Part shown: piece by piece, positions 1-64,000 of the stretch
Layout: each line of letters begins with the position of its first letter
Numbering within the stretch: position 1 is the stretch's first letter
NCBI RefSeq assembly: GCF_965363235.1
Contig: NC_134846.1
Coordinates: forward strand, 76,668,724 to 76,732,723
DNA: 64,000 nt
Origin: Mytilus galloprovincialis
Taxonomy: Eukaryota; Mollusca; Bivalvia; Mytilida; Mytilidae
Direction of reading: 5' to 3'
The notes under the pieces: model-generated
What the model was told of the DNA's origin: nothing
Seen by the model: the letters and a program-made list of their open reading frames with translations, nothing else
Databases searched by the model: none
Translations under genes and position numbers: made by a program

Positions 1-3000
1 GTGCTGCTGCAGATCTTAAAAATCAAGGCAACAAATATTTTGCAAATAGAAGTTTTGATTCGGCGATTAATTGTTATTCAAAAGCTATTGTAAGTGAATG
101 AAGTTATGACTTAATCAGTTAATAATGAAAAAAAAACTTTACATATATATACACTTGTGCCAAATTTGTTGATCTTCTGTACATGGAGACCGCAACATGG
201 TACACCAGAAATGTTAAAAATACTGGTATAAATTATGGAATATTGTTTGTAAATCCTTGGTATCAGGTCGTTCTGCTACAAAAACCATCTTGTCCCAAGC
301 TGATCTGACCCTAACTTTATCCAGCCAAATGGTAAAATATGTTATTGTAGTCTCAGCCCTAAGTTTATAACAGTACACACAATGTGAAACATCAATTGAG
401 GTTAACGAGGCGTTCCTTGTTTTATTGCTTCAATAACATCTAATTAAAACCTTCAACTTTGTACACACGTCAAACTAAACAATTACACGCGCTGGCTGCC
501 AGAATTAATATACAATCATTGTATATAGTGAACACCTGTTGAAAACTCAAAATTGTCATTAATTTTCTTTAATCTTCAATCAACATTTAACTATGCATAA
601 ACATGATAAATATCGTTAAATGAGGCAATACACATAGTGTTCTAGCTACATCGTTTGAACAGAACGCAGCGCCTGCTATTTTATTGACACCCATGCCTTT
701 TTTCTGCTGTCCCTCGGGTGCCCTGCAGTTTTAATCGCGGGAAAGTCAGCAATTTCTGCCATTGAAATACCGGTAAATTCGTAATTCTTCCATGAACAAG
801 AAGTTCATCTACATTTTTTTGTACCTGTGCAAACTGTCAAATTAAGTAACCCATTAAGTGCATGGGTTCTCCTTAACACATTGTTAATTAACACCAATTA
901 CCTTAGCTTTAGGTCATACATGTATAATTTGTGTACATCAACAAAATGAGTTACTTCCCCTTATTTATCACCTGTTCACAATATATTCCTTAAATTTATG
1001 TTTCTTTTCGTAAAAGGATTAAATATAAGATTAATTTAAGGCACTGGCTACGGTTACATGGAAATGTAACAATAATAAAAATATTATTGTTACATTGGAG
1101 TCTAATTGCCGGAATGGAAAGTTGGGTAAGGAACTGATTAATTACGAATGTAACAATAATTATTGAGGCTACAGTTACATTGAGTTATTGTTACATGAAA
1201 AACGACAATGTACTTACGCTAGATTAATTAAACTTAAATCTATAGTTTAATTGCTTAATTCTTTCATATGTACTAAATAATGCTGGTAATAATGATAAAT
1301 AATAAATATTATTATTCAACAAATGGTGTGTAAATAGTTTTACGTAATCATGGTTTTGATGTTCTTAAAGTTACTACTCCAGATTAGGACTGAGTACTCC
1401 AAAGGCGAAAAATATAGTTCAATGGTTTCACTTTGAACTTAATTACTGTGAACTTCTGTATACATGTATCCATGGAGGACGTAAGTTCGTTCATCAAAAA
1501 TGTGTAGGACTTAAACACATGAAATATGCTTTAAAAACCACTTACTGGATACATATGTAGAAACTGTCATTGTAAATAAAAAATTTAAGAAATTATATTT
1601 ATAAATGTATGTATTGTAAATATAAAATAAATGTCTTAAACTTTTATTATTTAGTACATATTACTAGTCCAATCGTACATTGCTGTTTTTCATGTAACAA
1701 TAACGCAATGTAACCATAGCCTCAATAGTTATTGTTACATTCGTAATTAATCAGGTCCTTACCCAACCATGCATTTCGGCAATTAGTCTCCAATGTAACA
1801 ATAATATTTTTATTATTGTTACATTTCCATGTAACCGTAGCCAGTGCCTTAATTTAATGCAAATGCATATTACAATATTAATTAGGGCCCCGCCGACGGC
1901 GGGTCGCCCTATAGTGATCAGTCTGTCCGTCCGTCTGTCCGTCCGTCCGTCTGTCCGTCCGTAACACTTTCGTGTCCGCTCCATATCTAGAGAACCGTTA
2001 TGATTTCATACTTAATACTTAACATGATTATTAACCAACACCAGAGGGTGTGTCATGTTGTATGTACAACTTCCTAGGTCAAAGGTCAAGGTCAAAAACT
2101 TTGGTTTCAGTTGACAACCCTGTGTCCTGTGGTGAAGATCGTGTCCGCTCCATATCTAGATAACCATTATGATTTCAAAGTTTATACTTGACATCCATTT
2201 TAACAACCACCAGAGGGTGTGTCATGATGAATGTACAACTTCCTAGGTCAAAGGTCAAGGTCAAAAACTTTGGTTTCGAGTTGACAATCCTGTGTCCTGT
2301 GGTGAAGATCGTGTCCGCTCCATATCTAGATAATCGTTATGATTTCAAAGTATATACTTGTCATACATTTTAACCACCACCAGAGGGCGTGTCATGATGT
2401 ATGTACAACTTCCTAGGTCAAAGGTCAACGTCAAAAAAACTTTGGTTTCAGTTGACAACCCTGTGTCCTGTGGTGAAGATTGTGTCCGCTCTATATCTTG
2501 AAAACCGTTATGATTTCAAATATTATACTTGACATCTATTTTAACCAACACCAGAGGGTGTGTCATGATATATGTACCACTTCCTAGGTCAAAGGTCTGT
2601 CTGTCTGTTGGTCTGTCCATCGCTAACAAATTTGATCCACATTATATTTTGAGAGGACAGCTGTTATTATTTCATACTTTATACCTGACAAACATTTTCA
2701 ACTTAACATATATATTAACCAACACAAGAGAATGTGTCATAATGTATGCATCCTAGGTCTAAGATCAGTCTGTCGGTCTGTCCATCTGTTCGTTGTTCTT
2801 AACAAATTGTGTCCGCTCTACCTCTTGAGAACCATTAATATTTCATACTTTATACTTGGTGGGTCATAATATATTGAAGGCATAATTCTAAAAATATGTG
2901 ACAAATATCAATTGGGCAGCACCTTTAAACATATTGTTCAAACATCAATCCATATATCCAGAAGTCACCTTAGAGTAGTAATCAATGAGTTCACATCATG

Positions 3001-6000
3001 CAGTCATATCACTATTATACTATGAAAGTAAGATGAGAATATTTATCAGTTTTAACTTAAAATCTTAGATCAAAATCACACATGAGACTATGTAATAACT
3101 TCAAATAATGCTTCATATCAGATTATCCATACAACTTATTTACCCCACGTTGTTGACAGCGGGGCCCACAGAGATGGCTCCCATCTCAATGATATCTAGT
3201 TTAAATTATTTTCACTTCAATACACTTTAAAAATAAATATTTTGAAAATTATATTTTGCATCTTTACTTCCATTAACTGATCTATCAAGTGAAATCAAGA
3301 ATAAAAAAAATCAAAATGTCTGTTTACACATGTATCCAATCACATCTCAGTCATTACAGCTGGACGGATGTGCTGGGCCAGCTCTCCTTTATCCGCTATC
3401 TTCGATGAGGGTTTACTTCTAGATAATCAATGACTTACTACTTTAGATGACAGAAACCAATCCAACGCTGTACAGTAAACGCTGTAGTAAGCGTATTCCC
3501 GCGTTAATATGCACTTCAAAACCAGTGATATTGTTGGCTTTTTATTTATAATAAACTATGAATTTGACTGGAACTTAAATTTGCAGACCCCCTTTCAAGA
3601 GGTAAACCCTCATTTGAAATAAGACCCCTTATTGTAAGTGAAGATACATAAATAGACCCTCAAATCTGCATATATAGATTTAGGCATAAACATTTTTTAA
3701 ATGAGTGTTCTTCAGTTTGTTTTCATGCACAATTACTACTGAGACTGCACTGTTTGGGAAAAAAGCTGTTTTTATGGGAATAATTGCAAGCCATTTTTTT
3801 TTTCAAATTGGGATTTTTTTCCAGGGGGAAAAGCCTTTATTCTCCAGTAATTTAAAGCAAACAATATCACTGAAAACCCATTGTAGATAGGGGAGTGTTA
3901 TGCTGATTAACGTCCGAAGGCTGTATCCTAGGTTTTACGGCTTAGGTCCTGATAACGCTTCCTGTCATCTTTAGCGCTACGTCCAAGACTCATCCACCAG
4001 TACTCCATCATCGAGGTTAGCGGGCTGCCAAGCTGACCAAACTAGCCCTGAAAACAGCCGTTGTGAAGAAATAAGAGCAAAATAGTAAACAAACCAAAAT
4101 GAACTCACAAAACCAAGATGGCGACCTCCAAAATGGCGTTCACCACCTGTTCCTGACCGATGGCACGAAATTATTTAAACGCTCACCAATCGCCTTCGGG
4201 CACCGAGCCGATTGTGCAAGGGCTGTATAGCCAGTCAAGGTCGTAAAAAACTTCCATTTGTTGTCTGTTTACATATTAGTTGAGACTGGTATTGTAAAAG
4301 CAACTATATAATTTGAAGCTTCCTAAAAGGGTCTCAGCATCATGACCATAGATTTAAAGTCAACCATATAAAATTGTGCCAAAAGTACTGAAATATATTA
4401 CTCCATTTTAACTGAAACTTGAATTTACAAGAATGCATCAAAGTTATGTGCTAATTAATTATGAGGCTTAAATAAGTGTCTTTTTTTTTTAGTGACATTA
4501 ATTAACGCGTAAAATTGCCCTTTTTTCAATGAAATTTACGCGTAAAATTGCCCGTTTTCTGACAAGTACCCTGCCCTTTTCAAATCCTGGCTAGAACACT
4601 GATGAAAAATATTCACATCTATAATACTAAAATTACGAGGTCCAATTTGTCAGCCGTCATCACGTAAAAACGACGAATCAAAGAATTCAACTTTATATAT
4701 AACTAATATAGTACAAAGGTGTAGATTAAAAATTACACCACTCCAGGCCCTTTTGTTTTCCACGTAATTAATATTGCCAATAATTAAGAAGTTCCTGGTC
4801 GAGTCCGATACCGATACCAATAGTATATTCACCTGTCACCGATTACCTTATCTGTACGTTCCGCATCTGACAGGCGCACCACCAAACGGTGTATTCAGGA
4901 TTAATATGCTATATAGTATTACACGGATCATAATCACAGGGTTGACACTACTTAATTGTCAAATTGTTACCTATTGTAGTATTTTAATCAGTTAAACTTT
5001 CTAAGATAACAATACGAATCTATAATACTAAAATTACGAGGTCCAATTTGTCAGCTGTCATCACGTAAAAACGACGAATCAAAAAATTCAACTTTATATA
5101 TAACTAATATAGTACAAAGGTGTAGATTAAAAATTACACCACTCCAGGCCCCTTTGTTTTCCACGTAATTAATATTGCCAATAATTAAGAAGTTCCGGGT
5201 CGAGTCTGATACCGATACCAATAGTATATTCACCTGTTACCGATTACCTTATCTGTACGTTCCGCATCTGATAGGCGCACCACCAAACGGTGTATTCAGG
5301 ATTAATATGCTATATAGTATTACACGGGTCATAATCACAGGGTTGACACTACTTAATTGTCAAATTGTTACCTATTGTAGTATTTTAATCAGTTAGACTT
5401 TCTAAGATAACAATACGAATACTAAAAATCTGGACTAAAATAAGGCGTATAGGTACAGTTTTCTATTTGTTAGCGGGCATGACGTAAAACAGCGAATCAA
5501 AGAATTCAACTTTATTTATAACTAATATAGGACAATGCTGTTGATTAAAAAGTACTCCATTCCAGGACCTTTTGTTTTCCAAATAATTAATATTATCAAT
5601 AATTGATAAGTTCCAGTTCGACGGGTTCAAACAGAAAGATTTGAAAGCAGAGAAAACTGTGTATCTTATAATCGGCATGACTTTATCAGATAACAATACT
5701 AATACTAAAATAAGGCTTGCGTATAGTTATATACTTCAGTCACGGACCCGCGATATCACGGGTGTGTTCTAGTTTTAATTATGTTTTCCTCTTGTTTGAT
5801 TTCAGTTCTTTATATTTCACAATTTGTGTCTGTATTTTCTGGACAATGATGCACAAATAATGCATTTTGCAAGTTTATTATATATTGTACAAAAAGAGTT
5901 ATAGAAACAAATTACTAAGTAAGATAAATATATTAAGTTGTTCTAAAACACAAGTAAAATTAATATCATAAAACAACAGGGAAAACGTAAAACTTGCTGT

Positions 6001-9000
6001 TATATACAATAATTAATAAAATTTCATGTAAATAAATGTAGCAATTTGATCAATGGTTCCAATTTTCTTTCTACTATTTATTGATGGAATATCAACTCTC
6101 TTGTCACTAAAATTGTTTTCTTTTGCATATTCTTTTAATATTTATTTGGAATAAGTAATTTTAATAAGAAAAATTGTTTTCTTGTCACTAAATAGTCTTC
6201 TTGTCGCTTCTTGTAGCTAAAATTTTTCTTGTCGCTAATTAGTGAGACCGAATTCATCAAACAAAATTTCTCGATTTGAGTAGTATTATAACATTAGACA
6301 AAAACAAAGTTTGTGTGCATCCCCTTGGGAATCTTCTTCTACAGTTGTGTATGGAACTACATGTACATGTATTATAATTACACAGTTGAAAGAATAATTA
6401 AGATCAGTCATTTGAAAACTTGCTATTTTTTTAAATGATATATACATGGTTTCTCTTGCAGTTGTGTCACTTTAAATAGTACTGACTCCTCTGCACCAGG
6501 CACGAGGATGACATACCAGTTATGTGCAACTTCTTACAATATCTTACCATATCATTAATGTCCAGATACACATTTTAATATGCACCCACATGCCATATAG
6601 CACCGTCCCTTGGTGCCTCCTGCAGTACAGCTAGATATATTTAGCCTACTCACAGTATTCTTTTTTGTTACTTTCTAGAGGTGTGCCTGAGAGGAAGGTT
6701 TTATATATACTCCTTTATATATATATATACTAATATATGAAAACTGTTGTTTCTTATTTGTGTTTGTAACTACGTACAAATGATGTATCTGTATTGGTTA
6801 TTATATTTGTAAAAGAATAATATTATAATGATATTATATAATGCTCCTTGTGAGCCCATTTTATTGAAATAAAGCATCTTCTTCTTCTATACATGTATGG
6901 TACTAACTTTTAGAATATTCAATGTACCATGTATGTTTTAATATGAAATAATCATACATGCACAAAAGTGAATAGTCTTCATACATGTTATAACTTCTGT
7001 TAAAAAATCATAATTAAGACAAATGCTTTTAACTGCAGCAGCATAATCATCTTCAATCATCTAATGTGATAAATATTCAAAAAAAATATTTGACTAAATG
7101 TCTTGCTATTACAATGTATTCAAGAAATAAGGAAACAACTTGGGCCATATCGATTTGTGGCTGGATCACATGAAAGGCTTCAAAGCTATGAAAAGGTCTA
7201 TTGATTTACCCTATAATACATGTAGGTACATGTACATGTATACATAAATGTCACAGACAGGTCACATACTCTTCAGATAAATGAGACAGAATAGACTTGT
7301 GTGGGTTATTCCTTTTGAGAAAAAGCATCTATTACTAGTATTAGTAATTACATGATAGTCTGAAAAAATCTCTTGTATAAAGATAATAATAAATTCAGGC
7401 GACTTTTTGGTAATTAAATAATGAGTAATAAATCAAAAAAGAAGACAGAATGACATTATAGCTTTACATGTACACTAATTGTGATCATAAATGTTTCATC
7501 CTAAAAAATAAAGTTTTAATTGTTTTGTGACTTGAACTTTGTGAGAAATTTAACTTTACTGACATTCATGTTTTGTTTTTTTTCAGTTGAAAAGTCCTAA
7601 TACCTCAACTTACTTCACAAATAGAGCATTATGTTATTTAAAAATGAAAAAGTGGGATTTAGCTCAACAAGATTGTCGACGTGCCTTAGATTTAGACAGA
7701 TCTTTAGTGAAAGGACATTTTTTCATGGGACAAGCCTTGGTTGAACTTGGCTTGTATGATGAAGCTATTGCAAGTTTGATGAGAGGTAAATATTAAATTA
7801 GTATATACTGTATGAATCGTTACAAATTGAAAACCATTTTAGTCCATTCAGAAATTACATATTATTTACAACCGTACTGTTAAAAATAGGACAACACAAG
7901 AATTACATTTATTATGATTTCAATTTTAGAAGACACAAAAAAAAAAAGATTTGAGGATAAACTTATTTAAATACAGTACTTGAAAGGCCACACCATAGTA
8001 TAAAGAATGGAACATTTGATTTGAATTGATGAGTCTGAAAAAAAATATCACAAAAATACTCTTGAAATTACTGTGTATGCCATCTTATTGTTATTGCAAT
8101 GAAACATTTGTTCTGGTAGATTCAAACTAGTGTCAAGTTAGCAATACTTCGAAGCTTTAATACAATTAGTTGTATTTTACTGCATATCTTTTTGCTATCA
8201 ATTTTATGAACTATAGTGTTGCAACAAAGACATTTTGTAAGGAATGTTGTCTTGTGTTTGTAATACTTGTTCCTTGAATGTTTTTTTTTTCAATAGGGCA
8301 CATGCTCCTTGTTTCAGGCTTTTTGATGTTTCCTGCAAAAAAAGTCAACCTATGTGACCACTACCCATCCTTTTATCATTCTCAGATTTATCTTTTTAGT
8401 CGCATCCATTAATCATGTTAATGAAACTAGGCTTTTTAATGTTCCTCATGCCTAGTTAAGGGTTTAGATTGTGACATATGATATATAAAAAGAAAGCAAT
8501 CATTTAGATTTTATTTGACCTTTTTACTATATTGCAGCAAATGATTTAGCCAAAGAACAAAAGTTAAACTTTGGAGATGATATAGCAGGTGCTCTTAGAA
8601 TGGCCAAGAAAAGAAGATGGAATGCAATAGAAGAAAAACGTATTAAAGAGGAAATAGAATTACAGTCTTATATAAATAATCTCATTATTGAAGACAAAAA
8701 GAGGCAAGTCTTTATTATAAGAGATCAAAATTATTAGTGCAAATGTTACATTATTTGTTATATAGTTTAAAAACTTGAGGAATCCTCTAAAGTAGGCTTT
8801 TTTAAAATTATCAAGTACCCATTCTTATTAATATAAGAATAAGAAGATGTGATATGATTGTCAATGAGACAACTATCCACCAGGGTTCATATGACATGGA
8901 TGAAAGCAACTATATGTCACTTGAAGGCCTTCAATAAGGAAAACCAATTCAGTAAGCTGAATGCCCTGACATGAAAAAATGTAAAAAATTCAAATGAGAA

Positions 9001-11970
9001 CATCAACAGCCTTATTCATGCTAAAACAATAAAGAAAAAGCAAATACATGATTTGGGACAGGCACATGCAGAATGTTTTTTGACTCTCAAACTAACCTCA
9101 GACGATGGTGTAACAACAAAACACAACTGTAAAAATCAGTTGAAAACAGCTTCAGTTATCAGATCTGCAGGAAGCACAAAAACACGACAAACACACCAAA
9201 ATCACAAATCTGATCTTAGAGTATTGATAGTTCCTGAAAACTAAATTGTATGTAGGTAAATAAATTGGGGTTTTTTTTATGAAAAATTATATACGAAAAA
9301 TATGAATGATCTTATAACTAGAGAAATATTACCTTATGATAAAAGACCTTTCTTGATTGTTCTTTTTGTTAAATGGAAGTTAAAATTTTGTTTAAATGAC
9401 ATATTTTCATAGACTATGCATGTATGCAAATATCAGTGCAGTGTATTTGTATCTTATGATAAATTAATGAAGTTTAATGTACATGGCAATAATTGTTCTA
9501 CAGGAAACTGGAAAAACTTCGTGAAGAAACCTCTGATCAAGAAAGTTTTACAGAAGTACAGAATGCATTAGAGGAAGATAATGTAAGAAATACAGATAAA
9601 TATTACTGGTAGAGGTATCAATATACTGTAAAAGTCAAATTGGCACTATTGAATTATGCTCATGAATTTATACTTTCATAGAAGATGGATGGTTGTGTTT
9701 TTTATTATCTTTTCAACAAAGATTTAAGGAACTTAAAATAAATATGACTAAATTGTGTATTATATGATTATGCTTTAATATCTGTTTCATTATCCACAGA
9801 TACAATATTTTTGTAGTTTTTTTTTTTTTTTAAATTCTTTAATATAATTTGTCTCTACCTATTTATTATCATATTTCATCAAAATGATAGGGATTTTTTT
9901 TATTACATTCAGCACTGTTTGTAGAATGGTTTATAAATAATACATGTTTTGAGTACAATTTAATACAATGATTTACTTCTTACAGGACACAAGAATAAAA
10001 GATGTAAATGAGTTATTTTCCCAGTTAGACCACAGACGAAAGGTAGATCATTATTGTTTGGAATTAAAAATAAATAATAAGTTTTTCTACTGAATCGTTA
10101 TTAAGAAACCACTTTGGCTGTCAGACTCTATCTGTACAAAATATTACTTTTTTTGTAGATGATGGCATCATTTGCTATAATAGTAAGGTGAACTTCAGCT
10201 AGCAATTTGTGGTATTTGTAGAATGTACAGAAAGTTATCTTAAGCTGTGTCAAACAAGAAGAAAATGTTATTTAAAAATATATGCTGACATACAATTCTT
10301 ACACTATTTTCATTTGATGGACTTCACTTTAAAAAAAATACACATCTTCAAGAAAATATAAATCATGTAATATCAATGTTATTTCTTCATAAACATCAAG
10401 TTCAATTTTAAGAACAAGTTTAACAAAACATACTAGAATTTGAAGAAAAGAGACCTTAGCAATAAATGTGTATAAAGATTTAGTCTTCATGTTATATCTA
10501 TTTTGTATTTCTACTGTTATTTCAGACAAGAGATGTTCCTGATTATTTATGTGGGAAGATAAGTTTTGAATTGATGAGGGAACCAGTCATTACACCCTCA
10601 GGAATTACATATGATAAAAAGGATATAGTGGAACATTTACAGGTATATTATACTTTGTTATAACATATGAACATTATTTAAGGAATGACTGTAATATTTT
10701 TTATGCCCCACCTATGATAGTAGAGGGGCATTATGTTTTCTGGTCTGTGCCTCCGTTCGTCCGTCCGTCCGTCTGTGCCTCCGTCCGTCCGGTTAAAGTT
10801 TTTGGTCGAGGTAGTTTTTGATGAAGCTGAAGTCCAATCAACTTGAAACTTAATACACACGTTCCCCATGATATGATCTTTCTAATTTTAATGCCAAATT
10901 ATAGTTTTGACCCCAATTTCATGGTCCACTGAACATAGAAAATGATAGTGCAAAGTTCAGGTTAAAGTTTTTGGTCAAGGTAGTTTTTGATGAAGTTAAA
11001 GTTACATCAACTTGAAACTTAGTACATATGTTCCCTATGATATGATCTTTCTAATTTTAATTCCAAATTAAAGTTTTGACCCCAATTTCACGGTCCACTG
11101 AACATAGAAAATGATAGTGGGAGTGGGGCATCCGTGTACTATGGACACATTCTTGTTTCTGTTTATGAAGAATTAATATTAAAAATGTGGTGCACACTGC
11201 ATAACCTGTGAAACGGGTTATTTTAAAGTGTGCACAACAATGTTGATGTTATTTTGAATAGACAGATGAAATATTACAGTTATTCTTTATAATTTAATTC
11301 TAAATTCCATTTTAAGCCAGAGCAAACCATGAAAAAATGCAGATGATGTCAGTCACATGACAAAATTATGTCTATAGACAAAACACCGTAAGCCAAGAAG
11401 ACATGTTACATCCAAAATTTAATTATTTGGTATTGTAAACTGTTATTTACATGGTAAAGAAGAAAAAGACTTATGTTCTACATTTGAGTATTCTAAACTA
11501 TTGCAAAATGTTCTTATTGATTTGTTAAAAGCTATGCATATATTTGTTTTTGTTGTCATCTTCCTTCTCCTCAACCTAATGGTGGAGGAGGATCATCTAA
11601 TATTCAGTATATCATTAACCTACAACAATGTATATGATTTGCAAGGAGTATGAATGACAAAATTATTGTGGATTGAATTTCAAATTTACTTCAATAGTAG
11701 AACCAAATGCTATAAAATTGATTGTTTTTTGAAAATTGTAGAAGTCTTCATAGGAGAAGAGGTTAAGATTGAATATTGTTAAGGCTGAAAATAAACATTG
11801 ACAAATTATGTTATATATTTATCACCCTTTTTTCTACATTACAGAGAGTTGGACACTTTGACCCAGTAACTCGTACAGATCTGACACAGGACCAACTGAT
11901 TCCAAACCTTGCAATGAAGGAAGTGATAGATACATTTTTAGAGGAAAATCCCTGGGCTGAAGATTATTGA
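1..11970 (+). CDS. STUB1: STUB1/CHIP E3 ubiquitin ligase (5'-partial, 7 exons)
   Basis: Co-chaperone ubiquitin ligase: the N-terminal TPR domain binds the C-terminal EEVD tails of HSP70/HSP90 and the C-terminal U-box recruits an E2 to ubiquitinate misfolded clients in the cytosol. Exons are 3-89, 7587-7785, 8538-8703, 9504-9582, 9986-10042, 10526-10642 and 11845-11970 (stop). All join in frame to give 276 residues against 303 in human, so only about the first 25 residues are missing. The TPR part includes LKNQGNKYF (the lysine that clamps the chaperone tail is kept), [20 protein letters not shown] and [12 protein letters not shown] charged helical hairpin follows, then the U-box [18 protein letters not shown] and [13 protein letters not shown], keeping the His of GHFDP and ending in EDY as in human. 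Intron 3 begins GC (AG^GCAAGT) rather than GT. The identity is secure. Confidence 0.96.
1040..1848. mobile_element. Non-autonomous inverted-repeat element (MITE-like), TTAA-flanked
   Basis: The first and last ~165 bp (1040-1204 and 1684-1848) are near-perfect reverse complements, starting GGCACTGGCTACGGTTACAT and ending with its complement. Each end is flanked by TTAA (1036-1039, 1849-1852), which fits a TTAA target duplication as used by piggyBac-type transposases. Each arm also holds smaller palindromes built on GTTACAT/ATGTAAC. There is no coding capacity; the interior is AT-rich. It lies in STUB1 intron 1. The superfamily assignment is inferred from the target site only. Confidence 0.75.
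1885..3167 (+). mobile_element. Pearl-like element with ~170-bp tandem core
   Basis: Short inverted ends GGGCCCCGC and GCGGGGCCC bound a GTCC/GTCT-rich tetranucleotide tract (1920-1965) and then four or more diverged units of 169-171 bp. Units begin GTGTCCGCTC near 1972, 2141, 2311 and 2482, with a decayed one near 2809. This order (inverted ends, tetranucleotide microsatellite, ~160-170 bp cores) is that of the bivalve pearl elements, which are thought to be non-autonomous Helentron relatives. It lies within STUB1 intron 1. Confidence 0.6.
3895..4280. other. GC-richer intronic segment, unclassified
   Basis: This part of STUB1 intron 1 is clearly richer in G and C than the surrounding AT-rich intron (for example the stretch around 4190-4230). 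No open frame, splice pair or RNA fold stands out. It may be the remains of a dispersed element. The rest of the intron outside the named elements (90-1035, 3168-4617, 5773-7586) shows no exon-like sequence. Confidence 0.25.
4618..5772 (+). mobile_element. Non-autonomous Helitron with duplicated 401-bp 5' part
   Basis: The left end reads TCTATAATACTAAAAT after an A. The right end is CTAG followed by T. Five bases before CTAG is a hairpin, ACCCG..CGGGT with a GATATC centre (5746-5763). A 5' TC, a 3' hairpin then CTRR, and insertion between A and T define Helitron ends. The first 401 bp (4618-5018) are repeated nearly exactly at 5019-5419, including a second TCTATAAT start. A diverged third part runs to the 3' end. 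No Rep/helicase is encoded. The duplication could be a tandem insertion of a second 5' end. Confidence 0.65.
6455..6892 (+). repeat. Possible retroelement 3' end with AATAAA and TTC tail
   Basis: The segment ends in AATAAAGCATC followed by a short TCT-rich tail, the look of a reverse-transcribed 3' end. A similar motif in reverse orientation lies near 37335-37400 inside the broken NPL copy. No coding remains are visible and the left boundary is a guess. Confidence 0.3.
8841..9245 (+). repeat. Dispersed SINE-like repeat (AAGAAGATGTGRTATGATTG family)
   Basis: The 5' end AAGAAGATGTGATATGATTG and the following NCAATGAGACAACTNTCCA stretch recur near 18191, 41110, 48529 and 62268 on +, and around 53163 and 53413 on -. 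Copies differ in length at the 3' side, as expected of a short retroposon family. I could not place tRNA-type A and B boxes with confidence, so the class is open. It is in STUB1 intron 3; the 63-residue frame inside it is chance. Confidence 0.6.
10701..11158 (+). mobile_element. Pearl-like element, ATGCCCCAC family, two core units
   Basis: Ends are ATGCCCCAC and GTGGGGCAT. A GTCC-rich tract (10755-10790) is followed by two ~170-bp units, each starting GGTTAAAGTTTTTGGTC (about 10793 and 10960) and ending near ACATAGAAAATGATAGTG. A second copy with one unit is at 27031-27333, so the unit number varies between insertions. It lies in STUB1 intron 6 just after the first U-box exon. Confidence 0.65.
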
Positions 11971-12087
11971 AATATGTGGAGTTTTAATTCATCAAATGAA
12001 GTAGTAATGCATAAGTATACTACTTAAGATAAGAAGCAATGATATCATTAGGTTCTGTGAAGAAAGCAGAGATGTTAAGTTTGACAT

Positions 12088-12195
12088 CGTTATCATCATC
12101 ATCATCATACTGTTCATCATCATTTTTGATATCATAATCACCATCAACATTTTCATTGTTACAATTTTATCATTTTTAACATTTTCATCATCACT
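12088..12195. repeat. ATC/CAT trinucleotide microsatellite
   Basis: Imperfect runs of CAT/ATC with interruptions, in the probable STUB1 3' UTR. Confidence 0.8.
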
Positions 12196-12656
12196 AAATT
12201 AAGTTTTTATACATCAGTCAAAGACCAATGTGTAAAAATCCATCTCTTTATCATTTAGTGTGCTACCTCAAATTTGCTTTTACCAATAGAATAGACTGAA
12301 GAATGTTTCCTGTTTTGTTTTCTTTATGCATTTTTAATAATCAGATTTCTTTAACCAAAATCCAATATGTTTTGGATTGATAGAGGAAGCTCCCTACAGA
12401 TTTATTTTTACTTCCCAGGTGTCCCTCCAGAGTTTATATGGGACTTTGTTGCTTGGGTTGATTTACTGGTTACTTTACATAATTGTTGGAATTGGTAAAC
12501 ATAATGAACCTTTTCAATTTAAAGAAAATTTTAATATGTAATGGTTTGTCATTCAAGAGTAATAGGTTATTTTGCAGTCATATTTGAAGCAATATTTATA
12601 TGTTAAAGGGTATCCTCATGCATGTTTTTTTCTACAGAGCTATTTCATTGGCATTT

Positions 12657-12662
12657 AATAAA
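12657..12662 (+). promoter_or_regulatory. Candidate polyadenylation signal for STUB1
   Basis: AATAAA about 690 bases past the STUB1 stop. AATAAA is common in DNA this AT-rich, so it is a candidate only. Confidence 0.35.
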
Positions 12663-13349
12663 ATGCTTTCTAGATATCCCATTTTATTATTGCAATAGTT
12701 TCAATATGCACATTAAAAGAGTATAAGTTACTTTTAGCATAGCTGTTAATTTTTTTATTTCTCTCCTTTTTATAGAATTTATCAATATTCATTTCTGAAT
12801 TCAATCTAAATTTGTAAGAATCAGAGGATTGGTATACTGAAGTGTTACTAAATGTAAACTAACTTTAAGCTTATTGCAACTGATGAAATGATCATAAAAT
12901 TGACATTATACCTGCCCCCAACCTTTTTTCCCCCACATGATTTTGTTAAGACTGTTTAAAGACATCAACATTAATATTGATTTGGATAGGAAATATTGTA
13001 AAATGAATTTCAAATTTCAAATTGAATAACTAATTCCAAGAATTGTAATAGTTTTGTCATAGATAATTCCTATATTGTCTTCCCTCAGAATACACTCCAA
13101 GTCCTATCAGATGTTTAAATGTGGTACAGTGTTACCCCTCTACCCTTTACTTTAGTAGTCGTTTACTATGCAATTTTGTATCTTGAAAGAAAATTAATAC
13201 TATATTGCATATGATTCCTTTTATTTATTGAAAAAAAACCCATTTTACAACCCTAATATTCTATTAATCAAGCTATTGTACCGGTACATGAATTTAATTG
13301 ATTAATTAGTTCAATCTTTTATCTTCTATTATGATCAACTTGTCCTTTT

Positions 13350-15187
13350 TATACGACCGCAAAAATTTTAATTTTTCGTCGTATATTGCTATCACGTTGG
13401 CGTCGTCGTCGTCCAAATACTTTTAGTTTTCGCACTCTAACTTTAGTAAAAGTGAATAGAAATCTATGAAATTTTAACACAAGGTTTATGACCATAAAAG
13501 GAAGGTTGGGATTGATTTTGGGAGTTTTGGTCCTAACATTTTAGGAATTAGGGGCCAAAAACGGCCCAAATAAGCATTTTCTTGGTTTTCGCACTATAAC
13601 TTTAGTTTAAGTAAATAGAAATCTATGAAATTTGAACACAAGGTTTATGACCACAAAAGGAAGGTTGGGATTGATTTTGGGTGTTTTGGTTCCAACAGTT
13701 TAGGAATAAGGGGCCAAAAAAGGGCCCAAATAAGCATTATTCTTGGTTTTCGCACAATAACTTTAGTATAAGTAAATAGAAATCAATGAAAATAAAACAC
13801 AAGGTTTATGACCACAAAAGGAAGGTTGGGATTGATTTTAGGAGTTGAGGTCCCAACAGTTTTGGAATAAGGGGCCAAAAAGGGGCCCAAATAAGCATTA
13901 TTCTTGGTTTTCGCACCATAACTTCAGTATAAGTAAATAGAAATCTATGAAATTTTAAACACAAGGTTTGTGACCATAAAAGGAAGGTTGGGTTTGATTT
14001 TGGGAGTTTTGGTCCCAACAGTTTAGGAATAAGGGGCCCAAAGGGTCCAAAATTGAACTTTGTTTGATTTTAACAAAAATTGAATCCTTGGGGTTCTTTG
14101 CTATGCTGAATCTAAAAATGTACTTAGATTTTTGATTATTGGCCCAGTTTTCAAGTTGGTCCAAATCGGGGTCCAAAATTAAACTTTGTTTGATTTCATC
14201 AAAAATTGAATAATTGGGGTTCTTTGATATGCCAAATCTTACTGTGTATGTAGATTCTTAATTTTTGGTCCCATTTTCAAATTGGTCTACATTAAAGTCA
14301 AAAGGGTCCAAAATTAAACTAAGTTTGATTTTAACAAAAATTGAATTCTTGGGCTTTTTTGATATGCTGAATCTAAACATGTACTTAGATTTTTGATTAT
14401 GGGCCCAGTTTTCAAGTTGGTTCAAATCAGGATCCAAAATTATTATATTAAGTATTGTGCAATAGCAAGAAATTTTCAATTGCACAGTATTCAGCAATAG
14501 CAAGAAATCTTCAATTGCACAGTATTGTACAATAACAAGAAATTTTCAATTGCACAGTATTGCGCAATAGCAAGAAATCTTCAATTGCACAGTATTGCGC
14601 AATAGCAAGAAATATCTAATTGCACAATATTGTGCAATAGCAAGAAATTTTTAATTGGAGTTATCTTTCTTTGTCCAGAATAGTAGTTGAATCAACTTAA
14701 ATTATTGTTTTATACAATATACAATGTATATTCACTTTTACTACCAACTGATAAATTAAAACAATCTTTACCATTCAGTGATAACAAGCACTTTTTTTTA
14801 CATTTTAATATTTTATGATGTATTTAAATGAGTAGTTATTGTTGCAAACTCCATTAGAAATTTGAATTGAGATCAGTTTTGAAATAAGGGAAAGGGGCAT
14901 GTGAAAAAAAAATGGGTGGGGGTGTTCAATTTTTCTCATTTCAGATTTCATAAATAAAAAGAAAATTTGTTCAAACATTTTTTTGAGAGGATTAATATTC
15001 AACAGCATAGTGAATTGCTCAAAGGCAAAAAAAATATTTTAAGTTCATTAGACCACATTCATTCTGTGTCAGAAACCTATGCTGTGTCAACTATTTCAGC
15101 ACAATCCAAATTTAGAGCTGAATCCAGCTTGAATGTTGTGTCCATACTTGCCCCAACCATTCAGAGTTCAACCTCTGCGGTCGTATA
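13350..15187 (+). mobile_element. Composite pearl-like element, TATACGACCGCA ends
   Basis: Perfect 12-bp inverted ends (TATACGACCGCA at 13350, TGCGGTCGTATA ending at 15187) bound an ordered set of tandem blocks. A GTCGTC tract near 13400 comes first. Four ~160-bp units follow, with the marker TTCGCAC at 13429, 13589, 13749 and 13911. Then come about three units of ~140 bp starting GGGTCCAAAATT, then six ~35-bp units (14455-14655) and a unique tail. Small frames on the - strand come from the repeats and are not genes. The architecture matches the elements at 1885 and 10701, with unrelated core sequence. Confidence 0.6.
14455..14655. repeat. 35-bp minisatellite with palindromic junctions
   Basis: Six copies of CAATAGCAAGAAATNTTCAA begin near 14460, 14494, 14530, 14565, 14600 and 14635. 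ATTGCACAATATTGTGCAAT (14619-14638) is a perfect 20-bp palindrome spanning one junction; the other junctions are near-palindromes. Confidence 0.8.
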
Positions 15188-18100
15188 AAGCTGCGCCCTG
15201 CGGAGCATCTGGTTCCTACATGTTCACACTAACATATATTCCTTCCTAAAAATATGCACTCCGTCCATCAATAAGGAGAAAATAAATCCAACTGAAGACA
15301 AAATAAACAAATATTCTTCAGACAATTTCAACACATGGTTTGATAAAATCCAGTTGTTATGACTACTGTAAAATATTTATTTTTTTGAATGTTTAATCTT
15401 GTGAAATATAAAGCAAACCGTTTTGGGTGACAAACACTTATTACACAACACTGCACCTGTTATAACACAGAAAATTTGAAGATTGATCTATTCTTATGAA
15501 CGATGTGATATTGAGAACAGGTAGATTACATTGTACCTAAGGGATAAAAGATAATGGCCTTGCAAACATAAACCGTCGTCTAAAAAGGCCTTATCTTGAT
15601 CTGAACAATCATATAAAGTCCATTAATATTTTTGATGTCTCCTTCCACCAAGGCCAATGATTGTAACTTCAAACATTGAGTTTATGGTAAATATGAATTC
15701 ATATTTTCTATCTCTAAGACAAAACATTGAATATATGTACCTAAAATTGATTTGATAAAAGTTTTTAACCTGGTATAAAGACTCACTTTATGTCTTCTAT
15801 GTAATGTTTTGTGGACTTCTTTGTCGCTGTGTATTTTTCAGAAGGTTCCCATGGTATCTTCTGCTATTTTCATGTAAAAGCTATGAATCACATTGAATTA
15901 TATGATATTTGATTCAACATTTTATGTATATAACAACAAAACAATTCAGTGTTACAGCAAGTTATAGCTATACTGCAAGCTTTGCAGTTGTTAGGTATTG
16001 GGTATTCACAAATAACACATTCTTCTATGATAAATTTAAAGGAAAAAGCACCAGATTATATCTGAAATAATTTTAAAAGTGTATCTAATTTAAGTCCTGC
16101 TTATATGTTGATGATATTTTTTTTTGTATTTCAACATACAATGTTTTCAATAATTTGCTTTCTTATAGTATGTAAGATCAAAAAGAAATAATGTATATTT
16201 TCTATAGATAGTTTGCTTCTATACACATAGTATGGACTTGTATATAGGTATAGTGTATATTAATATGGAAGAACAATAATAAATACTAAAGTAATATGCC
16301 ATCTCAAATTCTCAATTTACCATTTACAAGTTCATACACAATAAGAATAACACATTATATTTGAGCTGATATTTCAGTGAATAGTACAGATATCTTCTTA
16401 ATTAAATTTCTCTGTAATGAAAGTAATAAAGAATTAAGTGCTTCAGTCGGACATAAGTAATATTTTTCTAAGAAGTTCAAAGAGAGATGCTGAAATACAC
16501 CTAAACCTGTTTAATAAATTCTCTAATTGATTTTCTGGTGAGAATATAATTTTATGACAACAATGTATTTTTTTGTAAACTACATATTCATCTATATATA
16601 TTATTTTCTGACAGCAATAGATATAGGAAGATGTGGTGTGAGTGCCAAATGCATTTTTTGTAAACTACTTATCAACCTATATTGTTTCTAGTCAGAATAA
16701 ACATTTATTTATCACATCTATCACATGTGAAATGTTTCCCAGTATATCAAAAGAAGTTTTACCTTGTGTCCTTGAGAAAGCCTTATTATTAATAAACAAA
16801 CAAGTGGGAGGTTTGCTGTGTACTGTAGGTAATACTGTATACTGACTAACAATTAAAAAGTCTAATTAAAAGTAACAAAATAACTGAGGATTGGAAAAAA
16901 AAATTGGACCTATGTTTTCATGTCAATCTCCAAATTCATTCATTTCCCCAATTAGGTTGTTTTCAAATCAGCATTGACAAATAGTAGTGATTATAGTACA
17001 GTTCACCCTCATACTGTCACAGTACAAGGTTGTTCATAATTTTGATTTAATGTTAGATTTTTTAGCACTGCATTTGATAGGTATATCTGGACTTTTTTTT
17101 CAAAAAAAAGAAAGAGACACTAAAAAGGTTTGTCAAAGTTGGGACAAATGGTTTAAAGATACATGTATTATACTTTTAATGCAAAGGAATACACACCTTG
17201 GTCATAAAAGTAAAGAAAAAAAGAAAAAAGTTCATTGATTTGTGTTCATATTCATTTCTGTATTATTTGATATCTATTACTGTGTTAACATGCTTAAGAT
17301 TGAATGATTTATGTCTTAACTTATTGATATGTGTGAGATGTGTGTGTTGTATATGTTTGAATGTTTAAGTATTTGTGTACGGAGTATGAAAATTCTTACT
17401 TTTCCATCTGTGATATTATGTATATTGTTATATGAATATTAAGAATAAAGCTTTAGAAACCATGAATGAATTATCTTTGTAAACTGACTGAAGGTACTCC
17501 AAACAACTTGAAAAGCAAACATTAATGTCTTCCAATTTCAACAATTCTCCATACTAATTAATATAAACATTTACTTTTGAGAGATTTATCTTTTTTTTTC
17601 AGTAATCTCAATGGTGTAATGCATATATGATGAAATTTAAATTGCAACTCTTAACGTGTAGGCTGTACAAAAGTTTCATAGTCAGTGGATCATAACTGAA
17701 GGGACAGGGCTAAGTTATGTTCCTATGCTAGTACAACTGCACACCAAAGACAATTAATTAATATGGCTTGTGAATCTATCTGCTTTTATCAAAGGTAGAT
17801 AATTCAAATGCAAAATATTGACTGAATTTGTTCCATTGCTTGATGCAATGGATCAAACACTGTAAATGAAAGCATTCTTTGCAGTCACTTCGATTTGTTA
17901 TTTTTCTGGTAATGGCAAGGGAAAACATTTTTAATGAGCAAAGCTTAAATACCCCACGCTCTTCATATGATTTGGAAGTTCTAATAATGAACAATTGGCG
18001 TATATCTTATTCTGTTTACATTTAGGGGTTACTTAAAATCATATTAGGTTCCATTATTTCGGTCAACAATTCGTGATGTAGACCGTAAAACATATGTAGT

Positions 18101-18190
18101 GTCCGTTTTACTCTGTTGGGGTAAGCTTTATACAGTATGAACATGTATCAACTGTAATATGAAAACACCATAGAGAGAGGGTATATAAAA
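15188..18190. other. Intergenic stretch, no gene seen
   Basis: AT-rich sequence between the composite element and the first cassette relic. No exon-like segment, conserved motif or clear repeat was recognised. An AATAAA at about 17443 and scattered short frames have no support. Confidence 0.4.
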
Positions 18191-18437
18191 AAGAAGATGT
18201 GGTATGATTGCCAATGAGACAGCTATCGACAAAAGACCAAAATGACACAGACATTAACAACTATAGGTCACTGTACGGCCTTCAACAATGAGCAAAGCCC
18301 ATACCGCATAGTGAGCTATAAAAGGCCCCGATAAGACAATGTAAAACTAACGGCCTTATTTATGTAAAAAAATGAACACAAAACAAATATGTAACACATA
18401 AACAAACGACAACCACTGAATTACAGGCTCCTGATGT
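18191..18437 (+). repeat. Dispersed SINE-like repeat copy
   Basis: Full-looking copy of the AAGAAGATGTGGTATGATTG family, including the ACGGCCTTCAACAATGAGCA and GGCTCCTGA parts. It sits just upstream of the exon-10 relic of the first NPL copy, in what would have been intron 9. Confidence 0.7.
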
Positions 18438-18676
18438 TACTTCAAATGATATTTACTTTTTGACAACTTGAAGGTTGAATCATAACGTTTGTTATAGATT
18501 CAAGATAAAGATGAAATACATAGATTAAAGTTTGAAATCCTCTATCTGTGTCAACATCGAGGAAAAAATCGATATAAAGAGACCCTCTAGTTTTGGTAGT
18601 ATCATGAATTGTGATGCATGTGTAAAATTAACAAATATAGTTTACCAGTAAATACATTTATAATCTAGAGTTATAG

Positions 18677-19600
18677 TGTCAAACACATGCAATCAACATA
18701 GTACTAGCAGGTTGATTAGTAAATAGTTATCAAAGATACCAGGCTTATGATTTGATTCAAATACTCATCAGTGACCTTGTGGTCCTATTGAACTTTAGGC
18801 ACGACTATTGTACTCCGACTCAGTGATCACCAATGAAAATACTTGATATGGTGCTTCGAGCACAAGTTGTACTACAAGTATTGGGCAACATTCTATGACA
18901 AAAAGACAAAATTTGCAGAATTTGGGGGAAATCAAGAGCAAAAAGATTGAGAGTTTTACCATTCAACACATTAAATTGACAAGCATTTGCAATACCGAAT
19001 GTCGTGTTATTTTAGTACAATATTACCAATTTAATGTATACTGTTTGAAAGACGAATTGTTTATCTAAAAAAGCATTACGTATTTGAGGAAAATCGCTAT
19101 TATTGCATCTCTATATGTAAAAAACACAGAAAATATGTATAAAAACCCAATTGTAATTGAATTTATGAATAATTTTATTGGCAGTTTTCTAAAATATTTT
19201 AAGATTACTTATTATTCATAATTATTTTAATATTACTTGAGAGAAATGTGTATAAAAAAGAAAAATAATTATACAACCTCCTACGATGATGTAGGTGTTT
19301 TTTTACGTATTTTATTTGTTTTAAATTATTCTGTCTTTTTTAAACTATTAATGTCAAAGTAAAGCAATCCATTTATTCTATTTACCACTATTTACATTTT
19401 TGTTTGTTTTCTGCAAGAGTTACTGAAAAACTGTAATGTCATAGGTGCAGGCGTAACTGATTCAAAAGCAATGTTTAACATGGTTTCTGGACCTAACGTG
19501 TGCCTGTACGCCTCCCACTCAACGATTTATCTCATTAACCAAAAAAAAAAAAAACAAATGAAGGAACAAGTTGAAGATGGAATTTGAATCTTTAAATATT
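18677..19600 (+). pseudogene. NPL-like gene relic, cassette 1 (last two exons)
   Basis: Two eroded exons lie in the same order and at nearly the same spacing as exons 10 and 11 of the intact gene. 18677-18716 matches exon 10 (TGTCAA, then AATCAACA), preceded by TTATAG; its donor GT has become AT. From 19445, after ATAG, the sequence reads GAGVTDSKAMFNMVSG, like GAGINVAKAMFNIVSG of the intact last exon. It then runs into an oligo-A tract and loses the frame before the usual C-terminus. Exons 1-9 were not found upstream. It is a dead third copy, the most decayed of the three. Confidence 0.75.
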
Positions 19601-19744
19601 ATAGGGAAGATATTCAAACATAAAAGGCATGCTAAAATATAATGGTTTCAATTAACTGTCGATAGAATCTAAGCATAGCATACAGAGATAATGTATGTAT
19701 TTAAAATATTTTTTTTGTATGCAGTTGGAATTTGAACAAACTTT

Positions 19745-19965
19745 TTTTAACTAGCCCAATCGGGTGTCTCTTGGTAAAACAAGCTATGTGCATCATTACC
19801 TTAATTCACATTGAATATAACATACCAAAGTGATGCTTTGGATAATTAATAATATTCTGTTGGTGGTATGAATTCGGGTGCAATTTCAAATCACCTCAAA
19901 TTGGTTTTACCTCTGGCAAAATGGTTGAAAGCACATAATGTACCGATATTGTTTTCTCAACGATG
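19745..19965 (-). pseudogene. GPCR relic, cassette 1
   Basis: This fragment aligns by eye with the TM4-TM5 part of the intact receptor at about 44540-44750 (shared GTGTCT..TGGT, GCATCATTACNT, CACATTGAA, GGTGGNATG.A.CGGGT and ATNGTTGAAAGCACA). It lies on the opposite strand just past the NPL relic, as in the other two cassettes. No usable reading frame remains. Confidence 0.65.
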
Positions 19966-20368
19966 TTATCACCAACCCAGTAGTCAGCACTTTTGTGTTG
20001 ATGAAGTGTTCGGCCTGATGGTCTTTCATGAATCCTGGCATACAACAGATTATTAATCCTGGTAATGAAATTATTTAATTGGTTTCCAACAGTCGCACAC
20101 CATGAAATCAACAAACTTTAGCTGTTTACACGAATCGAATGACACTATGTACATAACCAAGTGCAGATTAAATAATTATATTCTCAAATGAACAAAAGAT
20201 ATAAGAAAATCAAACAAAGACAAAAAAATATATGGTGCCAACTTGTTTGATTACTTACCAGTCCATTATTACCATTCCTGTTCCCAGCTGTTAGCAGAAA
20301 AAATCAGTTCTGTTTCAAGTTGTCCTATTTACAAAAAGTTATCAAAGGTACCAGGATTACAATTTAGC

Positions 20369-20505
20369 ACGTCAGACGCGCGCCTCGCCTACATAAGACT
20401 CATCAGTGACGCTCATATCAAAATATTTATAAAGCCAAACAAGTACAAAGCTGAAGAGTACTGAGGATCCAAAATTCCAAAAAGTTGTGCCAAATACGGC
20501 ATATA
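20369..20505 (-). repeat. Retrozyme-type repeat fragment with dead hammerhead
   Basis: The 3' part of the hammerhead repeat, on the - strand. The hammerhead segment is 20369-20412: CUGATGA and stem II are kept, but the GAA box reads GAG, so the core is broken. It faces the + strand array starting at 20803, giving an inverted pair about 300 bp apart. Confidence 0.7.
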
Positions 20506-20904
20506 TATATATTTAGATAAATCTATTGAACTGTGTACAACAGTTATTAAAAAAATCCATAAAAAAGAAACTGCAGGAAATATCAATATGACCGCTAAGA
20601 CGTGTGTAAGATTATAATTTTGAAATGATTTTCCAAGGAAATCTCTTATAACAGTATAACAGACCAAATAATCTGTACATGTGTGTTTTTTGTATGAAAC
20701 ATCAATTTCTGTCAGTTTAAGTTTGCCGTATCTTTTGAATCCAAAACAAGAGTTGAAAATGCGAAAAAATATGACAAACGCTATCAGACTATATACCTCA
20801 GGCATAGATTGCCTCAGCTGTATTTGGCAAAACTTTTAAGTATTTTGGTCCTCAATGTTCTTCAACTTCGTAGTTTATTTGGCCTTTTTAACTTTTTGGT
20901 TCGA

Positions 20905-20948
20905 GCGTCACTGATGAGTCTTTTGTAGACGAAACGAGCGTCTGGTGT
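20905..20948 (+). ncRNA. Hammerhead ribozyme, copy 1
   Basis: Stem I 5' strand GCGUCA; core CUGAUGA; stem II GUCU-UUUGU-AGAC; GAA; stem III AC-GAGC-GU; C17 (20942); stem I 3' strand UGGUGU. All six stem I positions pair, counting G.U. Every invariant core base is present. The predicted cut follows GUC at 20942. Stem III is only two pairs, as in minimal and dimer-forming hammerheads. Confidence 0.82.
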
Positions 20949-21267
20949 ATATACAAAATTTAGTCCTGGTATCTATGATGAGTTTTATTACAACCACTGG
21001 GTCGATGCCACTGCTGGTGGAGATTTATTTTCCCGAGGGTATCACAAGCCCAGTAGTCAGCACTTTTTGTGCTGACATGAATTATCATTGATATGGTTAT
21101 ATTTATAAATTAACTGTTAACAAAATTTTGAATTTTTGAAATACTAAGACTCTTCTACCTCTGGCATAGATTGCCTTACCTGTATTTGGCAAAACTTTTA
21201 AGTATTTTGGTCCTCAATGCTCTTCAACTTCGTAGTTTATTTGGCCTTTTTAACTTTTTGGATTCGA

Positions 21268-21311
21268 TCGTCACTGATGAGTCTTTTGTAGACGAAACGC
21301 GCGTCTGGCGT
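21268..21311 (+). ncRNA. Hammerhead ribozyme, copy 2
   Basis: Same core as copy 1, with stem III ACGCGCGU, a self-complementary 8-mer that would let two molecules pair. Stem I is CGUCA/UGGCG (five pairs). The predicted cut is after 21305, 363 bases from that of copy 1. Confidence 0.82.
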
Positions 21312-21629
21312 ATATACAAAATTTAGTCCTCAATCTATGATGAGTTTATTAACAACCACTGGGTCGATGCCACTGCTGGTGGAGATTTATTTCCCCGAGG
21401 GTATCAGCAACCCAGTAGTCAGCACTTTTTTGTGCTGACATGAATTATCATTGATATGGTTATATTTATAAATTAACTGTTAACAAAATTTTGAATTTTT
21501 GAAATACTTAGGCTTTTCTACCTCAGACATAGATTGCCTTAGCTGTATTTGGCAAAACATTTAGGTATTTTGGTCCTCAATGCTCTTCAACTTCATAGTT
21601 TATTTGGCCTTTAAACTTTTTGGATTCGA

Positions 21630-21673
21630 GCGTCACTGATGAGTCTTTTGTAGACGAAACGCGCGTCTGGCGT
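21630..21673 (+). ncRNA. Hammerhead ribozyme, copy 3
   Basis: GCGUCA-CUGAUGA-GUCUUUUGUAGAC-GAA-ACGCGCGU-C-UGGCGU. All invariant bases and all six stem I pairs are present. The predicted cut is after 21667, 362 bases from copy 2. It is the cleanest copy in the window. Confidence 0.85.
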
Positions 21674-21712
21674 ATATACAAAATTTAGTCCTGGTATCTA
21701 TGATGAATTTAT

Positions 21713-23347
21713 ATATATCTAGATTTTTAACGAGGAAGAATGGCGAAAGATACAAAAGGACATTCACGATAATGCTGTTCCATATTATTTAATATTTTAT
21801 TCAATATAAATCAACACGGTGTGTAATATGCATGTACATTGGTTCCGATTCATTTGTCAAACTTACACACGACGCTTCGGAAAGACCATGATAATGATCC
21901 GTATCATGGGAGCTATAAACATAAAGGAAATTAATGGTCAACCAAATGCTAAATTCTGGTCATGCTAAATTCAAAAGTTCCTAAATACACTTTTTGAAAT
22001 TTTAATATTGAACTGCGTGTAAAAGATCAGTCCATCAACTGAAAAAATCAAAACTTAGATCGACATCGTTTGATAATTTGTCCAAAAAAAAAAAAAAAAA
22101 AAAAAACCAGACGAAAACTAAATTCAGCTGAGCCAGACACTTGTTTTGAATGGATCAATCAATTCGACCATTCTGTAACACACCAACGATTAGTATGAAA
22201 GTTTCAATCAAATAATTCAATTAATTACAGACAAAACAGTTTTACAACAACACCTACTATTAGATTTTTCTGCGCAAAAAAAATACTCTGCATTTCCACA
22301 TATTTTCAATAAACAGTGCTTGTCCTTTATTGATGATACAAGAAGACATTTAAAGGGGAAAAGATGCGGTACAGCTATTGAAGAGAACCTCCTTGGATAA
22401 TAATGTTAATTCATTGTTTTTGAAATATAATTCAATTTGCTATTATCTTTTTAATCATTGTTTTCACGAATCATATTTTATTATTGTTTTTCATATATGA
22501 AAAATTATATTCCATTATAGAATTGTTTTTGTACAATAGATATTTTTCATATATGTGACAATATTATTTGAATATGTTAATTCATGATTGTTCATATAAC
22601 TGAAATAGTTTTTAGATTTCAACTATTTTTTAGTTTGCATAATATCATATATGATAAATATATTCTATTTTAAAATTAATTATTTGTCATTCATACGTTG
22701 TAAATAGCATTAAACTATTAACATGTGTAAAATCTTAATTATAACAGCTAACTTGCTCATTTGAAGAAGAAGAATAATATTTCCTGTCTTCATTGGAACC
22801 CAATATACATGGTGAATGGTATTTCTATGCTAAACGAAAATATCAAATGATAGAAAGAATTGCAATAATTTTGTTTTGAAGAATTGACTGATAGAGGAGA
22901 AGAAATACATATAATATTTAAGCTGTCGAACTACTAAAATTCAAATTCGCAGATTTAGGAAATAGATTTATTGACAATTTAGTGTAGGAAAACAAAATAA
23001 GAAACCACTGATCGACGTGTAGCAGAGACTTTTAACTTTGGCGTAAAGTAAAACATCATACGACTACCATCACAAGTTATTTGATCAGACTTCAAAAGAT
23101 TTAATAGAATATTGTGAGGTTGCATGATAGCCAGTTTTTGAGAACGGATTATGGATAGAGGTAAAATGCCCTCTAATGTAATACCTTGATTTACCCCGAT
23201 ATCTCTCAACGGATAACATTCTACATCGTGTGTTATCTGTAATACTATTAATAAACTTGTCATAGGTATGTGATTATACATATATTAACTTTATTATCAG
23301 ATCCAACTAAAGTGGTGGTAATCAGGATTTGGAATTTGGACATAAAT
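21713..23347. other. Upstream region of the intact NPL-like gene
   Basis: AT-rich with a 20-base oligo-A run near 22085. A 100-codon frame on - (22979-23281) has no recognisable motif and is probably chance. The promoter of the NPL-like gene should lie here, but no TATA or initiator could be picked out with confidence. Confidence 0.35.
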
Positions 23348-26300
23348 ATGGGCGAATCAAAGAAGGTATATTTTTTAATATGTAATTACTAAATTTAGAC
23401 GAAATTGAAACAGTCATAAAGTGTTAATTTTCCACAGTGCTAACACTGTGTTTAACATGAAATAATTTGAACATACGCCCATATAAAGGCAAATGATTGA
23501 TTTTTTCTAATTTATGTTGAATCTCTATAAGCGGTTAGAAGAACACGAACAAGGAAATGTCTATAAATGTAAATATTAAAAAAAAATAAAAAAATATCTG
23601 AATCTAAGAAAATATTCTGACAAGGTATTGCCTAAGAAAAGGAATAGGTGGATATTTATTTTAAAAACCGTGATTTATCAGTATTTTCGGATGATGCAAT
23701 TGCATTATTGTTGTCTATTATTTGTATTTTAAGAAAAAAATCAAAAATATAATGATCAACGAAATATCGCATTGTATTGGAAAATCCAGTCATTTTTTAC
23801 TTCATGTGCTTTCGATAGAATAGGATCCTTTTGTTTAGAATACAATAGTTTTCTGCGTCAAAGCCAGTCATTGGCAACTTCAGACATATTCACCGTATAT
23901 CAAAGGAAATTGTTTTCTCTCTCCGTTATATAAAATACGATCACAAGAAATGTTTTTTTTTATTACAATGAAAATGAATACGAAAACTATATCAAGTGAG
24001 TTTGTTTTTCTTCGAAATTTTGCTGAATAGTACCACAGAAATGAGGATGCTATCTTACCAGTAGTCAGCACTTAGGTGTTGACATGAATATCAATTATGT
24101 GGTAATTATTTTAAATTTCCTGTTTACAAAATTTTGATTTTTTTGAAAAACTAAGGACTTTCTTATCCCAGGCATAGAGTACCTTAGCCGTATTTGACAC
24201 AACGTTTTGAAATTTTGGATCTTAAATGCTATCCAAGTTTGTAACTATTTTGATACGAGATTCACTGATGAGTCTTATGTAGATGAAACGCGCGTCTGGC
24301 ATACTCAATTATAATCCTGGTTCCTTTGATAACTGTTTGATATATTTGTCATTACAGCAGTTCGAGGATTTTAGAGTGAAAGGATGTGTGTGTGCACCAT
24401 TTACATTACTTAAAGATGACGGGTAAGTGTTATGTACTCGTTTAAATTAAAGTGCAGTAACGAAGCATTGGGTACACATTGATAAGACATCAATCAGATA
24501 GTGCAACAAAACAAAAGAGTCATGCTATGATTCACATATGGTGATGCTTTATGAAAGAAAAAAAATATTTAAGCTACATGACTTATAATGTAAGAAGCGC
24601 GTTTCGTCTACATCATTGGTGCCACTATTAGAACATTTAGAATACAAAATGAAATTCGAACATGGGGGGCATTTGAACCCTATAAATTACATAAATAGTG
24701 ACCAGCACTGATAACACCATTTATGAGTTGGGTAGAAAGCCTTAGTGTTTAGAAAAATAAAAATAATAAATCATGTAAAAATGAAAATTTACAAAACATT
24801 ACCGTGTCATTTAAATTCCAGGTAAACACAAGTATACACAGAAGAGATCACTTCTTGGCTGGTGTTATTCTGGATTTGAAACGTAAAGCTGCAGCGGCAT
24901 CTGCCCAGTGGTTGATTGACTCGTTAAAGAAACACATATTAATACGTTGTCTATACTCATTATTAGTGTCACTCGATTAAAAAGTAATCTCAAGAAGTTC
25001 AACTATTGATAATTAAATCATGTTTTCTTGCATTCTAGATCCATAGAAACATCAAACACATTGCAGAAAATAAGCATATTATTATCGATTAACAACATTT
25101 TTTGCTAATTCATATTGAATAAACAGTATAAAAAAAGTAAAATCACTAAGTACTGAACTCCTAGGAAAATAAAAAAAAGTCCCTAATCTAATGGCAAAAT
25201 CCAAAGCTCTAACACATCAAACGAATGGATAACAACCGATAACTAAGACACAAGTGTTTTTATTCCACGTAAAGTAAACTACATTTTGAACGACATTGTT
25301 TTCTTTTTAGTGAAATTAACTTTGATGGCTTTGAAGACTATGCAAAATATCTCGTTAGTCAGAAGTTCACATATCTTTTCGGTAAGTAACAAGACAATAC
25401 ATGAATCTCTACAATAAAGTTAATTTAATAAAGCTTGATTCCATGCTACTGATCTTTCGTATTCTTGCAAAACTTAACGAAACATAATAGATACCTTATT
25501 GAAAAGTTTTGACTACAGGGGATCTTGGATTTTTTACTCTTGTGCAATATGCCTGTTATAAGTTCGAAGTATATAAAAGTCACAAATATCCTACAACAAT
25601 GCTCAAATGGCTATCATCCCAATACTATCACATTAAATCATTCATTATTTCATAGTGAATGGAACATTGGCAGAAGGGTTGTCTTTGACTCTAGAGGAGA
25701 GAAAACAAACAGCTGAGGCATGGGTCAAAGTAGCGAAAGGAAGGTAAGTTAAAGTGGCGATGTTGAACAATTACTGTAACACAATCAAAAAAGATTTTAT
25801 GCAAATTTTAAATCAAATATAATTTTTGAAAAAATGAAAGTCCAGAAAGAAAGTTTCTGGATGAGACTGAATACATGAACAGCCTAAAACGGGTAGAATG
25901 TAAAAAACATGTTTTAGTTCCGACTTTAATTTTTTTCAGTATTTTTGTTTAGTTCAACAAAAAGTTCGAGACCAAGGGTTTGTAGATTATATGGGTGGTT
26001 GAAAAGGTTGCACTTAAAACCGATGGCAAAATATAGGTTGACGATTAATCACAGGAACCGAAATATCAGTTCATCCAAAGAGTTTATTGTTTGTATATAA
26101 CATCGATTTTTATATGACAAAATATGTATCAACAATCGGTAAAAACTATATAAATATAATGCTCACAATGTGGATAACATGTTAACGCAAAAATAAAAAA
26201 AACACAACAAAAACAAATGTCTTCATTTAAACGTAGGTGGATAGGTTGTCTTATTTGCTATACCACTTCTGCGCTTGACAAAAAAAAACAAAACAAAAAA

Positions 26301-29300
26301 ACAAAAAAACAAAAAACAAAAAACAAATAAAAAACAGGAATAGACGACCAACCTGAATAACCTAAAAATCTTTTATCATATTGTAGGTTTGGCATTATTC
26401 TTCACATTGGAACTAACAATTATAAAGATTCCCAAGAGCTGGTTTGTTTAAATATAGTAGCTTAGTTCAATAATTATGAACTTCCCTAATGGGCAATAAT
26501 ATTATTGTAGGCAATCACTAGCAATATTTCTTGCCTGTGCTGTGGTTATTCATTGTGTGTAGTTTTAGTCATATAGCTCTCATTGTAAGCTTCCCTGCTT
26601 TCATTTTGTTTTAGAACTGATTGTTCCTGATAAGGAAGGGGTATATAGAAACAGTTAAGAAAAAGACAAAAGTAAAGAACAGACAATTTCATTCATGTTT
26701 AATTAAAAAAAAACAACATATGTACACGTGACATATTACTATTACTTGAAATTTGATTATAGTTACTGAAAGCTATTTCGAAGTATTGCTGGTATGTTAA
26801 TCAAGTTTTTATCCCACTTATATTAGCTAATGAACTTAGGAATATACATCGCAAAGTCAAGCCGTACACAGATTCAGGTATCTTGCGCTTTGAAGGCCGT
26901 ACCATGTTAACACATAGTTCTTATCTTCTTTGACATTCGTTACCTGGTGGAAAGTTGTCTCATTGTCAATCTTACCACAACTTTTTCCTCTTCCAGTATG
27001 CTAGTTAAATCTAGTGTTTTATTTGATTTTTATGCCCCACCTACGATAGTAGAGGGGCATTATGTTTTCTGGTCTATGCGTCTGTTCGTCCGTCCGTCCG
27101 TTCGTCCGTTCGTCCGTCCGTCTGTCCCGTTTCAGGTTAAAGTTTTTGGTCAAGGTAGTTTTTGATGAATTTGAAGTCTGAACAACTTGAAACTTAGTAC
27201 ACATGTTCACTATGATATGATCTTTCTAATTCTAATGCCAAATAAGAGTTTTTACCCCAACTTCACGGTCCACTGAACATAGAAAATGATAATGCGAGTG
27301 GGGCATCCGTGTACTGATGGCACATTCTTGTTTACACTGTCTTGGTCTGAAATAATTATTTGGTATCTAGTGACTCGTAAGGCAGATAATTGGCTGAATA
27401 TTTGTTGTTTTATCATGTATGCATATTTTTTATGAATTCTTTTTACTGCAATCAATATGTGACACTCTAATAAACACTTTATTTTATTTGTATGTGTGTG
27501 TTTGTGTGTTGAGCAATATTTATGATACAACTATTAAAAGACATTGCAAATCCACATTAAAAAAATATAAGCGTTAATTGTCTAACAATAACAGTGTCAT
27601 GTTTTGTTATCTTTATAGGCTAGGCATGCAGAAAAGATTGGGGTTGATGCTATAGCATGTTTTGCACCATCATTCTACAAACCAGACTCATTGGGTAATT
27701 GTTCAGATCTAAATTTTATTAAACATAAAATGTTTTACTTAAAACAAACGTTACACTTTTTTTTACATTTTATAGCTGGACAAAATTTATATTTTATTGC
27801 AGGAAAATAATTCTAGTTTTTGTGTCCCCGATTTCATAGTGTTGTTTTGTATTTTGTTGCAGAAACATTAGTTGAGTATATTTCCAAAGTAGCTTCAGCA
27901 GCACCAAATACACCATTCTTCTACTACTGTATCAATTTCTTCACTGGTGTTTATCGTGAGTAAATATCATAATACACTATCTATTCAGATTTTAATCAAA
28001 TTTGCCAATCATTCTCTATTTTTTGTATTTAAGCATTATATTATTCAAGACTTCATTGACCTATTTTTCTCTAATCTTTATTTTTTTGCCATTTTTCGGA
28101 AGCATTGGTACTTTATTCTGTATACGCCATCCAAACCTCACAACCATGGATGTATTACAGAATTACAGAATACAATATTTTATCTCCCAAATCATGGTAC
28201 TCGTTTTTGTGCAGAATAATCAAAATGAATAGTACAAACAAATAATCAAATTAGAAATGAATATAATTAAAAGAAAAATATCCACACACACTCCCAAATA
28301 TGAATGAGATTTCAAAATAGATTTTGTTTTCAATTGTGACATAGTACAAATACTTATTTTAGACTGCAGCATTTTGTAAAAATATTTCGAAACTATCAAT
28401 TTTTAAACGCGCGTCTGGCGTATAAAATTATAATACTGGTACCCTTGATAACTATTTAATTATATATATTATAAGAATGAACTTCGAGCATGTTTATTAT
28501 TAGTGAATGACGCAAAATTCTTGGAGCTCGCTGAAAGTAAAATTCCGAACCTGGTTGGTTTAAAGCATTCATCAAGAGAACTTCCCAATGCTCATCGATG
28601 TATGATGGTTAATCCAAAGAAGTTCCAGGTTATGATAGGGTCCGATGTGGTCAGTATATTTCAACAGTTATTTTTGGATTAAAAAAGAATTTAAATTGAA
28701 TAAAAAATGACAACACACACTGCATAAAGTCGTGTACTATGAAGGAAAATGCAATATACCAGGTACAGAGTTAATACACTTTGATAAGAATGGCTTTCTG
28801 TGGAAGTTTTGACAGTTATCTGCTGGAAAGTCCGATTCCTAATTCTAGTAATTTTTTCTTCGTTTTATTAAAGCATAGCTTGTTTTGTCCAATTGGTGAA
28901 TATTTTTAAGTACAAAAAAAGTAAAATCATAAAAATACTGAACTCCGAGGAAAATTCAAAAAGGAAAGTCCACAATCAGATGGCAAAATCAAAAGCTCAA
29001 ACACATCGAACGAATGGATAACAACTGTCATATTCCTGACTTGGTACAGGTATTTTTTTATGTAGAAAATGGTGGATTGAACCTTGTTAAACAAAGTACA
29101 CTGTATCATAAAACCTGTTTCTGGACACTAATTTGCACCATTCAATAATTTCAGCAACTGCTTACTAGTTTGTCACTTGGTATAGAGGTACCCGTTATAG
29201 CATCGTTTCTAGGACAGCTATTTGACAATATGAAGACGGCTTTCGATAAAGTTGACATGAAAACAGCAAGCAAATATCAGGTATCTATTTAATATTGTTA

Positions 29301-30986
29301 CCTTAATCTATAGTTACACCTGTTACCTAATTATGTATGTAGTGTGTGAACAAAATACATTTGGCTTTGATTTCATTGATTTGTCTTCTTCATTATTGTA
29401 TGACATCAGTTAACTACTTTTGACTTAACAATTTTGTAAGTTTTTTTAATATCAAATTGTCATGTATAACACGCTAATTATAAGAAATAATTCAAATTGA
29501 AATTTCATGTAAAATTGTCTTACGATTATCATAATGTGGCACTTGATTGTCTTAATATTTTGTAACTCATGACGGTGTCCGCAAAAGTAAGTTTTATTTT
29601 TTGATGTTATATAATCCCTTAACTATTAAACACTAGACTCATATCTAAAAAAAGCTTAAATAAAGCAACTATAGTTGTACGGTCATCATTAATGAACAAA
29701 AGCAATACCACATATTCAGATAGAATAAAAAACAAAACAAAAAACGCGATATGACAATATGAAAAACCGTTCAAAGGAAAAACCCAAACGGCCTGATTTA
29801 TAAAAATGCAAATTATGAAAAAGAAAAATGCAACCAAAGACACCCTTAACATACAGACTCCTACGTGAGGAACGGTACATTTAGATTGTTGTGAGGTAAA
29901 CAATTACTATTACTTATCAACTCTACCTTACACATGGGACAATAGTGTAACAACAAAATATAAAAGAACAGTTTTCAGAACATTCATTTTGTTTGCAAAT
30001 GAAAGGATTTTGACCTTTGTATTATAGTGTCAAGCACAAGAAATCAACACAATTCGATCAGAATTTGGTAAGTATATACATGCAAAAGGATGTTAATCAA
30101 GCTTTGGTAAAATCATTTGCTGGGAAAAATATAAAAACAACACGTGATTACTACCATGATCTCGAATCACTTTTCTGCATTAACTTCAGCGAGAACGCTC
30201 AAATCCAGACATTGATGTATATGAAATAAACATGCGAAGAACTCAATGATCAGAATGAAACCTAAATGCATGATACATATATAGAAATGAATTGCATACG
30301 TCCGTGATTTCAATTAAACGTAACTTTTATATATATGTAACAAAGAAGATAAACGGATAAAACAGATGTGTATTTCGAAAATTAATGTCTTTTTATTGAT
30401 GCTCGAGGCAAGAATATTTATATATATTCAAAATATAAAACAAATGTTGAGGAGTGGATCAAACCAAAAAGAAAATTAAGTGTAACCAAACCCGGATTTA
30501 TAATAAGTGAACAGCTTTTTTTCAGTAAGAGAATTCACTACGAGCTTAAACTGATCAAGAATATAAATATGTCATGATTGATTGTAAGACACCATTTTTT
30601 CAATATACATGTAACTGCAAAGAAATGATGAACAATAACAATAAAACTAATTAATCATCCTCCCACTATAACTGTGGGTGTCGATATCTGTTTTTATCTG
30701 TTTTTAATTTGGTTTATTATGTCATTTTAGGACCATTACTGTCAAATGAAATCAACATGTTTATTTTAATTCCTATTATTTACAACTACAGTTGTTTTTG
30801 TTTTTTCTCCTTTTATTTATTGAGTACATCTATACTGCAGGTGCCGGCATAAATGTAGCGAAAGCAATGTTTAACATAGTATCTGGGCTTAATGCTGGAC
30901 CTGTACGACTGCCACTCACCGACTTAAGTCAAGAACAAAAGCAAAAATTGAAGGAAAAAATTGATTCCACAGGAATCTTTAAATAA
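23348..30986 (+). CDS. N-acetylneuraminate lyase-like aldolase (intact, 11 exons)
   Basis: Class I (Schiff-base) aldolase of the DapA/NanA family; NPL enzymes split sialic acid to N-acetylmannosamine and pyruvate in the cytosol. Exons: 23348-23365, 24358-24422, 25311-25381, 25656-25743, 26387-26441, 27619-27694, 27863-27955, 28504-28649, 29155-29280, 30028-30067, 30841-30986. All join in frame: 307 residues against 320 in human NPL. The Schiff-base Lys is K176 (GLKHSS) and the catalytic Tyr Y146 (FFYYCINFFTG). C-terminus: SGLNAGPVRLPL. Departures from NPL: the pyruvate loop is NGTLAEG (53-59) instead of NGTTGEG, the Tyr motif is YCIN instead of YHIP, and GVDE is GSDV (201-204), losing the Glu that helps hold the sugar tail. 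Substrate may differ. The 6-residue first exon (MGESKK) is the least certain part. It is followed by a convergent GPCR relic. Confidence 0.9.
24055..24340 (+). repeat. Single hammerhead-repeat copy with decayed core
   Basis: A monomer of the retrozyme-type repeat in intron 1 of the intact NPL-like gene. It runs from CAGTAGTCAGCAC with hairpin GTCAGCAC-TTAG-GTGTTGAC (24064-24083) to TTCCTTTGATAACTG. The hammerhead segment (24259-24303) keeps CUGAUGA, GAA and GUC, but stem I pairs only three positions and stem II has a G.U, so activity is doubtful. Confidence 0.75.
26280..26337. repeat. A/C-rich simple repeat
   Basis: Runs of A broken by single C (AAAACAAAACAAAAAAAC), in intron 4 of the intact NPL-like gene. 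Confidence 0.85.
26885..26990 (-). repeat. Eroded SINE-like repeat
   Basis: Reads in reverse like the AAGAAGATGTGGTATGATTG family (GTTGTCTCATTGTCAATCTT, then TACCACAA), with losses. It sits just before the pearl-like element in NPL intron 5. Confidence 0.5.
27031..27333 (+). mobile_element. Pearl-like element, ATGCCCCAC family, one core unit
   Basis: Same ends and GTCC/GTTC tract as the element at 10701 but with a single ~170-bp core unit. It lies in intron 5 of the intact NPL-like gene. Short frames here come from the GTCC tract. Confidence 0.65.
28405..28470 (+). repeat. 3' fragment of hammerhead repeat
   Basis: Only the last part of the unit is present (ACGCGCGTCTGGCGTAT through CTGGTACCCTTGATAACTA). 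The CUGAUGA half is absent. It is directly upstream of exon 8 of the intact NPL-like gene. Confidence 0.7.
28910..29125. repeat. Dispersed repeat (ATGGATAACAACTGTCAT family)
   Basis: Shares GGAAAGTCC, ATGGCAAAATCAAAAGCTC, CGAATGGATAACAACTGTCA and the ATGTAGAAAATGGTGGATT part with segments near 25140-25240, 49060-49200 and 52510-52850. Class unknown, no coding content. It is in NPL intron 8. Confidence 0.55.
29680..29890. repeat. Degenerate dispersed repeat shared by both NPL copies
   Basis: Holds CACATATTCAG, AAAACGCGATATGA and CTCCTACG. The matching intron of the broken copy has the same segment (40745-40985), so the insertion came before the duplication. A 94-codon - strand frame here is chance. 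Confidence 0.55.
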
Positions 30987-31235
30987 TAATCTAGGAAACA
31001 ATGATTTATCTATAAGTCTTTTAGTTTCTATGAACTATCGTTAGAAACAAATCATATGATAAGCAGCCTTAAGATGAACCTGTTCAAATAAATAATCCTT
31101 ACCTTGGAATGATGGTTTCAGTTGTGGGCATCTTATTTTATGGTCATTACAATGTTTTGTGGATATTTTGATTAGCAATAATATGGATGCATGAACGAAT
31201 TATCTCATACGTTGAACAACCAAATTAACATATGC

Positions 31236-31241
31236 AATAAA
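31236..31241 (+). promoter_or_regulatory. Polyadenylation signal, intact NPL-like gene
   Basis: AATAAA about 250 bases past the stop. The matching place in the broken copy has the same signal (44058-44063), both followed by GTCTATTCTTGAG. Confidence 0.55.
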
Positions 31242-31379
31242 AGAAAGCTTTGTGTCTATTCTTGAGTGTTGAATTAATATTTTCTTGTTAGTATATAAAA
31301 CAATTCATGGGACATAAAACACATGTAAAATGACAGCAAAGTCCTTTTATTCACCATGTTCATTAAACAACCGTTTAAT

Positions 31380-32178
31380 GAAAGTTTCTTGTTCGAAAAA
31401 AAATTGTTTTAAATGGTAAGATTACTGAAAAGTCTGTTTTTGCAGTGGATTGATAATCTGATTGACGAATGATTTCAAAACTCCACCGAAAAAAGCAGAT
31501 ATCTCTGATATGTGGATTACGAGATCCTTTAGATTTGATGTTGATGCTTGATAAACTTAACATATGGCTAAGGGTGTCCAAATTGTGTTGCTCTAAGTTC
31601 ATGTTGGAATTTTATAAAGTGTCAGTTCAAAACAAGGTTTGATTCAACTTACACAATCGGCGTCTTTTGGTGACACCAGCTTTGCACATCATAACGTAAA
31701 TCGCTCACATTGAAAATAAATGAACTGCCTTGGTTTAATATTGATATAGTTTCTAGGTGGCATGTATCCAGTTCTATTTCTAATCGCTTCAAATTGTTCG
31801 AATTGTTCTGTTACCACGGGTCAAATTGTTAAAAGCACGATATATCCAGGTTCCAAATAACTAAATTAATGCAACTTTCTTGTGACAGTTGTGTATTTTC
31901 CATGGAAATAAACACACACGAATCCTTCCACAGCTGTCAGAAATACTGCAGATAAAAATGCAAATAAGACGACCAGCATGGACAAATCTGAATTAAACAC
32001 ACACGTCGTAAAACTTGTAAATATTTAATTAGAAAAAAACAATAATTCAACATTGAAATTTTTCCAGGTACGTAATTTCCCGCTGATGTTCCCCCATAGT
32101 ATGTGAAAACTATTCCCTTAGCAAATATAATTGTGATTCCACAGAATGTTGTACACTTGATATATCTTTCGCATTCAT
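31380..32178 (-). pseudogene. Rhodopsin-type GPCR pseudogene, cassette 2
   Basis: Second copy of the receptor at 44208-45119. The start codon is kept (32176-32178, reading MNECERYIKC) and the GNYVPGKISMLN part mirrors VPGNILMLN of TM2. The frame then breaks; a ~40-base stretch coding TM6 is lost next to GTGTCC, and the TM7 region has further small deletions. The 5' flank still matches that of the intact copy as far as ACAATCATGACTGA. It cannot make a seven-pass receptor. It converges on the intact NPL-like gene. Confidence 0.85.
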
Positions 32179-32808
32179 TGTCTCCAACTAGAATGCACAT
32201 ATTTTGAGTTTTCCAACAGACAATCTATTGTTGTAATCAAATCAAGCTTTTTGAAATATCACAAATTTTACAATCATGACTGACTTCCTATTTGCTTTAT
32301 TAAGTGTAGATAAGGTGGTATTTAAAACGGTTCCAATACGAAATATGGGTAAACCAAACAATGTTAGAAAAGAACAGGCGCCAACATTTTCCCTTAGTCA
32401 TTTATGGAATTATTTTAATGTCTATATCAGTCAAAAGATGTTTGCAGAAATAATATAAGTTGAACAAACCCAATGCAATACCAATGTGAAACTGAAAGAA
32501 TTTTATAGCAACAGGTGTACATTGCACGAGGTTCTATGAATCTGAGTGTTTCCTATACAAATAATTGGAGATGCGATAGGTTATGAAAAAAACGACAGTT
32601 TCCGTTGTGTTGTAATAAGTGACAAATGCATTACACAAATTTAAGGACAATATCATGCAGTTACCCAAAGACGCTCGGTACATTCCCAAGTTCAAATGTG
32701 ATTTCACTGACAACGTTATGCAATAATCAAGTGTTACAATAACCACCCATTGTTTGGTGAAAAAGGTATCCCGGAACATAGAATTTAACTATGAGTTCAG
32801 ATATTTTC

Positions 32809-33005
32809 TCAAAGGTACCAGTGTTATAATTGTATACGCCAGACGTGCGTTTCGTCGTCAAAAGACTCATCAGTGACGCTCAGATCAAAATAGTTAGAAA
32901 GCCAAACAAGTATAAAGTTGAAGAGCATTGTTGACCCAAAATTCCAAAAGTTGTGCCAAAAACGACTATGGTTGTCTATGCCTGGGATAAGAAAAACAAA
33001 AGTGT
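32809..33005 (-). repeat. Single hammerhead-repeat copy upstream of the GPCR relic
   Basis: Reverse-strand 3' half of the retrozyme-type unit, from TTGTGCCAAAAACG-equivalent sequence to CTGGTACCTTTGA. It carries an intact hammerhead core (listed separately). Confidence 0.75.
32836..32879 (-). ncRNA. Hammerhead ribozyme, single copy
   Basis: On the - strand: GCGUCA-CUGAUGA-GUC-UUUUGAC-GAC-GAA-AC-GCAC-GU-C-UGGCGU. All invariant bases are intact, stem I has six pairs, stem II three, stem III two. The stem II loop differs from the tandem copies while the stem is kept. Confidence 0.78.
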
Positions 33006-33429
33006 TTCGAATAATTCGAAATGGACCCCACATGCCAACCTGATATAACTGCTGCTTTATCATGTTCCTAGCTTTGACATTACTGAATAACTTTGGAATT
33101 GTATGACATGATGCTTTGAAAGCATGAGTAGCTTAACTAGATGATGTAGCTGGTATTGCTTATATTCGTGTCTTGGGTCAATCGGATTGTTTAAATCCCA
33201 TGATAAGTTGTTTGTCTGTTTGTACGTCAATAACATTAATGTGCCAATTTTTCTGCGCCAGATATGCATTTTGACAATAAATGTCTCTTCCGTGATGCTC
33301 AAGGCCGAGAAATTTGAAAATCGAAAGCTTATAAAAAATATGAAGAGCTTAGAAACCAAAATGACAATAGAGTAAAGCCAAAGTCGGGAAAGTCAAGTTT
33401 CTATTGATGTCAGTTTCTTATAACTATTT

Positions 33430-33850
33430 TCCCCAAGGGTGACTGGGGAGTAGAAATATGGTCACTTGGTCTTCTCCCGACCGGCAGTAAAACGCTTGCC
33501 GAAGTGGGGCGTCCGTTTGGCTGTGCGGGATGTATCAAGTTCGCAGTCACGTCCGGTCAGAAGGGGAACGTTAATCCGATGCCTCGTGTAAAGAGAGTGC
33601 CACTCTCTTTGCACGTTAAGAACCCTTGCAACAACTCTTTGAGGGGTCCGTTGTTGGCTTGTTGCAAGGCAAAATTTCTGTCCCTATCCAATATACCCTC
33701 ATTTTCCAGTGGCAGTCCAAATTTCCCCGACCATCATTCCAGATGGCCTCTATTGTATCAACCTACCTATTGTATTTATTGTGAATTTGTTCTCGTCCTG
33801 AATATGCATGAAATATTTGCCACTGGACGTTAAGCAACCAACAATCACTC
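33430..33850 (+). repeat. Possible SINE ending in AATCACTCAATCAATC
   Basis: A ~400-bp GC-richer segment ending GCCACTGGACGTTAAGCAAC and a short AATC-type repeat tail, a typical retroposon 3' end. AGTTCGCAGTC near 33538 faintly resembles a tRNA B box, but the A box was not clear. The 109-codon frame across it has no family features. Confidence 0.5.
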
Positions 33851-33929
33851 AATCAATCTTATAACTATTTGGATAGTCTTGCCTTTGGCAATTTTAGTTA
33901 ATAACCGGATTATGTTTAATGATTATAAT

Positions 33930-34065
33930 AAAAAAAGAGATGTACCATTGTTGTAAATGAGACAAACATCCACCAGAGTATATATGACATGAAGTTATAG
34001 ATCACTGTACGTCCGAAGAATATGGAAGGTTTTATAGCTAGCTGAACCTTCTTATAATACATTTC
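33930..34065 (+). repeat. Eroded dispersed repeat fragments
   Basis: Degenerate match to the GATGTGGTATGATTGCCAATGA family followed by TTTTATAGCTAGCTGAACC, which belongs to another dispersed family. They occupy the place where exons 1-2 of the third NPL copy would be expected. Confidence 0.4.
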
Positions 34066-34442
34066 TTTAAAGTTTCGACAACCAAAAAACTAGGTTTCTG
34101 ATGTAGGGCAGACATGAATTGGTGAATCTAAATTTTCAGTTTTCTAGAACCCAACTGACGAAGGAGAATACGAAAAAGGCAAAAAGAAACAGGTAAAAAA
34201 TCTGTCCAGAAACCAAAAATCAGTAATCAACACAGACAACATGCAGCCTTAATACAGGGTAATACTTTATTATTACAAACATATAATGTGTTACGTCAGA
34301 CACGGCTTTCGTCTACATCAGATTTATCAAAACATTAATATTAAAAATTCAAATACGAAGTTCAAGTGCATCGGCATTCTTAAATACTGATTTATTGTTC
34401 AAAATCATAAGGTCACTTTGGCTGGGGTTAGAAACCGTAATG

Positions 34443-36934
34443 ATAAACGATAAAGACCTTTTACACAAATATAAGCTCATCAGTATCCCAAAACTGTTTT
34501 ATATCAGATTTCTTTCAGATTCAAAGAGGCTGTCGACATGGGGATCCCTTGTCACCTTATATTTTTCTTTTATGTGCTGAAATTCTAGGAATTTTAATCA
34601 GAAAGAACAAAGAAATTAAAGGAATTAAAATTGATGACACAGAATATCTTATCTCCCAATACGCAGATGACACATCAATAATACTTGACGGTACACCTAA
34701 ATCTCTAGATGCATCTCTTCGCTGACTCCATAAATATGCTGAAATGTCTGGTCTCCATATGAACTTGGACAAAACAAAGGTGGTGTGGATAGGCAAAAAA
34801 AAAATATAGTCAAGACACAATGTGTGTAAAATGGGGATTGGAATGGGGTTCCAGTAGGGTTACATTACTAGGAATAAACTTTTCTGTTAATCTGCATGAA
34901 ATGGAACTGTTGAATTATGGTCCAAGAATTAAAGAAATTGAAAATATAATAAAAATTTGGTCTAAACAAGCATTAACACCAGTTGGAAAAATAACTATCA
35001 TTAAGACACTAATTATTTCAAAATTGAACCATCTGTTTTTAACATTACAAGCACCATGCAAAAATACTTTAAAACAACTAACTGACAAAATTTATTCATT
35101 TATTTTGGAAAACAAACCTGACAAGATTAAAAGAGAAATATTATGTTCTGAACACAAATTAGGAGGGCTGAAAATGATAGATATTGACAAATATATAAAA
35201 GGATTGAAACTAACTTGGATAAGACAGTTGTTGAAAAACAACCCAAAACTAAATAAGCTATTAGAAAGTACTGAAAAAATTAGTATTGAAAACCTAGTTT
35301 ATTTAGGTCCAACAAAAAGATGTAAAAACCCTTTTTTGGGAAGAAGTTTTTAAAGCTTGGACAGATTTACAAAATAAATTCATACCAAAAAATGAAGAGG
35401 AGTTTTTATCAGTTTCGCTCTGGAATAATGAAAACATAAAAATAGGAACAACATCCATTTTCTATAAAGACTGGATAGATAAAGGAATCTTTTTGATAAA
35501 TGATTTATTAAACGATGAGGGAAAACTAATGACTTTTCAACAATTCCAAAACATTTATAAAATTAAGTCAAACTTTCTTACTTATAATGAGGTCATTTCA
35601 TCAATAAAATCATATAAAAAGGCTTTAAAAAACTATATATCCATAAACAATTGTTATAAAACACTAGGACCAATTATGCCGAATAATATAAGAATGTTTT
35701 TTTATCAAGAAAAGGCTCGAAAGATATGTATAATGTTTTATTTGAAAAAAGCAGTACTAAACTTAGATGTGAAGAAAAATGGTCCTTAACACTCAACAAA
35801 AATTTTGATTGGAAAACTGTGCATAATATGTCTTTTTACTCCACAAAAAGCTCAAAACTCCACTGGTTCCAATATAGAATAATACACAGAATATTGGGCA
35901 CAAATAAATTTTTATTTAAGATAAAAATAAAACAAAGCGATAAATGTACTTTCTGTAATGAAGTTACTGAAGATATTGAACACATCTTTTGGACATGCCA
36001 TAAAATAGCAGATCTGTGGATAAGACTCATGGACTGGATTTATAACCAAACACAAATAATTATTCCATTTAACATGGATATAATTTTATTCGGAAATTTA
36101 AGAAAAACAGAAAATAATGAAATAAAAAACCTTAATAATACTTTTATCAAAATTCTTTATCTATAGAACAAAACTGTGTGAAAATCAAGTAAATTTTGCA
36201 GGGCTGAAAAACTATCTAAAAGAAAATCTAATACTAGAAAAGAATATATTTTTTAAAACAAAGCCTCTTCACATTGCCAACCTCTACTGGGACCCCTGGC
36301 TTCCATTATTAGACTGAATAATTTACACTTAAGCAACCTAATTAGCATTACCCTATGTAATGTTATTGTGCATTTTATTTTAGCCTTCTCACACCAACAT
36401 ATATGTTTTTATATAATATACTGTTATATGATATTTATTGTTTATTGTCTTTTGTTCTTGTTTTGTGCCTAAATGCATATACATTCTTTAATATCTGATT
36501 TGTGTTTGTATGTTTATTTACAATGGAAAACCAACTTTGCCAAATTAATTTAATGTTGTATCTTAAGAAAAAAAAATATTGCTGCCAAATTCCAAATTTC
36601 AAAGATTTTTTATTTTAATTTTTTTTTTCTCTAGTTTTTATTTTTTTTGTTTTTTGTTTTGCTTTTCTGTTTTATTTATTTATTATTTTCTCTTCTCTTC
36701 TCACTTTCTCTCTCAAATAAAATTCTCACTTTATTGATAAACATTGAAATAATTGATACACAATATACTGTATATATATTTTATAATTTTGAATACTAAC
36801 AATTACTAACAATTTTTCTAAATATACAATCTAATGTTTAACGAGGCCGGGATAAGGTACCGGTACTTTCTGTATCAAACCAATAAATGTGAAAGTTTTC
36901 AATAAAGTATGTATAATTTAAAAAAAGAAAAAAA
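34443..36934 (+). mobile_element. 5'-truncated, decayed LINE (L1/Tx1-like) with 13-bp target duplication
   Basis: AGAAACCGTAATG flanks both sides (34430-34442, 36935-36947) and the right end is A-rich. Reading frames give the C-terminal half of a reverse transcriptase: FQIQRGCRHGDPLSPYIFLL, then SQYADDTSIILDG (catalytic YADD), TPVGKITIIKTLIISKLNHL, and a zinc-knuckle-like CTFCNEVTEDIEHIFWTC typical of the domain after RT in L1/Tx1-type LINEs. An in-frame TGA (about 34722), an oligo-A frameshift near 34800 and breaks near 35350 and 35760 make it inactive. The endonuclease and ORF1 are missing. The site corresponds to intron 2 of the NPL gene; the intact copy has the empty site near 24730. Confidence 0.85.
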
Positions 36935-38334
36935 AGAAACCGTAATGGTTTCGAATAATAAAAAAATGTAAATTAAAAATTTAAAGAAAACTACCGTATC
37001 ATTTAAACTTCAAGTGAACACAAATGTACTGTGGTCTTTTTGTCACCAGCAGTGGCTTCGTCCTAATGTTTGGAAATAACCTCATTTAAGAACCCGGATT
37101 AATAATTTATAATATGTTAGATGCGCGTTTTGTCGTTTTCATCGCCATCAGATTATTTGTGCTTTGTTAAAAAAATGTATTCTCGAATGCTTTCATCTGC
37201 TGATATATAAATCATATCGTATTGTCCTCTAAAATTGACCGTTGTACTTCAAACTAAGTTACATAGTGCAGAAAAATATACGTATCATTATCGATGAACA
37301 ACATTGTTTTCTTTTTCACATTGAATATACACAATGAAGAAGAAGATGTTTTATTTCCATATAATGGGTTCACAAACAATATGAGACATTATTTTGATAA
37401 AGAAACAACATTGTTTTCTTATTCATCATACGGTAAACTATATAGTGTAATCGACATTGTTTCTTTTTAGTGAAATTAACTTTGATGGCTTTGAAGAATA
37501 TGCAAAATATCTTGTTTGTCAGAAGTTCACGTATCTTTTTGATAAGTTACAAAAAATAATTCTTGTTCATAATTATAAAGTTTGTCAAACAATTACTAAT
37601 TCCAGGCGTCCCCACTTTCCTACTTTTGCAAAATTAACCATTTAGACTACATGGAAGCAAAACTCACAGTTATATCGTTAACGTTTTTACCTTATTGATG
37701 AAGTTTTAATTACTGTGTATAACTGTTGTAAGTTCGAAATATATAAATTACAAAAAATGTCTTACGCCAATGCTTCAAAGGAAACATCTTTCATACTAAT
37801 ACTATCATATTAAAGTGTGCATTATTTATAGTAAATGGAACATTAGAAGAAGGGTTATCTATGACCCAAGAAGAGAGAAAACAAACAGCAGAGACATGGG
37901 TGACAGTAGCGAAAGGAAGGTGAGTAATAATGGCCGTTTTTTACAATAACTGTAACACACAAGCAAAATATAAGACCACAGAATGACAAAAAAAGCAACT
38001 GCAATGACATCTAAATCCCATATTACTAATAGATGTTTCGCAAATTCCCAATAAATCATAATAATCATGAATGCATCATTAAGAGAAAGAAAGTCCAAGA
38101 ACGTTATTAGATTTAATGAACACCTGTACAGGTGAAAATTAAGGCATTTCTTACTGTACAGAATTTTTCTTTCTGCTGTTTTTGTTTAGATCGAGACTAA
38201 GGGTGTAGCGATTTCAATGTAGTTAATGTACGTCAACGCTGTATCGCTGGGAGCAATATTTAGTCTCCTCGATAGATTTTTAGATGTTATATAAGAATTA
38301 GGAATTGATTCGATTTGTACACGAAAAAAAAATT

Positions 38335-38700
38335 AGTTAACTCTTGTTATGCGTTTACTTTTCTACATTGGCTAGAGGTATAGGGGGAGGGTTGAGATCT
38401 CATAAATATGTTCAACCCCGCTGCAATTTTGCGCCTGTCCCAAGTCAGGAGCCTCTGGCCTTTGTTAGTCTTGTATGATTTTTAATTTTAGTTTTTTGTG
38501 TATAATTCGGAGTTTAGTATGACGTCCATTATCACTGTACTAGTATACATATGTTTAAGGGGCCAGCTGAAGGACGCCTACGGGTGTGGGAGTTTCTCGC
38601 TACATTGAAGACCCATTGGTGGCCTTCGGCTGTTGTCTGCTCTATTGTCGGGTTGTTTTCGCTTTGACACATTCCCCATTTCCTTTCTCAATTTTATCTT
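38335..38700 (-). repeat. Dispersed repeat (GGCCAGAGGCTCCTGACTTG family), - copy
   Basis: Reverse complement of the segment at 42595-42965: CATTCCCCATTTCC, TCGCTACATTGAAGACC, GGGGCCAGCTGAAGGACG and CAAGTCAGGAGCCTCTGGCC are shared. It is in intron 4 of the broken NPL copy. Confidence 0.7.
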
Positions 38701-40744
38701 AACAATCGTTAATAATGCAAAAGGCATGTTAACGCTAATATAAAAACAACAAAACAAAATGCCAACAAAATGCCAACACAAAGCACTGAATTAGTGATAA
38801 TCTTTTATATTGTAGGTTTGGAATTATTCTTCATTTTGGAACTAACAATTATAAAGATTTCCAAGGTTTGGTTTGTTTAAATTCATTAGCTTTTCTTCCG
38901 TATCCAGTTTACAGCTCACAATCCTTCGTTCTGAATCTATAATATTAATGTTTAACTTTGGTTATTTTAATGAGTAATGAATTAAAGAGTGTGATATGAG
39001 TTACATCAATGAAACAGCAAACAGTAACTTAAAGCAAAGAAGAAAGAAAAGTCATAGTTCATACCTTAAAATACAAGGCAAATAAAAAGAACATCCAAAT
39101 TTGACAAATGAGCTTTGATTGTATGGCAATAATACGTTCATGTTTTGTTACTTTTATAGGCTAGGCATGCAGAGAAGATTAGGGTTGATGCTATATCACC
39201 ATTTTTGCACCATCTTTCTACAAACCTGACTCAGTGGGTTATTTGTTATATCTTGTTTTATTAGACATGAAATGTTTAACTTAATACAAATGTTTCACTA
39301 TTTTACATTGTATAGCATATAAAATAGTAATAGTGTTATATCCCTAATTCGATCTTATTGTATTGTATTTTGTTGCAGAAACATTAGTGGAGTATATGTC
39401 AAAAGTAGCGTCGGCGGCACCAAATACACCATTCTTCTACTACTGTATCAATTTCTTCACTGGTGTTTGTCGTGAGTAAACTTTATTATACAAAATTAAA
39501 GACCACTTTTTCTATTCTGAATTTATTTTGCCCATCATTCTCAATTCTTTTTATTTAATCACCCGATGATTTTCTATTCTTTATTTTATTGACCAATTTT
39601 TCTATGTTTTCTTGTTGCACATTTTTCTGCAGTATTTGTCCCTTATTCACCCTTCTGTAAACCCTATCCATACCCTTACAATTGCGCAGTTATTTATTAA
39701 TATATAATGTATGTGAAATAGATAAACCAAAATTTGAATTTAATTTGTAAATGTTATATTGTACAAAGAATCATGTTGAACTGCAACATTTTTGTCAATA
39801 TATTTTGAGACTGTTTAAATTTTAAATATGAAATATTATAGCATAAACTTCGAACCATTTTTATAGTAAAGCAGTCATAAGTGCAATCATAGGGAGTTTC
39901 CATCCATTGATTATAACGGTTGTATGTGGTAGTTTATACATTTGTCTGTTGAAATGTCAGTAACCTTTGGTTCAACCATTTGTTTCGTCGTTCTCTCAGC
40001 GTATAGTTTGATCCCAGGTTAATATTTTAAGTGAAACGTGCACTGGAACAACAAAATTGAAGCATAAAGACATTTTTTTTTCTGGTCAATAATTTGCACC
40101 ATTCAATCATTTCAGCAACTAGTTTGTCACTAGGAATAGAAGTACCGGTGATAGCATCATTTATGGGACAGTTATTTGACAATATGAAGACGGCTTTCGA
40201 TAAAGTTGACATGAAAACAGCAAGTAGATATCAGGTATCTATTCAAAATTGTTACCTTAGACGATAGTTAGTTTGATTTTTCTTTCATTGATTTGTGTTC
40301 TTAAATGGTTTGTGAGATTTAAACATAGGTAAACTACAGTTGCATTTATTCTTATGCAAGTTTGTTTAACTTCAAAATGTAATCTAGTACAATCTAGTTA
40401 TTTGCCCTATTCACATGGAATTTCGTCAATTTATGAGAATATTTGTGAAATTTCTTTTCTAGATATAATTCTAAATTTGTTGATAAAACAAATCAACTTC
40501 TTGGTCAATCAAATTCGACATCTATTTAAAGTTGTCTTCAAACCAGTGCAATGAGCTATTTTTGGAATTGCAGCGGAGTGTTTACACGCTTGTTGAAGAC
40601 CTTATTGTGACTTTGATAATATGAAGTACACCAAGGACTGTTCATTTGCCTTCGTTTTTCTAAATATGTGCAGTGAATCTGTGTCATGAATGGTCCAAAT
40701 GATGTGGGATAAAGAAACTATAAGCATGATAAGGGGTACGGTCT

Positions 40745-40985
40745 TCAGTAATGTGCAAATCAAATATCGCATATTCAGCAACAACAACAAAAATCACGCG
40801 ATTTGATAAAATGTAAATCAATTAAAAAAAAACAAAAAACACTACGGCATGATTTATGACATAGCAATAAATGAAAGAGAAATATGTAACTAACGGAATC
40901 ACTAACACACCGGCTCCTGATCCTGTAGTATGTGTCGAGGTTTAATTTACGATCGATTAACTTTCCACTACACACGGGACAATAG
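40745..40985. repeat. Degenerate dispersed repeat, cassette 3 copy
   Basis: Counterpart of 29680-29890 in the intact gene (CGCATATTCAG, AATCACGCGATTTGA, CTCCTGATC), inherited through the cassette duplication. Confidence 0.5.
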
Positions 40986-41109
40986 TGTAACAAACAATAT
41001 AAGGAACAGTTTTAATGAACATACATTATTTAGATTTTTAACCTTGTGTTATAGTTTCAAGTACAAGAACTCAACACAATACGATCAGACATTGGTACGT
41101 ATATAGATA

Positions 41110-41395
41110 TAAGATGATGTGGTATGAGTGCCAATGAGACAACTCTCCATCCAAGTTACAATTTGTAAAAGTTAACCATTATAGGTCAAAGCAAGGTCTT
41201 CAACACGGAGCCTTGGCTCACACTGAACAGCAAGCTATATAAAGAGTCCCAAAAATTACTAGTGTAAAATCTTAAAAACGGGAAAACTAACGGTATAATC
41301 TATATAAAAAACGAGAAACGAGAAACACGTATGAACCACTTCAACAAACGACAACTACTGATCATCAGATTCCTTACTTTGGCCAGATACAAACA
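41110..41395 (+). repeat. Dispersed SINE-like repeat copy
   Basis: AAGATGATGTGGTATGAGTG..CAACTCTCCATCCAAG variant with AAGTTAACCATTATAGGTC. It is absent from the matching intron of the intact copy, so it was inserted after the duplication. Confidence 0.65.
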
Positions 41396-42594
41396 AATGC
41401 AACGGGTTTAAACGTTTTAATAAACCTGTATCCTTATCTGAAACAATAGTGTAACATCACAACATAGACATGATAGAGGCACACTATAAAATATCAATTG
41501 AAATGGCTTTACTCAATCAAACGACATATCAACACTAGTTAACATACAATGAACGAATAAATTTGACATTTGATACAATGTAAATACAAAGTCAATAAAA
41601 TAAGGGATGATAAATAAAGGAAGCAGTAGTCTACTGCTGTGAGATGTTAAACAATTAAAAAAAAAAACATTAACCCTGAATAAAAAGCCGCCATATATAA
41701 TTATATGCACAGGTAAATGAAAATGATTGTGTGGCAAGGCATACAGTATAATCGAGAATGGAAATATATTTTTGTTCATAGTACGAAGAAGTTAAACTTT
41801 ATTGTAATACCAAACTCTTATCAAAGCTGATATATAGACGAGATATAACCTTGAATAAGTAAACATTAAATAACAAAAAAGCATTACAAATAGTATCAAC
41901 AGGTTAAATTAATATATACGTGTACGTATATACATGTATAAGCATGGTATGCAGACTTTTGGTAAACTCACTCAAATGTCAGGAACATGATAGTTGTTTT
42001 CGATTCGTTTGATGTGCTTTGGATTTTGAATTTTTTATAAGAGTTCAATATTTTTGCCATTTTCTTTTCACTTGCTGTAAAAAAAACCTGTAAATTGTTA
42101 TCCATTTGATTGATGTTTTTGAGCGTTTGATTTTGCCATTTATTAAGAGACTATCCGTTATTTGTTTTCATTAGCGTCAAGTATATTTTTTTTAAGTAAC
42201 GCTTTATTGATATCGTGCACCCGAATAGCTTTCCTGTATTTACCTTCAGCAGGAACGCTCAACCCCGGATATTGCAATGATGTAGACAACATAAACATGC
42301 GAAAAGCTCTATGACCAAAAGAAACATAAAAAGTCAAATGAATATAACAAGAGGAATACCATATGTCATTTTACTAAAACAGAACTTGTATATGTAATAA
42401 TAAGTGATAAGATTTTTGGCAATACCGATTTGTCATGTCTTGTTATAGAAGTAAGGAATAACCCATATGAATAATGTTTCAAAGACGAAATGAAATGTTT
42501 ATTAGAAAAAAAAGCATTGATTCGGTAAGGGAATCAATTACGAGTTTATATACTTGCTATCGAAAATGACAAAATAAATATGATAAGTATTACA

Positions 42595-42965
42595 ATAAAA
42601 TTGAGAATGGAAATGGGGAATGTGCCAAAGAGACACCAACCCGACCATAGAAAAAAACAACAGCAGAAGGTCACCAACAGGTCTTCAATGTAGCGAGAAA
42701 TTCCCGCACCAGGTGGCGTCCTTCAGCTGGCCCCTAAACAAATATATACTAGTTCAGTGATAATGAACGCCATACTAATTTCCAAATTGTACACAAGAAA
42801 CTAAAATTAAAATAATACAAGACTAACAAAGGCCAGAGGCTCCTGACTTGGGACAGGCGCAAAAATGCGGCGGGGTTAAACATGTTTATGAGATCTTAAC
42901 CCTCCCCCTATACCTCCAGCCAATGTAGAAAAGTAAACGCATAACAATACGCACATTAAAATTCA
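42595..42965 (+). repeat. Dispersed repeat (GGCCAGAGGCTCCTGACTTG family), + copy
   Basis: Partner of 38335-38700 in the opposite orientation, about 4 kb away inside the same broken gene. The pair could fold back on itself in a transcript. Confidence 0.7.
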
Positions 42966-43217
42966 GTTCAAGAGAAGTCCGAGTCTGATGTCAGAAGATG
43001 TAACCAAAGAAAATAAACAAAATGACAATAATACATAAATAACAACAGACTACTAGCAGTTAACTGACATGCCAGCTCCAGACTTCATTTAAACTGACTG
43101 AAAGATTATGATTTCATCATATGAACATCAGGCACAATCCTTCCCGTTAGGGGTTTAGTATCATACCATCATAACATATATGAGAAGAACATAACCCGTG
43201 TCATGCCAACAACTGGT

Positions 43218-43325
43218 TGTTGTATATATATAAGAATATATATATATTGTATATATATAAGAATATATATATATATATTGTATATATATATATTGTATAT
43301 ATATAAGAATATAAGTAAATATATA
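43218..43325. repeat. TA-rich minisatellite
   Basis: Alternating TATATA runs with TTGTATAT and AAGAATAT interruptions. Frames on both strands here are artefacts. Confidence 0.85.
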
Positions 43326-44057
43326 AGAATTAAAATATGTCATGATCAATTATTAGTCACCATTACAAATATAATACTGCAAAGAAATGCGTAACAATAA
43401 AAATTAAAAATAATTGTTCTTCCTCCCACTATAAATGTGGCTGTCAATATCTGTTTTCATTGTTTTTAAATTTGTTCTATTATATCATTTTATTGCCATT
43501 ACTGTCAAATGAAATCAACGCGTTTATCTAAATACCTATTATTTACAACTACTGTAATTAAAGTTTGTATTTCTCTTTCTTAAATTTCTTTATAAGTTAA
43601 CTTCATTTCTATTATACTTCAGGTGCGGCCATTCCAGGTACAGGCATTAATGTAGTGAAGGCAATATTTAATATAGTCTCTGGGCTAAATGCTGGACCCG
43701 TACGACTGTCACTCAGCAATTTAAGTCAGGAACTAAAAGAACAGTTAAAGGAAAAACTTAATGCCACTGGAATATTTAAATAATATGGGGAATAAATGCC
43801 AAAAACATATGGATATTATGAAGTCTATTAGATTCTATAGAACTATCGATAGAAAAGAATAATGACATACAGCATTGATATAAATAGAACTGCAACAAAT
43901 AAGTTATCTTTACCTTGGTATGATTGTTTTTTGTACCGGACATTTTATTTACGGTCATTACAATGTTGGGTGTAAATTTTTATTACAAAAAATACTGGCA
44001 GCACAAAAAAAAAATAAACGCATATGATGAACTTTTAACAATCAAATAAGCATATGT

Positions 44058-44063
44058 AATAAA
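44058..44063 (+). promoter_or_regulatory. Polyadenylation signal, third NPL copy
   Basis: AATAAA at the place matching 31236 of the intact copy. Confidence 0.45.
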
Positions 44064-44158
44064 AAAATAATAGCTTCATGTCTATTCTTGAGTTTTGAAT
44101 TACTATGTTCCTGTTAGTATACACACAATACATGGAACATGAATCACAGGATAGAAGA

Positions 44159-44164
44159 TTTATT
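44159..44164 (-). promoter_or_regulatory. Polyadenylation signal of the GPCR
   Basis: AATAAA on the - strand, 44 bases past the receptor stop. It lies about 100 bases from the + strand signal of the NPL copy, so the two 3' ends nearly meet. Confidence 0.55.
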
Positions 44165-44207
44165 GACCAACATTTGTTTGCTGCTGACCACCTTATTGTT
44201 AAAACAT

Positions 44208-45119
44208 TCATATAACAGTACAGAATGTATCTTGTTGGGGTTTTGCAAATCTCCTTTTGATACGACCAAATATTTGAAAGGTAGCATTTCTGAATCGCCT
44301 GTTTTGCAGTGGATATACAATCGGGTTGGCAAATGAATTCAGAACTCCGAAAAAAGCAGATATCTCAGAAATGTGTATCATGAGTTCGTTTAGTTTTGTT
44401 GTTGATGCTTGATAAACTAAACTTATGGCAAACGGTGTCCAGCAGAACATAAATATTACCAAAATAACTGCCATAAATTTTGCTGCTCTAAGTTCATGTC
44501 GGAATTTCATCAAACGAGAGTTTAAAACTAGATTTGATTCAATCGACACAATCTGGCGTCTTTTAGTGACAGCAGCTTTGCACATCATTACGTACATCGC
44601 ACACATTGAAAATAATATGACGAAGTACTGCACTGGAATGAAAATGGTATATTCTCGAGGTGGCATGCATCCGGTATTATTTTCAGTCATTTCGAATTGT
44701 TTTGTTACTACTGGCCACATTGTTAAAAGTGCGCAATATACCCAAGTTCCAAAAACAAATGCAACTGTTTTCTTTCTTGTGACAGTTGTATATTTTCCAT
44801 GGTAACAAACACACAATAGTCTTTCGAACGCTGTCAGTAATACCGCGAATAAAGATGCAAATGATACGAAAACCATCGACGAAAATCGAAATATACATAC
44901 ACCTGGTAAATCTCTCAAATAACCAACGAGATTAAAAATGGCCTGCCAGATTAAGATGATGCCCACCAAAATATCCGCAGACGATAAATTTAACATTAAA
45001 ATATTTCCAGGTACACTTACGTTGATGTATTTCCATAGTATGTGAAGAACTATTCCATTTGCCAAAATAATGGGTATTCCACAAATAAGTTGTATTATTC
45101 CTCTGTCTTTCTCGTTCAT
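44208..45119 (-). CDS. Rhodopsin-family GPCR, orphan (intact, intronless)
   Basis: A 303-residue seven-pass plasma-membrane receptor in one open frame. Class A landmarks in order: TM1 N21 (ANGIV), TM2 D49 (LNLSSADIL), Cys75 before TM3 and Cys151 in loop 2 for the conserved disulfide, E99-R100-L101 in place of DRY, TM4 W126, TM6 FCWTPF, TM7 NPIVY, and a short basic tail (GRIKRRFAK). There is an N-glycosylation sequon at N147 in loop 2. The extracellular N-terminus is only a few residues, suggesting a small ligand. The ligand and G protein cannot be read from sequence. It is a member of a class A group I cannot name. Two broken copies lie at 31380-32178 and 19745-19965. It converges with the broken NPL copy. 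Confidence 0.93.
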   Translation of the reverse strand: MNEKDRGIIQLICGIPIILANGIVLHILWKYINVSVPGNILMLNLSSADILVGIILIWQAIFNLVGYLRDLPGVCIFRFSSMVFVSFASLFAVLLTAFERLLCVCYHGKYTTVTRKKTVAFVFGTWVYCALLTMWPVVTKQFEMTENNTGCMPPREYTIFIPVQYFVILFSMCAMYVMMCKAAVTKRRQIVSIESNLVLNSRLMKFRHELRAAKFMAVILVIFMFCWTPFAISLVYQASTTKLNELMIHISEISAFFGVLNSFANPIVYPLQNRRFRNATFQIFGRIKRRFAKPQQDTFCTVI

Positions 45120-45734
45120 TGTCTTCCACTAGAATTAAAACTCTTAGTTTTCAAACAGTCATAATATTTTGTTGTGATTCAATTCAACCTTTTTGAATTA
45201 TCACAAATTTGCAATCATGACTGACCGACTAGACGCTTTATAAAGTGTAGCTTAAATGGTGACTTAAACTGTACGAATACAAATTGTGGATAAATTAAAC
45301 AATGCAAAATAAGGACAGGAGCCAACGTTTTCTATAAGTAAATAACAAAATTGTTTTATGACTATTTCTGGTTAAAGTTGTTTGCAGAAACCATATCTTT
45401 TGTTTTAAATAACACTATATACAATAGAATAATGGCGTTATGTTTAACCGTTTTATTACAATTTTAAGAACTGTCCATCTGTCAATGTATAAAATATGTT
45501 AATATTAAATCTAATGCTGCACAGAAAACAACTATTCATCCAGTTTGAGAATGCTGCATATATACCTGTGAATTGAAAAACAAATAGGGGAAATATTTTC
45601 AATTAGACAAACCCAATACAAGTGTGAAATTCTCAACTGTGTCTACACCGAAACAAATGTTTGAAATCAATAGTTTTTCATTTTCGATACCAGTTTTACA
45701 GCTGCAGGCGTGTATTGCACAATGTTTTATTTAT
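45120..45734. other. GPCR 5' flank
   Basis: The sequence upstream of the receptor start is alignable by eye with 32179-32525 upstream of the cassette 2 relic, so the promoter region was duplicated too. No specific promoter element was picked out. Confidence 0.45.
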
Positions 45735-46738
45735 CTAAATAAACTCATAATAGATACCAGGATTTAAATTTTGTTTTTAAGGCACACGCGCGTTTCATCT
45801 ACAAAAGACGCCCGAATCAAAAAAGTAAAAAAGGCAAAATAAGGTACGACGTTGAAGAGCATTAAGGACCAAAATTCCTAAATGTTTTGCCAAATACATC
45901 TAAGGTAATCTATTCCTGAGGTAGAAAGCCTTAGTATTTCAAAAATTCAAAGTTTTGTAAACAGTTAACTTATTAATATGACCATCAGCACAGAAGGGCT
46001 GACTACTGGGCTGAAATCGGGCTGATGATGGGCAATAAACACTTCACCAACAGTGGCATCGACCCAGTGGTTGTAAATAAATTCATCATAGATACCAGGA
46101 TTTAAATTTTGTTTTTACGCCAAACGCGCATTTCGTCTACAAAAGACTCATCAGTGACGCTCGAATCAAAAAAGTAAAAAAGGCCAAATAAAGTACGAAG
46201 TTGAAGAGCACTGAGGACCAAAATTCCTCTAAGGTAATCTATTCCTGAGGTAGAAAAGCCTTAGTATTTCAAAAATTCAAAGTTTTGTAAACAGTTAATT
46301 TATAAATATTACCATCAGCACAGAAGTGCTGACTACTGGGTTGGTGATACCCTCGGGGAATAAACATTCCACCAGCAGTGGTATCGTCCTAGTGGTTGTA
46401 AATAAACTCATCATAGATACCAGGATTTAAATTTTGTTTTACGCCACACGCGCGTTCCGTCTACAAAAGACTCATCCGTGACGCTCGAATCAAAAAAGTA
46501 AAAAAGATCAAATAAAGTATGAGGTTGAAGAGCATTGAGGACAAAAATTCCTAAAAGTGTTGCCAAATACATCTAAGGTAATCTATTCCTGAGGTAGAAA
46601 AGCATTAGTATTTCAAAATTTCAAAGTTTTATAAAGAATTAATTTATAAATATGACCATATCAATGATAATTCTTGTCAGCACAGAAGTGCTGACTACTT
46701 GGCTGATGATACCTTCGGGGAATAGAAAATCCACCGTG
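45735..46738 (-). repeat. Tandem hammerhead-repeat array (retrozyme candidate), - strand
   Basis: Three diverged units of the hammerhead repeat in tandem, with spacing about 330-360 bp. The hairpin GTCAGCAC..GTGCTGAC occurs at 45984, 46314 and 46676. Hammerhead segments: 46441-46484 is dead (CGGAUGA, GGA, GUG), 46117-46160 is nearly intact, and that near 45785 has lost the CUGAUGA half. The sequences on either side are continuous in cassette 2 (about 32525-32560), so this ~1.0 kb array is a clean insertion made after the cassette duplication. Its 3' end (CTGGTATCTATTATGAGTTTA) matches that of the 20803 array. Confidence 0.8.
46117..46160 (-). ncRNA. Hammerhead ribozyme, near-intact, GUU cleavage site
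   Basis: GCGUCA-CUGAUGA-GUCUUUUGUAGAC-GAA-AUGCGCGU-U-UGGCGU on the - strand. The core boxes and six stem I pairs are kept. Position 17 is U instead of C, and the second stem III pair is U.G. NUH sites include GUU but cut more slowly, so activity would be weak. Confidence 0.6.
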
Positions 46739-47703
46739 CTACCTAAAAGTAACTGGAGATTTGATAGGTTATTACAAAAGGACAGTTTTCCAGATGTTAT
46801 AATTGACAAATGCATTACTTGAAGTAAAGGAAGATATCATGCAGTTGAGTACAGACGCACAAATGTGAATCCATCATTTTGAAAAAGAGAGGGAGATAGG
46901 GGGACTATCAAAAAGCCTACATTTACTTTGAATGTAGCTTCATGCGGGAGGACGGGAAACACAACTTAATGTAACTATCATTACCACTATTGTTTGCTGA
47001 CTTAGTGTCCCGTTTCATTATATTTCAATTTCTAGCCCTATAATACATCAAACGTACCAACCTGACATTGCTGCTGCTTTTGTCATGTTCCAAGCATTAA
47101 CGTTTTGGAAATAGTCAGGAATATGGTAGTTGTTATCAAATAGTTCGTTTCTATGTATGTTGGTGTTGCATTTCAGTATTCCTGTTGTTTCTTTGTTTTT
47201 CTTCTTATAATTGGTGTGTTTCCCTCGGTTTTAGTTTGTAACCCGGATTTGTTTTCTTTCGATCGATATATGACTCTTAAATAGTGGTATTCTACTGTTG
47301 CCTTTATGTGTCATAGGCAGTTTTAGTTAATTACCGGCATATAATTAATGGTTATGAAAATAATGAGCTGTTGTATGACTGAAATAAAAATGTATAAGAC
47401 ATTTATAAGATTTTAATGATATGTTATCCAAAAAGCAAACTATTCAAAGCATTTAGAATTAGATCTACAAAAGTACAAAAGCAGGTAAAAAAATACCAAC
47501 ACGGTCGAAGCCGGCTTGAGCCTTCATACATCTCTACGTTTTTTCACACACAAAGCCATCAATATAGGTTCATCGATTCCCGCAGTACTACATTTGAGAA
47601 CAATATTCTGCACGAACTCAATCAAAACAATGTACGAACAAAGACTCCAAACATTCTATTACTGTGCAAAAGTGCCCAGGAGTGAACAATCAAAAAGCTC
47701 TGA
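46739..47703. other. Intergenic, duplicated flank and dispersed repeat
   Basis: 46739-46860 continues the cassette 3 flank that aligns with 32555-32690. 47090-47345 is a dispersed repeat (CCTCGGTTTTAGTTTGTAAC, CGGATTTGTTTTC, CGATCGATATATGACT) also seen near 48990-49060. No gene. Confidence 0.45.
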
Positions 47704-49643
47704 TCAAGTATCATTCTGGGCTTCAGACACTCTCTTCATGTATTCCTCGTATGACGGTGGCTCAGAACCATTACTAGGAGATGCCACAGACCCTTCACTT
47801 GTTGTTACCAATTCATCCTGCCATCTATGTGTTATTCGAACAATGTCGAACGTATCAGGAGAGTCAGGTAAACATTGATCTGCTATGACAACCTCGTATG
47901 GTGGTGGGTCTTCATTTGTCGGTAATCGTCTAAAAAATATTGAACATCATTAAAAGTGATGCATTTCAATGAGTGGTTTGCTGTTTTCTTGTAAACCGTA
48001 GTCGTTTGCTTTAATTGGTGTTCCAATTGCGTTAATGTTTCATTGATGATATTATCAAAACTTAAACATATTACATCTTCCGTCATTTCGTGTAATTACA
48101 GGAAGGATTCGTGTTTATTTTTGTTTACTGTAATTTCAATTTGACTGTTATTAAATTTAAGCACGCAATTATATACGATGGTAAGGATTTGATTCTTGTG
48201 TCTTCCTATAATTGGTCAATGGCGCCCATTTGTTTCTCAGATATCAGATAGAGTCTTGTAATATTGCCTTTTATATATAAAAAAGACACCAGAGGGACAG
48301 TCAAACTCATAGAGCGAAAATAAACCGACAACGCCATGGCTTATAACAATACTTGCCCATTTTGATTGTTCTCTTCATTTACTGAAACACTACACATTGT
48401 TGCTGTCGTGCTACTACACTGAAACAGAATTTTCAAACTAATAACGGAAATTAAAGAGTAGTGCTGGAAGCAAATGAATTTCCAACTTCAATACATTTGA
48501 ATCGTTTACAGAATATATATATATATATAAGAATATGTGGTATGAGTGCCAATGAGACATTTCTCCATCCAAGTCACAATTTGTAAAAGGTAAACAATTA
48601 TAGAAGTATGTTTATCAAACCTGAATACAAAATTATCATGTTTAATTAGTTTTCAAAGGTACCAGTATTATAATCTAAAACGCCAGACGCGCTTTTCGTC
48701 TACGTAAGACTCATTAGTGACGCTCGAATCAAAATAGCTATAAAAGCCAAAAAAGTACAAAGTTGAAGAGCATTGAGGACCCAAAATTCCAAAACAGTTT
48801 ATAGTATAGTCACTAAGTTACCTCTAACATGGATACAAAAAGTACTGTCAAAATCTTTCTTGCTGAATTTTACTTATTAAAATCATCAAATAGCAAAATC
48901 TAAAGCTCAAACACATAAAACGAATGGTTTGTTTTTGTTGTACTTCAGTGGTACTGTTGTTCCTGTGTTTTCCTCTTTTAGTTGATATGTTTTCCTCGGT
49001 TTTGGTTTGTATTAACCCGGATTTATTTTCTCTTGATCGATTTATGACTTTTGAACACTGGTATACTACTGTCATTTATTATTTAACAACTGTCAAATTC
49101 CTGACTTGGTATAGGCATTTTTGTATGTAGAAAATGGTGATTTAAACCTGGTTTATAGCTAGCTACACCTCTCATCTGAATGACAGTCTAAAAAAAACAT
49201 TATATTGACAATGGTGAAAAAAAAACCAGAAATAATAGGTAAAAATGTCAAAAATAGGGGTAAATTCATGAATCTTACCTCAGTTATTTGTCTAGAAGAG
49301 TACAGGGTAGGTTGACAGTCCCTTATCAGTATTCTCTCTCTCGTCCTAGTCTCTACAAAATGAAATTGATTGAATGTCCCTCTAGCTAAAAGTAAGGCTC
49401 CTACAACGATCAGAACAGGACCAACATATCTTTCTGTATTACCCTCTGTATGTCTCTCTAAATTCTGGAAAGTAACCGAGGTTACAATGACGCCAAACAC
49501 CAGTAAGGCAAGTCCAGAAATTATGTAACATAATGCGTTACCAATTAAGAGAAGACAGGGGTTCTCGTACTGAATGTATCTAGCCGTGGCTGGTATATTC
49601 CTCCAAGTAATTACAGTCTGTGTCTGTGTACTTGTATGCATAC
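47704..49643 (-). CDS. Two-pass membrane protein with PPxY motifs (partial gene model)
   Basis: Two supported exons. Exon 49279-49643 has an acceptor (CTAG) and donor (GAG^GTAAGA); its first ATG (49639-49641) opens MHTSTQTQTVITW. It encodes two hydrophobic segments, LLLIGNALCYIISGLALLVF and YVGPVLIVVGALLLA, with a polar loop between. Exon 47704-47929 ends in TGA and encodes a cytosolic-type tail with DPPPYEVV and EPPSYEEY, two PPxY motifs that bind WW domains such as those of NEDD4-type ligases. The two exons do not join in phase, so at least one more exon lies between them. I do not recognise the family; an adaptor or trafficking role is inference from PPxY. Confidence 0.65.
48529..48605 (+). 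repeat. Short SINE-like repeat fragment
   Basis: AGAATATGTGGTATGAGTGC then CAATGAGACATTTCTCCATC, truncated after ~75 bases. Confidence 0.6.
48655..48800 (-). repeat. Hammerhead-repeat fragment with dead core
   Basis: Reverse-strand 3' half of the repeat. The hammerhead segment is 48680-48723. CUGAUGA reads CUAAUGA, hitting the invariant G5, so it should not cut. Confidence 0.75.
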
Positions 49644-50204
49644 CTAGCAAAGAAAGAAAAAAACGTAATTTTACCTTGAAAAAGTCATATCTAAAATACG
49701 ACATCTATTTTTTTATTTACTTTCTTTGATCAAGCTTCTATGTGATTGCGGGGAAACAAACGAGTCGACTACATATAACAAAATCATTGTAAAATTTGTC
49801 AGAGCAATTGATAAAGACAAAGGTCATGTATTTGTGTTTCTCTTGTCATGACAACATGCCCGTTTCCCTTCCTCGTTTATGAGAAAAATGCTAAAAAATC
49901 AGATAAGCATGAGTCAAATGAACATAACATGAATAGTGTATCCGAATAGAAGGCTCTTCAGAAGATCTTTAAAAAAACATGATGTACCAATAGTAAACGG
50001 GGTTTTAACTCTTTCAAAGTGCCCGAGGTTGTGGATGCTTTATCCTCTTTTAGCAAAAACATGTTGTTTTTTATGATATTTTAACAAAGCTAAACTACAC
50101 TTCCCTCTACACTAATGTATCGCCGGATGCCGAATATAACAGTATGTTTACTTGCAATGAGCAACACAACGTTTAACACTAGTGGATCAGGATCTGCTTA
50201 CGAG

Positions 50205-50510
50205 GGTATTACCAGCTCAGTAGTCAGCACTTCGGTGTTGACATGAATATCAATTACATGTATATGGTCATTTTTTATAAATTTCCTGTTTACAAAACTT
50301 TGAATTTTCTTATAGCAGGAGTAGATTACCTTAGCCGTATTTGGCACAACTTTTTGGAATTTTGGATCCTCAATGCTCTTCAACTTTGTACTTGTTTGGC
50401 TTTTAAACTGTTTTGATATGAGCGTCAATCATGAGACTTATGTAGACGAAACGCGCGTCTGGTTTATTAAATTTTAATCCTGGTACCTTTGATAACTATT
50501 TTACCCTACC
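50205..50510 (+). repeat. Single hammerhead-repeat copy, dead core
   Basis: Complete-looking monomer from CGAGGGTATTACCAGC to GGTACCTTTGATAACTA. It includes the hairpin GTCAGCAC-TTCG-GTGTTGAC (50223-50242), whose loop is the very stable UUCG. The hammerhead (50421-50467) reads AUCAUGA for CUGAUGA and should be inactive. Confidence 0.78.
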
Positions 50511-52509
50511 GGAGTACATGTTTTCATCCTCAGTTTTTTGGGGGCGTGGTCCCAAACAAGTTTCCTGTGTAGCACTTTGTTCACCTGTTATTTTTTCTCT
50601 CTCTTAGTGGCCATAATGTTGTCTCGTTCTTCTGATATTTTTTGTATTGTCCCCTTGTTATCTAAGTCGCTTTTTGAAGCAAATACTTTACGTAAACAGA
50701 AAATTCTCTTATTTTATTTGGTCTCATCTCATTTAAATATTTTAAATAATTTGAGAAGGCATTTGGCATTAGGCGTATTAAAAAATTGTTTAAGTGCACC
50801 GGTAAATCTAAAAAAAATGGTCGTCTGTCTAATGATTGGTCAATTGTGGTATTGTGTTGATTTGAATTAGATGGATTTAGTATTGTCAGCACACAACACT
50901 CTTTATAAAGGAAGTGTGTTACTCAGAACAAACATCAATATTAACAGTTCTTATTATAGATTTTATAAACTGTATTGTGATGATTAGTTTTACAAAAGGC
51001 AGAACAGCCATGATTAATATAGTTAGAAGTTTGGACAGAATGTGTGCATAATAACTTACCTATTGCATACAGACTCTCCAAATGGTGTCAGCATTGGGCA
51101 ATTTACGAGGTTCCATTTCCATCAAAATTTTAAACCGCCTGGATCCATTTAATGATTAGGAGCAAGCTATACCAGCAGCAATGTTGTATTGATCGTGTGA
51201 TTTAGGTCGGTCAATAATCAACAAAATGTCTCTGTAAGACTGAAAACCGCTAAGTTTAAAACGAGGAAGATATAGAAATAGAGAAAATAATATATGTTCA
51301 GAAGTGTGTTGGTTGCTTTTCTCAAATGTCGGTGTTTTTATATTTTATTAACTAATTATTAAGTTATAAGCCGTAGTATAGCTAAGGAACAGTGGTAGTA
51401 ATTGTGAACATATAGAATAATAAAGCTGTATTTAAAATCGACATAGATACCAGGATTGAAATTTTGTATTGGCGCCAGACGCGCGTTTTGTATGCGATGA
51501 TTGTAGCGGTAAACGAAACGACCTACCAGTAAGCATGTGGGTGAAACTATGGCTCCAGATAATAAGAATGAATAAAAGTAATATATACGTAGTAGGAAGC
51601 GGCTAGGAGTAGTAGTATAAAGCTTACAAAGGTAGTAACATATAGCAGGTGCTGATACTATAAGATTGTAATGGTGTGGTCAATGTCATCTTGAAAAGTA
51701 GAGAACAAACTGAGTATTTCCAGAAATTTTATGGAAAGTATTTGTAACATAAAAGAGAAAAATGGACAAGCATCAACTTAACAGAAATAAAATCAACGCA
51801 TTCCATTCGTGTCTTAATGTCCCGAGTCGAGAAACTGTCCAACTGAACATGAAACTGACCATGAATGCAACCGAGACACATCGTTACAAATGTGTCTAGT
51901 TAAAATAAATTTCTCTCATACATATTGTTATGCTTTTTTATTTACTAGTTTATAAGTTATACATATATGATCTCTTCGTCCAATAGTTCATTTCTTTAAA
52001 TTTCCAGAAAGCCTGAATACCCCGTCAGATAATAAAGAATTGTCTACCAGCTGCAATATAATATAATTATTAGCATTGTGATATAGCTTACAAATATGTG
52101 AAATCGCATATCTTAATGAAAAATCAAATTGAAAACTAGCAGATTTTATGAAATTATAAAACTGTTATTGCAAAAAATATAAGAATAACATATTCAAATG
52201 TTGGCGTATGGCAAGGATATACTTCCAGTGCCTTCCAGATTTGCTTAAATAATTCAATAAACTTTTTTCTAATCGTGATATGAGCAAGTCTTGAGAGATG
52301 TTGGGTTCACGACTATGAAAAAGAAACCAAACACCTTCACAAAGACCAAAATACATCTACATCTGTAGACACGTGGTTTCCGGTACAATATGTCAAGATC
52401 AACAGTACGTTATTGCTTGGAATTTATAAGAATTTGCTTGCAAGCAATTATAATAAAACCAGCCAATCAACATTGTGCTCTTTGATTCTACAAATGTAAG
52501 TATAATAAC
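50511..52509. other. Intergenic, no gene seen
   Basis: AT-rich sequence with a short 3' fragment of the hammerhead repeat at 51435-51495 (GCGCCAGACGCGCGTTTTG). Small frames at 50538-50892 on both strands carry no motif. Confidence 0.4.
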
Positions 52510-52850
52510 AAGTAAAATAACAAGCATACCAAACTCCTATGGTAATCCAATACGGAAAGTCCGTGATCAATATGGCAAAATCAAAAGATCCTGAAAACAC
52601 ACTAAACGAATGGATAACAACTGTCATAATTATTCCCGACTTGAAAGAGGCATTTTCTTATGTAGGAAATGTTGGATTAAACCTGGTTTCATAGCTAGCC
52701 AAACCTCTCACTTGTATATAACAGTCACATAAAACTCAATAATTGACAACGATGTATAAACAAAACAAACAGCCATAATAGGTAAAAATGTAAAAAAATT
52801 GGGGTACAGCAGTCAACACTGTGTTATAATCTTAATCACTATAAAAACAA
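52510..52850. repeat. Dispersed repeat (ATGGATAACAACTGTCAT family)
   Basis: Longer copy of the segment at 28910-29125, running on through CATAGCTAGCCAAACCTCTC and a TAATAGGTAAAAATGT part also present near 49150-49240. Confidence 0.55.
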
Positions 52851-52949
52851 TCAAATATGTAACAAAGAAACACAAAAAGGCATATAGATAAAGCACATTA
52901 GCAAAAATGAAAGGCAAGAATACAAAAAGTACCATAGCACAATAACACA

Positions 52950-53413
52950 ATGACGGGATATATAAGTGCAGAGCCTGGTCAAATGGATATCACTGAAAAT
53001 AGACTTCAATTGTACATGTTTTGCATTTGTGATTTCGGGACCTATTATAGCTGTCTTTGCGGTATAGGCTTTGTTCATTGTTGTTCATCACCTATAGCTG
53101 TTGATTTCTGTGTCATTTGGTCTCTTGTGAGAATTATCTCATTGGCAATCATACCACATCTTTTTTTATATAAAAATTTGTTTATGTGTTATATATTTGT
53201 TTTTCTTTCATTTTTTGTACATAAATTAGGCCGTTAGTTTTCTCGTTTGAATTGTTTTGCAATGTTATTTCGGGGCCTTTTATAGCTGACTATTCGGTAT
53301 GGGCTTTGTTCATTGTTGAGGCCGTACGGTGACCTATAGGCCTAGTTGTTAATTTCTGTGTCATTTGGTCTCTTGTGGATAGTTGTCTCATTGACAATCA
53401 TACCACATCTTCT
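52950..53413 (-). repeat. Two SINE-like repeat copies in tandem
   Basis: Reverse-strand copies ending CAATCATACCACATCTT at about 53163 and 53413; both carry TGTGTCATTTGGTCTCTTGT and GGGCTTTGTTCATTGTTG-type sequence. Confidence 0.7.
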
Positions 53414-53559
53414 TTCCTCCCCCTTTTTCTTATTGTAAAAGAATATTCATAAACACAAATAAAAGAATACTAGAACACGTTATTAAGATGATAAACAATG
53501 TCAGTTCCACGAATCTTTACTTGAGGACTATCGTTGATATGGAATATTTATCAACAAGG

Positions 53560-53960
53560 TTTTGGCACCTTCCGATGAACTTTTTTTTAGAAAAGGACTA
53601 GACGTTTTTTGAAATACTCCTGGTTCATCAATTAACTTTCTACTCAGACACTGGTAGCAGCTGCAAGCTCTTGAATACCGAATAAGTTGGGAAATGTATA
53701 TCACATATGCAGGTGAAGTTGGTTTATTGCTGCTAAGCTGGGGGTAATTGATAATTTCAAAATTAAAATCGTCTCGTTTGTTGTAGATTCTGGTACTGAG
53801 ATGACCACGTATGCCAAATTCGAGGTATAAGTATAAAAATGAGGCGAAGGAAGTCGTGTCTGTTGTTTCTATGATTTCTAATTCTGGGGATATATATAGA
53901 TATCTAAATGTGAAATTAAATGATATAGCTTCTACGATCTTCTTGTTTTTGACAAGCGTC
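53560..53960 (-). pseudogene. Retroelement polyprotein fragment
   Basis: An open stretch reads STRIYNKRDDFNFEIINYPQ, then LSSNKPTSPAYVIYISQLI and RYSRACSCYQ. This block (YDKRDDFNF..SPAYGVYISQLIRYARAC) is familiar from retroelement proteins common in bivalves and cnidarians, downstream of the reverse transcriptase. Only this piece remains and I cannot name the clade. It abuts a LINE fragment of the other strand. Confidence 0.5.
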
Positions 53961-53999
53961 TGAATGAACTCCGACTCAGTAAACTCAATAAACTCAGTG

Positions 54000-54720
54000 A
54001 CCATCAAAGACCGAGCAAACGAAGCCCTTATAAGACCAAAACTAGAATTCTGCTGCACTGTCTGGGACCCTTACACAACAGAGAACATTAACTCCATTGA
54101 AAAAGTCCTAAGACGACACGTGCAGCGAGATAAGAGGGTTGTAAAGGGTTATTTCCGTGCAACGTGATCGCCGTTTTTTATTTGACGTAACTATAACGTG
54201 TTTTTACTTTTTTATTTGACGTTCAGTCGTGCAAGACAGGTGCCTAGTTCACCGTGACGTGTTCTGCTTATTTAATTTTACGTGCATCGTGATTTTCAAA
54301 TGCTAATTTTGCGCGCTCGGTATTTTTCAAATAAAGTTCAAACACTTGACATGGATCGTCAAGAAATACTTTTTTAAAAGCCGTAAACCAATTATATCAT
54401 AAATGTGTCTACTAAATCGGGAATATCAAGTAAAACAGAGAGTTAATTTATACAAGAAGACAGTGACTCAGTCACAAAAGGTTCACATCAAAGTATATAT
54501 TTTTGTGCAACGTTCATGACAGTCAGAAAAGATTTCACGATTAAAAATGTTCCATAGAATTACAAACAACAAAATTGCCATACCACATACTGACATACCA
54601 ACTACAGCAAATCAAACACAAGGTCTAGCCACGAACAAACATACCGACAAATTCGAAAGAGCAAAAACATTTTCAAATTTTCAATTTTCTACCAAACTAT
54701 AAAAGACTGGAACAAATTAC
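54000..54720 (+). pseudogene. LINE reverse-transcriptase C-terminal fragments (Jockey/CR1-like)
   Basis: 54025-54120 reads ALIRPKLEFCCTVWDPYTTE and NINSIEKVLRR, the end of a Jockey/CR1-type reverse transcriptase (usual form LVRPHLEYA..VWDP..IEKVQRRAAR). After ~410 unrelated bases, 54545-54718 resumes with MFHRITNNKIAIP and a KDWNKLPEIYTD-like end in shifted frame. The element is split and dead. Confidence 0.6.
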
Positions 54721-54737
54721 CTGAAATATACACTGAC

Positions 54738-54894
54738 AGAGGCGGATTTAGGGGGGGCAGGGGGCCCGGGCCCCCCCTTTTTGGGAAAAAATTTTGTTGC
54801 TCATATAGGGAATCACTTAAGCGTGACTGGAGCGGGCCTCCTCTTAGATCAGTCAGTGGGCCCCCACTTATTAAAATTTCTGGATCCGCCACTG
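54738..54894 (-). repeat. Short inverted-end repeat (CAGTGGCGGATCC family), - copy
   Basis: Ends in GGATCCGCCACTG, with a GGGCCCGGGCCCC core. It is the opposite-strand partner of 55228-55386. Confidence 0.65.
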
Positions 54895-55079
54895 ACTGAA
54901 TACCTACATGTTTAATATGTATCTTGTTTATATCTTATACCAAAAATTGAAAATAAAAATTGAAAAATATTACTTAGTACCTGAGACTACTATGTGTTAT
55001 AGTAGTCTCAGTTAGTACATATGTATCTGTATATATAAAAATTGAAAAATTATTATGAAATTAAAAAAACAATATTGTT

Positions 55080-55145
55080 AAACCAGGCATGCGAAGAAGA
55101 AGAATGCGAAGAAGAAGAATGCAAAAAAGAAGAAGAAGTTTTTAA
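55080..55145. repeat. GAA-rich microsatellite
   Basis: GAAGAAGAAGAATGC repeated twice, then GAAGAAGAAG. Confidence 0.75.
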
Positions 55146-55227
55146 GATTTTTAAAAGAATCCTCAAATGGGTTTCATCCCTAAGTCATCCGTAAACTGAT
55201 ACAGATACGAGTGAAGTTCAGTTAAAG

Positions 55228-55386
55228 CAGTGGCGGATCCAGAACTTTTGATAAGGAGGGGCCCGCTGACTGACCTAAGGGGCCCACTCCAGTCATGCTT
55301 CAGTGATTCCCTATATAATCAACCAAATTTTTCCCATGAAAGGGGGGCCCGGGCCCTCCAAGCCCCCCCCCCCCTGGATCCGCTAT
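55228..55386 (+). repeat. Short inverted-end repeat (CAGTGGCGGATCC family), + copy
   Basis: Starts CAGTGGCGGATCCAGAA and ends CTGGATCCGC, with GGGGCCCGCTGACTGACC and GGGCCCGGGCCC inside. MITE-like size. The two copies, ~330 bp apart and inverted, form a potential large hairpin. Confidence 0.65.
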
Positions 55387-56013
55387 GTAAAGCCTGGGGC
55401 TTATTTGTAAAATAAAGACATAGTTTAATTTTTCAATTCGGAATTTGATTAGCATATTCAAACGGAAACGGTCAAACTACGAACCCAGTAAATACTCGAG
55501 TGCGCCGACCGTTAGCTGTTGGCCTCTTGTTTTTGCCCCACGGACTGAAATCTCGTATTGAACGTGATCTGACGTGGATGTAAACCAATGGCGAAAACAA
55601 CACATGAGGCCGATAAGGGGTCTCAAAGCAGTAAAGTGTTTCGGGCGTTGGATGGCTAGATATTCAAGAATATGTGTGTGTACAATGGGGCTTATTTTGT
55701 CCCTTCTTGCATTGCTCCCCAGGTAACGAAATGTCATTATTTACAAGGTTCAAAGTGAAACTTGTTTAGATGGTGCAAATGTGTTTTGAATCTGATGTAT
55801 CAACAAAAATGCAATCTGGTATATGCCATATTCGTTCTTATATAAACCATGTAAAGCCCAACGCACAGTGTGTTTCTCTTTTGAAAATACATGAATAGCT
55901 AGTTATTTTCCAATTAATGATAATAAATTAAACCCTACCTCATACAAGATACCTTGTTATAGTTTTATCTGTTTATGCTCAAAACGAATGTGTTGAGGGT
56001 GCATGTACATGTA
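55387..56013. other. Unassigned stretch
   Basis: 55490-55740 is somewhat richer in CG dinucleotides than its surroundings and could hold an upstream exon or promoter of the TXNDC11-like gene, but no exon was recognised. An 86-codon frame on - is unsupported. Confidence 0.25.
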
Positions 56014-56448
56014 TGTACAGTGGGTCTTATTGGGGTCTTAGCGTGACGCGGGATTGCCAATTTTTTGTAAGCATGACACGTGAAAGTCAAATTATTGTGC
56101 AGTGAAATCAGGAAACGATGTCAAGCGTGAAAGTCAAATTATTGTGCTGTGAAAAAAGGAAATGATGTCAAGCAGGACACTAGTCGGAGATTACTCTGAC
56201 ATCAAATGGCTGTTTTGCCAGACAAGCTGGGGTCGTGGGATGTCAGAGCTCGTCCCATATTAAAAAGTGAATATTTGCCCGTCCAGAATAATCTCAGACG
56301 TCCAGAATAATTTCAGACTACTAGCGGGACACGGGAAATTACAAAAAAATTAGAATTGCTTACATACATAGTATAAGTGGGATACAGGAATCTGACAAAA
56401 CAGTAAGCGGGATCTGGGATCAGAACCGCCAATGAGACCCCCTGTACA
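56014..56448. mobile_element. MITE-like element with TGTACAGKGGGTCTYATTGG ends
   Basis: 20-bp inverted ends at 56014-56033 and 56429-56448, matching at all but a few positions. Inside, a GTGAAAGTCAAATTATTGTG segment is repeated twice and GTCCAGAATAAT twice. Non-coding. Confidence 0.55.
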
Positions 56449-56707
56449 CTGGACACTGGTACGCCTACATGTACCTTTGCCACATACAGTCAATTTAGGT
56501 AATCTACAAGTCAAGGAACTGCCTTGCCTTGTACCCACCAACATTGGCCAGGTCAAATTAAAGACTTAAAAATTGGTATACACCTTTAGATTTTATCCCT
56601 ATTTGTCCTACATGACTAGTCATCACTTTAGGGTAAAGTGTCCTGCCTTCTAAATTGGACCAGTACTGTTACCTTGTAAATAACAAAAAAATGTTCTGGT
56701 CTGAATA

Positions 56708-57604
56708 TAGTAAAACCTGTGTAAACCGGTCAGCTACGGGACTATGAAAAAAGGCCAGTTTGGACAGTGAGCCAGTTTATTCAGGTTTTCGTTTTGATAG
56801 GAAGTAACTGACTTGTGACGTCCGATATTTTGCATGTAAAAGTTCTCTCTGATTGTAAATCATATCTGATAAATTAAAATGCTTTCACTTCGTTTTTCAT
56901 TGTTTGCATTTGCATCATAATACTCGCGTTGTTTGGATTCTGAGTCGAGGGTTTTGATTTACTCCCATCAGAGACATATAATATTATATATCTGCTTCCA
57001 TGATCGTTAATTTGAAACGTTGAAATGGCCAGAATATTATCAAACGTAATTTCATCACTATCCAAACATTGTCGTACAGTGTACAATACACATTGATTGT
57101 TGTCATCGGAGTGTTTTTCATTATCAGGGTCATTGGTTTAGGTGTTCACAACAGGACCCAGGATTTTGAAATCATACGATTTAAATAAGTTTATCCAAGT
57201 TACAACGTAAGTTTAATCTGAGATATATTCGGTGTGTCTTTTCGTTTAATTGGCGCGTTTATAATGTTTTAATAAATAATACAGCTCACTGCTGTACGAT
57301 TGTAAGTTCACATTTAAACACCTGACTAATTGATTATCCTGAAAAGCCATATTGTATAAACAAATATAATTTGATTGCATATCGATCATTGAACTTAATC
57401 AGACAAACCGGTTTTGACAGGTAATAATTAATGTAATTAAGAGTATTAGGACTGTATAATAAGACCGGAATTCGGAATACACAGGGTCCGGTTTACAAAG
57501 GGTATTTTAACAAAGACTGAAGGGAAAAAGTTGGGACTTTAATTTTCGACCGGAATGGACAGGACTCCGGTTTATTCAGGGTCCGGTTTACTCAGGTTTG
57601 ACTG
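56708..57604. mobile_element. Pogo/Tigger-like MITE, TA-flanked
   Basis: The left end reads AGTAAAACCTGTGTAAACCGG and the right end, in reverse, CAGTCAAACCTGAGTAAACC, both next to TA. CAGTNNAACCTG-type ends with TA duplication are typical of the pogo/Tigger branch of Tc1/mariner. Further CCGGTTTA motifs repeat inside the right end. No transposase frame; the family call is from the ends only. Confidence 0.5.
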
Positions 57605-58415
57605 TATATACATTGTTAATCTATTAAACTTGCAGCTGAATGTTTAAGTAGACATCTATCATCATCAATCTGTCTAGAAAATCAACCATCTAATTACTTT
57701 ACTGTTTGTGCTATTTATTAACTGTGCATTGCATAAAACATTGCCTGTTGTACTTGGATTCTATATAACTGCAGTTTTGGTTGATTTTATTTAAGTTAAC
57801 CCTATATGTGTGACTCCTGTCAGGGAGCTATTTTTCTTTGTCCTATTATTTTTAAATTAAATCCATATGTACATAACACACAAGTTCCGGGAAGTTTTAC
57901 ACTCCTACCTAGGAGTCTACTCCCGTTTTCGGAAGAAGAAGAAGAAGGATAAGATTTGGCCCTATTACATGTACTTGAACCAGAAAAAAAGCCCCAGAAT
58001 GATTCACTCCAGTCATACCTATTTGGTTAGATCTTCAATTTGAGAAAACATTTATAAGTTTCAGGAAACTTAATCAATGTCAGAAACAAATCTTAATTCA
58101 TGGATTTTTTTTTTTTTTACAGATTTTATTGATGCATGTAACAGACTATCCCCCAATTTTATTTATTCCTACTGATGTTTGGTCTATCAGATGAATCATT
58201 GCAGTGTGTCTGAACGAATGTCCAACAGTCATGTAATGAATTAAGTCTGATCATGAGATGTACTATAATGGTCTAAATTAATTATACATTATGAAGCTGT
58301 GAAACAGATATGAAACAATGTGAACTTTGGCATTTGTTATTTATGTCTAACATTGTCTAACTCATCCTATATCGATAAATCAATACATGCTTTCTTTCCA
58401 TTTTTCTATGTACAG
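57605..58415. other. Probable intron upstream of the first recognised TXNDC11-like exon
   Basis: AT-rich with a GAA run near 57940 and an oligo-T run near 58105. It ends in a pyrimidine tract and TACAG acceptor at 58411-58415. Confidence 0.45.
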
Positions 58416-61400
58416 TTTGAGGCAAGCTACTTTAACATCACCAGCAAAACCTCCTCGCCGATTTTTCCCAGCTGGATCAGCGGTTATAGACTTTCCTTAT
58501 GGAAACATGAATCCCATAGTGGACCTCCTACAGAAAGAAGAGATACTATTTGTAATGTATTATGCTCCGTGGTGTGCACAGTCTGTTAGTGTTAGAGAAG
58601 AATATCAAAAGGCAGCAAAATATTTGATTGATAAGGTATGTTGTATATATGTACCATTTTTTTTTATGTTATATACTAATCATTATGATTTATAGCCAAA
58701 ACTCAGCAATACTAATAAAAGTTTTTGTAAAAAAAAAACAACAAAGAAATATTTCAAAGGACAAAGAAACACAATGCAGAACAATACCATCTTTGTTTAA
58801 TATTCTTTGTTAAATGCAACACTTAATAGAAAACAAACTCAAACATTTAGTAATTTAGTAATGCCTTATGAAATGCAAATCAGTTTTAATTTCTAAATAA
58901 ATACAACATCTCTTATTATTTTTCCTGTATGAACAAACAATGAAGTTTACATTTGACACATGTACAATGTAGCATAAAACTATTAGTTGATGTTTAAAAA
59001 TAGTTATATATTTTTTAAGGTAAAGTTTGTTGGTGTGAACTGTTGGTGGCCAGAAGGAAGCTGTCGGAACACTTATAAATTTCTCAAGTATCCCGAATTA
59101 TATGTTTATCATACCAATCTAGATGGCTTTAAATTTAATGGTAGTTAAATTTATTTTTAACCTTTACAAAAAGGTGTTCCTACATTCATACACAGAAATT
59201 TTAATTTTAACCTTAACTGAAAAGTGTATCTACATGTACATTTATACATAGAAAGGTTATGGTATAATCACAGAAATGTTAATTTTGATCTTTTATAATT
59301 TTCATGTCATATATTATCAAAATGATCGTTGATTGAAATTAATTAAAACAACAGTAGTACCCTTTAAGATGTTGGAATAAAATCAACATATTCCTACAAG
59401 ACATTAGACAAATGTTAGAACAACATATTTTTTGTTGAGGCTGTTAATCACATTTAAATATAAATTAGTTGATCTCAAACCAAAATAATTAGAGCATTAA
59501 ACTAGAAAACAAAATATGAATAATAACACCAATTTATTTCATATGTTTCAGGTATTCCTACAGCAGATGAACTTGTTAGATTTGTAGAAGATATTTTATA
59601 TCCAATCACCTTACTACATTCTGTCGAGAGTATTAATAATTTTTCAGCTTTACATGATGTAAGTGATGTAAAACGCCAAAGAAAGGGTTACAAGACAATA
59701 TAAGTATATTTTAGTTAATTTATTTTGTACTTTTATAACTCTTGAGTTTTGATAGAAGCTGCAGTTTTAAGACATGACTAAAAAATAATTGGTATACATT
59801 TTTGAGAAAACAAACAAACAAAGGGAAAGACATATCAAGTGAGTGTCTGAATTAAGATTATTACTTGAATAAACATCATTTCTATGGTAAAACTTTTGTA
59901 CATTGTTATATAATTCAAGTATATTCACACACTGATTTAATGTCTCAATGCAGGAGTGGATCTGATGGGCAGGTGGGATGATACCAGAGAGCAGTCCTTA
60001 TAATAACAAGGAAATTGCAAACCCAGACATGGGGGACTAGTTTCAAGTTAATTTGAGTTGTCTTCCTTTAACCTGAAAATATACTACAATGTATAATGTT
60101 ATTTGTGTATAATATAATATTCATAAAGACAGGTGTTGTGTATAATGTTAATGTAGTGACTGTAGCTTTTACTAATTTAACAGAAGATGACTTCTTGTGT
60201 AAACCAATTTGAATGCATTGAGGTAGGTGTTGAGAAAAAGTTGAAAACATACAGTTGTTTATACTTTTCATTTGCTTTTAGTAGCTTTCCATGTCAGTTT
60301 ACAGAGGTGTGTGTCTTATAATTGCATCAGGTGAGACAGTTGTCTTTCTTTTTGTTATTTTTTTCACGTGTTAATTTGTTATTCCTGTTTCTATTTTCAG
60401 AATGTTGTGATAGGTAATTTTGATCTGTCAACCCCAACACCACCTGGATACAAAACCTATTATATATCAGCTATGAAGATGATTGAGTGGAGTAAGTACT
60501 TAGGCCAACTAAAATTAATTAGTAGATTTTCATCCAAAGTTTTAAAAAAAATGGGGCGGGTGGGAGGATTTTATTTTTTAAATTTTATTCAATTTGAAAC
60601 CTTCTTGTGGCGTGAACTTCATATATATGCAAGTGTTATAATTACAAAATTTAGCTTATACCATGTAAATGTTTAAACATGTATAAAGAATCGTACATAA
60701 TTCTTGAATAAACATCTCTGATTTGCAACGCGGACTGTTCTACATGCAATTTCTACTTTAGAAACATATTTTCAGCAAACAGTAAAACCATGGAGAAATT
60801 CTCTATTCATTTGACTACCAACTCCAAATTTATTTTGCTCTCTAAGCGATGGTTTGTAGTCCCCATAAACTTATGCAAATGCAATGGTGTGCGGCACAAG
60901 TATTATGAATGAAATGAACACTCAAACAAGTGTTGCCAGGAATAGTAAAGTTGGCGCTTTTAAGATTCTCAAGTTATGCAAGAAGTGACGCATATATAAT
61001 TACATTATAAATGGTATTTTGTGTTTTTAAACAAAAACAATAGCCATAGGTAAATCTAAGGGTTTTCTAGTACACAATGTGTGTTTGCCGACTTTTTGAA
61101 CTCTTTTTTTTCTATCAATTTGTTCCACGATTCTTGCACTTTGGAAATCATTCACAGCCCAAATTTGCTTACACAAAGTCAATGTATTATTAAATAAATC
61201 CACAATTTTCTGATGAAAGAAATTTCCAATTTGTGACATACCGCGATTTGCGTTGGACACAGCGTATTTAATACTCGTAACCCGAATATTTCATGCCCTT
61301 CTGGTAATCTTTCTATATTCTCCGTAGATGATACTGTCATCATTGAGCAGCAGATTTTGTCAACATAATCGTTTTAAAGTACTCGAAACAAGAAATATGA

Positions 61401-63402
61401 AAACCGAAATTTTATAAACAGGAAGTTCGAATGAAACGAAATTATTGACGGTTACCGGTAACGGAAATGAACAAAATCCGGAAATCGTAAATTTTGCAAA
61501 ATAAAAAAAATCGGGGCGGGACGATTTCAGAGGGGCGGGCGGGGATGAAAATCTATCAATTAATTTTAATTGGCCTTAATAACTAGAATATTTTATAATG
61601 GTTAGTCTAAATGACAACCTGTATTGGTTAAGTAAGAAATAATTGTTTGTGGTCACAATAACTTTAACTAAGTATAAATATTTATTATTAAATTAACTTT
61701 TATATATATGTCAAATGAGGTTTTTGACCCGGAAATATTATAGAGCATACGGGCAAGGGTCCTATTGCTGCTTAATTGTCTTTATCGAGGTTCAATAAGA
61801 ATTGGGGGTATACATTTCACAACATCAATGCAGGTTTTAAAATATAAATGATATCCTTTTTGACAAAAATTGTCTTCTGTACTTGTCTTTAAACATTCAG
61901 ATAGCCTTAGACAATTTGTTTATAATACTTCTTTTTAATTTCAGATCATCTTCAACCAGTAAAATTTAGTGTAGTCAATAAACCTTTATTGTCACAGCTA
62001 TTGGGAATGAACGATACAAAACAGTTTGTTATACTCAATTTAAATGGTTCATTTGTAAGTATTGTGTACACTAGAAAATTATATATAGTTGCAGTTCTGT
62101 AAACAAAGTGTTCATTCTCCAAGTGCCCTTTTATGTAACTTTTTTTGGTCAGATTACTAATGAGTATTCTATCTGCTATGCCTAATTGTTCTTAATTATC
62201 TTGATTATAGATAAAAAAAAGTTAAATAGCAAAAGTAAAGTGAAGCCTAAATTTTGACAACTAGATATAAGAAGATGTGGTATGAGTGCCAAGAGACAAC
62301 TCTCCATCCAAGTCACAATTAGTAAAAGATAAAAACATTATAGGTCTTAGTACAATCTTCACACCTAACAGCAAGCTATAAAGGGCCCCCAAAATGACTA
62401 GTGTAAAACCATTCAAGCGGGAAAACCAACAAATGTTATTAATATTCTATAAAATATTATTTTTGTTTGTCTCATTGACATAGTCAACATCTCTAAAGAA
62501 ATTATTGATTATTGTGATTTTATGTCATATCAGATATTATTCAGGAAAATATTTTTTTTTTAACAGATTTACCCAACACAAAATAATTTTACTTCTGACA
62601 GTATTGTCAAGTGGATTAATGAACACAGGTATGAGGTGAGAATGTAATATATGTTTTACTTGGTTATGTATTTTTTTTTTGTTATTCTTATAAAAATTAT
62701 GTTTTATTGTTACTTTTATATAATGTTCAGATAAATTGCTTAGATATTTGAGTCTGAGGGGACTTGTATGACATCAGAGATAAATAATTTGTTAATTGTG
62801 TTACCTCTTATTTTGTGTATGGAGTCACAACTCACCTGGCCCAAAAGGATTCTTTGCTTCTTTGTTGATTGTGACAATCAGTTATCTTCGGTTTCAAAAC
62901 ACAACCATTAATTAGCTGCCACATTTTAATTACAACACTGACAGAATGAAATGTTTTCTTGACATTATACGATATGTATGAGTAAAAAATGAATAAATCG
63001 TTCACAGAAAACTAAGTTTATGATGTATGCTGCATGCATTGGTTCAAGGATTGGATTAACGTTATTTCTCACCAGTCACTCATTTCCTTCATCTTTAAGT
63101 TGCAGAATGTATGTCTGCTCCAGTAAGATAATATTCATATAGGATTTGAATGTTTAGATACATCCTTTTTTTATTGCTGTACATTTATATACTGTTTTCT
63201 TGTTTGTATATATGTAAAAGTGTAAAAACTGTTTAGATTTTTAAAAATTTTACTTGCTTATAAATTGCAGAACTTAGTGAAATGGATATCAGTACCAGGA
63301 CACAAGAGTCTACAGTTATCTACACTATTAAACCGGGGACCAGTTTTATTGGTCTTTGCTCCAGTGAATAGGCTGCATACAGTGGACTTCTATTATCTCA
63401 TA
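58416..63402 (+). CDS. TXNDC11: TXNDC11-like thioredoxin-domain protein (partial, 7 exons)
   Basis: TXNDC11 is an ER membrane protein with thioredoxin-like domains, linked to dual-oxidase maturation and ER protein quality control. Exons: 58416-58635, 59020-59140, 59552-59658, 60401-60491, 61945-62054, 62567-62635, 63271-63402. All boundaries are GT-AG and all phases agree (283 codons). Family matches: YYAPWCAQS (human YAPWCGQS, a CxxS site), VGVNCWWPEGSCR (human AINCWWNQGKCR), YPELYVYH, PPGYKTYYISA, VKWINEH, LNRGPVLLVFAPVN. The start codon and N-terminal membrane anchor lie upstream or were not recognised, and the second thioredoxin domain lies beyond the window. Intron 4 carries a 1.07 kb transposon. 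The first exon enters in phase 2, so an earlier exon must exist. Confidence 0.88.
60503..61575. mobile_element. Harbinger-like non-autonomous element in TXNDC11 intron
   Basis: ~32-bp inverted ends, GGCCAACTAAAATTAATTAG at the left and the reverse complement of GGCCAATTAAAATTAATTGA at the right, each flanked by TTA. A 3-bp TTA duplication fits PIF/Harbinger. Next to each end is a G-rich patch (GGGGCGGG). It starts 11 bases after the exon 4 donor, yet the exons either side are intact. Frames inside are unsupported. Confidence 0.6.
62268..62420 (+). repeat. SINE-like repeat copy in TXNDC11 intron
   Basis: AAGAAGATGTGGTATGAGTG..CAACTCTCCATCCAAG variant, like 41110 and 48529, with AGCAAGCTATAAAGGGCCCC. 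Confidence 0.65.
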
Positions 63403-63722
63403 GTGAGTTATTAAAGATTTGACTAAAGATTTTACAAGTTTTCAGCCAAAAATGTTAAACCATCACTTAACCAAGTATTTTTTTCATGAGAACATGATTC
63501 ATTACATGTTCATTAAAATAAAAATATATTACAAACAAAATATGTTGATGAACTTCCTGATATAAGGTTCAAACAGAGGATCAAAAGTTATCACTGTTGA
63601 AAATGATGTGACCAAAAAAGTTGAATTCTTTAAAAAAAAGATTATGTTTTTTTGCCTTTTGATACATATAATAACTGTACATTAATGCTGGTGAATATTT
63701 CATGTTTATATTTCTTCATCAG

Positions 63723-63842
63723 ATATCACTTTTTTGGTACAGATTGCGTGCAATGCAATCAAAACCTTATGGAGCTGACTTGATATCTAAATCTTCCAAG
63801 CCTTATCACTACCTTTTTGATACACAAAATATAGTGCATTGA
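63723..63842 (+). other. Candidate alternative last exon after TXNDC11 exon 7
   Basis: After a pyrimidine-rich acceptor (TTTCTTCATCAG) the frame continues in the phase left by exon 7 (phase 0): ISLFWYRLRAMQSKPYGADL, then about 19 more residues and TGA. It does not resemble the next part of human TXNDC11, so it may be a short-isoform terminal exon or chance. Confidence 0.25.
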
Positions 63843-64000
63843 TCATAACATTCTAGATCCTATCCATTAACATTTTCAGAAATTTAACGTTGTAATATAT
63901 GCTCAGATATTCTACGCACAAAATAATGTTACACTTGTCAAGATAATAACATAACTTTTGCAGGGTGCATGAATCTAATAACCTTTTCTAAGAATATAAA

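Follow-up and report, generated by a model that had tools for sequence, protein, structure and literature searches.

The stretch of the Mytilus galloprovincialis genome analysed here (64,000 nucleotides, hereafter the window) carries a head-to-tail array of hammerhead ribozymes, and raises the question of which enzyme copies such an element, and from what template. In the passages covered of a 2020 review, metazoan retrozymes are described as devoid of a conserved motif from which a helper retrotransposon could be deduced (PMC7761336), and Penelope-like elements (PLEs) have been named a strong helper candidate on the basis of shared ribozymes, tandem copies and co-occurrence (PMC7229834). The insertions studied here have a fixed 3' end and scattered 5' ends, and they have in common with an abundant PLE of this genome a folded RNA domain, its fold and the position of their ends. 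The mussel retrozyme most likely carries the initiation module of its helper PLE, and probably does so on a circular RNA.

Results

Hammerhead ribozymes of the window array

The original prediction placed three complete hammerhead cores at 20905, 21268 and 21630, and all three are present as described, each as a type I hammerhead on the forward strand (20905..20948, 21268..21311 and 21630..21673). Their predicted cuts, after 20942, 21305 and 21667, likewise agree with those proposed and give unit lengths of 363 and 362 nt. The array itself, assigned here to family A, keeps its predicted 3' limit at 21712 and is longer than first described at the other end, since it starts at 20794 and not at 20803. 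It thus spans 20794..21712 (+), or ~2.5 head-to-tail units, and is 5' truncated at phase 214, with its 3' end at phase 44 past the ribozyme cut.

The Rfam Hammerhead_1 model matches the three cores at 26.2, 29.2 and 32.5 bits (E 1.6e-3 to 1.3e-5), all of them under the curated cut-off of 34 bits, and a scan of the window at the gathering threshold returns zero hammerhead matches. A hammerhead grammar in which core, stem II, A15.1-U16.1 and stem I are all required finds three sites on the forward and two on the reverse strand of the window, against a mean of 0.02 and a maximum of 1 in 200 dinucleotide shuffles. Stem III of the window hammerheads comprises just 2 bp (A-U and C-G), with a closing GCGC loop that reads GAGC in copy 1. 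The folding check proposed for these ribozymes had a divided outcome: the covariance model matches all three, but the minimum-energy folds of the window copies are not hammerheads, so that a test by folding alone would fail on them notwithstanding the covariance match. Among isolated 62-nt pieces, those of A1, A2 and B1 do not adopt a hammerhead at minimum energy, and that of family C forms stems I and II with stem III absent. Relative to shuffles, the self-pairing energy of the whole circle is lower for A2 and C, slightly lower for A1 and higher for B1 (-66.9 vs -72.9).

Retrozyme identity and families

Unit size, hammerhead type, families, GC content and copy pattern fit the published mussel retrozymes (PMC7229834), and support both the original prediction and the assignment of the window array to an element kind already published for M. 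galloprovincialis. Each unit carries a type I hammerhead, and the units are short tandem repeats within the 150-450 bp range and with a GC content below 50%, as listed for retrozymes. Inspection by eye revealed no LTR, primer binding site or polypurine tract. In this species a cloned retrozyme copy self-cleaves, circular RNA of 350-400 nt is abundant and ligation involves RtcB (PMC7229834); by analogy with that work, the window array may be expected to cut itself and to circularise.

A search of the genome (1.385 Gb in 331 contigs) yielded 15,211 copies of the exact core pattern and none of a reversed control pattern, and the exact patterns had zero matches in viral and prokaryote contigs. Together with the insertion structure detailed below, this genome-wide count supports the reading of these repeats as a retroelement rather than a mere satellite. 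Family A, that of the window, and family B (~356 nt) are alike over most of the unit and differ in their tails. In a third family, C, units measure 349-351 nt and the ribozyme differs from those of A and B in four base pairs, spread over all three stems and changed on both sides; as judged by eye, all four are confined to the single C row of an alignment holding 39 of 102 units. Family C accounts for 171 exact core matches in the genome (100 listed). Overall, unit lengths range from 324 to 368 nt, and GC content from 0.36 to 0.38 in four units.

Unit length is constant inside each of the eight family C arrays that provide 60 listed spacings, and takes a value of 349, 350 or 351 among arrays; within A and B arrays it varies by up to 10 nt, and in older arrays it shifts by a few nt. 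The largest family C array (G000 C1:433306-448387) contains 44 cores at exactly 350-nt spacing, and the 5.5 units read from it (L010, 4273-6201) are 100% identical and finish at a 3' end homologous to that of A and B. Among units with siblings, the nearest relative lies in the same array in 25 of 31 cases and in another array in the remaining six. Identity averages 0.966 within arrays (33 pairs, identical C units included) and 0.873 between arrays of the same family (303 pairs).

A fixed 3' end and scattered 5' ends

Insertion ends were sampled in 40 stretches surrounding the core matches listed first for contig C1 (~78 clusters), together with the window, excluding the duplicates L001-L008. 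BLAST with real A and B monomers recovered 84 elements, two of which were dropped for their closeness to stretch ends (n = 82). The 3' ends of 63 of these elements lie at phase 35-54 nt past the cut, and 56 fall inside a single 10-nt interval, for which a uniform distribution predicts 7.0 (maximum of 11 in 1000 simulations). This fixed end falls a few nt before the folded domain described below (ACCACTGGGTCGATG...). In the window array it corresponds to 21706..21712 (+), which the end phases and the coincident ends of retrozymes and PLE indicate as the putative start of reverse transcription. The 5' ends, in contrast, are spread across the entire unit, with a best interval of 7, equal to the uniform expectation; in plain counts, four of them are found at most 5 nt from the cut, where 2.3 would be expected. 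This scatter, devoid of a clear pile-up at the cut, disfavours the linear ribozyme-cut monomer as the usual template.

Elements with the fixed 3' end (n = 63) range in length from 35 to 1956 nt, with 39 shorter than 362 nt, 24 reaching that length and 12 reaching 724 nt. The fixed end is also carried by 23 of 38 elements in which the exact search pattern is absent; in the window, 10 of 14 carry it. The remaining 19 of the 82 3' ends fall outside the peak. The family C copies L010, L031 and L041 share the homologous end point by eye; in the automatic count L031 and L041 were scored off-peak and L010 was dropped. Long target-site duplications show no excess, the longest word shared by both flanks averaging 5.71 as against 5.58 in shuffled pairings (49 elements), and five empty sites readable by eye in partial output indicate duplications of 0 to ~4 bp. 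The target-site duplications of >4 bp listed for retrozymes, which the source gives as optional, are thus not seen here. No poly(A) or microsatellite tail was detected by eye. A second, HDV-like ribozyme was considered as the source of the fixed 3' end and rejected, since Rfam returned no match of this kind around the array at E up to 10.

The same organization is apparent in the other retrozyme copies of the window. A more divergent family A array (45738..46735, -) ends at phase 45, and the 5'-truncated family B copies at 24058..24338 (+), at 20333..20500 (-), adjoining the main array, and at 50201..50501 (+), inserted in a PLE 3' remnant, all have the same 3' end, as does a short 5'-truncated copy at 28405..28458 (+). 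Two further 5'-truncated copies, at 32806..33022 (-) and, in family B, at 48640..48799 (-), end at phases 37 and 47, respectively. The window also contains a short tail copy (18719-18753, -) behind a CTGATGAG core whose remaining ribozyme sequence is either absent or replaced, and a 401-bp tandem repeat (4617-5621, 2.5 copies) with no BLAST match to the A and B retrozyme monomers. Among its open frames, that at 34793-35350, neighbouring the LINE remnant discussed below, has no Pfam match, and one of 306 codons at 44208-45128 (-) resembles by eye a G-protein-coupled receptor.

A folded RNA domain in the retrozyme unit

Directly 3' of the fixed end sits a strongly conserved segment of the unit, and this segment is the folded domain, made of three nested helices and common to retrozymes and PLE. 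It occupies 20993..21056 (+) in unit 1 and 21355..21418 (+) in unit 2 of the window array, where a structure model scores it at 86.7 and 88.2 bits, both copies being part of that model. A covarying hairpin, helix 5 of the covariation analysis, adjoins the domain at 21056..21076 (+) in unit 1, where it is formed by GTCAGCAC and GTGCTGAC, and at 21418..21439 (+) in unit 2. In the helices of the retrozyme domain, double-sided changes amount to 42 cells, compared with 11.1 in shuffles (40 of 52 units), a figure that includes two cells from a pseudoknot helix not claimed here, and 93.0% of the cells pair against 89.5% in shuffles (40 of 52 units). The structure was drawn from a family C row, a choice that gives it an advantage over slid versions in these counts. 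Two further measures on retrozymes only were equalled in 36 and 158 of 500 shuffles, and show no excess. With PLE sequences included, 12 cells are changed on both sides against 3.7 in shuffles; the number of pairs changed on both sides, matched in 149 of 500 shuffles, and that of further pair types, matched in 393 of 500, show no excess.

Two additional features of the domain were evaluated and set aside. A CUGGU/ACCAG pseudoknot across it pairs in 90% of cells, but each of its two double-changed pairs is represented by a single such cell, and the pairing is disrupted in several copies of family A. A coding role is suggested by one frame open across the domain in the PLE copy L049, yet an extra base in family A and the paired changes favour RNA. 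A domain variant beginning with TAACCACTGGG is found at G000 C9:75596699-75597146 and nine other listed places, three times at 135-/272-nt spacing on C9, and is perhaps another element using the domain.

Domain and end point shared with a Penelope-like element

A PLE fragment beside retrozymes (L036) was the entry point to a family for which the genome yields 51,328 first-look candidates; a retrozyme tail piece 3' of that fragment was inspected and taken as a separate short copy. All 150 scored candidates have E-values of 4e-133 or better, with 20 located in open frames spanning 990 codons or more, and the identical scores of many copies suggest a recent spread. Pairs of reverse transcriptase (RT) matches are spaced 3369-3371 nt, corresponding to tandem copies, and the unit of L049 measures ~3370 bp. 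A single ORF of L049 matches RVT_1 at E 8e-5 and GIY-YIG at E 0.033, neither match reaching its Pfam cut-off, and among 92 homologues several have precomputed PF00078 or PF01541 annotations. L049 hence combines the two hallmarks listed for PLEs, an RT and a GIY-YIG endonuclease in a single ORF and the occurrence of tandem or partial tandem copies. Its endonuclease is N-terminal, and presumably places it in the permuted 'Naiad' clade. PDB sequence searches with the PLE protein gave just two chance-level matches. In the window, a decayed RT remnant (53531..54070, -) is 43% identical to the L049 PLE over 173 positions.

The retrozyme domain is found in L049 at 347-435, just 5' of the start codon inferred at 451. 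Family C and L049 are 75% identical over 119 nt (E 3e-18, computed on a single 3.4-kb target), the predicted folds of their 63-nt domains have the same bracket pattern, and helix 2 of the L049 domain has one pair changed on both sides relative to retrozymes. The structure model scores L049 (part of that model), L051 and L052 at 81.8 to 90.4 bits. Of the 20 PLE copies with such long frames, 18 carry the domain where it is expected, 2303 nt 5' of the RT segment: 15 as an exact 41-nt match, one with a single mismatch and two, identified by reading and by the structure model, in a more changed version (87.6 and 81.3 bits). The last two copies are truncated at a point 3' of the domain. In a second PLE lineage, of the L046 type, the domain is absent by sequence and structure from a 1201-nt piece near the inferred ORF start (L050). 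No hammerhead was found in the single unit L049 by either Rfam or the grammar; pLTR hammerheads are common, not universal, in PLEs. Helper and parasite would therefore have just the module in common.

The ends of the PLE coincide with those of retrozymes. Among PLE 3' non-coding matches in these sampled stretches, which are separate alignments and not copies, and from which those near stretch ends or covering only the domain were dropped, 20 of 37 end -2 to +4 nt from ACCACTGGG, as do 57 of 82 retrozymes at -2 to +6; of the other 17 matches, one runs 5 nt into the domain, six stop 15-32 nt before reaching it and ten end at greater distances. L052 (C5:43627900-43629200, -) is an array of tandem 174-nt PLE pieces, each with tail and domain (five domains and a sixth tail), that has the same 3' end point and no Rfam hammerhead, and it is suggested that the PLE itself gave rise to it, as a circle-like or template-jump product. 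In L051 (C7:85773700-85774900, -), a PLE copy beside or inside a family B retrozyme, the domain occurs four times at the 5' end at 112-nt spacing, every repeat beginning at the inferred start site.

Discussion

A model for retrozyme copying

In the model proposed here, the transcript of an array would cut itself at each hammerhead, and a host ligase would close the resulting ~360-nt pieces into circles. The PLE-encoded RT would then recognise the folded domain beginning with ACCACUGGGUCGAUG and start internally at the ACCACUGGG boundary, on the 5' edge of the domain and ~43 nt 3' of the ribozyme cut. Priming would take place at a broken genomic site, and copying would go round the circle over a random distance, such that a short run would leave a 5'-truncated single copy and more than one lap a tandem array, both with the same 3' end point. 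The retrozyme would act like a SINE that uses the PLE initiation module on a circular template, a role proposed on the grounds that the domain is common to an abundant autonomous PLE of the same genome. The fixed 3' end, the scattered 5' ends, the shared domain with its fold and the coincident ends are observed; the binding and priming of retrozyme RNA by the PLE protein, as well as the circularity of the template, are inferred. That non-LTR retrozymes are copied from circles by a PLE RT starting at the shared domain is, on this evidence, the most likely reading. The broader proposition that metazoan retrozymes are circular-RNA SINEs of PLEs, in which a transferable folded module, taken from or shared with the PLE, loads the RT and fixes its start while rolling builds arrays directly, is put forward as a whole with somewhat less assurance, as a likely one.

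The main alternative keeps the same helper PLE but has it copy linear, uncut multimers transcribed from an array already in place, the circles being a by-product. Internal initiation and 5' truncation on such a transcript would leave similar insertions, so that circularity is not forced by the data, and hammerhead mutants of the anole PLE still insert in vitro, with uncut RNA as the dominant substrate (PMC11167929). Yet retrozyme RNA occurs mainly as circles in M. galloprovincialis (PMC7229834), and the 44-unit array with its 350-nt spacing would require a transcript, and its reverse transcription, of more than 15 kb, unless the array grew after insertion. A linear template is therefore a possible but somewhat doubtful reading.

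Two other explanations dispense with the PLE as the present mover. Were these repeats an ordinary satellite with incidental ribozymes, dispersed through unequal crossing-over or as extrachromosomal DNA circles, tandem arrays of up to 44 units would be natural, and a uniform unit length within an array can result from unequal exchange too. A fixed end is not predicted by DNA-based spread, though, and the 39 on-peak elements shorter than one 362-nt unit have precisely that, next to random 5' ends; the family C ribozyme, with paired changes on both sides relative to A and B, further speaks against incidental ribozymes. This explanation is very improbable. It is also conceivable that the domain was inherited from a PLE, or captured by one, and that a LINE or some other enzyme now moves the retrozymes. 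Sequence sharing alone is no proof of use, and the window does contain a LINE remnant (35687-36163, +) with a zf-RVT match (zinc-binding RT region). However, PLE and retrozyme share their end point in addition to the domain, and the lack of poly(A) or microsatellite tails by eye and of an excess of shared flank words is at odds with this reading, which is deemed unlikely. Copying by the PLE from circular RNA hence stands as the preferred explanation.

The shared domain and coincident ends allow a direct test of the helper question that needs a single protein and a single short RNA, and they indicate where an abundant invertebrate PLE is likely to recognise its RNA. If correct, the model would identify the missing helper of animal retrozymes, together with the element by which an invertebrate PLE whose endonuclease is N-terminal recognises its RNA. 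It would also constitute a natural case of reverse transcription begun inside a small circular RNA, and explain the tandem arrangement of ribozyme arrays.

Comparison with known systems

The elements described here resemble the mussel retrozymes reported by Cervera and de la Pena (2020; PMC7229834) in their type I hammerheads, in the existence of two similar ribozyme families, and in their ~350-390 bp units, low GC content and tandem and dispersed copies. The 15,211 exact cores compare with ~5000 motifs in that study, and the fixed 3' end, the folded domain and the sharing with a PLE go beyond what is described in the parts of it covered here, as does the third family with its compensated ribozyme pairs. 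Within the open-licence literature, in the portions covered, no report of the domain, the fixed 3' end or a PLE helper link was found for retrozymes, and the covered passages of a bivalve transposon survey do not mention hammerheads (PMC10294476). The novelty thus probably resides in the probable copying route, that is, in the fixed 3' end, the shared domain and the PLE link, the element kind itself being known. Plant LTR retrozymes, as summarised in PMC7229834 and PMC7761336, are also non-autonomous, hammerhead-bearing and associated with circular RNA, but they differ in their type III ribozymes, LTRs, primer binding site and 4-bp duplications, and are probably mobilised by Gypsy machinery.

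The L049 PLE is similar to the retrozymes in its 63-nt domain, its fold and its genomic 3' end point, and differs from them in encoding a GIY-YIG-like and RT protein and in the lack of a detected hammerhead. The closest experimental parallel is the Poseidon PLE of Anolis carolinensis, in which reverse transcription starts internally, 3' of the hammerhead cut (Frangieh et al., 2024; PMC11167929). RNA past the start, up to +172 of the ORF, is required in that system, whose genomic copies terminate where reverse transcription starts (PMC11167929). Poseidon differs in being autonomous and in its C-terminal endonuclease, and retrozymes are not mentioned in the portions of that study covered here. 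Its start lies 111-118 nt into the ORF, ~85-92 nt past the ribozyme cut (PMC11167929), whereas the mussel retrozyme ends ~43 nt past the cut. The mussel retrozyme nevertheless presents the same order of elements as the Anolis PLE, with the ribozyme followed, after ~43 nt, by the end point and then by the domain, and it is on this shared order that the proposed start of a PLE RT at the domain of circular retrozyme RNA is based.
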